Source: Prorocentrum cordatum
Lineage: Eukaryota; Sar; Dinophyceae; Prorocentrales; Prorocentraceae
Assembly (NCBI GenBank): GCA_963575745.1
Contig: CAUYUJ010016160.1
Coordinates: 539,178-603,177 of the forward strand
Direction: 5' to 3'
Length of the DNA stretch: 64,000 nt
Positions 1 to 64,000 of the stretch are shown here, piece by piece; within the stretch, counting starts at the first letter, position 1, and each line of letters opens with the position of its first letter. The notes under the pieces are model-generated. The model was not told the origin of the DNA. It made no database searches and saw nothing but the letters and a program-made list of their open reading frames with translations. The translations under genes and the position numbers were made by a program.

Positions 1-832
1 TAGCCATGTAGTCGGATACTTAGTTATATGGTTTCTTATTCGTAAGGCAGTTGCTTGACAGTTGGTTGGTTAGCCAGTGGATGCTATGTGTGGGCTGCTC
101 GGTAGTTATATCGCAACGTGGTTACCTTATGTATGTGACTATACGTGTGTAGGCAGCTCCTGGGACAGTTAGGTAGTGAGCGATAGTCCACTTAGTGGCG
201 TTATTAAGAGTAACAGATGTAGAATGAATTACTTGCTTGCATCGTTAAGTAGTTGCTGGTAAGAGTACTTGTACGATCATTAGGGAAGTTGTAAATCCCA
301 ACGTAAATTATACTACTGCAAATAGATTTCCTTGTGTAATAGCAATCAAACGAATTGACTGGTGAAGGGGTTATGTCGTAGCCGTGGTAAAAGTAGTCGT
401 AGTAGTATCAGTGGTGCGTGTAGTAGTCGTCGTATGGCTAGAAGTAATATTACTAGTATTCATAACATATGTGTAATAACTAGTAGTAAACGTTACTATT
501 AACAGTGGTAGACGCAGCCAGAAGCCATTCGTATCCTTAGTGGGTGTTCTCGTAGTAATAATTGGTGTCCTGGCATTCGTAGGAGCCGTCGTAGTGGTAG
601 AAATAGTAGTAGTCATAACCGTAGTCGTAGCAGTAGAAGTCGGAATATGAACAAGTGCGGTAGTAATAGTTAAACATATGAGCATTGGTATAGTGTTAGG
701 AGTATGAATAGGGGTAGGAGTAGAAGTAGAAACGGCATTGGGAGTAGGATTAGGAATCCGAAACATATTAACTATTTGCGAACTTGACCATGCATGAGTT
801 AACTAACCCTCGCTCCTCCCCGCACTCATAGG
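1..832. repeat. Degenerate GTA/GTC-rich sequence, no gene seen
   Basis: The first 370 bases look like ordinary low-information intergenic or intronic sequence. From about 385 to 740 the plus strand is a degraded trinucleotide repeat (GTA, GTC, AGTAGT). Open frames here are threonine- or isoleucine-rich low-complexity products of the repeat and not credible proteins. Confidence 0.6.
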
Positions 833-2147
833 TCCACGCCCACGGCAACGATCATCGCGCACTTCGCGGATCTCTTCAAGGAGCTTGTGAAGGCGCGCGG
901 AGCCGCGATGGCAGGGGAAGATGAGGAGGAGGAGGAGGGAGGAGGATTCGGAGGAGGATGAGGAGGTGCAGGAGGGATGAAAAGGAGGGGGAGGAGGAGG
1001 ACGAGGAGAGGAGAGGAGGGAAGAGGAGGGGCAGGAGGAGAATGTACCTGGCTCTCCGGCCTGCCAGAGGATCAAAGGGGATGGTGGGGGAGGAAGAGGA
1101 GAGAGGGGAGAATCATCATCATCATCATCATCATCATCACCCTCATCACCATGTTCATCATCGTCATCATCATCTTCATCAGCATCGTCATCATCATCAT
1201 CATCATCATCAGCATCATCATCATCATCATCTTCTTCATCTTCAACAGCATCATCGTCATCATCATCTTCATCATCGTCATCATCATCATCATCATCATC
1301 GTCATCATATTCGTCATCGTCATCATCATCATCATCATGATCATCATCATCATCGTCATAATCTTCATCATCGTCATCATCGTCATCAACGTCACCATCG
1401 TCACCATCATCTTCATCATCGTCATTATCGTGATCATCATCATCATCGTCATCATCATCTTCATCTTCAGCAGCATCATGTTCATCTTCATCTTCATCAT
1501 CTTCATCATCATCACCATCTTCATCATCATCCTCTGTACTCCTCGGCCTCCCTCCTTGGCCTGTGGAGAGGTGGCGCCCAACTGTGTCCTCCCCCCGAAG
1601 AAGTTCTCCACTGCCATTGAGAAGTTATACAATGACCAGGAGATCATCATGAGCGCTGGTGACTCCAAGGATCATCTGCAGACCTGCTCGAACGCTGGCT
1701 GGTACATCAGGATTGGAGTCTGGGGTCGTCGCAGTCAGCATCGCGATGGGTGGGGGGAGAGGGGATTGAGAGAGCAGGAGGAGGAGGGAAGGGGAAGGGA
1801 AGGGGGAGGAGGGGGACGAGGAGGACGAGGGTGGAGGCGGAGGAGGACGAGGGAGGATGATGATGATGATGATGATGAGGAAGAGGAACACCTGAAAAGG
1901 GGGAGGGAGGAATCAGAGGACGGCGATGAGTTCGATTGTGGAGGGATTGCGGTATGTGAGTGTCTGGTCAGATGGACAGGGGAGGGCCTGCGTGTCCAAG
2001 CTGCGCGACATCAAGAAGGACACGCAGGGCATGGTGCGCATGCTGAGCAGGGTGGGGCGGGGATGAGTTTGATGATAAGGACGATGCTGCTGCTGATGAT
2101 GACGACGGCGATGGTGATGATGAGGGTGAGGATGAATATTAGGATGG

Positions 2148-2180
<33 letters not shown>

Positions 2181-2698
2181 CGAGAACGATGGTGATGATG
2201 ATGATGATGTCAACGATGGTGATGCTGATATTGATGATGATCATGATGATGACGTTATCGATGATGATGTTAATGCTGACGATGGCGTTGACGATGATGT
2301 TCGTAGCGATCGGTAGTGACGTTAACAATGATGGTGGTGATGGTAATGATGATGATGATGATGATGAGGATGGGGACGAGGATGAGGATGAGGAATAGGA
2401 TGAGGAGGAGGGAGGAGGATGGACAAAGAAGATGAGGAGGAGGATGGGGGGGGGAAGATTGGGGGGACGAGGAGGATGATGGGGAAAGATGGTGGACTTC
2501 CCAGCTGCCACGCTTCCTCTTTGCCCCATCTCCTCGCACATCCACACTCCTCCACCGTTCCGCTCCCTTCCTTGGATCGGGAGGGGAGGCGTCGCCAAGA
2601 GAGGACGAGGTGCTGCGCGAGCTCTTCGACCTCGTGGACGGCAACACTTATGCCCCGAGCACGCCGCAGGCCCCGCTGTACTCTACGCTGGTTTCTGC

Positions 2699-2761
<63 letters not shown>

Positions 2762-4591
2762 CTTTTTTTTTTCATATGGTTCATTTCCCGTCCCTCCTCC
2801 TCATCTGCGTCGGTTTCTCCTCATCAGTGTCCGCTTGCTGTTTCCTCCTTATCATCGTATTCCTCCTCCTCCTCCTCCTCCTTATCTTCCACCTCCTCCC
2901 CCTGCTCATCATTCCCCACTCTTCCTCCTCCTCTTCCTCGCCCCCATCCTCCGCATCTCTCCCACATCGCGTTTAGCAGCATGGTATATGGTTGTATCTT
3001 AAAGTTACCGTCAGGCCCACCACGTTGACTCATTAGGCCCAACACGTTGTCGCTTTATATCCTCTCTCGGGTCCACCACAGTGTCTTGCTGTATAGTCAA
3101 GCTATCTTTGAGTCAAGTACGCCTCGCCTGAGGCCGCGGCTCCTCCTGGGACCTGGCGCACTACCTTGGAGAACCCCGAGGGCGAGGGCGCGGATCCCGA
3201 TGGGACGGGCGAGCGTGCGAGCGGAGAGGTGCCTCGCGACACTTTGGTGCCCCTCGCCCTCGCTGGCGGCGAGGTCGATGCGGTGCCAGGTTCGCACGGG
3301 ATAGTGAAGCAGCGCATGTATAATCGAGCAGGATGATGACGAGGACGATGATGATGGTACGAATGATCAGAAGTAAGAGTGAGGAGGAGGAGGAGGAGGA
3401 GGAGGCGAAGTGTGGCCCTCCCTATGCTCGGCCCTCCTCCTCATCCTGCTGCTGGTCCACCTGGCAATGTAAACCCTCATCCTTGGGCTGTCCGATTCCT
3501 CCTCCTCCTCCGCCTGCCTCCTTCTCCTGGTCCTCCCTTCCTCCTCCGTTCCTCCCCCTTTCACCCTTGTTTCCTCATCCTCCTCATCCTCCTTTCCTCA
3601 TTCCCTCCTCCTTTCGTCTGTCTGTCCCCCTCCCTTCCTCCTCGTTACCTTCCTCATTTCCTCCTCCGCCTCCTCCTCCTCCTCCCCTTCTCCACCTCCA
3701 GCTCCCCGCGCGCCCCTCCGCCAGTTGACAACTCGTTCATCAAAGAGATCCTCAAGGGCCACAGGGAGGTGACCAACGCCGTGGTTGCTATGAGTGCATC
3801 GTCCCCAGGTTTGTGTTTCTCGTTTGATTGCTGTGTGCGTCCGTACATGTCACGCTTGAGGTATTGTCTAATGCATCGCACGCGTGCTTTTCACGTACTG
3901 CCCCATGTGACGAATTGTCTAATGCATCCCTGTGAGGCCCCTAGTACAGATACCCCCATAAGGTTTACAGCGAGGCCAAGAATACGGTCTCACTTGAAGC
4001 CCTATCGGGGGACCCCCTAGGATAGAGAGAGGGGGAGGGAAAGAGAGAGAGGGAGAAAGAGAGAGAGAGAGAGAGGGATAAGGAGCGGGAGCTAGGGGGG
4101 GAAGGGAGACGGGAGGATGGTGAGTTTTCTTACGAAGGGGGTTGTTAGTGAGGAGATCGAAATGGAGCAGAAAGACTGACATAGGGTGGCGCCCCTCCCT
4201 GCAGTGCCCGTGTGGATGAGCAGCTCCAGTGGGGATGTGAATGACCTCATGAAGATGGCGAGGGGCGTGGGCTCGGTCAACGCCAAGACGCAGTACAAGG
4301 GAGGGGCTGGCAGTTCGCAGGCGGGGAAGGGGTCAGCTACCCCCTCTAAGCCCAAGGGGCCCAAGGCGGCCGCAACCCCCAAGAGCGGCCGCAACCCCCA
4401 AGAGCGGCCGCAAGGAGACCCCCAAGAGCAAGAAGGTTGCGCCTGAGGTTAAGATGACGCCTAAGTGCATTCACAGCAGGGCCTACTATCGCGCCCGCAA
4501 GGATGCCCTGGACAAAGGTCTTTCGGCTGAGAAGGCCCTCAAGGCGGCCCGCGCTGCAGGCGCGAAAGCCGTGCGCGACTTGACGCCGTGA
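833..4591 (+). CDS. Multi-exon gene, unrecognised; Lys/Ala-rich C-terminal tail, frameshifted by a 19-bp duplication
   Basis: I do not recognise this protein. Seven protein-like islands with plausible splice edges lie in order: 833-914 (IIAHFADLFKELVKARGA), about 1563-1710 (contains FSTAIEKLYNDQEIIM), about 1986-2050 (SKLRDIKKDTQGMVRML), about 2600-2690 (EDEVLRELFDLVDGNTY), 3118-3289 (acidic and Gly-rich), 3725-3808 (FIKEILKGHREVTNAVV), and a terminal exon from 4205. Acceptors end in TAG, AAG or CAG; several donors are GT, while one at 1710 is GA-like. The last exon is rich in Lys, Ala and Pro. A perfect 19-bp tandem unit (4366-4384 and 4385-4403) shifts the frame to an early stop at about 4446. 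With a single unit the frame would run on through a basic, helical tail to TGA 4589-4591. The 5' end is unknown and may lie upstream. The islands are separated by CAT, GAT, poly-T and pyrimidine repeats. The basic tail suggests a nuclear role, but that is inference. Confidence 0.55.
1110..1530. repeat. (CAT)n / (ATG)n microsatellite, degenerate
   Basis: CAT triplets dominate with CGT, CTT and CAG interruptions, giving open frames of poly-His, poly-Ile and poly-Met in three frames. It lies in an intron of the first gene. The related GAT array at 2050-2400 has the opposite strand bias. Confidence 0.85.
2050..2480. repeat. (GAT)n array grading into GGA-rich sequence
   Basis: Degenerate GAT/GAC triplets run from about 2060 to 2370 and then pass into GAGGA-type purine sequence. 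It sits between two exon islands of the first gene and is presumably intronic. Confidence 0.8.
2700..2761. repeat. Homopolymer tract of 62 T
   Basis: An uninterrupted run of T, followed after one C by ten more T. It lies about 10 bases past a predicted donor and is presumably intronic. The exact length is likely to be unreliable in any assembly. Confidence 0.9.
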
Positions 4592-5042
4592 GAGTGCGCG
4601 GAGGCAGCATGTGTTTAGACGCATGCGTGCTCGTGTGGAGGAGGAGGGAGGAGGGAGGAGGAGAAGGAGGAGGAGGAGAATGATGTGGATGTGGATGTGG
4701 ATGATGAGGGGGAATCGTGTGCAAGAGGATCAGGACGAGGAGGGGGATGAGGATGGGGAAGACTTAGGGTCAGGGGAGGACTGGGGAAACGGGAAACGGA
4801 TCAGGGACCGTCTGCGCCTCCAGCTTCAGAGTAGGGAAAGCGATATTTGATGATATCGCACTGGGTGCCCGCTCTGCGAGTTGGGCTGCGATGCACGGAC
4901 ATTTGTTATCGGCCGCGTGCACGGCGGCCAAAGCAGAGAATCGGCTAAGGCCGAGCGGGTGCGGATTGCGTTGCATTGTCTCAGGCTGGGGTTTGCCTCA
5001 GAAAAGGAGCAGATTTCTTTCAGTGCGCTCTCCCCCACATAG

Positions 5043-7049
5043 CCTCGACGACGCCTACGGCGAATCGCCGCCGCCCCCTGCCTCGGTGAGACTCATGAGA
5101 GGACTCGTTGCAGGTATCGCGTGATGGATGTGCACTTGGAAGGTATTCCTTCAAGGTGCCCTCGCATCCCTGCCCCCCTACAGGTAGGGGTTCGCCTCAA
5201 TACAACAGGAATGTATTCCTTCAAGGTACCCTCGCATCCCTGCCCCCCATAAAGGTCGCAGCCTTCCCTCTCTCTCTCTCTCGCCCACTATCTCTCGTCA
5301 AATGTGGCATCAGCCATGGCTGGTTGCGACGTAAGTGTATCCCCTAGGTCTTCCTTAAAGGTAGCGCCCACCCCTCCTCCTCTTCCTCTCGTCCGAGCTG
5401 CCCGTGTAAGTTCTTAATGGTTTCCTTGGAGGGTGGAGGATGAGGGGTGAGGGGCACTCGAGGGTGAGAGACCTCGCAACAAGCCCACACCCCGCCACCA
5501 CGTACCGCCTACGGTGTCCGTACCAGCTTGGTTCGAGGTGTTGCCAGGGTAGTTCTTGCGTTTGCAGTGTATTGTATTTACTTCCTGCTGCTCATGAGCG
5601 AGATCAAGTGCCCCGACGGCCATGACCCGCTCTGCGTTAGAGTGCACAATATCCAGCAGGGCGTCTCGAAGACCGACCTGCGGACATCGCCTGTGCCTTG
5701 CGTTGCCACGACCACATGCGCATTTATCTGCGTGGTGTTGCATACAAGTGGCCCCTTTCCTGCACAGGCACCTTGTTTAGATTCAGTGCGTCACGTTATT
5801 GCACCAGAAGAGAAAGAGAATGGAGGAGGGGAGATGGGCATGTGAGGAAGGGAGCTGGAGTAGGAGGCGTCGGGGATGCATGAGGAGGGCGGGGGAGGGC
5901 GGGAGGGCGACCGAAGGCCAATGACCCCTCCACAAACTTGCTCACATCCGCCCTCCTCCTGCATCCTCCCTCCATTTCGCCCGTGCGTGCCCATATTCGC
6001 ATCTGTGACCTTTGCGCTCCCTCCCGCTCCAGGGACTCGCAGCTGCATCCGCCACCGCGCAGGGGAGGGAGGGGAGGGCGCTCTTCGAATCCAGAGGCTG
6101 CTATCCCAAGGACATCTTCAAAAAGAACCAGCTCGCGGGCATGATGGTGCTTGCGAGGTTCGGTACGGGCGCCGAGGCCAGCAGGTTCATTCAGATCTTC
6201 AGCACGCAGATTACTGATATCTCGTATGCGAGCCGCCCGATGCAGGACACGTTCTTTTTATAACAACATCAGCTCAGAACCGCAGCGTCTCGCAGGAGTG
6301 GCGGGGAAGCACGGCAGAGGGAAGAGACGACGGTGGAGGAAGGGGAAAGAGGATCACGTGTACCCGACGGCACAGGAACCAATCGCATTCCTCTCGCATC
6401 ATTCCTCCTTCCCATATCTTCCCTCATCCTCCCCCTACGCTCAGTCTCCTCATTCTGGTGTCATTATTCCGCTTGCCCTGCTCTGTTATCCCCGCTCATT
6501 TCTCGTCAGCCCCAAACTGCCCCAGCGAAACAATCTCCAGCTGGACTTCGCGCGGGAGAAGTGCGACAAGCTGGAGGAGAAAATCGAGCAGACGCCTGAC
6601 AGGCGCGAGTTCTCTGGTGGAATTGCTTTGAGTCCCCCCCCCCGTTCCCGAAGCTCGTGGCACTTGAAGATACCCTGAAGATACCCTGACGATACCCTTG
6701 AAGATACCCTGACGATGACCAGAATACATTTGAAGATACATTGGATGCCCGACAAGCTACCCTGAAGATAAGTAGAGGGACATCCCTGTCCCTACTCCTT
6801 TCCTGCTCCTCCACCTTCCCTCCGTTCTCTTCCTCCCCTTCCCTTCTCCTTCATCAGCCCTTCCTCTCGCCCTCGCCCCCCCCCCCCCCCCCCCCCCCCT
6901 TTTATCACCGCCCCTCCTCCCCTTACCTGCCGCACATCAATGCCCTGCCCTCCCCCCATCCACCCGCCGCGCTGCAGGCGCGATATTACTTCGTCGGCGA
7001 CTTCATCAACGACGCCGACTCCAGCAAAACGACCACGTCTTCTAACTGA
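5043..7049 (+). CDS. Multi-exon gene, unrecognised, partial model
   Basis: I do not recognise the product. Exon-like islands on the plus strand are 5043-5085 (after CATAG, ending at GTGAGA; Pro-rich), about 5573-5685 (contains MSEIKCPDGHDPLCVRV, with an ATG at 5594 that could be the true start), about 6032-6255 (contains YPKDIFKKNQLAGMMVLARF, then ASRFIQIFSTQITDISY), about 6527-6603 (NNLQLDFAREKCDKLEEK, a probable helix), and about 6979-7049 (YYFVGDFINDADSS, stop TGA). Frames between islands were not all reconciled, so the joins are uncertain. The gaps hold repeats with AAGGTA and GATACCCTGA units and a poly-C tract (about 6876-6898). The order and strand match the genes on either side. Confidence 0.4.
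5120..5265. repeat. Tandem repeat with TATTCCTTCAAGGT units, intronic
   Basis: Two copies of about 80 bases share the blocks TATTCCTTCAAGGT and CCCTCGCATCCCTGCCCCC. Each contains an AGGT that resembles a splice donor. It lies between two exon islands. Confidence 0.7.
6655..6775. repeat. Short tandem repeat of GAAGATACCCTGA
   Basis: About eight imperfect copies of an 11-14 base unit (GAAGATACCCTGAC and GAAGATACATT). It is probably intronic. Similar AAGGTATCCCC-type units recur at 10660-10790 and 17960-18130. Confidence 0.75.
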
Positions 7050-7084
7050 TATGAAGACGGCCACGGAGGTACAGGCGCCTTTTT

Positions 7085-7411
7085 TTTTTTTTTATTTATA
7101 TGTACATATATATGTACACATATATATGTGTGATATATGTACATATGTGTACATCGATATATATATGTGTACATATATATATATATGTACATATATATAT
7201 GTATATGTAGTATGTACATATATATGTACATATAATGTACATACTATATTTACATACTATCATTTATTTTCAACACATATATATGTATGTACATACATGT
7301 ACACGTATATACATATATATATATATATATTCATGTATATATTATATATGCATGTATATATAATATGTACATAGGATATATATATATATACGTACATATA
7401 TGTATATATAT
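7085..7411. repeat. AT-rich TATATGTACA microsatellite
   Basis: A T tract is followed by about 320 bases of TATA, GTACAT and ATGTAC units, strongly AT-rich against a GC-rich background. Open frames (poly Tyr-Ile) are artefacts. The array ends two bases before the ATG of the next ORF. Confidence 0.85.
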
Positions 7412-7412
7412 A

Positions 7413-7670
7413 ATGTTTAATGAAGAACGGAGCGATCTCCAGGAGTTCCGCCACCGCTGGGAGAGCGGTACCAGCGACGGTGGCCTTTGGCAGTGCTACA
7501 CTCGCGAGTGTCAGGATTGCTTTTGTAAGAGGCCCTTCACTCCTGGTTCCCTGGCGTTGCCTGAGGAGCTGTACGATGAGGATGCTGATGAGTCGTTCAC
7601 TCCCCATCATGTGGGCATTGACACGCAGACGTTTGAAGAGAAGCTTGCGCAGCACGACCCGTTTCGGTGA
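7413..7670 (+). CDS. Small ORF, 85 aa, possible gene or first exon
   Basis: The ORF runs from ATG 7413 to TGA 7668-7670 and begins MFNEERSDLQEFRHRW. The composition is protein-like: acidic C-terminal half and a Cys cluster (CYTRECQDCFC) at about residues 29-39 that could bind metal. No family is recognised. It directly follows a TA/GTAC microsatellite, so the start could instead be an acceptor into a downstream exon of the preceding gene. The TGA is followed by sequence without coding character. Confidence 0.45.
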   Translation: MFNEERSDLQEFRHRWESGTSDGGLWQCYTRECQDCFCKRPFTPGSLALPEELYDEDADESFTPHHVGIDTQTFEEKLAQHDPFR

Positions 7671-7812
7671 AATGATATACTGTTTTAGTGTCTTGCGGTG
7701 TGGGCGTGCGACGCCGCTCGACAGGATGCGTGCTGGGCGTGCGGCGCCTGCGTGAAAGGTAAAGGCCCCTTCCTTCCTCGCTACCCTTCCTCCCTTCCCT
7801 GCCTCCACTCCC

Positions 7813-7819
7813 TTTGGGG

Positions 7820-7851
<32 letters not shown>
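7813..7851. repeat. Poly-G tract
   Basis: About 38 bases, nearly all G, on the plus strand in non-coding sequence. Confidence 0.85.
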
Positions 7852-8504
7852 ATGAGGGGCGTAGTAGCGGAGATAATCGGTGCAGGGATCATATGATGGC
7901 GTGGGCTGTTATGATGTAAGAAGCAGGGGCGGGAGGTAGGGACGGATGTAAGATAAACTAAATCGGATATGATATAAGATCTGGTATGTGAGATGTAAGA
8001 AGTTGCATAACATAAGCAAAGGAATGACATGAGCAACGAATGAGATACATGAGCAGGTGGTTGGAGTGACATTATTGTCAGCATACGGATAGTTGGGATG
8101 TTGTTCGGAAACATAAGGAGACAGTCCTGGAGCAGGAGACAGGACATAATGATGGGAAGCCCGTCCATGCTTTGCCCGCCTACGCCCCCTTGGAACGATC
8201 AGTCATCACACCATCGGTGTTGTGAATCTGTGCACAGGTTTGCGCAAATGCCGTGGCAATGGAAGCATATGTTACGCGCATGTGGACTCTGGCAGGTAGA
8301 ATGCGCATATCCCCCCAGGCATTCTTTTGTTATGTTCCTATATATATGTATGTATTCGGATAGCAGCTGCACATTTCATTCATACTTCAGCGTCGAATAC
8401 ATTGCAGTCAAAAGCTTGGGTACATCATATAATTCAACAGTTGGTGCACAGTATAGAAGGATAACACACCGCACATCCACAATACTTACCAAATCGGTGT
8501 TGCA

Positions 8505-9012
8505 GTTTTGTTGAAATTTCAACAACACTGCAACAAAACTGCAACTAATCGTTTGCAGTTTTGTTGAATTTTTAACAAAACTGAAACAAAACCGAAACAA
8601 AACCGAAACAAAACTGCAACACATTGTTGCAGTTGTGTTGCATTTTTGTTGCAGTTTTGTTTCGGTTTCGTTGCAGTTTTGTTGCAGTTTTGTTGTAGTT
8701 TTGTTGCAGTTTTGTTTCGGCTTTAACTCTCTGGTGCGGAATAGTTAAAAAACCAATGGTTTTACCAACGTTTCATTACAGCCCCACAAAACTGCAACAA
8801 AACTGCAACGAAACTGCAACGAAACTACAACGAAACCGAAACAAAACCGAAACAAAACTGCAACAAAACTACAACACTGTGTTGCAGTTTTGTTTCGGTT
8901 TTGTTTCGGTTTTGTTTCGGTTTTGTTTCGGTTTTGTTGAAAATTCAACAAAACTGCAAATCACTAGTTGCAGTTTTGTTGCAGTTTTGTTGAAAATTCA
9001 ACAAAACTGCAA
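8505..9012. repeat. 11-bp minisatellite (AACAAAACYGM) in alternating orientation
   Basis: The basic unit is 11 bp, GCAGTTTTGTT on one strand and AACAAAACTGC on the other, with a variant ACCGAAACAAA. Blocks switch orientation several times, so the array is a set of nested inverted repeats with stems joined by GAAATTTC- or GAAAATTC-like centres. The same 11-bp unit reappears at 19027-19152. Reverse-strand frames reading FRFCFGFV are products of the repeat. Confidence 0.85.
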
Positions 9013-9233
9013 CACACAATTGGCAATGCTTGGTGTCTTGCACATCATCATCACCTCATACACTCACAGAACATGAGCTTATGTTGCACAACATTTGCGG
9101 TATAATATATATTATGCGTGTGCGCTTTGACGCTCACGTGCTTCGACTGATGCCGTATCAGCTCGATAAGTTGTGCAGTGCGCTTGCTTGAAGCTCACCT
9201 TTACGTGTCTCTGCTGTGGCGCGGCGTAGCGCC

Positions 9234-12200
9234 ATGCCTCCAAAAAAGAAGTCTGCGGCTGACATGGCCGCCAACGTGGAGGACTGGAGGGAACGCGTAC
9301 AGAGGGCCATGGCGTCCACGGATGTCAAACAGGAGCCCACGGATGAGGAGGTGGATGATGAGGACCAGTTGTCTTTTCTTTTGCAAGTATTGTCTCAAGA
9401 TGTTTGCTTCGTTGCCAGCGTGATCGTGTCAGTGTTGTTTGACGTAAAGACATGTTATTGTGGTATGATCCACCAAGCTGCCCTTCTTCATCCGCCCCTC
9501 ATTCCCCTTTCGCTCGGCTGATCGGTGTCTCAGGACGAAGATGGCTATGGCGTGGCGAAGAAGCCAGCTGGTGCTCTTCGACGCCCTGCTGCAACAGCCC
9601 CTCGTGCGGGCGAGACCGTGACGAAGAAGCCCGCGACGATCAGGATGGCCCTGAAGAGGCCCGCTGCTGGCGCGAGCGCTGGCGACGAGGAGGAGGAACC
9701 TTCAGTTTATCTTTTCAGCATACCTTGACATAGTGCGTTGATGCGGTGCGCGTTCACGAATGGTGGGAGGAGTTGCAAGAGGCCAGGTGTTGGCAGGGGG
9801 CAGAAGAGATCTGGTCCTACAGATATTCACTGGAGGCAACCCTTGAATGTATCCAGGAGGCACCCTTAAAGATATCACTGGAGGCAACCCTGAAGGGCAC
9901 CACTTAAAGTTATCCTGGAGCTATTCCCCTAAAGATATCATGGAGATATTCCTCCCCCTCTCCTCCTCCTGCACTGGATGTATCATCCTTTCCTCCCTTC
10001 CTCATCCTGCCATCCCCATCTGGCCGAGGACATGGACCCCGACGAGGCCGAGAAGCTGCGCAGGAAGAAGGTGAGGTTCTTCAATATGCATCAGCAGGAC
10101 ATCGACAAGACGCTGCTGGAGCAGCTGGAGAAGATCAAGCAGGGCCCTGGCAAACGGTGGGGGGAGGGTGGCAGACGCGCACGACGTAAATTTAGATTCA
10201 CATGTGAGGTGGAGGAGTGATGGCAATACATTATAAACAGGTAGCCGACGTGAGGAGGAGGTTGAGGAGGAGGAGGAGGAGGAGGAGGAGGCGGAGGACG
10301 TGCAGGATGACGTGTCGATGCGTGTCGTTGTAATTCATGATTTGCTTGCCGCATTGTGCCTTTGGGTTTGGCAGGATGAGGGAGCAGCGCTTCATCGCGG
10401 AGGCGGTGCAAGTGCTGCCTGACGGCACGCTCCCCCTCAACACGGAAGGCGACTACTTTCAGGACCATCCGCTTTGCACATTGCATGGGGGAGGAAAGGA
10501 GTAGGATGAGGATGATGAGGAGGGAGGAGGAGGGGGTGGAGAAGGATGTGGAGGAGAAGGATGGAGGAGGCACCATTTACCTCTGATCACCTGGCCTTTC
10601 TTTCAGTTCTCTGGTTCCACATGTGTGCAGCGACGGCTGTAAGATACTAACGCCCTAAAGGTACCCCATCTGAGTTTTCGACTTGAAGGTATCCCCTAAA
10701 GCCCTAAAGGCCCCCATGTGAGATTTCAACATGAAGGTATGTCCTAAATGTGTCCCTCTGAGATTTCAACTTGAAGGTATCACCGATGCTGTTAGGCGTG
10801 CGTGGGCACCTGCATTGCCTCATGTGTGCAGCTGCAGGACTTGCACTCCAAGTTCGAGGAGAACCGCGGCGAGAAGGCGAAGCTGAGCATCCCCACGGGC
10901 CAGTTCATGGCGATGTACTACGCCAACAGCAGGGAGGCCTTTGAATTGGGCGAGAGCAAGGGGGAGTTCTACAGGACGTACGAGAACGGCGTCGAGCACT
11001 GCGTTTCGAGCAGCAGCAATACGTCGCAGATTCACGGCAGCAGGCGCCACGGGAAGGGTTGTTGTAGCTTGAAGCATTGAAAGGGGCAGGGGATATGGGA
11101 GGGAGACGTGGGTGGGAGTGAAAAGAACCGTTTTGCAATGGCACGCTGACGTTTCTGGTGTATGTATAGGCTTCTTGCGTGTGTATTGCTTTAGGTTGCG
11201 GCGGGGGGCTGGCGGGCGGCGCTTCCTCCACCCTCCCAGTTCTCCTTATCAGGTATCACCGTCCGAGTTCCCCTCATGCTTGGTTTGCGTATCAGGTATA
11301 CGTTTGTGTATTCTATAACATACTATATTGTTGTACCTGTATACCTGGGTCCCCCCCCCGTTGTGGCCAGGCACTCCCTGAACGTCAAGGGCGGCAAGAA
11401 GGTCACGAAGACCCAGGCGGAGTTGGCCAAGCAGGCCATCAAGATGTTCACGTGGGACATCCCTGCCATGAGCGGCGGCAGCTCCAGCGGCGCCGCGCAG
11501 GGCTTCCCGTGCCAGACGGAGCGATTTGCTTTCTTGTTTTCCACGTTCTCTATAGCGTTACTGCATGCGCTCGCCACGCAGTGCTTGACATGTGGGCAGC
11601 AGGGTGAGAATGAGGAGGGAGAGAGGGAGGAGTTGAAAGGAGGAGGGGACGAACATTAGGAGGACGATGAGGAGGAGAAAGGGGAGGGGCAAGAGGAAGC
11701 AGCATTATGTGAACAGTGGCAAATCTTAGGAGTTCACCGCGGCTGTCAACGAGGCGGAGTGCGCTGCTGGCCTCCTCCTGAACGACACGCACAAGGTGCA
11801 GGCGGACTGCGAGAACTGCGACATCAAGACGCCCGACAACATCGACGATCTCATCATGAACGTACAGCAGGAGGGACGGGGGGAGGACGATGAGCTAACA
11901 GCGAGATGTGTATGGGGGATTGTGTCGCATGGGGAAGATTGCCCTTCGCGAACAGTTACCTGCCTTGTTTGATGGTGATAAGTAGGAGGAGGGTTCTGGG
12001 AAGGTGGATCAGTATGGTGGAGGAGAGCATGACGAGGAGGAGGCGAGGATGAGGAGGATTGGGTGGCGCGTAGTGGAGGCCCAGACGGAGCTGGCCAACA
12101 TCGGCAGGTTCGGCAAGGACGCTGGCCGCAAGAAGGTCTCGCAGCTGGAGGCGATCCACCACCTTTCCCCTCCTCCACATCTTTCCCGCACTCTCATATC

Positions 12201-12661
12201 ATTCCTGAGTGTCTCTCCTCCTCCTCCTCATCATCTGTATGCGCGGACATTAGCACAGAAGACCTGGAGGCCATCAAGCGTGTACATAATGACATGATGG
12301 AAGACTTGAAGAGGGTTCGGTCTGAGATCCTCACTCCTCCTCGTTCTCGCCCTCACTCCTGTATCGTCCTCGTCCTCGTCCTCCTCCTCACCTTCATCAC
12401 TCCCAGTCTCATGATTTCTCATCCCTGCTCGTAGATGGAACCCATCATCATCAGCGACGCTGTTGGCTTCGAGGTCAATCGTTATTGTGACCAGACTTGT
12501 CATCGGTGCAAGAGGAAGGCCCATTCCTCATCCGTTCCTCCTCCGCCTGGCCCCAGGCGAAGCAGATCTTCGACAAGCACGCGGATGAGATGCGCAGCCT
12601 CTGGAAGGAGGTGACCCACCTCCAGATGTTGGTGAAGGCCAAGCAGAACAGGTCGAGGTAG
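9234..12661 (+). CDS. Coiled-coil nuclear-type protein, about 11 exons, unrecognised family
   Basis: This is the best multi-exon model in the window. Exon 1 is 9234-9386: ATG, basic PPKKKS motif that could be a nuclear localisation signal, then an acidic stretch, donor GTATTG. Exon 2 starts at 9534 after CAG and is rich in KKPAG/RRPAA/KRPAAG motifs seen in many dinoflagellate nuclear proteins; its 3' edge near 9700 is unclear. Later exons are about 10020-10155 (AEKLRRKK, LLEQLEKIK), 10375-10462, 10838-about 11000, 11371-about 11520, 11730-about 11866, 12074-about 12160, 12259-about 12327, 12435-12473 and 12557-12661, ending in TAG. The C-terminal half is helical and charged (LEAIKRVHNDMMEDLKRVR, FDKHADEMRSLWKEV), typical of a coiled coil. 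Several exon edges carry a short direct repeat, for example CAGGAC on both sides of the intron at 10463-10837, as is common in dinoflagellates. Function unknown. Confidence 0.6.
10660..10790. repeat. Intronic AAGGTATCCCCTAAA repeats
   Basis: Four or five imperfect copies of a 25-35 base unit with GAAGGTA, CCTAAA and TGAGATTTCAAC blocks. It lies in the intron between two exons of the coiled-coil gene. Confidence 0.7.
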
Positions 12662-12789
12662 AGCGAGCTTACCGTTGGCTACCTACCTTGGACGACTACC
12701 TACCATGGTGGCTACTTACCATGGACTACTACCTACCATGGGCTGCCACGGGCAATGCACTCGGGGATTGGGGCGGAGTGAGAATGAGG

Positions 12790-12936
12790 AGATAGTAGCA
12801 GGGAGGAGGTAGTCTTAGGGAGGAGGGGCGGAGATAGTAGTAGGGAGGAGGAGGAGGAGGAGGAGGCAGTCGTAGTATCAGTAGTAGCAGTAGTCGTAGT
12901 AGTAGTAGTTGTAGTAGTAGTAGTAGTAGCAGCAGC

Positions 12937-12974
<38 letters not shown>

Positions 12975-13080
12975 GGGGGAGTAGTAATAGTAGTAGTAGT
13001 AGCAGTAGTAGTAGTAGTAGTAGGGGGGAGGAGGAGGATGAGGAGGAGGGGGAGGCAGTAGTAGCAGTAGTAGTAGGGAG
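12790..13080. repeat. (GTA)n and (GGA)n microsatellite
   Basis: Blocks of GTA triplets with occasional AGC, interrupted by GGAGGA blocks, start about 130 bases after the stop of the coiled-coil gene. The reverse-strand poly-Thr, Tyr and Ser frames are not genes. Confidence 0.85.
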
Positions 13081-13599
13081 GAGAATGAGGATCAGGCAGA
13101 GGAGGAAGAGGAATGAGTGAGGTAGGAGGCATTGTATACTGCGCGCGCGTGCGTGCGATGCAGCATCCATTGGCGCAGCGTGTATGCATTGGTTCCTTCC
13201 ATGTGTGTTGCTTTAGGTTGCCGCCGATCCCTTCCTTCCGAGAGTTATGTCTGGGCAGTGGAAAAGTGTGATTTTCGCCAGTGGGCGGCGCCTCCTCCAC
13301 CCTCCGAGTTCTTAGAATTCCTTAGGGGAGATGTCCGTGCAGTTACCCTCTCGCTCACTCCATCTCCCCATCTGCCTCTGAGGTACATGTGAAATCATGC
13401 CCCGCGGTATGCGAAAACGTAGTGTAGATACGAAGGTAGCCACACTGAGGCAGCACATATTCGGAATGCATATGAGGTAACTCTGAGGCAGCCCTGAAGG
13501 TATGCCCTACGGTGTGCGATGGAAGGGTGTATACATCTGACGTTACTCCGAGGCTCCTCTGAAAACATGTTTGTTTGATTTGTTTCGGACGTGCGTTTA

Positions 13600-13800
13600 A
13601 CGTGGAATGGGGGCTGGAGAGGGGAGGCACACGCAGTGGAGGAGAGGGAAGAGGGAGGGGAGGTACAACGCGAGCTCCTACACCATGGAGCTGGCGGAGA
13701 GAGATCGCTGGGTTTCCAGCGGCGCAGCTTCTGTATTGGATGAAAAGCTGCGGCGTCGCCTGCGCAGCTTGGAAATGTCGGGGCAAAGTGGGGGCGTGGG
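13600..13800 (+). CDS. Possible exon, unrecognised
   Basis: A plus-strand frame through 13670-13790 reads YTMELAERDRWVSSGAASVL and continues as a charged helical segment (KLRRRLRSLEM). It looks like an exon rather than random sequence but no start, stop or partner exon can be fixed. It is followed by a degenerate repeat. Confidence 0.25.
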
Positions 13801-13859
13801 GGGGATGAGGAGGAGGATGAGGATACGGTGTGCTATGAAAGATGAGGCATGTATGAAAG

Positions 13860-14300
13860 ACAAGGTATGCTCTAGACTCAAGCCAAGAAGGAGGAGGTAC
13901 CCTCTAATATATGATAAGGAGGCGGATGTACCCTTTTACGAGAAATTGGAAAAGGAGGAGGATGTACCATCTAAGATATGGGTGCTCTGATAAGATAAGG
14001 ATGGTGAGACGAGGTACGACAAGGAGGATGACCCTCGAAGATAAGTGTACTATGGCAGGATGCGGAGGGTGAGGTACCCTCTAAGATAGGGCACGCTCTG
14101 AAAGATAATGCGATGCACGCTCTGAAAAATAAGATGCCCTCTTTAGTAAGGTATGCTCTGAAAGATAAGAGTTGTCCAGTGTGCAGACACACGTAAAGAC
14201 CAGGTATGCTCTGGAATATCAGGTATGCGTTGAAACGCCAGGCGTGCTCTGGAAGACAAGGGGTGCTCTGGAAGGTAAGGCACTATCTGAACGATAAGGT
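13860..14300. repeat. Degenerate tandem repeat, GGTATGCTCTGAAAGATAAG units
   Basis: About a dozen imperfect 20-35 base units with the blocks GGTATGCTCTG, GAAAGATAAG and GGTACCCTCTAAGATA. Each unit contains a GGTATG or GGTACC donor-like string. It lies between the preceding exon-like island and the transposase-like gene. Confidence 0.7.
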
Positions 14301-14557
14301 GATGTAGTTCCGCTCGCGCGAATGCCAGGCGCGCTCTCACTCCTTCCCGCGCACGGTGCACAAGCAACCATTGTCTGACACATCTGGCGATGCGGTTCCG
14401 CTGGCGCGAATGTCTGGCGACCCAAAGGCAACTCTCAATCTTATCCGCGGGCGGCTTGGCTTTGCGACATTCCGTAGCCGTTTCGACCCAAATCTGTTGT
14501 TTGTGGCTTCCGCCAGCACCCACACGCTGCTTTCATACAGCGGAGGCCGCTGCCTCC

Positions 14558-15139
14558 ATGAAAGGCGGGCGCAAAGGCCCACCACCCACCAAACCACCCC
14601 AACCCAACCCGAAGGCCCAAATTTATCCTCGATTTCCAATGGGGGGGGGGGGTCGGGGAACCCTTAAAAAAACGCATGGAACCCGTGCCCCTCCCCCAAC
14701 CCGAAATTCGGGCAAAATTCGGTCTTTCGGGTTGGGTTGGGGTGGTCTGGTAGGTAGCCAAAGGCGGCGCGCGCAAAGGAGGTGCTCGCCGACTTGCTCT
14801 GGCTGCTGCTTCCCATGCGTTTGGCAGTGCAAGCGGCGCTGGGCCCAGCTGCCTGGCGAAGGAGTTGCTGAGCTTGTGGTGCTGGGGGGCGATGTCGCCC
14901 CAGACGCTGCAAAAACTTGCGTCGGCGGCCCAGCGCGACATCGAGAGTGCCCAGAAGCAGACGCTGGAGTTCGTCAAGCAGCAGGTGCAAGAGTACGTGC
15001 CTCTAGAGCTCCGTGGTTCCATTCATGTAGATGGGGGGCCGCATGCTAATCTCAACCCATACCCCCACCCACCGCCCACCCACCCACCACCCCCACCCCA
15101 CCCCCACACCACCCTTCCCCCCTCAACATTGGTGATGGT

Positions 15140-15187
<48 letters not shown>

Positions 15188-16847
15188 GGGTTGGTGGGTG
15201 GTGGGTGGGGGTATGGGGTAGGGTTCGCATGCGACCCCCCTAACAGATTCTGCGGCGTGTGGTTTACCTCAACTTGAGAAGCTGTCGAGAATTGGCTCGA
15301 ACGGCACCCACGCTAACAATTGCAATCGCGACTTGATGCAGCTCATTCAAGGGTATAAGTTCTCGAAACCAACAGTGGAACAATTCCCGATGGCAGTCAG
15401 CCCAGGAAAAGAGATGCTTGTTCAGAAGCCACAATGCTTTCTGTGGCCACACGAAATCTTTTCCGCATTGTATGATAAGTATCCAGAGATGTTTGCCTCT
15501 AGCGTGTGTTCCGACAGAGCTAGCATCCAAGGTTTTTGGGAGGATATGGACAGGTCGGGGCACCCAGGGCTGCACAACCACCCCATGAGGGGAGTGCCTG
15601 GTTGGGACTCGTTGTTCGTACCGCTGTCCTTGCACGGTGATGCGGTTCCAGTAAGCGGCTGTGGCAAACCATGGGCAAAATCGTATACGATATTCTCGTG
15701 GAGCAGCTTGCTCGGGCACGGCTCTACGTTGGAGTGCAATTTTATGATATATGCTGTGTTCGCGTCCATGTTCCCGAAAGCATCCAAACTTGCATTCTGG
15801 AGGCGTTTGATGAAGTCATGGCTCGCTTTGTTCGAGGGTGTTTGGCCCGCGGGTTCAGCGAGACCAGGGCAACCGTTAGCTGGAGGATACAGAGGGTGCT
15901 TGTGGATGTTGAAAGGTGACTTGAAATATTGGGCTGATGACTTAGGGCTTCCTTCTCACTCGTCTGATGTCCCGTGCGCTCTCTGCCCAGCAAACGCGTC
16001 TACCCTTCCATGGTGGGAGCTGTCCGAGACAGCGCGGTGGATCGGCCATCTCCATTCGACTGCTTCTTTTGAGGCGAGGTTTCCCGATCGACACCCCATT
16101 TTTACGTTTGTGACTCATTTTGCAATGTCCGTTGACGTCATGCATGTGAAACATATGGGTACAGATCAGTATTTCGCAGGAAGTGTTATGTATTTGCTCA
16201 CTCACGACGTCATGCCTGGTAGGCCAGAGCAAAACATGAAACTGTTGCGCGCCGAGATTCTGCACGAGTACAGAAATGGGAATTACGGCACGACATATTC
16301 AGACATGCGGATTTCAATGTTCAAAAAGAAAAAGAAAGAGCCAATTCGCCTAAGAGGCAAAGCGCAAGAAATAAAATGCTTCATTCCTGTATTGCAAAAG
16401 CTTTGGGACAAACATTCTGACCACTCACATGTTAAGCATCAAGCTATCGCTGCTGGCCTGGAGCTTTCCGCCAACATAGATCGCGTTCTAGATCGGAACA
16501 AAAACGTAAATGTATTGCAGGGGGGTGATGCAGATGTATACAGCCAAGCTATTTGGGATTATCTGGTTGTTCAGAATGTGTGCGCTGCCCACTATGAGTC
16601 TCATACCCACAAGCTGTTCGATATCACTGTGAAAAGCCACTATTTAGCACACAGTGCCATCCAGGCACAATGGCAAAACCCACGTACTGGGTGGTGCTAC
16701 GCTGGCGAGGATATGATGGCAAAGAGTAAAAGGTTGTTGGCTTCTTGTGTCGTTGGGAACACGCCCTACACAGTAGGGGGGAAGTGTGCTGAAAAGTATT
16801 TAGCGGGATTGCATTTCATGGCAACGCCTTCGTCGGAATGGATATAA
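14558..16847 (+). CDS. 623-aa protein with DDE-transposase-like layout, three exons
   Basis: The model joins 14558-14576, 14764-15015 and 15247-16847 (1872 nt, in frame, stop TAA 16845-16847). Exon 1 encodes MKGGRK; exon 2 has an Ala-rich stretch and a segment reading LAKELLSLWCWGAMSPQTLQ; exon 3 holds the main domain. Exon 3 has PLSLHGDAVPV at about residues 202-212, FSWSSLLGHGSTLE soon after, a Cys pair (CALCPA) in the middle, then VDVMHVKHMGTDQY, a basic patch (FKKKKKE) and a late GEDMM. Acidic residues in HGD, VDVMH and GED are spaced as in DDE/D RNase-H-fold transposases, so a transposase or domesticated derivative is possible; this is inference from layout. From memory, similar proteins are abundant as unnamed multicopy genes in dinoflagellates. 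Intron 1 (GC-AG) is a TIR element and intron 2 (GT-AG) is another inverted repeat; removing both restores one frame. The start ATG is the first Met just before the intron; the frame is also open upstream. Confidence 0.7.
14577..14763 (+). mobile_element. Introner-like TIR element, family a, copy 1 (intron 1 of the transposase-like gene)
   Basis: The 187-bp element has inverted arms: ACCACCCCAACCCAACCCGA near the left end and its complement TCGGGTTGGGTTGGGGTGGT near the right. CAAAGG lies at both ends (14572-14577 and 14759-14764), fitting a 6-bp target duplication. Read as an intron it runs GC to AG, with splice sites taken from the duplicated target, and its removal keeps the frame (GGRK then GGARKGG). 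A diverged copy lies at 55390-55565. The middle has a poly-G run. Confidence 0.75.
15016..15246 (+). mobile_element. Inverted-repeat intron 2 of the transposase-like gene
   Basis: The GT-AG intron (donor GTTCCATTC, acceptor TAACAG) has arms of about 50 bases: GGGGGGCCGCATGC at 15032 onward pairs with GCATGCGACCCCCC ending near 15239, and both arms continue inward as CCCATACCCCCACCCACC and its complement. The loop contains 47 consecutive G (15140-15186). It differs in sequence from intron 1, so it would be a separate element family. Phase is preserved across it (phase 1). Confidence 0.65.
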
Positions 16848-17497
16848 TTTTCCGTGGGACGTACGTTTACGGGTGTTCCCCCTTTGTCATAACAATATTC
16901 ATCATCACTATCATCATCATCATCACCGTCCTCCTCCTCACCCCCCTCCTCCGCTTAAGATACCCGTGCGTTCTTGCATTCCGAGCCATCTGCTGGAAGG
17001 TAATCTGAAAGGATACCATATTCCTCTTAGAGGCACCCGCTCTGAACCATGGGGCTGCGGCCACAAATGGGGCGCCCAAGGGTCTTGCATCCTATGGGGG
17101 CCTCGCCTGACAGGTGCCCCCGCCCTCCCCCCTCCCTCGGACAGGGCTGTGCCGAGGGGCCGATCTCGCCGCCCGCGCAGCGTTTTGGCGTGAGCCCCCC
17201 GCAGAGCTAACCTGTGGTAGACACGGCGGGAAGGAGTGAAGGGAGGGGGGGAGGGAAGCGTCGTGGCCGCGGCCGGATGCGTCTCGAAATTCTGGTGGAT
17301 GGGCCCCGCGAGGCCGATCTCTGCAGGAACCCTGCAGGGTTCCAAGAAACAGAGGAGACGAGAGGGAGGAGGAGGGAGAGGACAGAGGAGGGTAGGAGGG
17401 AAGACGGGGGAAGGGAAGACAGGAGACGGAAGGGGACGCAACTTGTAAATACCAGCATTCATCCGCAGCCATTTGGGCCAAAGCGCGGCTCGGAGAG

Positions 17498-17893
17498 ATG
17501 CCCCCTTTTGAAGGTGCTCCCATGCAGCCCGTGCCCAAGCCGAAGGTAGTTTTCCCGCCCGTGCGCGCGACCGCGCCTCTGCTCGTGATCAAGCCGAAGG
17601 TGGTGCCCCAGCCTCTGCTCGTGATCAAGCTCAGGCCCAAGGCCTCTGCCCGTCCCGCGGCCAAGCCCAAGGCGAAGAAGCGGCCGAAGGTAGCCAAGCC
17701 CGAGGCCGAGCCCAAGCCGAAGAAGATGCCGAAGGTCAGACCCGAGGACGCCCCGAGGCCCGAGCCCGAGTCGGTCCACACGGTCCTCAACGCTGTGGCT
17801 GAGGCGGAGGGGGACACCAGCAGCGGCACCGCAGGCTCCAGCAGCAGCGGCGCCGCCGCTGCAGCACCAACCCCCTGGGGGCACTTTCTCTAG
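17498..17893 (+). CDS. P/K/A-rich 131-aa ORF
   Basis: The ORF runs from ATG 17498 to TAG 17891-17893. Residues 10-95 are built of Pro-Lys repeats (KPKVV, LLVIK, KPKAKKRPKVAKP), followed by an acidic segment and a Ser/Gly/Ala-rich tail. Such basic proline-rich sequence resembles DNA- or RNA-binding tails in general, but no family is recognised. An imperfect internal duplication (LLVIKPKVVPQPLLVIK) is visible. It could be a complete small gene or the terminal exon of a longer one; upstream acceptor CAG strings are present at about 17465. No neighbour gives a functional hint. Confidence 0.45.
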   Translation: MPPFEGAPMQPVPKPKVVFPPVRATAPLLVIKPKVVPQPLLVIKLRPKASARPAAKPKAKKRPKVAKPEAEPKPKKMPKVRPEDAPRPEPESVHTVLNAVAEAEGDTSSGTAGSSSSGAAAAAPTPWGHFL

Positions 17894-18409
17894 GCACTTC
17901 TTCTCAGGCACTGGAGTGTGCAGGTAAAGTGGCAATCATCATCGCCATCATCGTCAGTTCTATCCTTCAAGGTATCCCCAGAGTACCCCGACATAGCTCA
18001 CAAAGGGTATCTGCAGCACTGATATCATTGTATATACCCCCAAAGCACCCGAAAGGTATCCAGATATTGGCCCCTGAAGATACCTATGAGTGCATAGACT
18101 TACAAATACACATAAAGAGCTCTCTGAAGGTATATATAGATATGATTCGTCTTAAAATGTGGCAACAGTTACACGGGTCGACAGAGGGGAAGGGGGAGGA
18201 CAGAGGAGGGGAAGAGGGGGGGGGCAGAGGAGGGGGAGGGGGGAGAAGGAGGAAGGAGGAGAGAGACACGGGGGGAACGGGGGGGGGACGGGACTCCTCC
18301 CCCTCTTCTGGAGAGGGCAAAGAAAAAGAGGGAGGAGGAGGGAGGGCAGTACAAAGAGACGGGACTCCTCCTCCCTCCCTCCCTCCTCTCCTCCCCCCCT
18401 CCTTCTCCT

Positions 18410-18468
18410 CCTCTCTCCTCCTCCTCCTCCTCCTCCTCCTCCTCCTCCTCCTCCTCCTCCTCCTCCTG
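18410..18468. repeat. (CTC)n polypyrimidine tract
   Basis: A nearly perfect (CCT)n run embedded in a longer purine-to-pyrimidine switch: GGA-rich sequence from 18180 to 18350 faces CTC-rich sequence from 18360 to 18470, so the two could pair as an imperfect inverted repeat. Confidence 0.8.
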
Positions 18469-18539
18469 GGCAGGGAAAAGGAAGAGACGGCTTTCCCCCT
18501 TCCCTCCCCCGCCCTCCACCCCCCCCACCTTCGCGCTCC

Positions 18540-18700
18540 CCCCGCCCCAGCACCTCCCGCACGGCACGTATTACAAGGCTTACGCCATTCCGCCGACCCT
18601 CTGTCCTTAGGCGTTCCTTTCTTTTGTTGTGCGGACGCGCGCGCGCGAGGACGACGTCGACGTCGAGAAGCCGCGCGAGGGCATGACTCTGGACGAGACG
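18540..18700 (+). CDS. Two small exon-like islands, uncertain
   Basis: Around 18550-18605 a frame reads HLPHGTYYKAYAIPP, and at 18645-18700 another reads EDDVDVEKPREGMTLDET. Both look protein-like and are bounded by AG and GG strings. No complete gene can be built. Confidence is low because nearby frames are all GC-biased. Confidence 0.2.
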
Positions 18701-18960
18701 CCGATAAGGGGGGAGGGCGCCTATGCCCTCCCCCCGTTCCCCGCCGCCACTAGGACGGCCCCCTGCTGGCGAGCACATACGCAACACACGAACCCACACA
18801 CGCCCGCTCCGCTCCGCCCCACACGCACGCGCGCGCGCCCCCTCCCCCCCCAGTCCCCCCTCCCCCACCTCCCTCCCTCCCTAGCCTTCTCCTCGTGTAT
18901 ATATACATCTATATATATATATGTATATATATGTGTGTGCGTGTGTGTGTGTGATAACAT

Positions 18961-19400
18961 GTTGTCCTTTTCCAATGGGAGCGCGCGAAACTTTTGAGCG
19001 CCCGAAGCGACGCGCGCACTCCGAACCCGAGGCAAAACCGAAACAAAACCGAAACGAAACCGAAACAAAACCGAAACAAAACCGAAACAAAACCGAAACG
19101 AAACCGAAACGAAACCGAAACGAAACCGAAACGAAACCGAAACGAAACCGCAACGCGTGCGCTGCGGGACGCAGGAGCGAAAAAAGTTATCAAAAAAACA
19201 AAAACGGCGCACGGAAAGTTAACATTTTGACACACAGAAGTTAACATTTTGACAACTAAAAGTTGTCATTTCTGATAACTTTTTTTTCGCGCAGATCGGG
19301 CCTATTTCATTGGTTTTGTTAACTTTTTGTTTTTTTATTAACTTTCCGGGAAGTTGATAACTTTTTGAAAAGTTGTTAACTTCCATTGGAAAAGGACAAC
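18961..19400. mobile_element. TIR element (family j) containing the 11-bp minisatellite
   Basis: GTTGTCCTTTTCCAATGG at 18961-18978 is matched by its exact complement CCATTGGAAAAGGACAAC at 19383-19400. Between them are about twelve ACCGAAACRAA units (19027-19152) and an AT-rich part with many AAGTTAAC and GTTAACTT words in both orientations. No protein is encoded. Flanking target duplication was not found. Confidence 0.6.
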
Positions 19401-19639
19401 TTTTTAACTTAACTGATCTATAGGGTTGTTGGGCGTTGCGTAATGGAGCGGTCATAAATGGGGGGGTGGCGAGGGTGGTCCGAAAAGGTACCCAAACGGT
19501 ACCTAAACGAGCCCCCTGGGGGTCCGGAGGGGCCCGAAAGGGGCACGAAATGGGACCGTTTCCGACCCCCCCATTTGCGACCCCCCCATGAAGCCACGCC
19601 CAATCTTGGCGTTGCCCCGGAGGGGTGCTCGTGCGAGTG

Positions 19640-20070
19640 GAGGAGGGGGACGGGCCCGGGCCTCGGGCGGCTGGGCTGCCCCGCTCCCGGCCCGGGCGGT
19701 GCCAGCCCGTGGCCCGGGGGGACCCCTGCGGGCTCGCGAGGGACCCTTCCAGCAGAAAAGCGCTGCGGGCCCCGGCATCACCAAATGCATTCTTATTATA
19801 TCTTAAAGATTTTGGAGATGAATTTGCACCACCAGGTGCGATATTAGATTTCAAGAATTATGAAAAGCAAAAGGATTCAGTGAAAAATCATGGAGCAATA
19901 TGGCTGAAAATGGTGATGGTAGAAGCAGGTCGCAGCGCCCAGGCTTCGGGCGGATGGGCTGCCCCACTCCCAGCCCATGGCGGCCCCAGCTCGTGGCCTG
20001 GCGGACCTCTGCGGGCCCGGGGGCCCTGCAAAAAAAAAAAAACGCTGCGGGCCCCGGAAGTTGATCTTCA
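19640..20070. repeat. Two diverged copies of a GC-rich repeat of about 130 bp
   Basis: Copies at about 19660-19790 and 19935-20065 share GGGCTGCCCC, CTCCCRGCCC, GTGGCC and CGCTGCGGGCCCCGG in the same order. The second copy has a run of 13 A where the first has AGCAGAAAAG. Sequence to 20400 has further small palindromes (ATCCATGG) but no gene seen. Confidence 0.6.
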
Positions 20071-20726
20071 GCATTTTGCGCAGCCCCAGGGTCGGGCGAT
20101 CGCAGACATGGGTTCATGGGGCGTGGATTAGCGACGGGTCCCGCTCCCATGGGCAATCGCGGATCTCCGCCGCCGAGCGAGGCGGCACCGGCCGCACTTT
20201 GGGGAGGGCACTTGCCCCGATCCATGGAATTGGCGACCGCGTGCCGAATCCATGGATCGCTGATCCATGCTTGCGCGCCCCCGACCAGCGCCTTTCCTTC
20301 TCGTCGGCTTCTGGTGCCCTTTTTCTCGGGTCCTGCGACAATGAAGCACAGATCTGGGACGAACGCCCGCGGATTCACAAAGGTAGTCCATCGGATGTTC
20401 GGCGATGTTGGTGAGGAGAGTGGAGGAAGGAGGATCTAGTTCGCTGTTCGTCCCCCCTGTTTTTTGTGCTTGTTTTTAGCTCTCAGAGGCATCTGGAGGC
20501 CTCAGGTGACCCTCCAGTGGTAACCGTGGACCCTTACTGGCGTCCAGAAGCTTCCGAAGAGAGGGGGATGAGGAGGAGGAGGAGGAGGAGGATGAGAAGG
20601 TGGAGGAGAGGCGGAGGAAGAGGAAGAGGAGAGGGAGCAGGAGGAGGTGGTGGTGGAGCAGGTGGAGTGGGTCTCGACGCGCGCGTCGCCCTCTTGTTAA
20701 TAGCACGTGTTGGTGGCACCGAAAGC

Positions 20727-21275
<549 letters not shown>

Positions 21276-21394
21276 GAGGAGTGGAAGCGTGCGGAACGGG
21301 AGGGGGAGGGAAGTGTGAAACGAGAAGCGTGTGTGGGTTCGTGCGGGTCGTTCTCCCGCCCTTTTGCTCCACTTTGTCGGGCTGGCGTTTTCTG

Positions 21395-21616
21395 GGCTCC
21401 TGACGAGTAGGTCGATGATCAGTATGTTTATTCAGCTCCCGCAGCAGCTCATATATTGCCACTCTGACAAGACATTTCGGAGAGCGCTGCATTTCGAGCC
21501 AAAGAGGCTGCACCATCTCACGCTCCACCGTGGCAGCCTCTTTATGCCGCGCCCTGCGGCCTCCGTTGATTGCACTGAAGGCTTGTTCGTAGAAAAAGGG
21601 CCAACACTTTTCCCAA
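21395..21616 (-). pseudogene. Gene fragment, minus strand, unrecognised
   Basis: The minus strand reads a convincing protein fragment beginning TWEKCWPFFYEQAFSAINGG and later MQRSPKCLVRVAIYELLREL, then merges into the compound microsatellite. An in-frame stop lies just upstream of the start. The sequence has the balanced composition of a real helical protein. It is probably a truncated gene or a single exon; no family can be named. Confidence 0.35.
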
Positions 21617-21774
21617 GTGGGGATCTAGAAGTCAGCATCCAAGCGTGACCCTGGCAGACCCGGGGCAGGTCGACCAGGACCGTTCTTACTCCGACTTGTC
21701 TGTGCGCCCCTCTCACCTCGAAGGAACAACTTTTTGCGTCTAGCTACAGACAGGTGTAGAGAGGCATGTCGAGT

Positions 21775-21930
21775 AAGTGGTGTTTTGATTGTGCGCTATC
21801 GAAGCAGCCGGCCAAGCGGTCCAGACGGCGTGCTGCCACGCAAAATTGTTTCCTGCAGGTTGCCGGTCAGACCGCCAAACTGTTGAACAGGGTTCAGATT
21901 CTCGAGCAAGAGCTACAGCGGTGCCCTTGA
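21775..21930 (+). CDS. Possible exon or gene fragment with Cys pair and helix
   Basis: A plus-strand frame reads WCFDCALSKQPAKRSRRRAA, then a helical stretch ending ILEQELQRCP and TGA at about 21930. It has a C-x2-C pair followed by a basic patch. It could be a terminal exon. No family is recognised. Confidence 0.3.
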   Translation, partial: KWCFDCALSKQPAKRSRRRAATQNCFLQVAGQTAKLLNRVQILEQELQRCP

Positions 21931-22259
21931 TTGTGAACATTGACTCTCTTGACGCTCCCCTGGTTGGCATCAAGTATCGGCATGGATGGTAACGCGCATG
22001 ATGTTCACTGTCCAGTGACAACGAGCAGTTAATTGCAAGATGGGACACGTTGCCTTCGGCAGTGCAGCTGTGTGGGATGTGGGATTCCTGGTGAAATCAG
22101 CATAGGTCCATCTGATCACTTGGGTGTTTCGACCATCCCGCCCTCGTGGAAGCACACTCAGCAGCGCTCGGCAGTATCAGGCTTCAGGGAAGCATTGGAA
22201 GAGCATGGGGCCAGACAGGGGCGCTTTCGATTTGAGCACCGGCGCGAACACTGAGTATG

Positions 22260-22480
22260 TTTTTTTGTTTGGCCCTAGGTACACCAGCCATTCACGTCAT
22301 GGACTCCTGGCAAGTGAGCTGGTGCCGACAGTACCTTGGAAGCAGTACCAGCAGTTGAGCGTGTTGCACAGCAAGCTCATGGGCTCAGGACTGCTTCCCC
22401 AAGGGGGAGTGATTGAGTTGCCTCACCTGTTTTGCATGCTTGGTTCGTTGTTCGCTTCTTGGTTGGCACCAGCATTGTGG
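22260..22480 (+). CDS. Possible exon, unrecognised
   Basis: The plus-strand frame reads TVPWKQYQQLSVLHSKLMG then GVIELPHLFCMLGSLFASWL and ends in TGA near 22483. The composition is protein-like and partly hydrophobic. Start and function are unknown. Confidence 0.25.
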
Positions 22481-22539
22481 TGAGCATAACTCTCGTTTCC
22501 TAGCCGAAATCAGTAATGCTTTGCAGAGTCTTACCTGAC

Positions 22540-23370
22540 CCCCGGCGCGCGAGGGAATGGGTCTGCCAACCACCCCCCTGATTTCCGTGTCAAGGAAATC
22601 GGGCGACGAATTCCAAACCAGCGGCTTCGCGTGGGACATCCTCAGAAAACAGGCCCCCCGAGCCTCCCCAAGGATACCCTCAGAGGACCCCCTGCTCCGT
22701 TTCTGGGAAGTCCGGTAACTAGTCCAATCTGGCGCCCTCGCATCCTCAGAAAACCGGCCCCCCGATCCTCTCCAAAGAGGCCCTCAGAGGGCCCCTTGTT
22801 TCGAAGCCGGGATTTCCGGTGATGAGTTCCAAGCCGGCGCCCTCGCGTGGGACATCTTCAGCAAACCGGCCCCCCGAGTCTCCCCATGGAGGCCCTCATA
22901 ACGCACAGTGGTCCGTTTCTGGGGGATCTGGCGACGAGCTCCAAACGGGCGCCGCGCGTGGACATCCTCAGAACACTGGCCCCCCGAGCGTCCCCTCGGC
23001 GGCCAGCAGAGGGCCCCCGTGCTCCGTTCTCGGGAGGTCTGGCGCGACAACTTCCACACCAGCGCCCTGGCGCGCCGGGGGTCGACTTTGGGAGGATGTC
23101 TCGAGCGAGCCCTGGGCTGGGACACGCCCCGGCGCGCGTCTGAGGGCCTCGATGGGGAGGCTCGGGAGGCCCGCTTGCTGAGGATGTCCCGCGCGAGGGC
23201 GCCAGCTTGGAAGTCGTCCCTGGCTTCTTCCGGAAGCGTAACAGGGGTCCTTCTGAGAGCCTCGTTAGAGAGGCTCGGCGAGCGGGTTTATCTGAGGATG
23301 TCCAGCGCGAAGGCGCCAGTGTGGAATTCGTCACCGGATGTCTTGGATTGCCAGGAAGCGGAACCGTGTC
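22540..23370. repeat. Satellite of about 105-115 bp with an internal inversion
   Basis: Units containing GACATCCTCAG, AACCGGCCCCCCGAG and CCTCAGAGGGCCCC start near 22638, 22741, 22853 and 22963. From about 23130 the same units run in the opposite orientation (GAGGATGTCC at about 23179 and 23294). The array is therefore head-to-tail on the left and inverted on the right. Open frames across it on both strands follow the repeat. Confidence 0.75.
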
Positions 23371-23429
23371 CCAATCCGGGGCTCCCAGTCAAGACGCCCT
23401 CGCAAAGTCGCCGAATCGGGCGGGATGAA

Positions 23430-23512
23430 CACGTATGAGGACGGAGGAGGGAGGAGGAGGGAGGAGGGCGGAGGGGAGGAGGAGGAAGAGGAGGAGGAGG
23501 AGGAGGAGGAGG
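23430..23512. repeat. (GGA)n polypurine tract
   Basis: About 80 bases of GGA/GAA triplets in non-coding sequence next to the satellite. Confidence 0.85.
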
Positions 23513-23519
23513 ACCAGTG

Positions 23520-24290
23520 CAAACCCAAGAGTCATCAACGATGTTGGAATCATTCCTCCCTGCAAGCTCCCTCGTCATAGGCCCCTACAATGGTTCTTTT
23601 CTACTGAGGGAACTGCCCCGTTGGGAGACAACCGTTTGAAAACCCTGAAGCACAGTAAAACATCATTCTCGGGACTCCAACGCCACGGATCAACATGACT
23701 GTCGCGTCTTGATTTGTTGACGCCGATTAATTGAGAGAAGGTATGTTGCCCTATGTCTTCCAGATGTGTTCTTGATGCGTTAAAAAATGATTCGGGATGT
23801 TAACCTCCGGGGGGGGGTCTGGACATTCTTGAAGCATTAGAAATACGTGTCGAATCACACGCCAGAAGACACATTCAGAAACACCCACCCAATACACATC
23901 TGCGATGTAGTTTTTAGTGTTTAAAATACGATGTTTGAATGTGCGATCGGAAAACCATGCAAACACATGTGTCAACAATCAAACATCTACAGCTTCAATT
24001 TGTAGTGGATATCCGTAAATGCTTCACGCATGGATTTTCAATGTTTCAAGGTGTCTTAGAGAATTCCTCCAGCGGAGGGAGGACATCCTACAGAAATAGT
24101 TCGATGATAGGACTGGTACACTCTCCGTAGCCGTGGCACCCCCAAGTCGTGACGATCTTGAATCACGCCAGAACACCATTCCTGGGGCTCAACACCGCGA
24201 ATCAATGAAACTCTTGCGCCCTCACATTCATGAATCCGTCCCAACACACAAGTTCTGGTATGTTGACCATGGGAATCCGTGAACTTGGTT
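23520..24290. other. Unassigned, less GC-rich sequence
   Basis: No gene, RNA or clear repeat is seen. Frames are short and interrupted. Confidence 0.4.
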
Positions 24291-24292
24291 GT

Positions 24293-24612
24293 TCAAACGA
24301 ATGCGTGCTGCACTAAAGCGATAGCCTCATTATGAAAACGGCCCGCCCTCAATCCGTGCAGCTCTTGCATATTTTTGATACGAATGCGCACGGCGCGTAG
24401 GCGATAGCCACATGTTGAAAACGACCCGCTCTCATGCCGTGTAAATCTTGCAAGACGAATGTACGCGGCGCTGAGGCGAGCACCACATTGAAAACGGCCC
24501 GCCCTCAATCCGTGAAGACCTTGTAATCTTTTACACCAAATGCGCGCGGCGCTAAGCCGAGAGCCGCATTTTGAAAAACACCCGCCCTTCATGTGTGAAA
24601 CTGTTGCCAATG
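24293..24612. repeat. Tandem repeat of about 74-83 bp, four units
   Basis: Units begin near 24298, 24379, 24453 and 24536 with ACGAATGCGCRCGGCGC, continue GAAAACGGCCCGCCCTCA and end in CCGTG...CTTGCA. Because the units stay in phase, a minus-strand frame of about 105 codons stays open (repeated HGLRAGRF), but I read this as a satellite. Confidence 0.75.
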
Positions 24613-24719
24613 TTTAAGTTTCAGGGTCATGAGTGGTGAGGGAGTCTCAGGCGAAACGCCCGGCCCACCCTTTCGACCGGCCTCGGGGTGCGACAGGGAG
24701 GAGTCTTTTGTATAAGGAA

Positions 24720-24945
24720 CAAGAATGGAGAATGAGGAGGAGGAAGAGGAGAAGGAGGAGGACCAAGAGGAGGAGGAGGAGCAGGATGAGGAGGAGGAGG
24801 AGGAGGAGAATTTCAGGAGCTGGTTGAGGAGAAGGGGGAGTAGTAGGAGGAGGAGGAGGAGTTGGAGGACGTGGAGGACGAGGAGTTGGAGGAGGAGGAG
24901 GAGGAGGAGGAGAAGGAGAGTTGGAGGAGCTGGAGGGGGAGGCGG
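24720..24945. repeat. (GGA)n polypurine region
   Basis: GAGGAGGA-type purine sequence with few interruptions. The long Leu/Pro/Ser-rich frames on the minus strand and Glu/Arg-rich frames on the plus strand derive from it. Confidence 0.85.
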
Positions 24946-25192
24946 GGGGTTTTCTGGGAGGATGTGGAGCAGAAGCTGGAGGTTGCCAGCATGGGAGCGT
25001 GAAGGGCTGGATGCCACCGCCTCCCACTCATTCTCCTCTCGCCCACTAGCGCACGCCCCTTCTTCTATACACAGAAACTTCCGATCAACTGCAGAGCGGC
25101 CTGCTGGTAAACGCATAGGCGCTGCCTGTTTTTATGGATGAACACGGAATGCGATTGGGGCGAGGGGTGTCTGCTAATCCGAATTCAACTCA

Positions 25193-25334
25193 TGTCGGAC
25201 ATGGATGTGCCTGTTCGCTCGGGGCGATTGTTTGTTGCAGCGATTTGATATTCCGTTTCTCTTTGCATCCGACTGGCAGGTTGGGGCGACAGTCTTCACA
25301 AACCATCTTGCCAGACAGGTCACAGGCGTTCTAA
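25193..25334 (-). CDS. Possible terminal exon with Cys motif, minus strand
   Basis: On the minus strand, after a TAG acceptor, the frame reads NACDLSGKMVCEDCRPNLP, then a basic helical stretch, to a stop TGA. The spacing C-x7-C-x2-C suggests metal binding. It could be the last exon of a gene extending to the right. No family is recognised. Confidence 0.3.
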
Positions 25335-25725
25335 CACGGCCATGTCGTGCTGGCACGGAAGAGCAAAGCACGGCTTAGTTTAGAATAATTTGTCGTTGCG
25401 AAGCATCGCGTAGGCTAGCATGATATAGCTTCAACGACCACGCACGTCCTCATGTAATTTTACGGAGCATCGCGTATCGCCTCAAAGTCGGGCATACTAT
25501 GTCATGGGGTATTGCCGCGCAACGTCGTGTAATGGTGGTTCATCAAATTGCACAGGGCTGCGTGGCGTAGCACCTGCGCCTTGCAGCATTGCAAGATATT
25601 GCGATAGCAATGCGCTCCAACACATCACAGAATGGCCTGCTGCTGACGCTTCACGCATCCCCACGTATCCCCACCAGCCCATCCAGGAACAATGCCCCAA
25701 CGAGTTGCCTTGATCGGGGAGGTGC

Positions 25726-25998
25726 GTGGGCAAAGAGTGGAGCAAAGAGTGGGCAGCCGTCGAGCCGAAGCTCGGGATCAGCTTCAGTAGGCTCAGGAGT
25801 CAACCGGAGATGCTTTTGCAGACCTTCCGATCTTGGTTTCGCTTTCTTGCTCCCGATGGGCTCTGGAGGCCTCACGCAGGCTTCAAGGTGCCACAAGACA
25901 AAATGGCCCACGAGGGGCCTAAGACGGCCGTGGACGCCCCAAAGAATACCCCGAGAGATGCCCACGAGGGCTTCATGACAGCCACCAGAGGGCCCTGA
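25726..25998 (+). CDS. Possible exon or gene fragment, unrecognised
   Basis: The plus-strand frame reads GKEWSKEWAAVEPKLGISF and LLQTFRSWFRFLAPDGLWRP, then becomes repetitive. The first 60 residues look like real protein. Start, splice sites and function are unknown. Confidence 0.3.
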   Translation: MGKEWSKEWAAVEPKLGISFSRLRSQPEMLLQTFRSWFRFLAPDGLWRPHAGFKVPQDKMAHEGPKTAVDAPKNTPRDAHEGFMTATRGP

Positions 25999-26309
25999 AC
26001 CGCTATTCTCGAAAGAGCCACGAAGGGCAAGCTTCCGTCGCGATCAATAGGAAGGAATCACAAGATGGCCCCCAGAGGGATCATCTCCGTGTCGCTCTGC
26101 TGGGGGGGGGGGCCGCCTCTAACGCGAGGGCACGCGGGAGGAGTAAACCCAAATATGGGGCGGACTCTTGTGAGGTAGTTGTCCGACCCCCAACGGTCGC
26201 GGGCCAGATCGCAGCCATTTGGAACCAATTCCAGTCCGGGACATGATTTTTCCTTTTGGAAGATTTTGATTTGAGTCCTCGTATTTCTGTCTGTGCGTTT
26301 CAAGACCCA

Positions 26310-26455
26310 CCGATGAATGTTGAATCCTGAGGGCTCCTCGAAGATTTCTGGGGGAATCCTGGAGGAAGCCCGAGGAACCCGGGGAATCGTTCGGAAATCT
26401 GCGGGGGACCCTCCAGGCATCCCGCGGGACCCCCCAGGAAACCTGAGAGATATTG
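26310..26455. repeat. Degenerate short repeat (GGGGGAATCC / CCCGAGGAACC)
   Basis: Imperfect units of about 15-20 bases related to the CTTGGRGGCC-type repeats at 33.9, 44.4, 50.7 and 56.2 kb. No gene is seen from 26000 to the LINE. Confidence 0.5.
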
Positions 26456-26627
26456 GACTACAGTGCCGCAGGGCATGTCGGGCCTGTGCAGCGCATGCCA
26501 TGACACGGCACACATCGCTGCGATGCGCAGCAAATTATACAGCGCCCGGAGCGGCCTCGGGGGGCGGCGGCTGTCCGGGCCAGTCCCGGGGAAGCCCTGG
26601 CCACGAGCCCTTAACGGGCAATCCCAT

Positions 26628-26692
26628 CCTCCTCCTCCTTCTCCTCCTCCTCCTCCTCCTCCTCCTCCTCCTCCTCCTCCTCCTCCTCCCCC
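26628..26692. repeat. (CTC)n tract
   Basis: About 20 CCT/CTC triplets just upstream of the LINE. In the LINE frame it reads as a poly-Pro run, which is probably not translated. Confidence 0.85.
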
Positions 26693-26795
26693 AGTCGCCG
26701 CTTCCTGCCAAGAAGAGGCGACCGACTGGCCAGATGGGCCAGACGCGCCCCCTTTCGTGTTCACCCCGCCACACAGCCGTAGGGGTGAGGGGGGG

Positions 26796-29700
26796 ATGGC
26801 GCTGATCTCTCTGCTGCTTGCGACCGCTGCTGTGCAGACGACACTAAGAGGGGGGACGGACGACCAGCCAGCGAGGAGTAGCACGTTGTGCAGGAACAGG
26901 GAAGGAGACATGAGAATTGCGACGTATAATCCTCTGTACGCAGACTTCGACAGGCATCAAGAGATAAGCAGGGAGCTAAAATCATGGGACTGCGTGATAC
27001 TGGCGGGCACACAACACAGAGCTGAGCTGGACTATCCCAGCGCGCAAGTTCAACTGAATCACCACTGGGGCGTACGGTTTGGGAAGGGAAGGGGACGGCA
27101 CTCAAATAAAAGCTGCGGGGTGTCTATTCTGCTGGGTAATAGCAAGACTTCATTGAGAGCTGTGTACGACCCGCCCAGTGCGATACAGGGGCGAGCTGGA
27201 GCGGTGCGCATCCGCACGGACCAGGAAGACCTACTCATCGTAGCGGTTTACTTTGCCCCTGTGACGACAGCGCGGAGCGCGGAGACGGCCGACCGTATCT
27301 GCAGCTGGATAGAAGGATTGTACGACAGAGCTGGCGTGAGAGTGACGATGCTGGTGGGAGGGGACATCAACAGTGACTTCGGACTGGCGAGAGACGAATC
27401 AGGCGTTATGGGGAGCACACAGGGACGGGAAGTAGGTAGGCACTACCCCCGCTGTGAAAACGAAAATGGGCTTCGTTTCAGAAAACTGTGTGCCGACAAC
27501 CAGCTGTTTATGCCGAGTACGGACAGCGAGCTTGTGAAGCAAACGTTCTACGGGGCCAAAGGAGGAGGATCGAGGATAGACCACTTCGCGATCCCGTCGG
27601 GGGCCAGGGGCTTGGTACAAAAATGCTGTGTCCTCAAGAACTCGGGCAGGCGCCTGCAAGTGATTCGTAGCCGGTTCCCACGGGACCATGTCCCCGTGGG
27701 CTTGCAGATTCCCCTCGGTTTAGCGTCCCGCAACTATACCAGAATGCAGTACACGCCACCACTGGATAGAACGGCCCTCATGAGATGTCTGAGAGAGGGG
27801 GTCAAGAGGGAGGAGTTCTTTGAGAAGGTGGAGGAGGAGGCTAGGAAGACGACGGAGGAGGAGTGGAGGGAAGCGGCTGCGAGGAAGACTCCCGACAGGA
27901 TGTGGGACCTGCTAGGTGGGGCAGTGAGGACCGCGCTCAAGGAGGTATTCCCGCCTCGGAGGCGGGAGCTGCCCGAGTGGCTGAAAGAACTGCGGGACGC
28001 CAGGATGATGCTGCTGGACAAAAGGCGAGGACTGAGGGAGGGTGAGGGGCGGTGCAGGGAGGAGGAGAAGGAGGAACTCGAGCACGTGCAGGAGATGCTA
28101 CGGCAGGTGTCGGCGGCTCTGAAAGACAACAGGAGGACGGAAACTAAAAGACGACAGGAGGAACTTGCCACGGAAATATGGGAAGCGTATCTAGGGGGTA
28201 GGTGGGCGGAGATGCATGCTCTACGTGTGGAATACGCTAGAAACGGACGGGGGCCCAAGAAACGGTACTATTATGCAAGTAGGACCTACTGGAGCAAGGA
28301 GGAATGGGCTACTGAACTGGAGCGTCCACCGTATGAGGGTGGAATGGCATGCAAAACAGTGGAGTGGGAGGAGACACGGGCAGAGTACGAGGCAGAGTGC
28401 GAAGCCCACGGTGAGCTATTGTTCGATGATGTCGATCTGAGGGACCTGGTACGACAAGACAGATATGCCATGGAAAAGTATCTCAGGAAATGCAAGAAAC
28501 GACGGGCTTGGCCAAGCTGGGGGCTTCCCAGCGAGGCATCACTACTGCTACTTGCGCCGACAGTGTACATGGAACAGCCACACAAACGGTCTGAAGCAAT
28601 GGCAAAAGCGGCTCACGACAGGGCGGAGCAAGAGGAGGACGAGGAGGATTTGCTGAGGCAGACGGAGGTGAGGAGGATGGAGAAAGGAAGGAGACTGCTG
28701 GAGAAGATGGGATGGAAGAGTGGCGAGGGCCTAGGCAGGAGGCAGAGGGAGGAGGGGCAGGCACCACAGGAGATTATAGAAGATGAGCACTGGGTGTTTG
28801 GACGTGCGAAGGGGGCTGGAATAGGGAGCCAGAGATTCACGAGCGGTCAAGCGGCACCATTCTTTCAGACACAACTGGACAAGTGGTTTGTGCTTGTGAG
28901 ACGTGCGCAGTGCATGCCGCTGGACACGCTACGGGCCCAGAGTTTTTCGTCCAGCAAAAACAATGGCAAAGAAGGAATTGCAGGACAACGACTGATGCAC
29001 AGCTACTGCTCGTGGGGTCTGGCGTGGCACGCTGGAATCCATGAAAGGGCGCTCGAGGTTGAAAGGCCAGACTGGGCCCACGGTGGCCTAAAGCACAGGT
29101 CGCGTGAGAGTGCACTGGTCACATTACAATCAGCTCAGTGGAGGTGCAGGCAAGTACAAATACCATATGTGACGACCAATTTCGACTGCACAAATGCATT
29201 CGCCAGTACACGGAGAGACGTTCTGGAGGCCACGGTTGCACGACAGTCAGCAGAAAGTGATGAAATGTTTGCACTGGGGGCAGTCCAGCACCAAGCCATG
29301 AGCATCGCAGGGAGCAATGGGAGGGCAGACATGATCAGTACGACGGGCGCGCAGATGGGCTTCTGCTTAGCCCCTAGGGACTTCAACGATTGCTACAATC
29401 CTGTTATCGCCGCGTGGCTTGCAGAAGACCCAAACGATGCAAACAGGCTGCTGAAGGCTCTCTGCCCGGTGACGAAGAGGTATTCGAATCTGTCGATATG
29501 CACGTTCATGGATGATGTGACGAAACTGTCTATGTGGGAGGGTGGGGTTACTAGCTACGGTATTGCTGCAGAGCTCAATCTTATGACGAAGAGGTTGGAG
29601 GAAAAATTGCTGGAGGGAGGGGGCTGGCACCTCAATCCATCAAAGACAGGACACATGTTAAGCATCATGGGCGAAGGGTGGCAGGGCATTACGAGAAAGC

Positions 29701-31844
29701 TCAGAAGCAAAAACAACGGAGTGATGGGGGAGACGGGACGAGAGCTTCGGGTGCTAGGACCACATCTACACACGACGGGCAATCTAGGAGGAGAGATTAG
29801 GAGGAGGATCGCCGCTGCTAGGAAGGCGTGGAGGATTGCAGGAGTGTTCTGGAAATCCGAGACTCCCAGGGAAGTACGTAGAATGATGTTCATCGCCTTC
29901 GTGCAAGGGGCGGCATTGAGCGGACTTGTTAGTATGGTGCTCGAACCTCGTCTGACTGATGCGATCGACACGGCTTTGTGCAAAATGCTGAGGTGCCTGG
30001 CGCAGGGGAAGTGTTCGTGGCAAGAGCAGGACGGAAACGTGCGACAACTAAGAAAAGAGGAGGTGTTTAGGAAGTGGAAGATAAACCGTGCTTCGGACGA
30101 GCTGAGGATTCGAAGGCTTAAATGGTACCAGAAGTGGGCGGCGTTTCCCGAGGCGCACTCGCAGGTGACGGCGGCAGTGTTCGGGTCGACGCCCCTGGAC
30201 CTGAGGCACGGCACACCTAGGCTAGAGGAGGGGAGGATTAGCACCTACAGTACGCCGTGGGCGTACCAGTACTTGCAGGACCTTCAGTATTTGCGTCAAC
30301 AGTGTGAAGACATGAGTTGGTACGACGACAGGGAATCTGACATATCTATACTACAGTGGGGGACTGAGGACCACCGATGCTGGCTGTGCACTGATGTGGA
30401 CATACTACGCATGAACATGAAGGTACACAATATCTGCACTGCGGATCTACAGGAGGAGGAGCTGGAGGAGGAGAAGCAGTACGTATGTGAGGAGGTGGTG
30501 AAGGGGGACGGCGGGGAGGAGCACGTATGTGGGAAACGGTGCAAAACTTACAGCGGTCTTACAACACACAAAACGTGCCAGCACGGACAGAGGGCGTTGT
30601 TGAGTCTGCTGACGGTAACAAATCAATGCCCGTGGTGCCGAAGCACTTTCTCCAACAGAGACGTGGCCGTCCAACATGTGTACTCGGCGTGTGAAGACAG
30701 GAAGGTATGTTTCGTCAACTTCAGCCCGTGGAAGCACGATGTGGTGCAACCTAAGAGTCTGGAGTGCCCCGTATGTTACATTCAGGCTCAAAGCTTGGAA
30801 GCGCTGCAGGCCCATGTTACCACTCACCACCCTGGGCCTGATCGGGCTCGCTTCACTCGTGACGCAGAAGACAGAGGATGCGATGGCGTGGAGAGTGACG
30901 GGGGCCCACGCCGCAGAGGGAGGAGTACCAGGCGCTGGGACCTCAGCAGGCTCGCGAGGGCCTCAGCCCGCGCCCGCGCACCCAGCCGCCCAAGGCGCTC
31001 AGGCGGGAGGGGCGGCGCTCGGCAAAGGAGGCAAGATTCACCCACCAGCGCCCAAGTACCAGCGCCTGGGCGGGGGCAAGCGCGGCGGGGGCTCGGACGA
31101 GGTCGACCTGGTGGACGCGATGGTGTCGCTCCAGAAGATGGGGCTGAGGCAGGACCAGCGCGCCCGAGAGCACGAACACATGTTGTCCCTGTTCTACATG
31201 ATGACCAAGAAGAGCAAGATCTGCCAGATGGGCCTCGAGGCGGGCCTCGACTACTACGCGGCGGTGGCGAAGAGGGGCAAGGGCCACGGATTGGGGGCGC
31301 CTTACCTGCACGTGGCCGCGGGAGCGTTCGACGGGCTGGTAGAGGACGCACAGGAGGGCCAGCACAAGGCGGTGCTCCAAGCGTACCAGAGGCTGTTCCA
31401 CACGGAGAAGGGCATGAAGTTCGTGAAGGAGGTTTTCGGCAGTTTCAGAGTGAAGGAGGCGTACAACGAGGAGGGAACGGCGGAGAAGGACGTCAAGGTG
31501 AAGGTGAGCTTCAACCTCAATCCCCTGGCAGACGTGGCGATGCTCATAGAGTGCCTGAAGGTGAAGACGGAGGGCGACGTACCGAGCCTGGGAATCTTGA
31601 GGAGGGCGATGATGCTGGCCCTCGAGGAGGCGGGCGGAGTGCAGTCGGACGGGCCCGCGCCAAAGGACGAGCTGACCAGGGTGGTGGAGCGACAAATGCA
31701 AGGGCTGCAGAGGATGCGCGGCTGAGCGGCGCGACGGCCCTGACCATCGTGCAGCTCGAGCGGCTGAGGAGGATGGCGGCAGCTGGCAGTGTCCGTGCAC
31801 GGCAGTTGCTGGAGACAGCAGAGCGGCAGAGAGAGAGGCGTTAG
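26796..31844 (+). CDS. LINE polyprotein: AP-like endonuclease, G-patch, reverse transcriptase, C2H2-type zinc fingers
   Basis: The protein would nick target DNA and copy element RNA at the nick. In order: an endonuclease/exonuclease/phosphatase domain with ATYNPLY (about 26919), GGDINSDFG (27358-27384), SRIDHF (27567) and RDHVPV (27681); a helical, charged linker; a G-patch-like motif KMGWKSGEGLGRR (about 28700-28750); and reverse transcriptase motifs NFDCTNAF (A, 29178), GAQMGFCLAP (B, 29345), FMDD (C, 29503) and LNPSKTG (D). Near 30520-30830 are Cys-His clusters: CGKRC...H, CPWC...H, and CPVC with HVTTHH. Catalytic acidic residues in FxD and FMDD are present. Possible starts are ATG 26796, or 26910 immediately before the endonuclease; the frame is open further upstream through a poly-Pro repeat that I exclude. 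Credible coding ends near 30850; the frame stays open to TAG 31842-31844 but beyond the fingers its Arg/Gly-rich translation looks like a shadow of the second ORF. Confidence 0.85.
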   Translation: MALISLLLATAAVQTTLRGGTDDQPARSSTLCRNREGDMRIATYNPLYADFDRHQEISRELKSWDCVILAGTQHRAELDYPSAQVQLNHHWGVRFGKGRGRHSNKSCGVSILLGNSKTSLRAVYDPPSAIQGRAGAVRIRTDQEDLLIVAVYFAPVTTARSAETADRICSWIEGLYDRAGVRVTMLVGGDINSDFGLARDESGVMGSTQGREVGRHYPRCENENGLRFRKLCADNQLFMPSTDSELVKQTFYGAKGGGSRIDHFAIPSGARGLVQKCCVLKNSGRRLQVIRSRFPRDHVPVGLQIPLGLASRNYTRMQYTPPLDRTALMRCLREGVKREEFFEKVEEEARKTTEEEWREAAARKTPDRMWDLLGGAVRTALKEVFPPRRRELPEWLKELRDARMMLLDKRRGLREGEGRCREEEKEELEHVQEMLRQVSAALKDNRRTETKRRQEELATEIWEAYLGGRWAEMHALRVEYARNGRGPKKRYYYASRTYWSKEEWATELERPPYEGGMACKTVEWEETRAEYEAECEAHGELLFDDVDLRDLVRQDRYAMEKYLRKCKKRRAWPSWGLPSEASLLLLAPTVYMEQPHKRSEAMAKAAHDRAEQEEDEEDLLRQTEVRRMEKGRRLLEKMGWKSGEGLGRRQREEGQAPQEIIEDEHWVFGRAKGAGIGSQRFTSGQAAPFFQTQLDKWFVLVRRAQCMPLDTLRAQSFSSSKNNGKEGIAGQRLMHSYCSWGLAWHAGIHERALEVERPDWAHGGLKHRSRESALVTLQSAQWRCRQVQIPYVTTNFDCTNAFASTRRDVLEATVARQSAESDEMFALGAVQHQAMSIAGSNGRADMISTTGAQMGFCLAPRDFNDCYNPVIAAWLAEDPNDANRLLKALCPVTKRYSNLSICTFMDDVTKLSMWEGGVTSYGIAAELNLMTKRLEEKLLEGGGWHLNPSKTGHMLSIMGEGWQGITRKLRSKNNGVMGETGRELRVLGPHLHTTGNLGGEIRRRIAAARKAWRIAGVFWKSETPREVRRMMFIAFVQGAALSGLVSMVLEPRLTDAIDTALCKMLRCLAQGKCSWQEQDGNVRQLRKEEVFRKWKINRASDELRIRRLKWYQKWAAFPEAHSQVTAAVFGSTPLDLRHGTPRLEEGRISTYSTPWAYQYLQDLQYLRQQCEDMSWYDDRESDISILQWGTEDHRCWLCTDVDILRMNMKVHNICTADLQEEELEEEKQYVCEEVVKGDGGEEHVCGKRCKTYSGLTTHKTCQHGQRALLSLLTVTNQCPWCRSTFSNRDVAVQHVYSACEDRKVCFVNFSPWKHDVVQPKSLECPVCYIQAQSLEALQAHVTTHHPGPDRARFTRDAEDRGCDGVESDGGPRRRGRSTRRWDLSRLARASARARAPSRPRRSGGRGGARQRRQDSPTSAQVPAPGRGQARRGLGRGRPGGRDGVAPEDGAEAGPARPRARTHVVPVLHDDQEEQDLPDGPRGGPRLLRGGGEEGQGPRIGGALPARGRGSVRRAGRGRTGGPAQGGAPSVPEAVPHGEGHEVREGGFRQFQSEGGVQRGGNGGEGRQGEGELQPQSPGRRGDAHRVPEGEDGGRRTEPGNLEEGDDAGPRGGGRSAVGRARAKGRADQGGGATNARAAEDARLSGATALTIVQLERLRRMAAAGSVRARQLLETAERQRERR
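30883..31725 (+). CDS. Second ORF of the LINE, 280 aa, unknown function
   Basis: The ORF starts at ATG 30883 (MAWRVTGAHAAEGG) and ends TGA 31723-31725, in the +1 frame relative to the RT ORF. After a Gly/Ala/Pro-rich start it is a well-formed, probably helical protein (LVDAMVSLQKMGLRQDQRA; LSLFYMMTKKSKICQMGLEA; AVLQAYQRLFHTEKGMKF). No known domain is recognised. The frame is also open upstream to about 30676, so it could be reached by frameshifting after the zinc fingers or by re-initiation. Similar ORFs following LINE RTs occur in dinoflagellate gene sets as far as I recall. Confidence 0.65.
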   Translation: MAWRVTGAHAAEGGVPGAGTSAGSRGPQPAPAHPAAQGAQAGGAALGKGGKIHPPAPKYQRLGGGKRGGGSDEVDLVDAMVSLQKMGLRQDQRAREHEHMLSLFYMMTKKSKICQMGLEAGLDYYAAVAKRGKGHGLGAPYLHVAAGAFDGLVEDAQEGQHKAVLQAYQRLFHTEKGMKFVKEVFGSFRVKEAYNEEGTAEKDVKVKVSFNLNPLADVAMLIECLKVKTEGDVPSLGILRRAMMLALEEAGGVQSDGPAPKDELTRVVERQMQGLQRMRG

Positions 31845-32087
31845 GGGGAGGCTGCGCCCAGAGGAGGCAGGCCACCCCCACCATCGACACGAGGCGAGAG
31901 TTCCCCCGTGCCGACGCGGCACCGCTTCGACGTCTTGTGGGCGCCAGGCGGCCGCCGCAGGTCCGCTCCGACGGCAGGAAGTGTCGCCAAGCGGGGCCAG
32001 TCCATATCATTCGCAGGGGGCAGGAGCAAGATGCTGATGTGAGGCGTGCTGGCCCGCGGAGGCGAGGGAGACACGCCCCCCAAGCGC

Positions 32088-32116
32088 ATATCATATCATA
32101 TCATATCATATCATAT
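32088..32116 (+). repeat. (ATATC)n tail of the LINE
   Basis: About five and a half units of CATAT/ATATC. Short tandem repeats in place of poly(A) are a common 3' end of non-LTR retrotransposons. Confidence 0.75.
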
Positions 32117-32119
32117 CCT

Positions 32120-32240
32120 CCTCCCCCTTTCTACGCTCGTCTCCTCCTCCTCCCCTGCTCCTCCTCCTCGTCCTCCTCCTCCTCCTCCTCCTCCTCCTCC
32201 TCCCCCTCCTCCTCTTCCTCCTCCTTCTCCTTCTGGGACC
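32120..32240. repeat. (CTC)n polypyrimidine region
   Basis: CCT/CTC triplets immediately after the LINE tail. The insertion may have landed in or beside it. Confidence 0.8.
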
Positions 32241-32369
32241 TTGGTGCAGGGCCGCCACTTGCCATCCGGCCTCTTCGCTGAATGTGTTCGGGGACGTATA
32301 GGTCAACCGCCAGAACACATGGGGCGTTCCAAAACAGCTGCGCCCTCGAGGATCGCAGGACTTGCCAGC

Positions 32370-32482
32370 TCTTCCGCGGCGGAAGGGCGGCGGAAGGGCG
32401 ACGGAAGGTCGGCGGAGGCAAAACGAGGCCGCCTCCGCCGGTGGAAGCCGCCGAAAGCTCGGCGGAAGGCGGCGGAAGTACA
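32370..32482. repeat. GGCGGAAG short repeat with an inverted block
   Basis: Several GGCGGAAG(GGC) units occur on the plus strand (32373-32420 and 32450-32480) with the complement CCGCCTCCGCC between, so the block can fold on itself. Confidence 0.65.
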
Positions 32483-32909
32483 AGGTGCGCCCCCAAGGGA
32501 TGAAAACGTTTTTGGAATCATGGTTTCCGGAATTGCCCATCTGTCACATCATTTGGTTTTCCACACGATTGGTTTTGTCTTTGCTTGGCATGCTCGCGCA
32601 CCCAGTCAACCAGGGCGGCCCCTCACCACCACCTGCGTCTGCGGAGTTCTGAAAGCGACCTTCGTTTCGGCGTCGTCACCGTCGTCGTCGTTCGCTCCTT
32701 CAGGTCAGCAACCGTTGGGATGAAACATGTGTTACCTGCAAGGTGCAGGTATTGCATTTTCGCGCTGCACGTTCCTTACTGTGTTGTCCCCGCCACGAGT
32801 GATAGCGACCCGCATGAACTGCGTGCAGCACTGGGGCGCGTGAGGAAGCGCACGCTGGTATTGTGTCCGAGCACAGCACGTCGATAGAAATGCGCTCCGA
32901 CAGTGCAGC

Positions 32910-33130
32910 GGATGCGGCCGCAGCAGAACGCGAACGTGCAGGCCGAGGACAAAAGCCCAGTTTCACGAACCCGATCCGCGCGCACTGAGCCCATTGAGGG
33001 GACCGACAGCGTGGAGGACGCCTCGGAGGAGTGGGACGAACGGAATCAGAAGGAGATCGAGGCGGTGAAGTCGAGGCGCGCCCAGCGGTCTTCCGCCGAG
33101 CGAGCGCGGCACGAGCGCGCCGCGTCCTCG
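32910..33130 (+). CDS. Possible exon, charged helical, unrecognised
   Basis: The plus-strand frame reads QQNANVQAEDKSPVSRTRS, EDASEEWDERNQKEIEAVKS and SSAERARHERAAS. The mix of acidic and basic residues resembles a coiled coil. Downstream coding-like sequence continues in another frame towards 33270, where a TIR element interrupts it. No start or stop is fixed. Confidence 0.35.
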
Positions 33131-33269
33131 CGTGGACGGCGGTCGCCGCGTGGCGGGTACCCACCGGGGTGGCGCGCACGGCTGCTCCAGCTCGGCGTTC
33201 GCCGCGGTGCGGGGCGCCTCCTGCGCAATGAGCTACGAGAGGGGTGGACGTGTGACGGCAGGATCTTGG

Positions 33270-33391
33270 CATCGCTCGGACGTGTGCGTTCTTTCCTCGG
33301 CGAGGACCATCGAGGAGCATCCTTGATCACTTGGCGGAAAAATCACGCACGAAACCGAGAAGAAAAACAGGGAATGGACGTCCGAGCGATG
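33270..33391. mobile_element. TIR element, family b, copy 1
   Basis: The ends are CATCGCTCGGACGT and ACGTCCGAGCGATG, exact complements. The inner part (TCCTCGGCGAGGACCATCG, then CACGCACGAAACCG) matches the copies at 38126 and 40483. Flanking target duplication is poor here (GGCAGGAT versus GGCCAGGGAT). Confidence 0.75.
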
Positions 33392-33904
33392 GCCAGGGAT
33401 GCGTTGCAGCACTGCGGTCTGGGGCGTGTGTGTGCTCAGCGTGTCGCGCCGCCGGGTCTGGTCGGCGCCACGCCTCGGCGCGACCCGCCAGTCGCCTGCC
33501 ACCCGAGCCTCGCCCAGCCTCCCGCCGCGCGGAGCGGAGCGGCACGCTGCCCGCTGGCAGGGCACAGCGTGTCTCCGGGGTTGCCGCCGCGACACGCTGA
33601 GCGATAGCTCTTGACCGTGGTGATGTGCGGTTGGTCTACCGTGGGTTTCTGCCCACTCTTCGTTGTCCTTCACTCCCCCTCTGCTCCGCTCCACTCGCCC
33701 GCGTCAGCGCCCGCAGTGGTCAACAAAGGCCTCGAACATGTTGGATGCTGATGTGCAGGCAGGTGGGCCCGTGGAATGCAGCAGCTTGTGAAGGTCCGAA
33801 CTTGTCGGTCTCAGGCCTCTGTGGGGAGGGGGCGAGTAGGTGAGGAAGGAGAGAGGAGTGGACGTAGGAGGAGACGAGGGAGAGAATGGAGGGGGGAGTG
33901 TTGC

Positions 33905-34175
33905 TATGTTTCTAGGGGCCTTGTCGGCACTTCTTGGGCAGTCTGGGCCCTCTTGGGGCGTCCTGATGCCTCTTGTGGCCATCTTGAGGTGTCTCGGGGC
34001 TCTCTGGGAGCTCTCCTTGGCAGCCTGAGCGCTGTACGGTGCCATCTTGGCGGCTCTTTGGCCATACTGGCCCCCAATGGTAGCTTTTTTGCGCCCTCTC
34101 GGGCCATTGTGGGGATTGCTTCGGGCGCTCATGGGCCCCTGTGGCCATCTGGGGTCCTCGTGAGTTCTGATGTGG
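33905..34175. repeat. 15-bp-period degenerate repeat (CTTGGGGC/GCCATCTTGG)
   Basis: Words such as CTTGGG, GCCATCTTGG and CTCTTGGGGCC recur at about 15-base spacing. Related sequence occurs at 44.4-44.7, 50.7-50.95 and 56.2-57.2 kb. Frames with repeated Pro, Gly and Arg come from it. Confidence 0.65.
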
Positions 34176-34317
34176 CCACCTTGGGACGAACGGACACGGG
34201 AGCAAAACGTGTGGAAACAGTGCATGGCGCCAGGGGGGCCTCTCTTTTGGGCCGCCGCTTCGTGCCATCTCTGAGGCCTGGGCGGCATCCTGGTGCCCAA
34301 GAGGGCCGTCGCATGTC

Positions 34318-34360
34318 TCCGTAGCCATTTTGGCTCAAGCAGTTTTGGCTCAAGCTCAAG
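34318..34360 (+). other. Relict DinoSL, one perfect 22-nt copy plus partial copies
   Basis: The sequence CCGTAGCCATTTTGGCTCAA is present with its leading T and final G, a perfect match to the conserved dinoflagellate spliced leader. It is followed by CAGTTTTGGCTCAAG (34340-34354), an older truncated leader, and CTCAAG (34355-34360), a possible third remnant. Stacked leaders are expected if the gene has passed through trans-splicing and retroposition more than once. No GT donor follows, so it is not an SL RNA gene. Confidence 0.92.
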
Positions 34361-34415
34361 AGGTGTGAAGGAATAAGTTCAGCGCGCTCAGCTTGGCATC
34401 CGCGCCGCAACAGCA

Positions 34416-34613
34416 ATGCCGGAGACGCTGGAGATCAGCAAGGAGGCGGTGTCGGGCAACGGCACGCTCGAGAACGTTGGGATCAAGCTGGATGGCCAGT
34501 TCAAGTGCCCGCACTGCAGGCAGGCCTTCTCGGACGACAAGGCCCGCCAGCTCCACCTGAAGTTCCAGTGCCCCACGGCCATCGCGAAGCAGATCAACCC
34601 GATCGGGGACTAG
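34416..34613 (+). CDS. 65-aa single zinc-finger protein (intronless retrogene)
   Basis: The ORF starts at the first ATG after the leader (34416) and ends TAG 34611-34613. It begins MPETLEISKEAVSGNG and carries one zinc-finger-like unit, CPHC followed after 12 residues by HLKFQC, giving a C2HC arrangement at about residues 32-53. The function of the source gene is unknown; a small nucleic-acid- or protein-binding role is plausible. The reading frame is intact, so the insertion is recent or still under selection. It sits inside a retroposed mRNA copy whose own promoter, if any, must come from the landing site. Confidence 0.75.
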   Translation: MPETLEISKEAVSGNGTLENVGIKLDGQFKCPHCRQAFSDDKARQLHLKFQCPTAIAKQINPIGD

Positions 34614-36150
34614 GGAGCGAAGCAGGCGACCACGCCTTGATCTGCGGGGCGGGCTTTGGGTAGACGGGGAGACAGAGCTGGTCCGGACGGCGCCTCGGCG
34701 ACGCCGGCTCGAATATTCTCTGGCCAGTAAGCAGTTTGACATGACGCAATGTCGAAGAGACACAAAAAAAGTGGGCCGTCGCATGTCTGGCGTTCACTGC
34801 AGTGGGGGCCCATGCCAAGAAACACCCTGCTTGACTCCAGGGTGCCCTGGGTCTCTTTGGATTCGAAGGTTACTCTTGGGAAAGCGTGACCTTCCCACAC
34901 CAAAAATCAATGGGCGTCCTGGAGTCTCAGGGTTGGGTTTCTTGTGGAAGGTTTCTTGTGGTCGGGCCTCTACTGTAGGGGCCTCCGTGCACCCGCAAGT
35001 CATCTTTGCCTCCTCCCCCCTCCCTCCCCCCCTCCTCCACACCTCCACTCTCCGCTTTTCCCGACTGGCGAGAGCCCCCCCGCCCCGCGGGGATGTGTCG
35101 GAGGAGGGGCAGGCATCGAACTCACTCGCGACGCCCCCAGGAGCCAGATCGGAGGCTCGGGGAGCGAGCCCAACGTACAGATGGAGTCGTCCAACTGGGA
35201 AGCTGGGGTTCGGTTTCGGTTCTTGTCCCGAGAGTTAGCGACGCAAAGCAGCGCGAGTAGATGCAACAGCCGTGGACTGGTCACGCCAAAATGAATCGGT
35301 GCCCAGCCTTCGGGGGCGTGCGCGGGGTTGATCCGCGGCTGTCCCGCGGTTGTCCCATGTAGTCCCGTGTTTGTCCCGTGGACCCCCGTCGGGGGGGTAC
35401 CCCCCCCCACGCTTGTTCAGAAACCCGGAGTAAGCATCACAAGTCCGGCGTCTGCGCCGGCATCGGAGCGCTCTCGGGCGCGCGCGCGGCGTGCCCGAGG
35501 TGGCCGTTTGCGGCGAGCCCGCAGGGCTCCGCGCGCCGGTCCGCCCCTCTGCGCGATGGTCGTTCACGGGCCCCCCGTCGGGCCACGGCAGCGCCGGGGG
35601 AGGAAAATTAAGAGACGCGCGCCCCTCCCGCCCCGCGGCCTCGACGCCCTCGGGCCAGGGAGCAACCACGACGGGAGGCTTGCGGCAATCCTCGGCCTCT
35701 GGGGGCCCTCGCCGAGCCTCGGGACCGTCGCAGGACGATCCGGGAGGAAGCACCGGTGCCAGGGAGTGTGATCGCTTTCATACTCATTGTTTTGGCCGAT
35801 CGGCGCGGGCCCTCGTACCCCCCCCCCCGTCCCCCCCCCCCACGGAGTAGATCTTGGCGGTGTTTGGTGCCTGCTTCGAGCAGGTGGAGTCCCTCCCCCA
35901 TGGGACGCACCGTTGCGAGCAGTCGCGTGAAGCAGATGTCTGGAGCCAGACCCCCCGCTCCCCCCCCTTCCGCCCAAGGTGGAAACGCCGAATAAGAAAA
36001 CGCTCACAGTGGGTGCAGACCGCTGGGGCGTCCACGTCTTCACAGAGTCATGGCGTCGGGGGTCTGGGGAGCCGTTCCCCTGCCCTCTCGCCGTCTTGCC
36101 CTCCTCCCGGCCTTAACCGTCGGGGCATGCCTGCCCCCGCCCCACTGCCA

Positions 36151-36484
36151 GGTGCGAGACACGGCTGGGGGAGATCGTGGCCCAGCTGAAGGCCGCGCAG
36201 AAGGAGACCGTGGAGACGTTCACGGACCTCCCACTAGCGGGCTCGCGAAGATGCGCAACCCAGACCCCCTCGAGTGATGAAAAAATCGCGACGGGAGGTG
36301 TTCTTTTTTTTGTTTTTTATATAATTTTCGGCCTCCGGGGGCCCTCACTGGGCCTCGGGACCGTTGAACATCTACTCGGGATGAAAAATCACTCCAGGGG
36401 GAGGTCGAGACCTCTGAGGGTCGACGTCATGGAAAAATCATGACCTCGGGGGTCTGGGACTAGCGGGCTCGCGAAGATGCGCAA
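36151..36484 (+). CDS. Exon interrupted by a TIR element, unrecognised
   Basis: After a CCAG acceptor the frame reads LGEIVAQLKAAQKETVETF then TDLPLAGSRRCA, after which a 200-bp element is inserted. Past the element the duplicated target restores the same sequence and continues ANACRG. The island is helical and coding-like. A partner gene could not be assembled. If the element is removed with one target copy, the frame is continuous. Confidence 0.4.
36259..36458. mobile_element. TIR element, family c, copy 1, with a 26-bp target duplication
   Basis: The ends are CCCAGACCCCC (36259 onward) and GGGGGTCTGGG (to 36458), with arms of about 25 bases including ATGA and GAAAAATC. The element abuts a perfect 26-base direct repeat at 36233-36258 and 36459-36484 (starting ACTAGCGGGCTCGCG, ending GATGCGCAA). 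The interior has GGGGGCCCTCACTGGGCCTCGGGACC, shared with the copies at 37658, 38968 and 42344, in reverse orientation relative to them. Confidence 0.85.
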
Positions 36485-36964
36485 ACGCGTGCCGGGGCTC
36501 GCCCGATCCCCGTTCGCCCGACAAGTCCGCGGCGTGCGTTCGGGATTCCGTGGCAGCGACGCGCTGCAATCATAATGTGTGTGTGCGCAGGGCTGCGGGA
36601 AGGCCCAACGACAGTAGGCTGTGTTCGTCGGTAAGGCTTTAGTCAATTAGTTCACCTGTGTCATTCGGGCGCACGTCCCTCCTGGCTCTTGGCCAATCGT
36701 CTCCAGACAGGGTCTGCGATGAGTGCCTCTGGTTCTTTCGATTGAGGCCGTGGCCACGCATACTTGCGAGCTTATGATGTGTTCCGCGCAGGGTGCGTTC
36801 AGAGGCGTCACGTGTTCTTGTGGAGGGACCACGCAGAAGGCACGCGCGCACAAACGCAGAGGAAGCTGCACACACGTGCAGCCCTCGTGCTGGATCGAAT
36901 CTGGTAGGCCGGAGGCTCGTGAGTGAGACCGAGTTGACGACGGAGTCCCCCCAATCGGGACATC

Positions 36965-37085
36965 GGTTTCGATGTCGTGTGTGTGTGCGTCGTGTGTGTC
37001 GTGTGTGTGTGTGTCGTGTGTGTCGTGTGTGTGTGTGTCGTGTGTGTCGTGTGTGTGTGTGTGTCGTGTGTGTGTGTGTCGTGCG
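36965..37085. repeat. (GT)n / GTGTC microsatellite
   Basis: GTGTGT runs broken regularly by CGTGTGTC. Cys/Val-rich frames on the plus strand and Thr/His-rich frames on the minus strand derive from it. Confidence 0.9.
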
Positions 37086-37148
37086 TGCGAGCGAGGCGAG
37101 GCTGCGTGCGCGGGGCGAGAGAGGTGGTGCCCGCGATGCTCGGGCGGA

Positions 37149-37178
37149 ATGGACGTCCGAGCGATGGCGAGGACGGCT
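37149..37178. mobile_element. TIR element, family b, right-end fragment
   Basis: ATGGACGTCCGAGCGATGG matches the right terminus of family b, but no full left half is present; an imperfect short hairpin with GCTCGGGCG precedes it. Confidence 0.5.
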
Positions 37179-37657
37179 GCCCCGACGGTGCTCCAGAGGG
37201 CCGCGTGCGCACCACGGGATCTGCTGCGGCGGGCTTGCTGGCCGGGCAGATCGCCGCCCTGCCCCATCGCCAAGAGGACCGCTCCGGGCGCGGCTTCTGG
37301 GAGGGCCAGCTCCGACTTCGCCCTGGTCCGACATCTGGCCGCATCCGGCTTCAGCCCGCTTGCTCGGGCTGGCCCGCTGAATCTCGGGGGGGGGATATCA
37401 TGGCGGGGGTCATGATATTTCCCAAGATTTCATGGCGCCTCTCCTTATTTCATTACGTCCCTGGGCCCCCCGCTGGACCGCGCACATGCCGCCGGTCATT
37501 ATTTGCACCCCCCCCTCTTGGACACCCCCCTCTTGGCCGCTCCCGATAATCCGGGCAAGTCCCGCTCAGTCCGCGGCCGAACCCGGCGCTGCAGGCCCCC
37601 CCCTTAAAGGGGCTTATATCTCTCCTGGATCCCTCTGCGAAGACCTCCCCGTGATTA

Positions 37658-37850
37658 CCCAGACCCCCGGCGTCCTGAGTTTTGCAAGACGTCGACCCCC
37701 AGAGGGTTCGACCCACTCCCCGGGACCCGCTCTTCCTCCCGAGCCGTTTTCTGCAGCTCCCGAGGCCCGGTGAGGGCCCCCAGAGGCCGAAAGTGGCGAC
37801 ACACCCTCCCGTTGTGATTTTTCTTTTTTCCTTGCTCGAGGGGGTCTGGG
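37658..37850. mobile_element. TIR element, family c, copy 2
   Basis: It begins CCCAGACCCCCGGCGTC and ends CTCGAGGGGGTCTGGG. The interior matches other copies: GTCGACCCCCAGAGG, CCCGAGGCCCGGTGAGGGCCC, GAGGCCGAAA and TCCCGTTGTGATTTTTC. No clear target duplication was found. Confidence 0.8.
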
Positions 37851-38125
37851 CAAGAAGCCGGACCACGGCTGGCCGTCGGACCACCCGCGCCGCCGACTCG
37901 CCGACCTGGCGCGCGCCCTCGGGCCGTGGCGGCGGCCCCCGCCGCGCCGCCGCCCTCGGCGCGCCCGGGGGGCCGCCGCGCCGCCCGCTCCGCGGGCGCG
38001 CCCGCCCGCTTCTCGCCCCGAGGCCCGCGCGGAGGTGCTGCGGCAGCAGACGCTCACCCACAGGGAGCACGCCGAGCGGCTGGAGGACGCCCGCCGGCTC
38101 CCCCCTCGGCAAGCCCCCTCCTCGG
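37850..38125 (+). CDS. GC-rich coding-like stretch, uncertain
   Basis: Between a family c and a family b element the plus strand reads EVLRQQTLTHREHAERLEDA near 38030-38095, a plausible helical exon, preceded by Arg/Pro/Ala-rich sequence whose frame is uncertain because of extreme GC content. Removing the family b element with one target copy keeps the frame into SSSDGAHGSGG. Confidence 0.3.
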
Positions 38126-38247
38126 CATCGCTCGGACGTGTGCATTATTTTCCTCGGCGAGAACCATCGAGGACCATCCTGGACCATCGAGCAAAAAAAA
38201 CACGCACGAAACCGGAAAATGCACGGGAAATGGACGTCCGAGCGACG
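38126..38247. mobile_element. TIR element, family b, copy 2
   Basis: It runs from CATCGCTCGGACGTG to GGACGTCCGAGCGACG, with the inner GAGAACCATCGAGGACCATC and CACGCACGAAACCGG. CGGCAAGCC occurs at 38107-38115 and 38246-38254, fitting a 9-bp target duplication. Confidence 0.8.
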
Positions 38248-38368
38248 GCAAGCCTCGAGCAGCGACGGAGCTCACGGCTCGGGAGGTCTGTCGCCCCTCT
38301 CGGCCCCCCATGGGGGGCCCTCGTGCCCGGCCTCGGGAGCGTTCAGAAGCGGCGCGGGAGGAGATCCC

Positions 38369-38527
38369 TTACCAGCCTGGAACAGATCCCTATCCCTATG
38401 CTGGGCATCTCCTCATCATGATGCCAATCTCAGGGATCCCCTTTTTTGGGGAGGGCGAATCCCTAAGATGGTCATCGCCTTTTGGCGTGGCAATCTTAGG
38501 GATAGGGACACGCTCGAGGCTGGTAAA
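38369..38527. mobile_element. TIR element, family i, copy 1
   Basis: The left arm TTACCAGCCTGGAACAG plus ATCCCTATCCCTA pairs with the right arm TTAGGGATAGGGA plus CACGCTCGAGGCTGGTAA, arms of about 32 bases. The interior has shorter paired blocks (ATGCCAATC, AGATGG). It is related to the copy at 51706-51866. Confidence 0.75.
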
Positions 38528-38967
38528 CCCCGGTCCCGGGGAGGGGGTCGAGCCCTCCCTGGGCGTCGACGTCATGCCAAGCATCGTGCCGTCGGGGGTG
38601 ATGGGTCCGCTCGGCCCTCTGCCGCGCGCGAGGGGGGGCCCACCCCGCCCGGCCGCCGGGCCGCCGTCGAGCTCATCCCCGGCCCTGGGATCGACAGGCA
38701 CAGGGCGGTGGCAAAACGACGCGAAGATCGGGACAAAATCGGATCGGGAGAATTCGAAATCTCTGAGAATCGGCGGGTTTGGAGGATGTAGTGGGCGCCG
38801 CGGCCGCTCCAGAGCGTTCCGGAACGCTCTGAGAGCGCTCCGGAACGCTCTGGAGCGATTTATCCCGATCCTAGCCCTGTTTTGGGTGGCAAAGTTTGGG
38901 GATGTGCCTGCAGAAGGTGGGCGAATGCTTCAGGTCGGCACCGACACAGAGCGGCGTCAATCTTGGG

Positions 38968-39157
38968 GCCCGGACCCCTGACGTCATGATCTGATTCAGC
39001 GTGTCGACCCCCAGGAGGTCTCGACCCGTTCCCAATGCACCCGCTTTTCACCTTGTGTCGTCTTGCGACGGCCCCGAAGTCCTGTAAGGGCCCCCAGAGG
39101 CGGAAAGTAGCAGAACACTTCGCGCCGTGTTTTTGTCATGACTCGAGGGGGTCTGGG
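38968..39157. mobile_element. TIR element, family c, copy 3
   Basis: It has the same interior as copies 2 and 4 (GTCGACCCCCAGGAGG, CCCGAAGTCCTGTAAGGGCCC, CAGAGGCGGAAA, CATGACTCGAGGGGGTCTGGG). The left terminus is decayed (GCCCGGACCCCTGACGTCATG). Confidence 0.75.
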
Positions 39158-39189
39158 GGAGAGGGACACCACATCATTAGATACCAGAT

Positions 39190-39355
39190 TTTTTGGGTCG
39201 CGATCGGTAGCGACCGATTGGCAGTCCAGATCGGTCGCGACCGATCGCGACCGATCCCAAAATCGGTCGGGACTGGCTGCGACCGATGGCGACCGATCGG
39301 TCGTGACCGACTTTGAGTACCGATCTGTCGCTACCGATCTCGTCCGTCGCGACCA
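39190..39355. repeat. Palindromic GCGACCGATCGGTCGC short repeats
   Basis: About ten copies of GCGACCGATC or its complement GATCGGTCGC occur within 165 bases in both orientations, giving many overlapping palindromes around CGATCG. No gene spans it credibly. Confidence 0.8.
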
Positions 39356-39734
39356 AAAATTACAGTATCCATGTCCATTGATCAGGGCCCCCGCCTCCCT
39401 CCTCCAGCAGCGAGCCGCTCCCACGCGAAGCGCGCGCCCTGCGCTCCACGCAAGGCGGCAACAGGGAGCGGAAAGACGAGGAGCCGGGAGCAGCGGAGGA
39501 GGACGACGAGGGACAGCAGCGATCGAACGGGAAGAGACGACGCAGTACAGAAGCCATGCGCCAGCCCTTGGCACCGCGCTTTGGCGCTACTATCGCCACT
39601 GGGCCGGGTTTCCGGTCAGGACGCGCGGGCGGAAGAGTGAGCAATTGGCACCCTTGCGAGCATGATGCTGCACACCAAGGCAAAGCACCCGACTGAAGCA
39701 GAAAAAACAGAGCGCATCATGACTGTGAAGCAGA

Positions 39735-39905
39735 GGAGGAAGAGGAGGAGGAGGAGGAGGAGGAGGAGGAGGAGGAGGAGGAGGAGGAGGAGGAGGGAGA
39801 GGAGGAGGAGGAGGAGGAGGAGGAGGAGGAGGAGGAGGAGGAGGAGGAGCAGGAGGACGAGGACGAGGACGAGGGCGAGGAGGACGAGGAGGCGAGACCG
39901 GAGAA
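39735..39905. repeat. (GGA)n polypurine tract
   Basis: More than 40 GGA triplets, then GGACGA units. Arg-, Glu- and Pro-rich frames come from it. Confidence 0.9.
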
Positions 39906-40087
39906 GGAGGAGAGCAGGCAGGGAGGCGGGCACGCTGCAAGCTGGCAGCCGCCCGCCTCGCTCCGCCTCGGCTCCGGCGCCCGCCGCCCGCCCGCGAGGC
40001 CCCGAGTTGTTTTTTTTTCGTAGCCGCCAGGCAGGGCGGCGCGAAAGATCTCTGCGCGTACTTCCAGCCACGCGCAGAGGGGGGTGG

Positions 40088-40286
40088 ATGTCCCAGCACC
40101 CCCCAGGTCATCCTGGGGTCGATGTCCCAGCATCGAAGATTGAGGAGGTTCCTGGGAGGTCTGGGGCGGGGCTCTCTGGAGTGTTCTTGGAGGGGCCCGC
40201 CGGCCCGCCACCTCGAGGACAGGGCGCTCCCTCGAGGAAGTGGCGACGCCCTCCTATAGTGGTGCCCCCCCCCCCCCTGGAGGTGT
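40088..40286. mobile_element. Element of family d, copy 1, with a 23-bp target duplication
   Basis: The 199-bp element is flanked by a perfect 23-base direct repeat (starts CAGCCACGCGCAG, ends GGGGGGTGG) at 40065-40087 and 40287-40309. Terminal inversion is short (ATGTCC...GGTGTC type). The interior (CATCCTGGGGTCGATG, CCCAGCATCGAAGAT, GAGGAGGTTCCTGGGAGG, CTCCCTCGAGGAAGTGGCG) matches the copy at 47909. Confidence 0.8.
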
Positions 40287-40305
40287 CAGCCACGCGCAGA
40301 GGGGG

Positions 40306-40436
40306 GTGGGGGGAAGGGGGAGGGCTTCCTAGAAGCATCCCTGCTTCTTAGAGGGCGCGGGCTTCATCTATAGATGAAAGGCCGGCGCCTTCTAAGAGGC
40401 AGCCTGCTTCTAAGAAGCCCTCCTCCCTCCCCCCAC
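40306..40436. mobile_element. Near-perfect hairpin element (family e)
   Basis: The left arm GTGGGGGGAAGGGGGAGGGC, continuing TTCCTAGAAGCA, pairs with the right arm TGCTTCTAAGAAGCCC, continuing to CCCCCCAC. A second inner pair (GCTTCTTAGAGGGCGC / GGCGCCTTCTAAGAGGC) closes on the centre CATCTATAGATG. It overlaps by a few bases the right target copy of the neighbouring family d element. Confidence 0.75.
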
Positions 40437-40482
40437 CCCCTTGTGCGCGCCGCCAATACTGCTTTTGATAGAGCTCTCTCTG

Positions 40483-40608
40483 CATCGCTCGGACGTGTGA
40501 ATCTGTGCTCGGCGAGGACCATCGGGGACCATTGTTGGCCACCTCGCGACAAAAGACGTGCACGACACCGAACAATACAATGCACGGGGAAGGGACGTTC
40601 GAGCGATG
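40483..40608. mobile_element. TIR element, family b, copy 3
   Basis: It runs from CATCGCTCGGACGTG to GGACGTTCGAGCGATG. GATAGAGCT occurs at 40467-40475 and 40616-40624, fitting a 9-bp target duplication a few bases outside the TIRs. Confidence 0.8.
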
Positions 40609-40642
40609 GCGAGTCGATAGAGCTAGCCTCCACGCGTGCGTC

Positions 40643-40838
40643 GAAGAAGAGCAGACGCCATAAACATAAACTTTTGGCGCTCCGCGCGGATATCTTGGAT
40701 CTGCGCTGCGCCCCCCCGGCTGCGCCTCCGGCGCCGCCCCTGGCGCGCCCCGCGTGCCAGGGAGGGGGGTCCAGTGCAGATCCAAGAAATCCGCGCGGAG
40801 CGCTAAAAAGTTTATGCCTATGCGTTCGTTCTTCTTCT
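40643..40838. mobile_element. Long-armed hairpin element (family f)
   Basis: Arms of about 65 bases pair from GAAGAAG at the left to CTTCTTC at the right, including CATAAACTTTTGGCGCTCCG against CGGAGCGCTAAAAAGTTTATG and CGCGGATATCTTGGATCTGC against GCAGATCCAAGAAATCCGCG. The loop is GC-rich. CTAGCCT at 40623-40629 and 40837-40843 may be a target duplication. Confidence 0.8.
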
Positions 40839-41933
40839 AGCCTTGGCGGCATCTTCTGGCTGGTTGCGAGTCGGTTGGGTTTTCTGGTTCGAGCTGCTTA
40901 CGCCAGTCCACCGTCGCCAGAGATGCAGAGAGACAGAGAGAGAGAGAGAGAGAGCGAGAGAACTTCTGGTGGTCGCGGGAACCATCCGGAACGCCTGGGC
41001 CTGAATTCATGGGCTTGTGATGCGGTCTTCCTGGGGCTTGATGTTCTCACGTTGCTGTTCTGCATCCTGGCGCGGCCGATTCGATAATGAGTCCATGTTG
41101 ATGCGCTGCGATGCCAACGCTCGCTCCGATCCGATGCGGTTTCCGGATTCGATGCTGACCGATTCCCCCTCGGAGCCACAACAAAAATTAGGGAGGCCAC
41201 GGGGTTGCGTTCAGCAGACGGGTCCTGAGGGCAAGTGGTCCTAGACCCCGGAGCTTTCCCCCAGGACCAGCTTTCGTCCCGTGTCGTTTCCTGACAAGTC
41301 CCAAGACGGCGAAACATCTCGCTACCCGTTTCCCTCAGGACACTTGTTTCACAGCTTTTTCTGGCCGCCATGCCCCTGAGGGGGATCTTCCTGGGGCCCA
41401 CCCAGCAGTCTTGCTCGGCTCCAGCTCGACCAAAGCTCGACTCGAGTCGACGGACCTTCGACGCAGCATCCACGCATGAGTGGAGCGACCAGAGCTAAAG
41501 ACGAGGGGTTCACTTTGTCCGCTCCTGGCGCGCAGTGGTCGCCACCTGGGCTTGCCTGCCCAGTCCCAGGGGTCAATGGGGGACAAGCGCACGTCATGCA
41601 GGGGGCCTTCGACGCCCCCCCCCCCCCCCGCATGGCTGGGGTCTCGCGCGCGGGCGGTGGCGGTCGCAGCGCGCCCCCGCCCCTTCGTGCCCCACCCCGC
41701 CCGCACGCTGCCACGACCCTCTTCGGGGGTGGGCAGACCTCCTGCCTTGACGCGTCGACTCAGGAATTGGCCGTTGTCGGCTCGCGCGAGGGCGTCGCGG
41801 CCGTCATTTTTGCGGGTCCAGGTCCGTCGGTTTCGGTCCCAGGCCGCTTTCACTAAGGGGAGGTTTGCTCAAGGGAGGTTTGTCCACCGCCTATCCTCCC
41901 CCCTTTCCCCGTGCAGCCTGGGCACCGCAAAGA

Positions 41934-41990
41934 ACCACAACCACAACCGAGTTGAATGTTTGACGTGAGCATTCTGGTTGTGGTTGTGGT
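41934..41990. repeat. Small hairpin, ACCACAACCACAACC arms
   Basis: ACCACAACCACAACC (near 41934) pairs with GGTTGTGGTTGTGGT (41976-41990) around a 27-base loop. No coding sequence seen nearby. Confidence 0.7.
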
Positions 41991-42343
41991 CGATTCGGCC
42001 GTCCTGGGACGCCACATCGACCAAAACTAGTGCGAAGCTGGTTTCGGTGTTTCGACCATGCTTGGCATGCGCAAGACATCCCCCCCGGGTTCGTCCTCGA
42101 TGTGGCTGTGGTCGCTTGCTCTTTCCGCAGATAACGACCGCTACTGGGAATTAGAGAAAGCGCAATACGTCGCCGCACCTTTTATTCCGACGCGCGCCCT
42201 TCTGTCTTCCGGAGGGCGCCGCGGCCATCAGGGCAAACTCCGCCTCGGACGCGGGGCCTGCCGTGGGGTCTGCCGCGGCGCCGGCTGCGTCTCCTTGGGG
42301 CGCGGGGCGCAGGGCTTGCCACTTGCCGCGGGTTTGCCGTGGT

Positions 42344-42535
42344 CCCAGACCCCCGCCGTCATGATGTTTTCCATCACGTCGACCCCAACAGGCCTCGACC
42401 CATTCCCCGGGACTGGTCCTTCAATCCCGAAGCGTTTCTTGACAGTCCCGAGGTCCTGTAAGGGCCCCATAGAGGCTGAAAATGGCGAAAAAAACCTCCC
42501 GTCATGATTTCTTTGTTACTCGAGGGGGGCTGGGG
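42344..42535. mobile_element. TIR element, family c, copy 4
   Basis: It begins CCCAGACCCCCGCCGTCATG and ends ACTCGAGGGGGGCTGGGG. The interior matches copies 2 and 3 closely. A CGTGGTCCC string just left and again shortly right of the element may be a target duplication. Confidence 0.8.
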
Positions 42536-42717
42536 TGTCGGCGTGGTCCCCTCGGGCGCGTCGACACATCTTGGGCCTCTTGCTCGCGCGCGGCGCCAGG
42601 ACGCCGCGCGCGAGTGGAGACTGCGGCGGTCGGCTTCGAGGCGGGGGACTCGCCGCCGATGGGCCGGGCGCGGCTCGGAAAACTGATGCGCTTGCCCCCC
42701 CGGAGGCGTCTGGGGAC

Positions 42718-42810
42718 CTCCTCCTCCTCCTCCTCCTCCTCCTCCTTCTTCCTCCCCCCTCCTCTTCCTCCTCCTCCTCCTCCTCCTCCTCCTCCTCCTC
42801 CTCCTCCTCC

Positions 42811-42847
<37 letters not shown>

Positions 42848-42925
42848 CTTTCTCTTCCATCTGCTGCTGCTGCTGCTGCTCCTCCTCCTCCTCCTCCTCC
42901 TCCTCCTCCTCCTCCTCATTGGCAA
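42718..42925. repeat. Compound (CTC)n-(CAT)n-(CTG)n-(CTC)n
   Basis: Pyrimidine triplets, about 12 ATC triplets (42810-42845), five CTG triplets and more CTC triplets. All long frames here are low complexity. Confidence 0.9.
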
Positions 42926-43204
42926 GCGCCTCCCAGCTGGCCGTGCTTCGTGAGACGCCGCGGCTGTAAGTAGCCCTACTGTGCAACGGTCACTGGGAAA
43001 GCCAAAAGGTACTGATACCGCTACTCCCTGGACCTCTCCCGGGCTGCGTTCTGACCAAGACTTTGAGGCGAATCCAGCGGTGGCGACGAGGGCCTCCCAC
43101 GATGCCCAGAACGGGGAAAACGAGATAAGGGTAGCGGTATGGGCATCTCTTCCTCTCTTGGGTCACTCTCCAATCCAAGTGTCTCGTCGCACTCGAACTT
43201 GGGA

Positions 43205-43305
43205 GCAGGGCGACCCTCCTCCTCCTCTTCCTCCTCCTCCTCCGTCCTCCCTCCTCCTCCTCCTCCTCCTCCTCCTCCTTCCTCCTCCTCCTCCTCCTCC
43301 GCCGC
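43205..43305. repeat. (CTC)n polypyrimidine tract
   Basis: CCTCCTCTT and CTC triplets with few breaks. Confidence 0.85.
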
Positions 43306-43461
43306 CTTCAGTTCTGTCAGCAAGGTCGAGGGCCATGTGCCAGAGAGCCCTGACCTGTCTCCAGAGGCTCAGGCCCACAAGTTTGGTAATGATTGTGCTG
43401 ACCAGGCTGCGATCAAGCCGAAGCCGAGCGTGCGGCCCGTGCGACGCGGATTTCCCGTGGT

Positions 43462-43956
43462 GTGTGCAAGCTGGCAGCCCGTGTCATGTCGCTCTGGCCC
43501 AGGTTGGATTTTTCCCCAGTCCCCTGGACCAAACCCTCCTCTGCTCCCAGGCCTCCTCCTCTGCCCCCCCACGACTGGCACTGGGAAGCTAGGTTTTGGA
43601 GCTGTGCGTTTTGTTTTCGGTGTGCCCGTGGTTCCCCCAAGCCCCCTCTGGGACGCTGCGGCGGCGTTTCCTCCATTAGGGGCTTAACTGGCCAAAGTCT
43701 GATCGACCACGGGCACCGACCGATTTTCTTCAATGTGACTGATGGCGCTGGCATCCCTGTCTCCTGCGCCCGTTGCTGCTACTACACTAGTGGTGGCCAA
43801 GTCAGGAACCTACGCAAGGCATGTGTCGGACCGCCCGACCCTGTAGCAAAAGGGGACCACGGTCGACGTTACGCATGGCCACAAATCATGAAGGGGAGGC
43901 ACCCCAAGAGCGGCGCCCCTCTGCAGTCTGGGCCGCTGGTGGATGATCCCGCCTAG
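43462..43956 (+). pseudogene. C-terminal fragment of a dinoflagellate-type retroelement polyprotein
   Basis: The frame ends TAG 43954-43956. Its last 110 residues hold several Cys pairs and a typical ending: SCAFCFRC, a GRCGGV segment, then GHRPIFFNV and VSCARCCYYTSGGQVRNL, CVGPPDPVAKG and MKGRHPKSGAPL. In my recollection, this arrangement (paired Cys modules, then GRHP near the end) closes many dinoflagellate retroelement polyproteins downstream of RNase H; naming it rests on that memory and needs a search. The N-terminal part is Pro-rich and the true 5' boundary is unclear. It is probably a 5'-truncated insertion. The related parts in this window are at 52.6-54.4 kb and 63.85-64.0 kb on the other strand. 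Confidence 0.45.
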
Positions 43957-44184
43957 TCTGGGACGGCCTTTGTTGTTTTCTTTTTCCCCTTGGGCGGGTG
44001 CAGTGGCCCCGCCCTCCTCCTGGCTCTGGAAGGCGGTGCTGGGCACCTGTGGCTCCGTCGCCTAGGTGCTGGTGCGAGGCGATGGTGTCTTCTGCACGCT
44101 GCCCCACATGCCTCCTGCAGCTGTTTCATGCACAGTGCTGCCTCATCCAGGTGGCTGGCACTCCTCGGCGGTTGATGTTGAAAA

Positions 44185-44350
44185 GCCTCCTCCTCCTCCT
44201 CCTCCTCCTGCTCCTCCTCCTCCTCGACCTCTGTTGAACGCTCTGCCTCCTCCTCCTCCTCGTCCTCCCTCCCCTCCTCCGCTTCCGTTCCCTCTCTCAT
44301 TCCCTCCGCTCTCCTTCCATCCGCCTCTTCCCTCCCTCCTCCTCCTGCTC
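44185..44350. repeat. (CTC)n polypyrimidine region
   Basis: CTCCTC runs with short interruptions. Confidence 0.8.
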
Positions 44351-44379
44351 CTGGGTGTTCAGGGTGCTGGGGCTTTTTG

Positions 44380-44740
44380 TTGGGATCTTCTGGGACCTCG
44401 CGGGGCCGCCTGGACCCTCATTAGACGTCCTGCGGACTCCTGTGGACTCCTGTGGCCTCCTGGAACGTCCTGAGATCTCCTGGAGCTTCCTGGAGCCCCT
44501 TGGGGCGTTCTGGAGCCTCCTGGGGCCTGCTGGGGCTTCCTGGGGCCTCCTGGGGCTTCCTGAGGCATCCTGGGGTCTCTTGGCGCCGCCTCAGTCCTCC
44601 GAGGCCTCCTGGCGCTTCCCGAGTCCTCCAGGAACCTCCTGGGATCCCCAGAGGCCTCCCGGGAATGCTCGGGGTCGCTGAGGGCTTCCTGGGTCCCCCT
44701 GGGGTTGCCCAGGGCTCCTGCCCCAGGAGACCCTCCTAGG
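44380..44740. repeat. TCCTGGGGC tandem repeat
   Basis: About 25 imperfect units of TCCTGGRGCY at about 10-15 base spacing. Repeated SWGLLG and PRRPQEAP frames on the two strands come from it. Confidence 0.75.
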
Positions 44741-45019
44741 ACACCCAGCGGCGCCCGAAACAAATTCCTTCCAGCGTGCGGTCCCCGTAGTTGCAGTACG
44801 ATTTGACGTCCCCTGACCATCCGGGCGGCTCTCTTAGAAACCACACGCTGTGCCTTGAAAGCCCGCTGAGAAAGGGGCCCCGGTGACGACAGTGTCACAC
44901 TTGAGGCACAACTAACAGGCATACCTCACACTACGGCAGCACCACTAGACCCCAGGAGGTGTTTGTTTGTTCGTGTGCGATGCTAAGAAGCACTTCTCCC
45001 TTCCTTTCGGCGGTAACGG

Positions 45020-45230
45020 AGGGCAGGCAGCCGGGGTTGGCGGGTTGGCGAGGTGACGGGGTGGTTAGTTGAGCTGGATGGCTGACTGGTTGGCTGGTTG
45101 ACGGGGTGGCGGGGTGGTTTGTTGGGCTGGTTTGAGGGTTGGCTGGGGCAAGGTGGCTAATTCGGCTGGCTGGCTGGCTGGTTGGTTGGGATGGGTTGGC
45201 AGGTTGGGCGGGCTAATTAGGGCACTTGGT
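45020..45230. repeat. GGYTGGYT minisatellite
   Basis: GGTTGGC, GGCTGGCT and GGGGTGG words repeat for about 200 bases, G/T-rich on the plus strand. No gene. Confidence 0.75.
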
Positions 45231-45454
45231 TTCGATTGCTCATCTTCACCTCAAGTGCCCATTATCTGTGTGCCCCTCCCGGGGCTCGCACCTTGTTCGT
45301 CATGCGGAAGTCCTGCGCCTGAGGCTGTGCCCCTGGCCCCCAGTTTACAAGGACAGAGGCTCCACCCAAAAAGCACATCGGCCCGTCAGTGTTCACGTCG
45401 ATTCGGTGTCGATTCTGGCTTGCTTCGGTCGTTCGTCGGCATCTTTTCGCAATT

Positions 45455-45660
45455 CGTTCATGATCGCATTCTCGCGCGGGACATCCTTACACTGTGTGTT
45501 GGAATGTTGCTCTCGCTTGGGACCTCCCTGCAATTTGTTCGGGCGCCGCACCCTCGACACCCACTGTTCGCGCTCTCGTCGTGGACTTCCTCGCTATCTG
45601 TTTGGGAGTCGCGCTACAGCTCGAGATTGCTTCGCGATCCCTGCAGGCCTGAGGCTTCAC
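45455..45660. repeat. Tandem repeat of about 40 bp, array 1
   Basis: Units resemble TCTCGCGCGGGACATCCT followed by CANTNTGTT and an eight-base spacer; three or more units. A diverged relative of this array lies at 46340-46510. Confidence 0.55.
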
Positions 45661-45720
45661 CGACCCGCCCGCTCGACCCGGCCGTCTGGGCCTGCCCGCC
45701 AGACGTGCCCAGAGGGCTTA

Positions 45721-45873
45721 AGTCGGGCATGTCCCCCTACAGGCGGAATATTCAAAAATAGTCAAAATAATCTGGGGCGATGTTTTCTTCGAGCTATTTG
45801 ATTATGCCTGAATTATCTTAATACTTTTTCAGTTTGTCCTCCAAAATCCGCCTGTCGGGGGACACGCCCGACC
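45721..45873. mobile_element. TIR element (family g)
   Basis: The left arm AGTCGGGCATGTCCCCCTAC plus AGGCGGAATATT pairs with the right arm AAAATCCGCCTGTC plus GGGGGACACGCCCGACCT, about 31 bases with few mismatches. The 90-base interior is AT-rich and has no repeat. No clear target duplication. Confidence 0.7.
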
Positions 45874-46339
45874 TAACGGTAGGCCCTGCCCGCCCGTTTG
45901 GTTATGGTGTTTGTTCTTCTGTTCCGAACAGCCCTCCTGCTAATCTGTGTCGTGTTCCATCCTTCTCCCTCCCCGTTGTCTCGTCCCTTCGCCCTGCCCT
46001 TGTTCCATGGGGCTGCGCCAACTACTCGTGATAGGTAAGGAAGATATACACACCCAGCGGATATGATTGAAGACGAAGGATGCTAGTATCGACGGCTTGG
46101 GATCTACATGTTGAGTTACACGCGAGCACATGAGAGCGAACGGTGTTAGCTGATTGTTGAATTAATTATCCATTTTGGAAAATACAGTTGGTCCCCTCTG
46201 GTGCACCCGTTTTTTTCCGATTGAAGTACCCCATCCTGGGGCTCGCATTTCTTTTGTTCACGGGAAAGTCTTGAGCATCATAATTCGTTGCTGGCATCCA
46301 GACTACCATAACAACGGTGTCCGCCAGATCTTGTTCACA

Positions 46340-46510
46340 ACTTATTCAGAGTCGCTCTCTCTCGCGCGTGACATCTTCACATTGTATTCAGGAATCGCGC
46401 TCTCGCATGAGACTTCCTCGCATGTTGTTGAGACGCCGTGCCCCCGACACTCAGGAACCGTGCTCCCGCTCTGGACTTCCTCACGATCTGCTTGGGAATC
46501 GCGCTGTTGC
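46340..46510. repeat. Tandem repeat of about 40 bp, array 2
   Basis: The same unit type as at 45455-45660 (CTCTCGCGCGTGACATCTTC, CTCTCGCATGAGACTTCCTC), plus the same following GCCCGGCCGTCGGGG block. The two arrays therefore lie in a larger diverged duplication of about 900 bp spacing. Confidence 0.55.
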
Positions 46511-47004
46511 CGGCCCGGCCGTCGGGGCCCGCCTGCCCGACCCGCCCAGCCTTTTGCCCCTTCCCTCCTCCCTCCACTCCCCTGGTCCAGGGGCTGTGCC
46601 AGTTACACGCGGCAGGTAAGAGAGATACACCTCAAAGGGGGTACGATCGAAGACGAAGAGGGCGGGTACCGTGGGTTTGGGACATGCATGTGGAGTGACA
46701 CGCGTGCAGAGAAGATCGAACAGTTGCAACATTTGTGTTGTTGTGGTCCCAGAGAAATTCGGCGCCTGCGGCGGCCTCGTTATGTAATGTGTGAAAGACA
46801 AGTTGGCGCCTGCGGCGGGCTTCTTCGGGGCCTCGCGCAGACTGCCGACGACCCCGCCGCCCTCTCACTCTTACCCGCAACTGCGGGAGCCCAAGTTTTG
46901 GAAGCATCCATCTCCGAGCACTCGTAGCCCCTCCGACGGGGGGGCCCACCAGGGGCACGGAAGGTGCACGTTTCTCCCCCTCACCCCATTTATCGCCTCC
47001 CGCC

Positions 47005-47232
47005 CCCCCTCCTCCTCCTCCCTGCTCCTCCTCCTCCTCCTCCTCCTCCTCCTCCTCCTCCTCCTCCTCCTCCTCCTCTGCTCCTCTCTCCTCCTCCTCC
47101 TCCTCCTCCTCCTCCTCCTCCTCCTCCTCCTCCTCCTCCTCCTCCTCCTCCTCCTCCTCCTCCTCTCCTCCTCCTCCTCCCTCCTCCTCCTCCTCCTCCT
47201 CCTCCTCCTCCTCCTCCTCCCTCCCCTCCTCC
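47005..47232. repeat. (CTC)n polypyrimidine tract, about 230 bases
   Basis: More than 70 CTC/CCT triplets with only two or three breaks. It ends directly before a possible acceptor (CCCTCAAG). Confidence 0.92.
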
Positions 47233-47238
47233 CCTCAA

Positions 47239-47446
47239 GTGACGCCCAGCAGCCTCCGAGCACTCGTGAGCCCCCGCCGCGGGCAGGAGGCGCTGCTGGC
47301 CATGCAGCGGCAGGAGCAGGCCGCGGCCACGGCGTCGACCGACCGGGCCTCGGCCGCCCTGGCCGCCCCGGAGCAGGGCAGCGGAGCCGCCGCGGGTCGC
47401 CGCCCCGGGGCCCGGGAGCCGCGGGCAGCAGTGCCGAGGGGTCACC
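47239..47446 (+). CDS. Possible exon, Ala/Gln/Arg-rich, ended by a TIR element
   Basis: After CTCAAG the frame reads VTPSSLRALVSPRRGQEAL and LAMQRQEQAAATAS, then Ala/Gly-rich to VPRGHQP. It stops where the 261-bp perfect-TIR element begins (47449). It looks like an exon of an unknown gene. Confidence 0.35.
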
Positions 47447-47448
47447 AA

Positions 47449-47709
47449 CCCTGACTCCGGATCCGCCCTACTTTGGGGAGAATCGTAAGTAGGGCTTGGA
47501 ATTCCCGCCTTACTTTTCAAGCCCCGCTGGTGCCGCTTTCCGCCCTATACTTTTCTGTGGCTGTTTCCGCCCGACTCCTGTGGATTTCCGCCCTGTTTTA
47601 TGTTGGGTGCAGAAATTTCCGCCCTACTTTTTCGGCTTCTTATAGGTGGATTTCCGACGCAATTTTGAGGTGGGAGAAATGCCAAAGTAGGGCGGATCCG
47701 GAGTCAGGG
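47449..47709. mobile_element. TIR element with perfect 28-bp ends and internal TTTCCGCCCTA repeats (family h)
   Basis: Positions 47449-47476 (CCCTGACTCCGGATCCGCCC...) and 47682-47709 are exact complements over 28 bases. Between them are about six units of about 33 bases built on TTTCCGCCCTAY followed by TTTT. No protein is encoded. Perfect ends suggest recent activity. A target duplication was not identified. Confidence 0.85.
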
Positions 47710-47908
47710 ATATGGGGTTGGAGCCGGAAGGACCGTTTTCGGGTCCCGGGACCGTCAGAAACGGATGCAAAGCGAAGAGCTGCTCGAGATGGACCCCGCG
47801 AGAGGTCCAGGGACCGAGTCGACTGGATTTGGCCTCGACCCCCCCCCCGCATGATCGATCTCTCGGAGCCCCCTCCAGTTCAGACCCCCTGGCCGCCTCC
47901 AGCCACCA

Positions 47909-48105
47909 GGGGTGTCACCGACCCATCCTGGGGTCGATGCCCCAGCATCGAAGATCGAGGAGGTTCCTGGGAGGTTTGGGGCGGGGCCCTCTGGAGTTTT
48001 CTTCTTGTTGGGGGACCCGCCGCCTCGAGGACATGGCGCTCCCTCGAGGGAGTGGCGACGCCCTCCTACAGTGGTGCCCCCCCCCCCCCCTGGAGGTGCC
48101 CCAGA
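47909..48105. mobile_element. Element of family d, copy 2
   Basis: It shares CATCCTGGGGTCGATG, CCCAGCATCGAAGAT, GAGGAGGTTCCTGGGAGG and CTCCCTCGAGGGAGTGGCG with 40088-40286, including a poly-C run before CTGGAGGTG. No long target duplication was found around this copy. Confidence 0.75.
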
Positions 48106-48379
48106 GCCTGCGGGGAGGAGGGGCGGGGGGGCGCTCTGCTCGACGACGGCTTCGCGCGGGGCGTGCTCGGCACCGATCTGACGGGCAGGTGCAGGGGCCG
48201 CGGGCGGCCTGGAACCAGGCCAATGCGACAACGACGCGCGACTGAATATCGATCGAAGAGGAAGACCCGTTCCCCCGCCGAAGACCCCAGAAGGGCAGGG
48301 GACAAAAGAAGATAATGTGCCTCGCCAGGGGCGGGGGAGAGGAGAGGGAGGTGGGAAGGGGCATCTCCTTCCGTCCTCT

Positions 48380-49090
48380 CCTTCGCCATGACTGATCCTG
48401 AGAGACACTTTCGATCTGCCACCTTCGACAATATTGATTTCAAGAGTGGTTGACGTGCCTCTTCAACGTCGCTCTTTCTCACCCACTCGGTGTCGCCCCT
48501 TTCAATGCCGAAGCAGAGCGAAACGCGGCCTGGGCGGGTGCGATTCGGAAGTTCCACGATGACTGACATTGGAGAGGGGGCGTCAAAAAGCTCCTTGTGC
48601 GCAGCGTCACCCAAGCCATGCACGTCACATAAACTGTGTGATGGCACCGTGTGAGGTGAGTTTGGAGGGTGGTAGTAAATAGCTGTATAAATACATTTCT
48701 AAAAAATGCCATACGACTAACGACAAGCCGAAACAGAGAACAAGTCAAACCCGTGCCAGAATCGTAAGCACATTACCACCTGTTATGTGGTACGCTGTAT
48801 TTCGCCGTGCGTTGACATTGTATTCGGATCAGAACCAGATGCGTTGCACTTACATTGGTGCGCGTTGCTTCGAACTGCTTTTGTCTGTCTGTGGTTGCGG
48901 TGTGTCGTGTTGCTTTGCTTTGCGGTGCTTCGCTTGCTCAGTGGCGCTTGAGTTGACAAGACTTGTGCTGCAGTGCAGTGGAGCGCAGTGCAAGTCAAGT
49001 GCATTGAAAACCGCGATACGCACAAGAAATTGCAGATTCCGCGAAGAGCCACGCAAGGCAACGCAAAGCACTGACAGAGCGTCGCAGTGC
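48380..49090. other. Unassigned, with TTGC/GCAA-rich inverted composition
   Basis: From about 48890 to 49080 the left half is rich in GCTTTGCTTTGCGG and the right half in GCAAGGCAACGCAAAGC, so the two can pair. A similar pattern is found at 59450-60330. No gene seen. Confidence 0.4.
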
Positions 49091-49254
49091 AGATGGCGTC
49101 CGGCGTAGGTGCGCCACGCGTGCCTGGGGCGCCGCGCGCCCCTGGGGAGTTGCCCCCAGCCGCAAGCCGCGTCGCTCACTTCAACCCGCCCTCCCAACAC
49201 GTAGCCAGCATCCGAGCCTGGGGCCCTGGTCCCACTGAGCTCACGAGCAGACGG

Positions 49255-49310
49255 TCCGGGTCAAGAACCATTGCAAAGTAATCGCGTGGCGCCCGCGCTT
49301 GATCCAGGCT
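49255..49310. repeat. Repeat unit shared with 51.27-51.6 kb
   Basis: GTCAAGAACCATTGCAAAGT, then ATCGCGTGGCGCCCGCGC, matches units at about 51280, 51420 and 51540. Confidence 0.6.
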
Positions 49311-50059
49311 TCGACTCCCTGGGCTGCAGCTTGCACCGCCGCCTGATCCGCGGCCCCCGCGCGCGCCCGGCTAATTTGTTACGGCCGCAGCCCGACCGTG
49401 ACCCGCCGCCGCCGGCGCTTCCGCCTGCGGCTGTACAACAACAAAAAAAACCCTACCAGAGACGTCCGCTGCAGTCACAGGAGTGCCTTCAGGATGCACA
49501 AGACGCTCACCGCTCTGGTACGAGGGCTCTCTTGGTCGCTCCCATGGAGGTTGGCTGCACTCCCCTCTGATGCGTGCAGGCTGGCCGACGTCCAAGTGAG
49601 TGACGGTTTGGCTTGCCTGGCAGTCCTGCCCCACCTGCGGGTCCGTCCCTTTTTTTGCTCCCCCCTACGCTCGCTGGCACACGTTCAGCGTCCGGTTTTT
49701 TGCCTTCTCTGTCCTCCCCACCTGGTCTGCCCATCCGTGGCCGACTCGCCTCTGCTGCACTCCGGCAGGGTTCCGACCCGGCCCCACCTGCGGGTCCGGC
49801 TTGTGGTTGCCCACCTGTGGCCGCCTCGCCTAATCGTCTTGCATGTGCATTCCGCGCGTTCTCGCGCTAATCATCGTGCGCTGTGCCCCAGCCTCGTTCT
49901 GACCGCCCTCTGGACTTTTCCTTGCGGGCCGCGAATCAAAAAACAAATTACCCGACCAGCCCATACAGCAGCGATGCCCAGTTGAGTTGCCCTGACCAGG
50001 GCTGTGCAGGGGCAAGCAGTGGAATGAAGGGCGGGGGGAGCCAACGTGCACGAGGAGGG

Positions 50060-50650
50060 GGAGGATGGAGGACGAATCGCAGGAGGAAAGGGGGGGGAGA
50101 GGGAGGGGGAGGGGGAGGGGGAGGAGGGAGCAGGGAGGAGGGTGGAGGAGGAGGGGGAGCAGGAGCAGGCGGATGAGGAAGAAGTGGATCATGATGATGA
50201 TAATGATGATGATGACGATGATGATGACGATTGCGATGGTGATGATGATGATGGTGATGATGATGATGATGGTGATGGTGATGGTGATGGTGATGATGAT
50301 GATGATGATCATGATCATGATCATGATCATGATGGTGATGATAATGATGACGATGACGATGATGATGATGATGCTGATGATGATGACGGTGATGGTGATG
50401 ACTATGATGATAATGGTGATGAGTTTGACGATGACGCTGATGCTGAATATTATGTTGGTGATAATGATGATGATGATGGTGGTGGTGGTGATGATGCGGA
50501 TGTTGATGCTGATGATGATGGTGATGATGATGAGGATGAGGATGAGGATGATGATGGTGATGATGATGGTGGTGGTTATGATGATGATGATGATGATGAT
50601 GCTGATGCTGATGATGATGATGATGACGACGAGGAGGAGGAGGAAGCAGC
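50060..50650. repeat. GGGGGA tract then long (GAT)n array
   Basis: GGGAGG purine units (50060-50160) pass into a degenerate GAT/GAC array (50185-50635) with TGATCATGATCATGA palindromes near 50310. Poly-Asp, Met and His/Ile frames are artefacts. Confidence 0.92.
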
Positions 50651-50699
50651 GGGCGTATTGGATGTTTCTCGGAGTCTTTCCGGATGTCTCTTGATATGC

Positions 50700-50940
50700 C
50701 CGTGTGGTCATAATGGAGCGCCTTGGGGGCTTCTTGGCGGTCCCAGATGCCTCGTGGAGCGTCGTGGATGCCTCGGCAGAGCCTCTTGGGGCCTCTTGGA
50801 GCTCTCTGGGGAGCTTCTCGGGGATCCCTTGGAGCCTCCTGGGGCCTCCTGGGCGCTTCTTGGGACCCTCTTGGGGCCGTCTTGGGGCACCCTTGGCAGC
50901 CTTGGGCTATCTTGGGGCCGTCTCGGGAGAGATCGATCAA
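50700..50940. repeat. CTTGGGGCC repeat, about 15-bp period
   Basis: Units such as CTCTTGGGGCC and GCCTCCTGGGG repeat about 15 times. It is of the same class as at 33.9, 44.4 and 56.2 kb. Confidence 0.7.
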
Positions 50941-51269
50941 AGAAGGGGGGGGTATGATTTTCCATCCCCCCCCCCGAGGCCGAAATGTCCAAAATCGTAG
51001 TGGAACTAAATGATGTGTGTTTTTTCGCCGAGGCCTTCTTGGACGCCCTCATGGGTCGCGAAATCCTTCGTCTAGGTCCTGAGGTAGGGGGTAGGGGGAG
51101 AGTTAAACCACTCTCCGAAAGAGAGGGAAGGGGGTTGGAAGAGGAAGCGCTCTAAACCACTCGCGCCGCTCAAAGGGCTAGTGGGAGTTTGCCGCAAAGT
51201 GTTTTTTGATTTTCTGTCAGGGGTCGCGAGACTGGACGGAGCAGTCAAGATGGCGGCACCCCTTGCCGT

Positions 51270-51605
51270 CCCCTCAGTCAAACACCAGTGCAACTGGATC
51301 GCGGGGCGCCCGCGCACGAGCCAGGTTTAGCCGCACAGTGTACTCCGCACGGTGTGTTGACAGGGACGGTGGGTCTGCGCACAGCGGAGCTCTTGAGGAC
51401 ACCGCCGCCGTCCCTGTCAAGAACCGTTGCGAAGTGATCGTGGGGCGCCCGCTCACGGTCCAGACTTTGTCCTGCCAGGCGTGGCAGGGCTCCGCAGAGC
51501 GGACAGTGTGAGCGCACACTCGCCGCCCTTATCACCAGCCAGTGCAGAGTGCCCACGGGGCGTCCGCGCACGGTCCGGACTGTAGAGGCCTTGCGGCCGG
51601 TGCCG
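51270..51605. repeat. Tandem repeat of about 120-140 bp, three units
   Basis: Each unit has GCGGGGCGCCCGCGCACG, then CAGG, GCGGAGC and GACAGGGACGG-type blocks; starts are near 51280, 51420 and 51540. A further unit lies at 49255. Confidence 0.65.
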
Positions 51606-51705
51606 CCGACCCTGGAGGAAGACCCCCATGATGAAGGCGAAGGCCGGAGATGTTCGGAAAGGTTGGGACCAGATTCTCCGAAGAGTTCCTTGAAAGCCCC
51701 ATGAG

Positions 51706-51866
51706 TTACCAGTTTGAAACATATCCCTACCCCTGTGCTTGGCATCACCTCGCCTCGGATGCCGATCTTCAGGATGCCCTCGCTTTCTGAGGGCACATCC
51801 TCAAGATTGTCCTCGCTTGTTGCTCACCCATCTTAGGGATAGGGATCAGGTCGAGGCTGGCAAATG
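51706..51866. mobile_element. TIR element, family i, copy 2
   Basis: TTACCAGTTTGAAACAT plus ATCCCTACCCC pairs with TTAGGGATAGGGATC plus AGGTCGAGGCTGGCAAA. It has the same arm order as the copy at 38369, with a diverged interior. Confidence 0.7.
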
Positions 51867-51957
51867 AGGTCCCCAAGAAGCCTGTGACGAGGAAAGCAGC
51901 ACGGCCAAGCTATCTGCCCATGTGCCTTCGCAGCCGCTGGGGGAGGAGGAGCGGGGG

Positions 51958-52148
51958 AAGCAGGAGAGAGGGACCATCACAGGCTGTGAGGGAAGGCTGG
52001 GGTTAGGTCGACCCGACCCTGATCGAAACCTTGACGCATCCGATCTCCATTGAAAGCAGGAGAGAGACCATCACAGGCTATGAGGGATGGCTGGGGTTAG
52101 GTCGACCCGGCCCTGATCGAAACCCTGAAGCATCCGATCTCCATTGGC
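51958..52148. repeat. Tandem duplication of a 97-bp segment
   Basis: AAGCAGGAGAGAG starts copies near 51958 and 52055; both continue ACCATCACAGGCT, GGCTGGGGTTAGGTCGACCC and CATCCGATCTCCATTG, with a few substitutions and a 2-base indel. Confidence 0.85.
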
Positions 52149-52604
52149 GCTCTCAGCCGGCCTGCCTTCTTGGCTCCTTCCCTGAGGCGCCGGGCATCGG
52201 GGATCGGCCGGGAAAGTCGGGGGGGCGGCCTTCAAGCTGCTCTTGGGAGGACTGCCGCCCGACAGAAGCGCCCCCGCAGATTCCGGGCACACGTCCTTTG
52301 GACGCGTTCCTCACATCCACCTCGGAGCCCGTGCCGCTTGTCTTCAGAGTAGGGGCCGCACCGCTGGCACACGGTAAGGAGCGACTCAGCATCGAGGCAA
52401 TCGCACACACATAATGGAGGATGACGATTAATAAATGACCGGGGGTCGTGTTCACGCGGCGGCGCCCGGGATGACGATTAGAAGAAACCGGCCGAGGGCT
52501 GGAAAACTATTTCTTTTCATCGTTCTCCTCCAGTCAGAAAGCTGTTCAGAAATAGCAGGAAACTATTTTTCTAAATCGTTCTCCCCCATTTGTTGTATTT
52601 ATCG

Positions 52605-54410
52605 TCATCCCGCATTCTGAGCGGTGCTTCCACGGCGCTCCAACGAACTACGAGCGGGAAACGCAGTTGCCTGGGCATGCTTCCAGCGCGCGGGCCTCAC
52701 GGGTGCCATCGGTTCTCGCTCGCGCGTGGCAGGCGAGGCGCAGCCAGCGCACGCCAAGCCACGCCCACTGGCGCTTGGCCGCGCTCGGTGGTCTGCGGCG
52801 CGCGCGGGCACGCCGAGGCCGACCCACCGGCTGGGGCGGTGGCTCCACCCAGGCACGGACCGCCGCAGCGGCCCCGGCAAGGGGGGGTCGAGGCTCTCGG
52901 AGGGCTTGTCGCATGCTTTTTTGCCCGCCTCAGGGGCGAGGGGGGGGGCCACAGGGCAAGCGCCTCGGCAGCGTAGCTGACAAGTCTCGTCGATGCGACG
53001 CCTGACTTCCGTGTACAAGTCCAGCTCCTGCTGGAGACGGCCTGGGATTGATGGCGCAATTGGTTTAGCGACCTTGCCCGCCCAGTCGTCACCTTCCGCT
53101 ACAGGCCACTCCCTTGAGCCATCCTCCAGGACCTCTAGGTCCGGGTGGGCTTTCACCTTTCCAATCTCGAGGGAACGAAAGTTGTCCTGAGCCCTGGCCA
53201 ACGCAGACACACCAGTGTACATGTTTTTCCTATTCACCTCTGGGCTTTGGTGGACCGAGAAGGTACCTTTGAATACAGTCCACGCTTTGGTGACCCTGGG
53301 GCACGACGCAGCAGCTAGAAACCCCAGGTGCTCGGCAGCGGGCGACGCGGGAGGCAAGCTGGCCCCCGCGGGGCCTGAGAGATTGGGATGTGAGTCGCCA
53401 CTCTCGTCGGCTTTGACCGCGGACCATGCGGGGGTGTCGTACACCGCGGGCACAGGCTTTGAGCAGTTGCCATCGTGGAGAACTTGCCCTTCCATGGCAA
53501 CCTCCTTGGATTGGCCATCCCTGGACCAGTACATAGCACCATCTAGGCCTAATCCTGGGAGCTCCAGAGCAACAGGTTCGGGAAGAAGCTGCAGCCCAAA
53601 CACATGTTGAAACTCTACACCTCCGATTCGTAAACTTCTGAACGCCTCCGTCTTCGAGTTTCTCAGACCTCAGGTGATGGGCAGCTGGGCACCCACAGAG
53701 CCCGTGGGGAGTGGAGCCCACGGGGCCCTTGCACCATTCACATTCGGCCTCGCCTGCAGAACCTGCTGAGACCAGATTGTCCTTTGTCCAAGTGCACTGG
53801 CAGCCGTGAGACAGCAGCGTCTTGTGCATGTGACTCGGGATGGTGGTGTCCTGCAGCGCGTGCTGCCCTGACCGTCGTGTCGAGTGTTTTGGCGGGGCCG
53901 AGCTTTGCGGCAGCCTGTGCATTCGACTGCTGCTGCTGCCACTGGGGCTGGAACATCTTCTTAAGGATGGCAGGGGGAGGCCGTGATGAGAGGAAACCTT
54001 TGTCCAGCGGAGTCCTGGAAGACGCACGGGTCAGGCATCGACCATCCCAGACGGCCCAGACTGAGCAGTGTAGCCCCCAGAGGTCCAAGGATTTGCTGCC
54101 ATTTCAGAGGGGGCCTGTTGAGGACCTGGGCTCTGAGGCTGGGGATGGTGAAGCCCACGATTCTTGGTTGAAGGGCAACTCCCCAGACAAAGTTGGTCCA
54201 GTAGCAGGCCAGCCTCAAATCAGCACTCCAAGTTGGATCGCCTAAGATTGAAAGCGCCAGAGTCTTGGATTTGGTGGCGCAGCGGGGACCAACACTCTCT
54301 AGGCACAGGGACCTGGCATCTGGCAGCTCGGGGCTCGGGAGGTCCATGACCTCCGTACCACAGTGGGCGGCGGCCTTCAGACCTGTCTGCTCAATCTGAC
54401 GCCGCTGCAC
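52605..54410 (-). pseudogene. Decayed retroelement polyprotein fragment with RNase H domain
   Basis: Reading right to left on the minus strand: SKTLALSILGDPTWSADLR and VLNRPPLKWQQILGPLGA, then LGRLGWSMPDPCVFQD (54410-53960); after frame changes a zinc-binding module, CEWC with HGLCGCPA (about 53760-53690); then FGLQLLPEPVALEL, and an RNase H-like domain with HDGNCSKP, SPAAEH, and a late KVKAHPDLEVLEDG leading to EGDDWAGKVAKP (about 53600-53030). Family RNase H domains have D, E, D, D catalytic residues. Here the first D (HDG) and the E (AAEH) remain, but the positions corresponding to the third and fourth acidic residues appear to be TVFKG and WAGK, lacking D. The ORF is broken between modules. 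It is a dead copy. The element type (LINE or other) cannot be fixed from these parts. Confidence 0.55.
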
Positions 54411-55389
54411 ACCCTGCGCGCCTGAGCCGAGTCACACGGTGCAGTCTTCTGCTCGTGCTGGCCGTCCCCGTCTGGAGTGTCCTTCGGGCCGTTTGGGAGA
54501 TCCGATTCCACGTGGCGAAATCTACTCCGAGGTTTGGCGCAGACGACGCTCGCTTGGACCCGGCGGGTCCACCATACCGATCTAGCGCTTTGGCCACCTT
54601 CTGCTGCACTGCTTCGGGCGAGCCGGGCACCGCCACCGTGTGCAACGTAGCCGAGCAGTCGAGTTCCTCCTCGATTGAATCCGAATTGCTGTGGGGGGCC
54701 TCAGCCAGGCCCGACCCTGGGAGGTGAACCCAAGTGTTGCGGCTGGCCAACATCGACTCGCCTATGAAGATTGAGGGGTCCGCGCTGGAGAACCTCGGGG
54801 CCCGGGAGTCTGTCGGGGACGCTGAGGACATCTGGGCGGGGCATGTCGCGAGCGCGCAGCTCGCAGGGAACCCTGTCGTGGCGCATCCAGCATGCATGGC
54901 CGGGAACTTCGTGGCAAGCACTCGCCCCACCCCCAAACTGGTTCATCATGATGCCGACAGGCGTCTCCGAACACCCAGAGGAAATCCATCTCGTCCGCTT
55001 TATACTCCCAAAGATCATGCTATATGATACAGATCCCAAAGAGCACCTCCTGCATGAAGAGCCTGCTGCTGATTACCAGGTGATTCGTCCGGAAGGGCCC
55101 GGGCATAGACAGTTTCGAGCACGCCTCGACCCGGTTGCTGAGCTAAGTAGGGCTCCCTGTTAGCCCCTTCCCCACCTCCGAGCCTCCTACTGGCGGATTG
55201 TGGACCACGCGCTCCCAAGCGACGGGAGTAAACCGACGCCTCGATACGATGGGCCCTCAGATTGGTCGGCCTCGTGCTTCTCAGTGAAAAGTCACGATGC
55301 GACTACGAACTGCTGACGGGAGAACCCTCACCTCCTCGATCGCAGCCCACATCTTACAGAGATGGTCGAGCTTTTGGTTGCTAACTAAG

Positions 55390-55565
55390 GTGCCACCAGC
55401 CACCTAACCACCCCAGCTCAACCCGAAGGCTTCAATCTGCCCTCCATTTCCAGTGAGGGGGGGGGGTCGGGAACATTAAGAGAAAACACACATGGAACCC
55501 GTACCCTCCCCCACCCGAAATTTGGATCTTCGGGTTGGGTTGGGGTGGTCTGGCAGGTGGCCAAG
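55390..55565 (+). mobile_element. Introner-like TIR element, family a, copy 2
   Basis: The left arm GCCACCAGCCACCTAACCAC plus CCCAGCTCAACCCGAA pairs with the right arm TTCGGGTTGGGTTGGGGTGG plus TCTGGCAGGTGGC. The middle matches copy 1 (TTTCCAGTG, poly-G, GGAACCCGTACCCTCCCCC, CCCGAAATTTGG). AAGGT occurs at both ends (55387-55391 and 55563-55567). Read as an intron it would be GT-AG. The surrounding exon could not be identified. Confidence 0.7.
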
Positions 55566-55636
55566 GTATGCGAACTGTCTGGGATGAGTGAAATCCGTTT
55601 GCAGGTCTGGCTGATGGCCGTCTCTGTCTAGGCGTG

Positions 55637-55795
55637 ATGGGCTCCAGCCCGTCCCGCTCGGCCGACGGCAGGTCGAAGTCCTGCTCCCCCGCGGCGGAGC
55701 GCGCCGCAGGCCTGCCGGGCCAGGACGCCCCAGGCTGGAGCCGCTCGGGAAAAAGCCCTGCCAGCAAAAGCGCTGCAGGAGTCGGGAGGGCGAGC
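55637..55795 (+). CDS. Possible first exon with MGSSPS start
   Basis: After TCTAGGCG the frame from ATG 55637 reads MGSSPSRSADGRSKSCSPAA, then Ser/Gly/Ala-rich sequence to the (GGA)n tract. The MG-x3-S start would suit N-myristoylation. Downstream exons are not identified. Confidence 0.35.
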
Positions 55796-56030
55796 ATGAG
55801 GAGGCGGAGGAGGAGGAGGAGGAGGAGGAGGAGGAGGAGGAGATGTGGGATCAGCAGGAGGAGGATGATGATGAAGAGAAGGAGGTGTGGGAGGAGGAGG
55901 AGGAGGATGAGGAGGAGGAGGACGACGACGAGGAGGAGATGGAGGAGGAGGAGAAGAAAGAGGAGAGAGGAGGAGGAGGAGGAGGAGGAGGAGGAGGAGG
56001 AGGAGGAGGAGGAGGAGGAGGAGACCTCTT
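55796..56030. repeat. (GGA)n polypurine tract
   Basis: More than 70 GGA/GAA triplets. The Arg, Glu, Leu and Pro frames come from it. Confidence 0.92.
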
Positions 56031-56219
56031 GGGAGCGCTTTCGGGGCTCTGGGAGCCTCCTCAGGCTTCAGGGCGGCCTCCTGCCGCCATCCGGGACCGT
56101 CTCGGATGTATTTTGAGGCCATCATATTAAGTCAGACGAGGTCGTCGCCGCCGTCTTTGCGGGCGTCTTGGATCGTCTCAGCGGCAATGCAGCGCCATCC
56201 TGACCATTTGGGAGTCGAG

Positions 56220-57250
56220 CCTGGTCATCTCTTGGAGAATTCTGTGGGAGGCCTCTTGGGACTCTCTTGGGGTGCTCGGGCGATGTCAGGCCCCTCGTAG
56301 ATTAGGTGGCCCTCTTGAGCCGTTTTGAAGGCTTCTTGGAGGTGCTTGGAGACATCTTGGACTCTCTGGTGCCGTCTTGGAGACCATCTTGCACCGTCTT
56401 GGGCGAACTTAGAGGTCATCTTAGCCGTCTTGGAGGCCATCGTAGGCCATCTTGGAGCTATCTGGAGCAGGGGGAACCTTGGCAACTGGGTCCTCCGGGT
56501 GACCAGCGCGCTGTGCCGAAGCCCCATGCGGAGTTCCCCAAAATAACCAAAAACCCTCTCGGACGTCCAGCACGCCAGGCACGCTCGTGGCAAGGCCAAC
56601 AAGGGGGCGGCGGATCTTCTGGCCTGCGGCCCGCCCCCTCACCGTGCCTCGGCAGTGGGTCACAACCGGCATGGATGCTTCACGGGATCTCTTCGGAGGG
56701 CTCTCGGGGGCCTAGGGGGCAGTCTGGAGGCCGCTCGGGAGCCTCCTGGGAGCGTTTTTCGGCGGCCTCCTGGGGGCCTCTTGCGGGCCTTGCGGGGCCC
56801 CACTGGGAGGGCCTCCTGGGAGCCCCCCTTGGGGCATCCTGGGAGCCTCTTGGGGCGGTGAGCTTGACGTGTCGGCTCGTGTTCGCCCTCTGGGGCCCCC
56901 CTTGGAGCGTTCTTGGGCCCGTCTTGGAGGGCCCGTGGGCCATCCTGGAGGCCTCCTGGCCCGTCTCGGCGCCCTTCTGACGGCCTCGTAGGCCGTCTTT
57001 TGGCGAGTTGTGGGGCGTCCTGGGCCGTCTTGGAGCGTCGGGAAGCCGAAAAGGCTGAAAGGCTAGAGTCGGTCAAAATCCCACGGACGTTCAATCCATG
57101 TTGGGCCTTCTTGGGAGTGCTCTTGGAGGCTTCTTGTGGCGTCTTGGAGGCGTCTTGGGCCGTTTGGAGGCCATCCTGGGCGTCTCAAAGCAATCTTTCG
57201 GCGACTCTGGGCCCTCCTGGGCCGCTCTTGGAGTATTTTGGACCTGATCT
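56220..57250. repeat. 15-bp-period CTTGGAGGCCATC repeat, about 1 kb
   Basis: GCCATCTTGGAGG, GCCGTCTTGGA and GCCTCCTGGGAGC words recur with a 15-base or multiple-of-15 spacing across most of this kilobase. Minus-strand frames show repeated LQDGPR. One stretch near 56470-56670 is less regular and might contain an exon, but none is supported. Confidence 0.7.
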
Positions 57251-57919
57251 GCCGAAGGAGGACCAAATTTGCTCGAAGGCGGCCCAGAAAGGAAAGGGGG
57301 GAACGTATGCTGACCCGGTACTTCCCCCGGGAAGCCTCCCCCCCCGGGGACCCTCCTCCCCCGGGGACACCCCCAAGACCCCCCTTTCCACCAGTTGGGG
57401 AATGTATCAACGAGAGGGGGCTTCCCTTCGACTCAAGTACGACTTCGATAACCTGGCTCGATTCATCTCGAGTTGGCGAGCTTGGCGCGCCAAAGAGTGT
57501 CTCGGGTGAGTCTCCCGCAGTGGAGGAGCAGATCGAATGACAGATCGCCTCTTAGGAGCACCCAGGGACGACGGACCCAAAATTACCCCTCACACACGCC
57601 GACAGGTGTGGCGAATGTTGCCGCAATGTGCACTTTACTTTACTTTTGTTTGATAGGGATGGGTAGGGGGGGCCCGCATGGTCCTGGGTGTGTCGCCGGT
57701 CAGGTGGGGGAAGGGGTGTATATTAATCAGGAACTTTGGTGAACCCCTCCCCGATAGGATAGAATGGGGGAAGATGGAAGCGCACACGCTCTAAACCACT
57801 TTCGCCCAGAGGGCTGATGCGGTTAATGCAAGGTGTGGGAAACAAAGCAAGTCAGCCGACCGACAAGGGATACTGCACACTCCACTCAGAGCTAAGCATG
57901 GCCTTGAGCCAGGCCTCCA

Positions 57920-57941
57920 TGCGTAGGCAGTTTGGCTCAAG
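57920..57941 (+). other. Decayed DinoSL relic
   Basis: GCGTAGGCAGTTTGGCTCAAG matches the spliced leader with two internal changes plus the first base. It lies 69 bases upstream of the start codon, and CTTGAGCCA about 20 bases before it could pair with its 3' end. Confidence 0.75.
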
Positions 57942-58009
57942 ACCAAAGTGGCCACACGTCTGAAAACGAAGCACTCCGCAGTCTGGACCTCGACACACCC
58001 TTTGCCGAG

Positions 58010-58546
58010 ATGGCATTTCCACTTCGCACTCTTTTGGCTGTGATGATTTTGGCGGTGAGCGCGACAGGCGCTTCCTTGCGGATGTTGAAGGAGAAGAAGG
58101 CGAGCATTGCAAAGGCCCGCGACGCCGGCAAAGTGGTGGGCGAGAGCAGGGCTACGGAGCACTTCTTCAAGGAATGGGTGCAGAAGTTGCCAAGAAACCT
58201 GACCAAAGAGAAGCAGGACGCCGTGGTGGCCACGCTGGAAGCCGAGGTGAGCAAGCTTGATGAGAACGTTGCCCACATCAAGGCTATCCAGAAGAACGCG
58301 ACGGCGAACTCCCACAGCAAGGACGCCTTGAAGAAGGCGCTGCCGGAGAAGGATCGGAAGATGATGGACAACATGGACGAGTGGAGCACGCGGATGAACC
58401 AGAAAGCCAAGATGGGCGCCATGAACGTGATGTCGAAGCTGAAGAACGCGATCCACCTGATCAAGAAGGGCGCTCTCAGTGGCAACGACCAGGCGGCCGG
58501 AAAGCTGGAGGACGTGCTGAAGCAGATGACGTCTTTGGGGCGCTGA
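58010..58546 (+). CDS. Small secreted helical protein, 178 aa, copy 1
   Basis: ATG 58010 was chosen because it gives a clean signal peptide, MAFPLRTLLAVMILAVSA, with likely cleavage near ATG-AS; the frame is open upstream but that part reads as 5' UTR after the leader relic. Stop TGA 58544-58546. The mature part is Lys/Ala/Glu-rich and helical, with KARDAGKVVGESRATEHFF, KEKQDAVVATLEAEVSKLDE and a C-terminal AAGKLEDVLKQM. There are no Cys residues in the mature chain. No family is recognised. It is intronless, consistent with an origin from mRNA, and is duplicated at 60467. Confidence 0.8.
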   Translation: MAFPLRTLLAVMILAVSATGASLRMLKEKKASIAKARDAGKVVGESRATEHFFKEWVQKLPRNLTKEKQDAVVATLEAEVSKLDENVAHIKAIQKNATANSHSKDALKKALPEKDRKMMDNMDEWSTRMNQKAKMGAMNVMSKLKNAIHLIKKGALSGNDQAAGKLEDVLKQMTSLGR

Positions 58547-58559
58547 GGGCGCCAGCAGC

Positions 58560-60340
58560 GTGCTTCACGTGCGATGCGGGACTCGCCGTGAGAAGTCAAA
58601 GCAGTGCATCGGTGAGGACGGAAGATCGGGGTTGGGAAAGGGTAGGTTACGACATTTGTGGCGTGTAGCGTGTTTGGGTACCGCCGTTAGGCTCATTCCT
58701 CGATGCATGGTCGCTCCCTGCGCCGCCAAGTGCCTGAGTAGCCAGCTGCCCCTTCTTTGGTACTCTTCCCTTGTCCACCCCGACTTTATGCACAACTTCC
58801 GGATCACTTAAAACGATTGGTAGTGAATAACCACGAACGCAGACGCCTACGAATGGTGGTCTTGCTTGGTATTGAGGTTGGTTCTGGCCAGAATGAACAA
58901 GCATATGCAAGAGCTCAAACTTGCCCTCAGGAGTGACATGCTTGCGCATGGACATGGGAGGTGAAGTCGGATGCATGTTCGCATCTAAACGAGCGGCGAG
59001 AAACGCACGACTCCCCCTCGCTTTTGGAGCGTTTGCGCAGGAGTCGTTTGTGTGGTCTTCGCGTTACGTGTAATGTTGAGGATCTGTTTCAAGCCTCGAT
59101 TTGCGGCTGCCGTCTTGTGGAGGAGCAAAGGAGTGACGACAATGGCACAGATAATTGCAAGATCTGGAGGGTGGAGGACGCAAAGGAGTGGAGGGGAGGG
59201 GCTGATAGGAGGATAAGGCGCAGCGGGAGGGGTAGGAGACTAAGACGGCAGCGCTGTGCGGTTTTGACCATGGTTGTGCAGGCGTTGAGTCCTCTGCTGT
59301 CCCATTGGCCTCTAGGTTGCCCATGTCGGCAGGTTGTTGTCGAACAGAGGGAAGCTAGATACCATACTAACAATACGCTGATACATCGAACAGTTTGGAG
59401 TCAAGCCAAGTGTATAAACACTATACCGCCGGTTGCAGTACACACTCTGTTGCCGTGCTTTGGATTTATTTGGACCCGACCCAGGTGCATTGCATCTACT
59501 CTGCTGCGCTTTGCTCTGCCTTGTAGTTCTCGGCATCCTGTATTGTAGTGTTTTGGTGTGTTGATTGCTTGCTTCGGCTTTGCGTGGCATCGCGTGAATT
59601 GGCATGCTTTGATTTTTGTAGTAGCACGCACAGCATTACAAATCGGTGTCATTGCAATTGAACTGCAGTGCAAAGCCGTGCTCCGGACTGGGAACGCAAT
59701 ACATCGCGATGCTAGGAAACGCACACGAATGCAAGTCGGAGCATCTCAGTGCAAATCTTCTCCAGCGCAAAGTAAACCGATTTTAACTGCAATGTGTGAC
59801 AGTGTCAACTTGTGCAACGCAAAGTGGTTGACTTGAACGCACATCAAGGCACTTCAACGCAACGCGATGAACGGCAACACATTGCTACGGAAAGCGAAGC
59901 AGGGCAACGCAGCCGCAGCCCAACCCAATGCAAGCGCAATGCAAAACAATTGAATGCACATGCATGCGATGCAAAACGTTGCTTCACTCTACAGTGCAGC
60001 AATTCTCTGCAACTCAATGGACATACGATGCAATACCATGCGCTATACTGCGAATTGCATGTTCAATGCAGCGCATATTCACATAATAGAGTCCAACGAA
60101 ACGAATAGCAATTCTCATCCATGCCGTTCAATGCAACGCAACGGGATGCCATTATGAGCAAAGCTTTGCACTCAAATCGCATGCAATGCAAAGCAACGCG
60201 AATCACATCGATGTCAACCTCGCAAACCAATGCACACTAATGCAGTTCTATGTGAGGAAGTAGAATGCCATGCGAAACCGAGCAAACCAGTTCGAAATCG
60301 TGGATGCAGTGGGAAGTCACGCAACTCAGATGCACGCTTT
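58560..60340. other. Spacer between the tandem genes, with GCAA/TTGC-rich part
   Basis: Nothing coding is supported. From about 59450 to 59640 the plus strand is rich in GCTTTGC and TTGCTT; from 59650 to 60330 it is rich in GCAACGCAATGCAA-like words, so the two parts are complementary in composition. It may contain the promoter of the second gene copy. Confidence 0.5.
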
Positions 60341-60376
60341 ACGCAAAACTCATGATGGCCTTGAGCCAGACCTCCA

Positions 60377-60397
60377 CGCGAAGGCATTTTGGCTCAA
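60377..60397 (+). other. Decayed DinoSL relic, copy 2
   Basis: GCGAAGGCATTTTGGCTCAA keeps the CATTTTGGCTCAA core of the leader exactly. Its errors differ from those of copy 1, so both decayed from a common better leader. Confidence 0.75.
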
Positions 60398-60466
60398 CGC
60401 CCACGTGCCCACAGGTCTGAAAACGAAGCGCGCCGCAGTCTGAACCTCGACGCACCTTTTGCCGAG

Positions 60467-60997
60467 ATGGCACTTCGCACTCTTTTGCCTGTGCTGCTCT
60501 TGGCGGTGAGCGCGACAGGCGCTTCCTTGCGGATGTTGAAGGAGAAGAAGGCGAGCATTGCAAAGGCCCGCGACGCCGGCAAAGTGGTGGGCGAGAGCAG
60601 GGCTACGGAGCACTTCTTCAAGGAATGGGTGCAGAAGTTGCCAAGAAACCTGACCAAAGAGAAGCAGGACGCCGTGGTGGCCACGCTGGAAGCCGAGGTG
60701 AGCAAGCTTGATGAGAACGTTGCCCACATCAAGGCTATCCAGAAGAACGCGACGGCGAACTCCCACAGCAAGGACGCCTTGAAGAAGGCGCTGCCGGAGA
60801 AGGATCGGAAGATGATGGACAACATGGACGAGTGGAGCACGCGGATGAACCAGAAAGCCAAGATGGGCGCCATGAACGTCATGTCGAAGCTGAAGAACGC
60901 GATCCACCTGATCAAGAAGGGCGCTCTCAGTGGCAACGACCAGGCGGCCGGAAAGCTGGAGGACGTGCTGAAGCAGATGACGTCTTTGGGGCGCTGA
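60467..60997 (+). CDS. Small secreted helical protein, 176 aa, copy 2
   Basis: ATG 60467 begins MALRTLLPVLLLAVSATGAS, a signal peptide two residues shorter than in copy 1 and with several substitutions. From LRMLKEKKASIAKARDAG onward the protein is the same as copy 1. Stop TGA 60995-60997. Signal-peptide divergence with an identical mature protein suggests gene conversion over the 3' part or purifying selection on a young duplicate. Role unknown; secretion or entry to the endomembrane system is predicted. Confidence 0.8.
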   Translation: MALRTLLPVLLLAVSATGASLRMLKEKKASIAKARDAGKVVGESRATEHFFKEWVQKLPRNLTKEKQDAVVATLEAEVSKLDENVAHIKAIQKNATANSHSKDALKKALPEKDRKMMDNMDEWSTRMNQKAKMGAMNVMSKLKNAIHLIKKGALSGNDQAAGKLEDVLKQMTSLGR

Positions 60998-61683
60998 GGG
61001 CGCCAGCAGCGTGCTTCACGTGCGATGCGGGACTCGCCGTGAGAAGTCAAAGCAGTGCATCGGTGAGGACGGAAGATCGGGGTTGGGAAAGGGTAGGTTA
61101 CGACATTTGTGGCGTGTAGCGTGTTTGGGTACCGCCGTTAGGCTCATTTCTCGATGCGTGGTCGCTCCCTGCGCCCCCAAGTGCCCGAATAATCAGCTGC
61201 ACGCAGCTGATTGGCTGACCCCTCCTTTGGCACCCCCGCCCCCCTTCGTCCACCCCGAGCGCACTCAAACATCCAAGACAGCTAAGACACGTGGGGACTA
61301 GGAGTCATGAGAGCAGACGCGTCCAAACGGTGGCATTGCCTGGTATGGTGGTCTGTTCAGGGTAGGAGGAGTAAGCTTATCCATGAGTTTGCACATGCTG
61401 GAGGCGTTGCAGCCGTGCATCCCAGCACTATTGAGCCGACGTTGCGGCATGCATGCGGTGAGGTTGCTGCCAGCGCGCGTTCTCTACACGCGGAGGTTCT
61501 CGAAACTTGCAGGGTCGCGGCGCGCGCACGTGCAGGGGACCCCAAGCGCAAGGGTGGAGGCCAGCCCTCCGCCGACGGCCGAAGCGTTTGCTCCATTGGG
61601 GTTGTCTTGCGTCCTCCCACCAGGATGCTGGATACTTCGGTGGCAAACCATGGGAGCCTGGTATACCCTCTTCATTCTGTTTA

Positions 61684-61812
61684 CAGCGTCGACTAGCGTC
61701 GAGTGGCGTCTTGAAGTCGATGATATGTGCCGATTTAGCGTCGGATGGCGTCGACTAGCGTCGATTCAGCGTCGATTGGCGGCGATTTAGCGTCGATTGG
61801 TGCCGATTCGCA
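61684..61812. repeat. GCGTCGATT short tandem repeat
   Basis: About ten units of GCGTCGAYT or GCGTCGATTTA with small variations. No coding evidence. Confidence 0.75.
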
Positions 61813-61819
61813 AGAGCGG

Positions 61820-62825
61820 AGGCTGGCATGGGAGGCCCCCACGAGTTGCCACCGAAGGATACTCATGACGCGGCTGGCCTGGGCGAAGTCTGGATACGCA
61901 TGGCCAGATAACTTTGCAGCGCTCAGCAGTGTAGACCAGGCTTCCGCACGTGCATCCAGCAGGTTGCCCCTGGATGTCCAGGGCGTGCATCCACATATGC
62001 ATGCTTCCAGTAACCTGGCAGGTATGTCATCGGAGCTCCAGGTTTAAGAGACCGCCACAAGGAGCGCAAATGATATGGTTCGGCCTCTCACTCCTCGGCG
62101 GAAGATTGAGGAAAGTCCACCTTCTGCAAGGCAGCTCCAGGGGAGCCCGTAAAACTCCCCATGATCTCCAGCATCATCAAAGTACAGCAGTCGACGATCC
62201 CGAGCCTGTGGATGCATGGTGTTTTGGTTTTTTCAAGGAGGAAAGACCACTCCGACCTCCACAAGTGGCGTTTGCGGAACAGCCCCGGGCGCTTGGTCAA
62301 CAGCACTGCCTTGCTCGCTTCCCTCCCTGTGTGAGTTTACGAATGAGCTTCGCGGGTCGGGGGATCTGTTACCCCCTGGCGCGTAACGGTCGTTGCCCGC
62401 CCTCCCCCCCAGGTAATTGCAACACTCGTGCGCGGGGGGGGGGCTGGGGGAAATGAGAAGCGGCGCCAACACCACCGGGGGACCACCTCCAGCGAGGAGG
62501 TCGACGATGCCTCCCCGAGCTGAGGATCGGAGATGTCTCGAGCGAGAGGGGGGCGAGGGGCCACACCACCAGGGGCACCCCTCCCGGGCTTCTTTCGGTG
62601 GTGCCGTCCCTGGTGGTGTCGGTGTCCTTTTCCGTGCTCCTATAGGGGGGAGGGGCTGGACCCCCCCCTCCCACATGCATGCGTGACCGTTGCTCGGGGC
62701 CTCCCCCCCTTCTGGGTACACGACCGTTGCCGGAATGTGCATCAGAATCTTAGCGAAGGACCCCGCCATATCCGATTGTCAGCACCGCAAGGCAGTCGGG
62801 ACGGAGGAGAGGGGGGGGAGCTCCC
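61820..62825. other. Unassigned sequence
   Basis: Short interrupted frames on both strands, a poly-G/poly-C-rich block (62400-62450) and repeats of CCACCAGGGGCACC type (62560-62620). No gene can be supported. Confidence 0.4.
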
Positions 62826-62829
62826 CCAT

Positions 62830-63150
62830 CATGGGGCCACGAAGCGTGTGAGGGGTGTGCCGAAACGGGCGTGACGCACGCCCAGATGTGGACGGTGCCT
62901 CTGGGGCCTTGCGTGGAGCTCCCCTATGGGCCACGAAGCGTGCGAGAGGTGTGCCGAAACGGGCGTGGCGCCTACATGAAAAATGTGGGCGGTGCCTCTG
63001 GGGCTTTTCGGGGGGGCCTCATTTGGGGCCACGATACGTGTGAGGGGTGTGCCGACATGGGCGTTGCGCCCACACGTGGACGGTGCCTCGGGGACCTTTT
63101 GTGGAGCTCCTTTTGGGGCCACGAAGCATGTGAGGGGTGTGCCGACATAT
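62830..63150. repeat. Satellite of about 95 bp, three and a half units
   Basis: Units start GGGGCCACGAAGCGTGTGAG near 62833, 62928, 63024 and 63114 and continue GGTGTGCCGAAACGGGCGTG, CGGTGCCTCTGGGG and GTGGAGCTCC. Minus-strand frames with repeated VGTPLTRFVAP come from it. Confidence 0.8.
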
Positions 63151-63849
63151 GCATGCGGAAGGCTGGGTCTTTCACGCGGCGGCCCCAAGACATAACGAAT
63201 CAAATGAGCATATCAAACCATAATTTGCGTGCTTATGCGGCTACGGCCGCCTTCTCGCGTTGTGTCATGCGAACAGCCAGCGCCTCCATCCCTGCTGTCG
63301 GGATTAGGCGCACGCTCGCAGGCGCGGAGGCGGGACCAGAAGGCGCTGCTGGCAGTAGCACAAACTTTGTTGAGACACGACAAGTGGTGCCAGATCCCGC
63401 AACAATAATTTCCTCACATATGAAATGAGGATGAAGACCCTGGCGAATTCGCTTGAGAGCGCCTCTGCCACACGGTCCTGGCTCATCATCGCACCGACCA
63501 GCAAGCCTGAAGCACCGCTCACCACAACGGAACCATACAGGTGGCGCACATTGGCTGGTCTGGCGAAGTGTGGTGCACAGGAGGGTGGCCACGCTCGCTC
63601 TCAGCTCCTTGCACTCGACGGATGGCCGTGTGTGAGCCTTTGCACCCAAGCACCGGCCTCCCGTCACCGTCGGCAACAATTCAACCCTTGCTGCATGGAG
63701 CCACACTCTCCAGATCAGCTTCCCCCCCGGGGTCCCGAGGGTCCAGGACGACCCATTCATGCCAGTCTGGACACGCTGGGGTGGCAACCGAGGTCCCAAA
63801 GGGTCCCCGACGGAACTCGAGTTTCAGGAAACAGGAGAGCACAGCATCA

Positions 63850-64000
63850 TATTGAACCCAGCTTTCGGAGCAGAGCAACATCAGTGTCAAACTGCTCAAG
63901 CTCCTTGGGAGCAAGGCTAGGGTGCAAACTCATGGCATGCTTCGCCAATCGGTCGCCGTCGGCATTACCCAAAACTATCTTGCGCTCATGAGGTGGAAGC
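63850..64000 (-). pseudogene. C-terminal edge of an RNase H-type retroelement polyprotein, partial
   Basis: The minus strand enters from the right edge reading HERKIVLGNADGDRLAKHAM and then SLHPSLAPKELEQFDTDVAL, stopping at TGA near 63855. The GNxxxDxLAK string is typical of the last catalytic segment of retroelement RNase H, and the following HPxxxPxELxxFxxD resembles the linker after it. The upstream part lies outside the window. Downstream frames (63233-63799) look non-coding or decayed. Confidence 0.5.

Follow-up and report, generated by a model that had tools for sequence, protein, structure and literature searches.

Which class of retroelement returns trans-spliced mRNAs to dinoflagellate genomes? 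Retrogenes carrying relics of the dinoflagellate spliced leader (DinoSL) were described by Slamovits and Keeling (2008), and Song et al. (2018) cited a proportion of about one-fifth to one-quarter for genes or full-length transcripts with relic leaders in dinoflagellates; in a 2020 paper on Polarella full-length transcripts, relic leaders were far rarer (0.7% and 2.3%). The type of retroelement behind this recycling was called unknown by Song et al. (2018), who favored Ty1/copia, and a 2025 survey in Open Biology left the choice between LTR and non-LTR elements open. The terms "target site," "target-primed," and "direct repeat" do not occur in the available text of that survey, and "target site" does not occur in the available portions of Jaeckisch et al. 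(2011), Lee et al. (2014), the 2020 Polarella paper, or a 2024 review. Here, we describe a leader-tagged gene copy in a 64-kb stretch of the Prorocentrum cordatum genome (the window, meaning this stretch as a whole) together with leader-capped LINEs elsewhere in the same genome.

Anatomy of the insert

The insert comprises 454 nt (34319 to 34772) and lies between two exact copies of a 16-bp direct repeat, GGGCCGTCGCATGTCT, at 34303 to 34318 and 34773 to 34788; these features and those that follow are on the + strand. A perfect 21-nt DinoSL, CCGTAGCCATTTTGGCTCAAG, begins at the 5' edge of the insert (34319 to 34339). The T at 34318 is both the 22nd (first, variable) base of DinoSL and the last base of the 5' repeat, and the 5' edge of the insert is therefore ambiguous by 1 nt. 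The leader is followed by a 15-nt relic leader, CAGTTTTGGCTCAAG (34340 to 34354), which corresponds to the usual relic CCATTTTGGCTCAAG with two changes, and then by CTCAAG (34355 to 34360). These 6 nt may be an older leader relic or, given their shortness, a chance match; a 6-nt relic form of this type appears in the 2025 Open Biology survey. An open reading frame (ORF) of 65 amino acids with a C-P-H-C zinc-finger-like motif occupies 34416 to 34613, stop codon included, and is followed by the presumed 3' untranslated region (UTR) of the copied mRNA (34614 to 34763). An A7 tract at 34764 to 34770, a remnant of the poly(A) tail, is the sole + strand run of at least seven A's between 26001 and 35000, and 2 nt (GT) separate it from the 3' repeat. 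If one mismatch is allowed, the repeat extends to 20 bp (34299 to 34318 versus 34769 to 34788) and takes in two A's of the tract.

The initial annotation had described a perfect leader at the exact 5' edge, stacked older leader remnants, a 65-amino-acid ORF, a short A tract, and an identical 16-bp repeat on both sides, and all of these were recovered at the positions given above. Its account of the locus as a retroposed, trans-spliced, and polyadenylated mRNA with a target site duplication (TSD) is supported by the leader, the A7 tract, and the 16-bp repeat, and more than one round of recycling is supported as well. In DinoSL-tagged retrogenes, a leader or relic stands directly upstream of a genomic coding sequence, as it does here. 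Gene copies made by target-primed reverse transcription (TPRT) have direct repeats of about 7 to 20 bp; in this case, the repeats are 16 bp and abut both ends, and the 3' A tract is present, though short. The retrogene is genuine and well preserved and has a LINE-type footprint. A leader at the exact 5' end, together with an A tract and a duplication, fits TPRT in which a trans-spliced mRNA was copied over its full length. Our preferred reading, to which we give a probability of about 0.82, is that the processed mRNA of a zinc-finger-like gene was inserted by LINE-type TPRT.

An LTR retroelement of the Ty1/copia type might instead have made the cDNA, with its integrase or recombination inserting the copy. 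Integrase duplications are 4 to 6 bp long, whereas the duplication here is 16 bp and comes with an A tract; no LTR sequence was noticed, and leader-capped LINE loci with 16- to 18-nt duplications are present in the P. cordatum genome (see below). The case for such an element comes from Ty1/copia expression, on which Song et al. (2018) based their preference, and from Oxyrrhis, in which all 14 retrotransposon-like EST clusters match Ty1/copia (Lee et al., 2014). For the present insert, we consider this origin unlikely.

The 16-bp repeat and chance

Within the window, GGGCCGTCGCATGTCT has two sites at up to two mismatches and no others, whereas 100 dinucleotide shuffles of the window gave a mean of 0.04 such matches. 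As a swapped-flank control, the sequence next to the upstream edge of 18 other leader loci was compared with the 8 kb downstream of the insert site. The insert's own upstream flank matched over 16 nt, whereas the foreign flanks matched over at most 9 nt. The entire assembly (4.13 Gb in 21,875 contigs) contains four further copies of the 16-mer, with adjoining sequence that agrees over no more than 3 nt; from their sequence context, these copies look like chance occurrences. They were also considered as possible empty sites and rejected, since they have no adjoining flanks in common within this genome's assembly.

These results bear on a second alternative, namely, that the 16-mer is a chance or preexisting repeat and that the copy arose when an older retrogene was duplicated at the DNA level along with the sequence around it. 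The region upstream of the insert looks by eye like a degenerate repeat rich in GGCC and CTCTTGG, with few exact motif counts. Of 2,000 positions drawn at random from the window, 18 (0.9%) had a copy of at least 16 nt inside 1.5 kb, which simple repeats probably explain. Against this stand the placement of the repeat, whose 5' copy adjoins the leader and whose 3' copy is 2 nt from the A tract, the limit of 9 nt reached by foreign flanks at the insert site, the rarity of the 16-mer in the genome with no flanks in common among its four other copies, and the surrounding 264 kb, in which the insert occurs only once. DNA-level duplication is accordingly a very improbable explanation.

The neighboring LINE-like ORF

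The initial annotation had named a LINE about 2 kb away as a plausible source of the enzyme and had called it intact. This LINE-like ORF (26463 to 31844, + strand) has a G-patch match above the Pfam cutoff and, by eye, reverse transcriptase (RT)-like motifs and C2H2-like fingers. An in-frame piece of the RT region matched RVT_1 with an E value of 0.006, which is below the Pfam cutoff; the endonuclease piece had no Pfam match, and a solved-structure search with the element returned nothing useful. The label "intact" is doubtful because the C-terminal part looks frameshifted by eye, with 30676 to 31725 open in another frame. The 3' side of the element carries a (CATAT)6 array (32087 to 32116, + strand) and no A run of at least 7 nt. 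Comparison of its two flanks for common stretches of at least 11 nt outside simple repeats yielded one 11-mer only (24870 and 33010), which sits well away from the ends of the element. Given the lack of an A tail and of a convincing duplication and an RT match below the cutoff, the claim about the enzyme source is not supported; judged from its sequence, the element is a poor candidate for the enzyme and is incidental to the retrogene. That it made the copy in trans is scarcely credible, for its RT-like motifs and its position 2.5 kb from the insert are set against the 3' CATAT array, the missing A run and duplication, the subthreshold RT, and the likely frameshift, and proximity does not indicate which enzyme acted in trans.

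The encoded protein and a second copy

A protein search with the 65-amino-acid ORF matched 11 database proteins, and all of its Pfam zinc finger matches were below the cutoff. One of the 11, P0002 from P. cordatum (104 amino acids), is 98% identical across the 65 residues, and its gene is on a 160,294-bp contig, versus the 975,677-bp contig that contains the window. By eye, the N-terminal extension of P0002, GVKAEVLRVQLGIRAAAA, resembles the 5' UTR of the insert read in frame (GVKE*VQRAQLGIRAATA). A PFAVLGSR-encoding stretch ahead of GVKAEVLRVQLGIRAAAA could be an older leader relic, as judged from codons rather than from the DNA itself. The 98% identity and the resemblance of the extension to the 5' UTR of the insert suggest a second copy elsewhere in the P. 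cordatum genome, the P0002 gene, as a candidate parent or sibling. Five of the other ten matching proteins are also 65 amino acids long, and eight of the ten are from contigs of less than 1 kb; the gene is therefore not unique to the P. cordatum genome. In the 264 kb around the insert, no further copy of the gene or of the insert, including a parent, was found, and the DinoSL of the insert is the sole exact leader.

Elsewhere in the window, a tandem gene pair (57921 to 58546 and 60378 to 60997) is 95% identical over 876 bp. A degenerate leader-like sequence, with three and four mismatches, respectively, lies at each start, and the pair is perhaps an older retrogene that was later duplicated in tandem.

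Stacked leaders across the genome

A full leader followed after 0 to 10 nt by TTTTGGCTCAAG was found at 1,333 genomic places (685 on one strand and 648 on the other), whereas the same pattern read backwards had no occurrence genome-wide. Flanks were sampled at the first 60 places, in list order (L027 to L086), from about 100 listed of the 1,333; 20 of these had approximately 1.4 kb of downstream sequence, and 40 had short flanks. The 18 nt adjoining the upstream edge of the leader matched TCC repeats at 28 of 60 places and GGA repeats at 7 (match of at least 0.72), such that 35 of the 60 abut one of these arrays. The TCC background at the same threshold, taken over 264 kb of the contig (+ strand), was 1.6% (binomial P = 6e-34), and at a threshold of 0.75 on both strands, it was 1.35% for either motif. 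By eye, ATC-type arrays adjoin five more of the sampled loci. The base ahead of the 21-mer leader was T in 47 cases, C in 8, A in 3, and G in 2 (n = 60), and the relic begins CCATTTT in 57 of the 60 loci.

Many of the 20 longer stretches contain ORFs with coiled-coil or zinc-finger-like N termini and a resemblance, by eye, to LINE ORF1 proteins. Three such ORFs were compared with Pfam; two had no match, and one had only subthreshold coiled-coil matches. By this ORF1-like appearance, many of the 20 longer loci may be LINEs, and for most of the 60, the class is a candidate assignment. No exact duplication of more than 10 nt was found among the 20 double-leader loci within 1.4 kb. With one mismatch allowed, 2 of the 20 reached 12 to 13 nt, both in TCC sequence. 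At least two of these loci (L039 and L029) far exceed the 1.4-kb stretch that was searched. One sampled locus, L037, is a retrocopy of eIF1 (SUI1, 5e-19) with a full leader and a relic; it was considered as a second clean case and rejected, as no duplication of more than 8 nt was found within 1.4 kb.

Two further features of the sample were observed. L075 and L076, which share a contig and are separated by 25 kb, have almost the same flanking sequence and probably stem from one insertion that was duplicated at the DNA level. At four loci (L054, L065, L066, and L074), at least three stacked relics follow the full leader, and the third runs past the end of the stretch.

Leader-capped loci read to their far ends

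Three loci were read to the far end. L039 (with L087) and L053 (with L088) were picked because their flanks are not arrays and their starts are LINE-like; the reason for picking L029 (with L089) was its TCC flank. L039 and L053 are LINEs whose 5' ends consist of a full DinoSL and a relic. Both have the RT and APE-like endonuclease matches of APE-type LINEs: in L053, RVT_1 (5e-9) and Exo_endo_phos (6e-8) are above the Pfam cutoff and zf-RVT is subthreshold, and in L039, RVT_1 (4e-9) is above the cutoff and Exo_endo_phos (7e-4) is below it. The L039 insert is 5.17 kb long and is flanked by an exact 18-nt duplication, versus at most 10 nt for foreign flanks. The candidate duplication of L053 measures 12 nt, and 4 additional bases precede the leader; the duplication is weak, being 1 nt above the control (foreign flanks, at most 11 nt). 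In L029, one TCC array precedes the leader and a second starts at approximately 5.04 kb; the 16-nt sequence TCCTTCTCCTCCTCCT, which is not itself a perfect repeat, is present on both sides, versus at most 9 nt for foreign nonarray flanks. From its ORF1-like start, L029 appears by eye to be LINE-like and to lie inside a TCC array. None of the three loci has an A run of at least 6 nt at its far end, and for this reason no poly(A)-accepting enzyme was found among them. The leader-capped LINE loci with 16- to 18-nt duplications show that leader-capped RNA gets inserted via TPRT in the P. cordatum genome.

Mechanism of insertion

For the retrogene, LINE-type TPRT would begin with the mature mRNA of a small zinc-finger-like gene that carried a DinoSL cap and relics of earlier leaders and that may have come from the P0002 gene or a sibling. 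The endonuclease of an APE-type LINE would nick one strand near CCCAAGAGGG, a target that differs from the L1 consensus, and the poly(A) tail would prime on the exposed DNA end. RT would then continue as far as the outermost 5' base of the leader, and a second-strand nick 16 to 20 bp away would give rise to the duplication. We infer that a leader-capped LINE of the L039/L053 type acted in trans on this mRNA. The contrast between the insert's own flank and the 18 foreign flanks argues for this sequence of events, as do P0002, the duplications of L039 and L029, and, weakly, that of L053. The shortness of A7 argues against it, as does the GT that intervenes before the second 16-mer, a point that falls away if the repeat is 20 bp long and has one mismatch. 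As a general rule, TPRT is opposed by L037, which lacks a duplication, and by the 20 loci with no exact one above 10 nt in 1.4 kb.

Mammalian processed pseudogenes made by L1 are intron-free mRNA copies with an A tract and direct repeats on the order of 16 bp. The insert resembles them in being an mRNA copy with an A tract and direct repeats of similar size and differs from them in having a trans-spliced leader at its exact 5' end and an A tract of only 7 nt. Unlike the L1 system, L039, L053, and L029 are without an A tail.

Comparison with earlier reports

The insert shares with previously described relic-DinoSL retrogenes (Slamovits and Keeling, 2008; Jaeckisch et al., 2011; Song et al., 2018; 2025 Open Biology survey) a full leader, relics cut short at the leader AG or close to it, and stacking by repeated rounds. 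Those works, in their available text, give no TSDs and do not decide on a class of enzyme; the footprint of the present insertion, in contrast, can be read. LINE-mediated retroposition of leader-tagged inserts has already been argued for viral relics in Symbiodinium (PMC10235124). That argument was made from nearby LINE ORFs rather than from a duplication or a leader-capped LINE, and "target-site" does not occur in the available text of the paper. Microsatellite-targeting non-LTR retrotransposons (PMC4640811) resemble the leader-capped elements in their location at or inside TCC/GGA arrays; those elements have a restriction-like endonuclease, whereas L053 and L039 match the APE-like Exo_endo_phos (L039 below the cutoff) and carry a spliced leader. 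Neither TSDs on leader-tagged copies nor leader-capped LINEs are reported in the titles and abstract openings of the dinoflagellate papers found by literature search; one of these papers, as far as its available text goes, concerns DNA-transposon-like intronic elements in Amoebophrya.

Implications

The leader-capped LINEs in TCC arrays are the more novel lead, and its basis is the three loci read to the end and the 60 flanks. A wider reading, which we hold tentatively and at somewhat less than even odds, is that dinoflagellate LINEs are themselves trans-spliced. DinoSL would be added in each round, the internal CCGTAG would be the next 3' acceptor, TCC arrays would be the preferred insertion sites and would afterwards provide the pyrimidine tract, and cellular retrogenes would be by-products. 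At the leader edge, TCC outnumbers GGA by 28:7; this bias and the CCATTTT relic start in 57 of 60 loci fit trans-spliced LINEs. Selection on surviving copies could be an alternative cause of the 28:7 bias. Polypyrimidine selection alone was considered as the cause of the TCC association and is weakened as an explanation by the similarly raised frequency of GGA and by the TCC arrays at both ends of L029.

With a retrogene whose footprint is readable and leader-capped LINEs with a like footprint, the question of the recycling enzyme becomes countable. If it is true that LINEs use the leader as both cap and acceptor, trans-splicing and retrotransposition would be coupled in dinoflagellate genomes.
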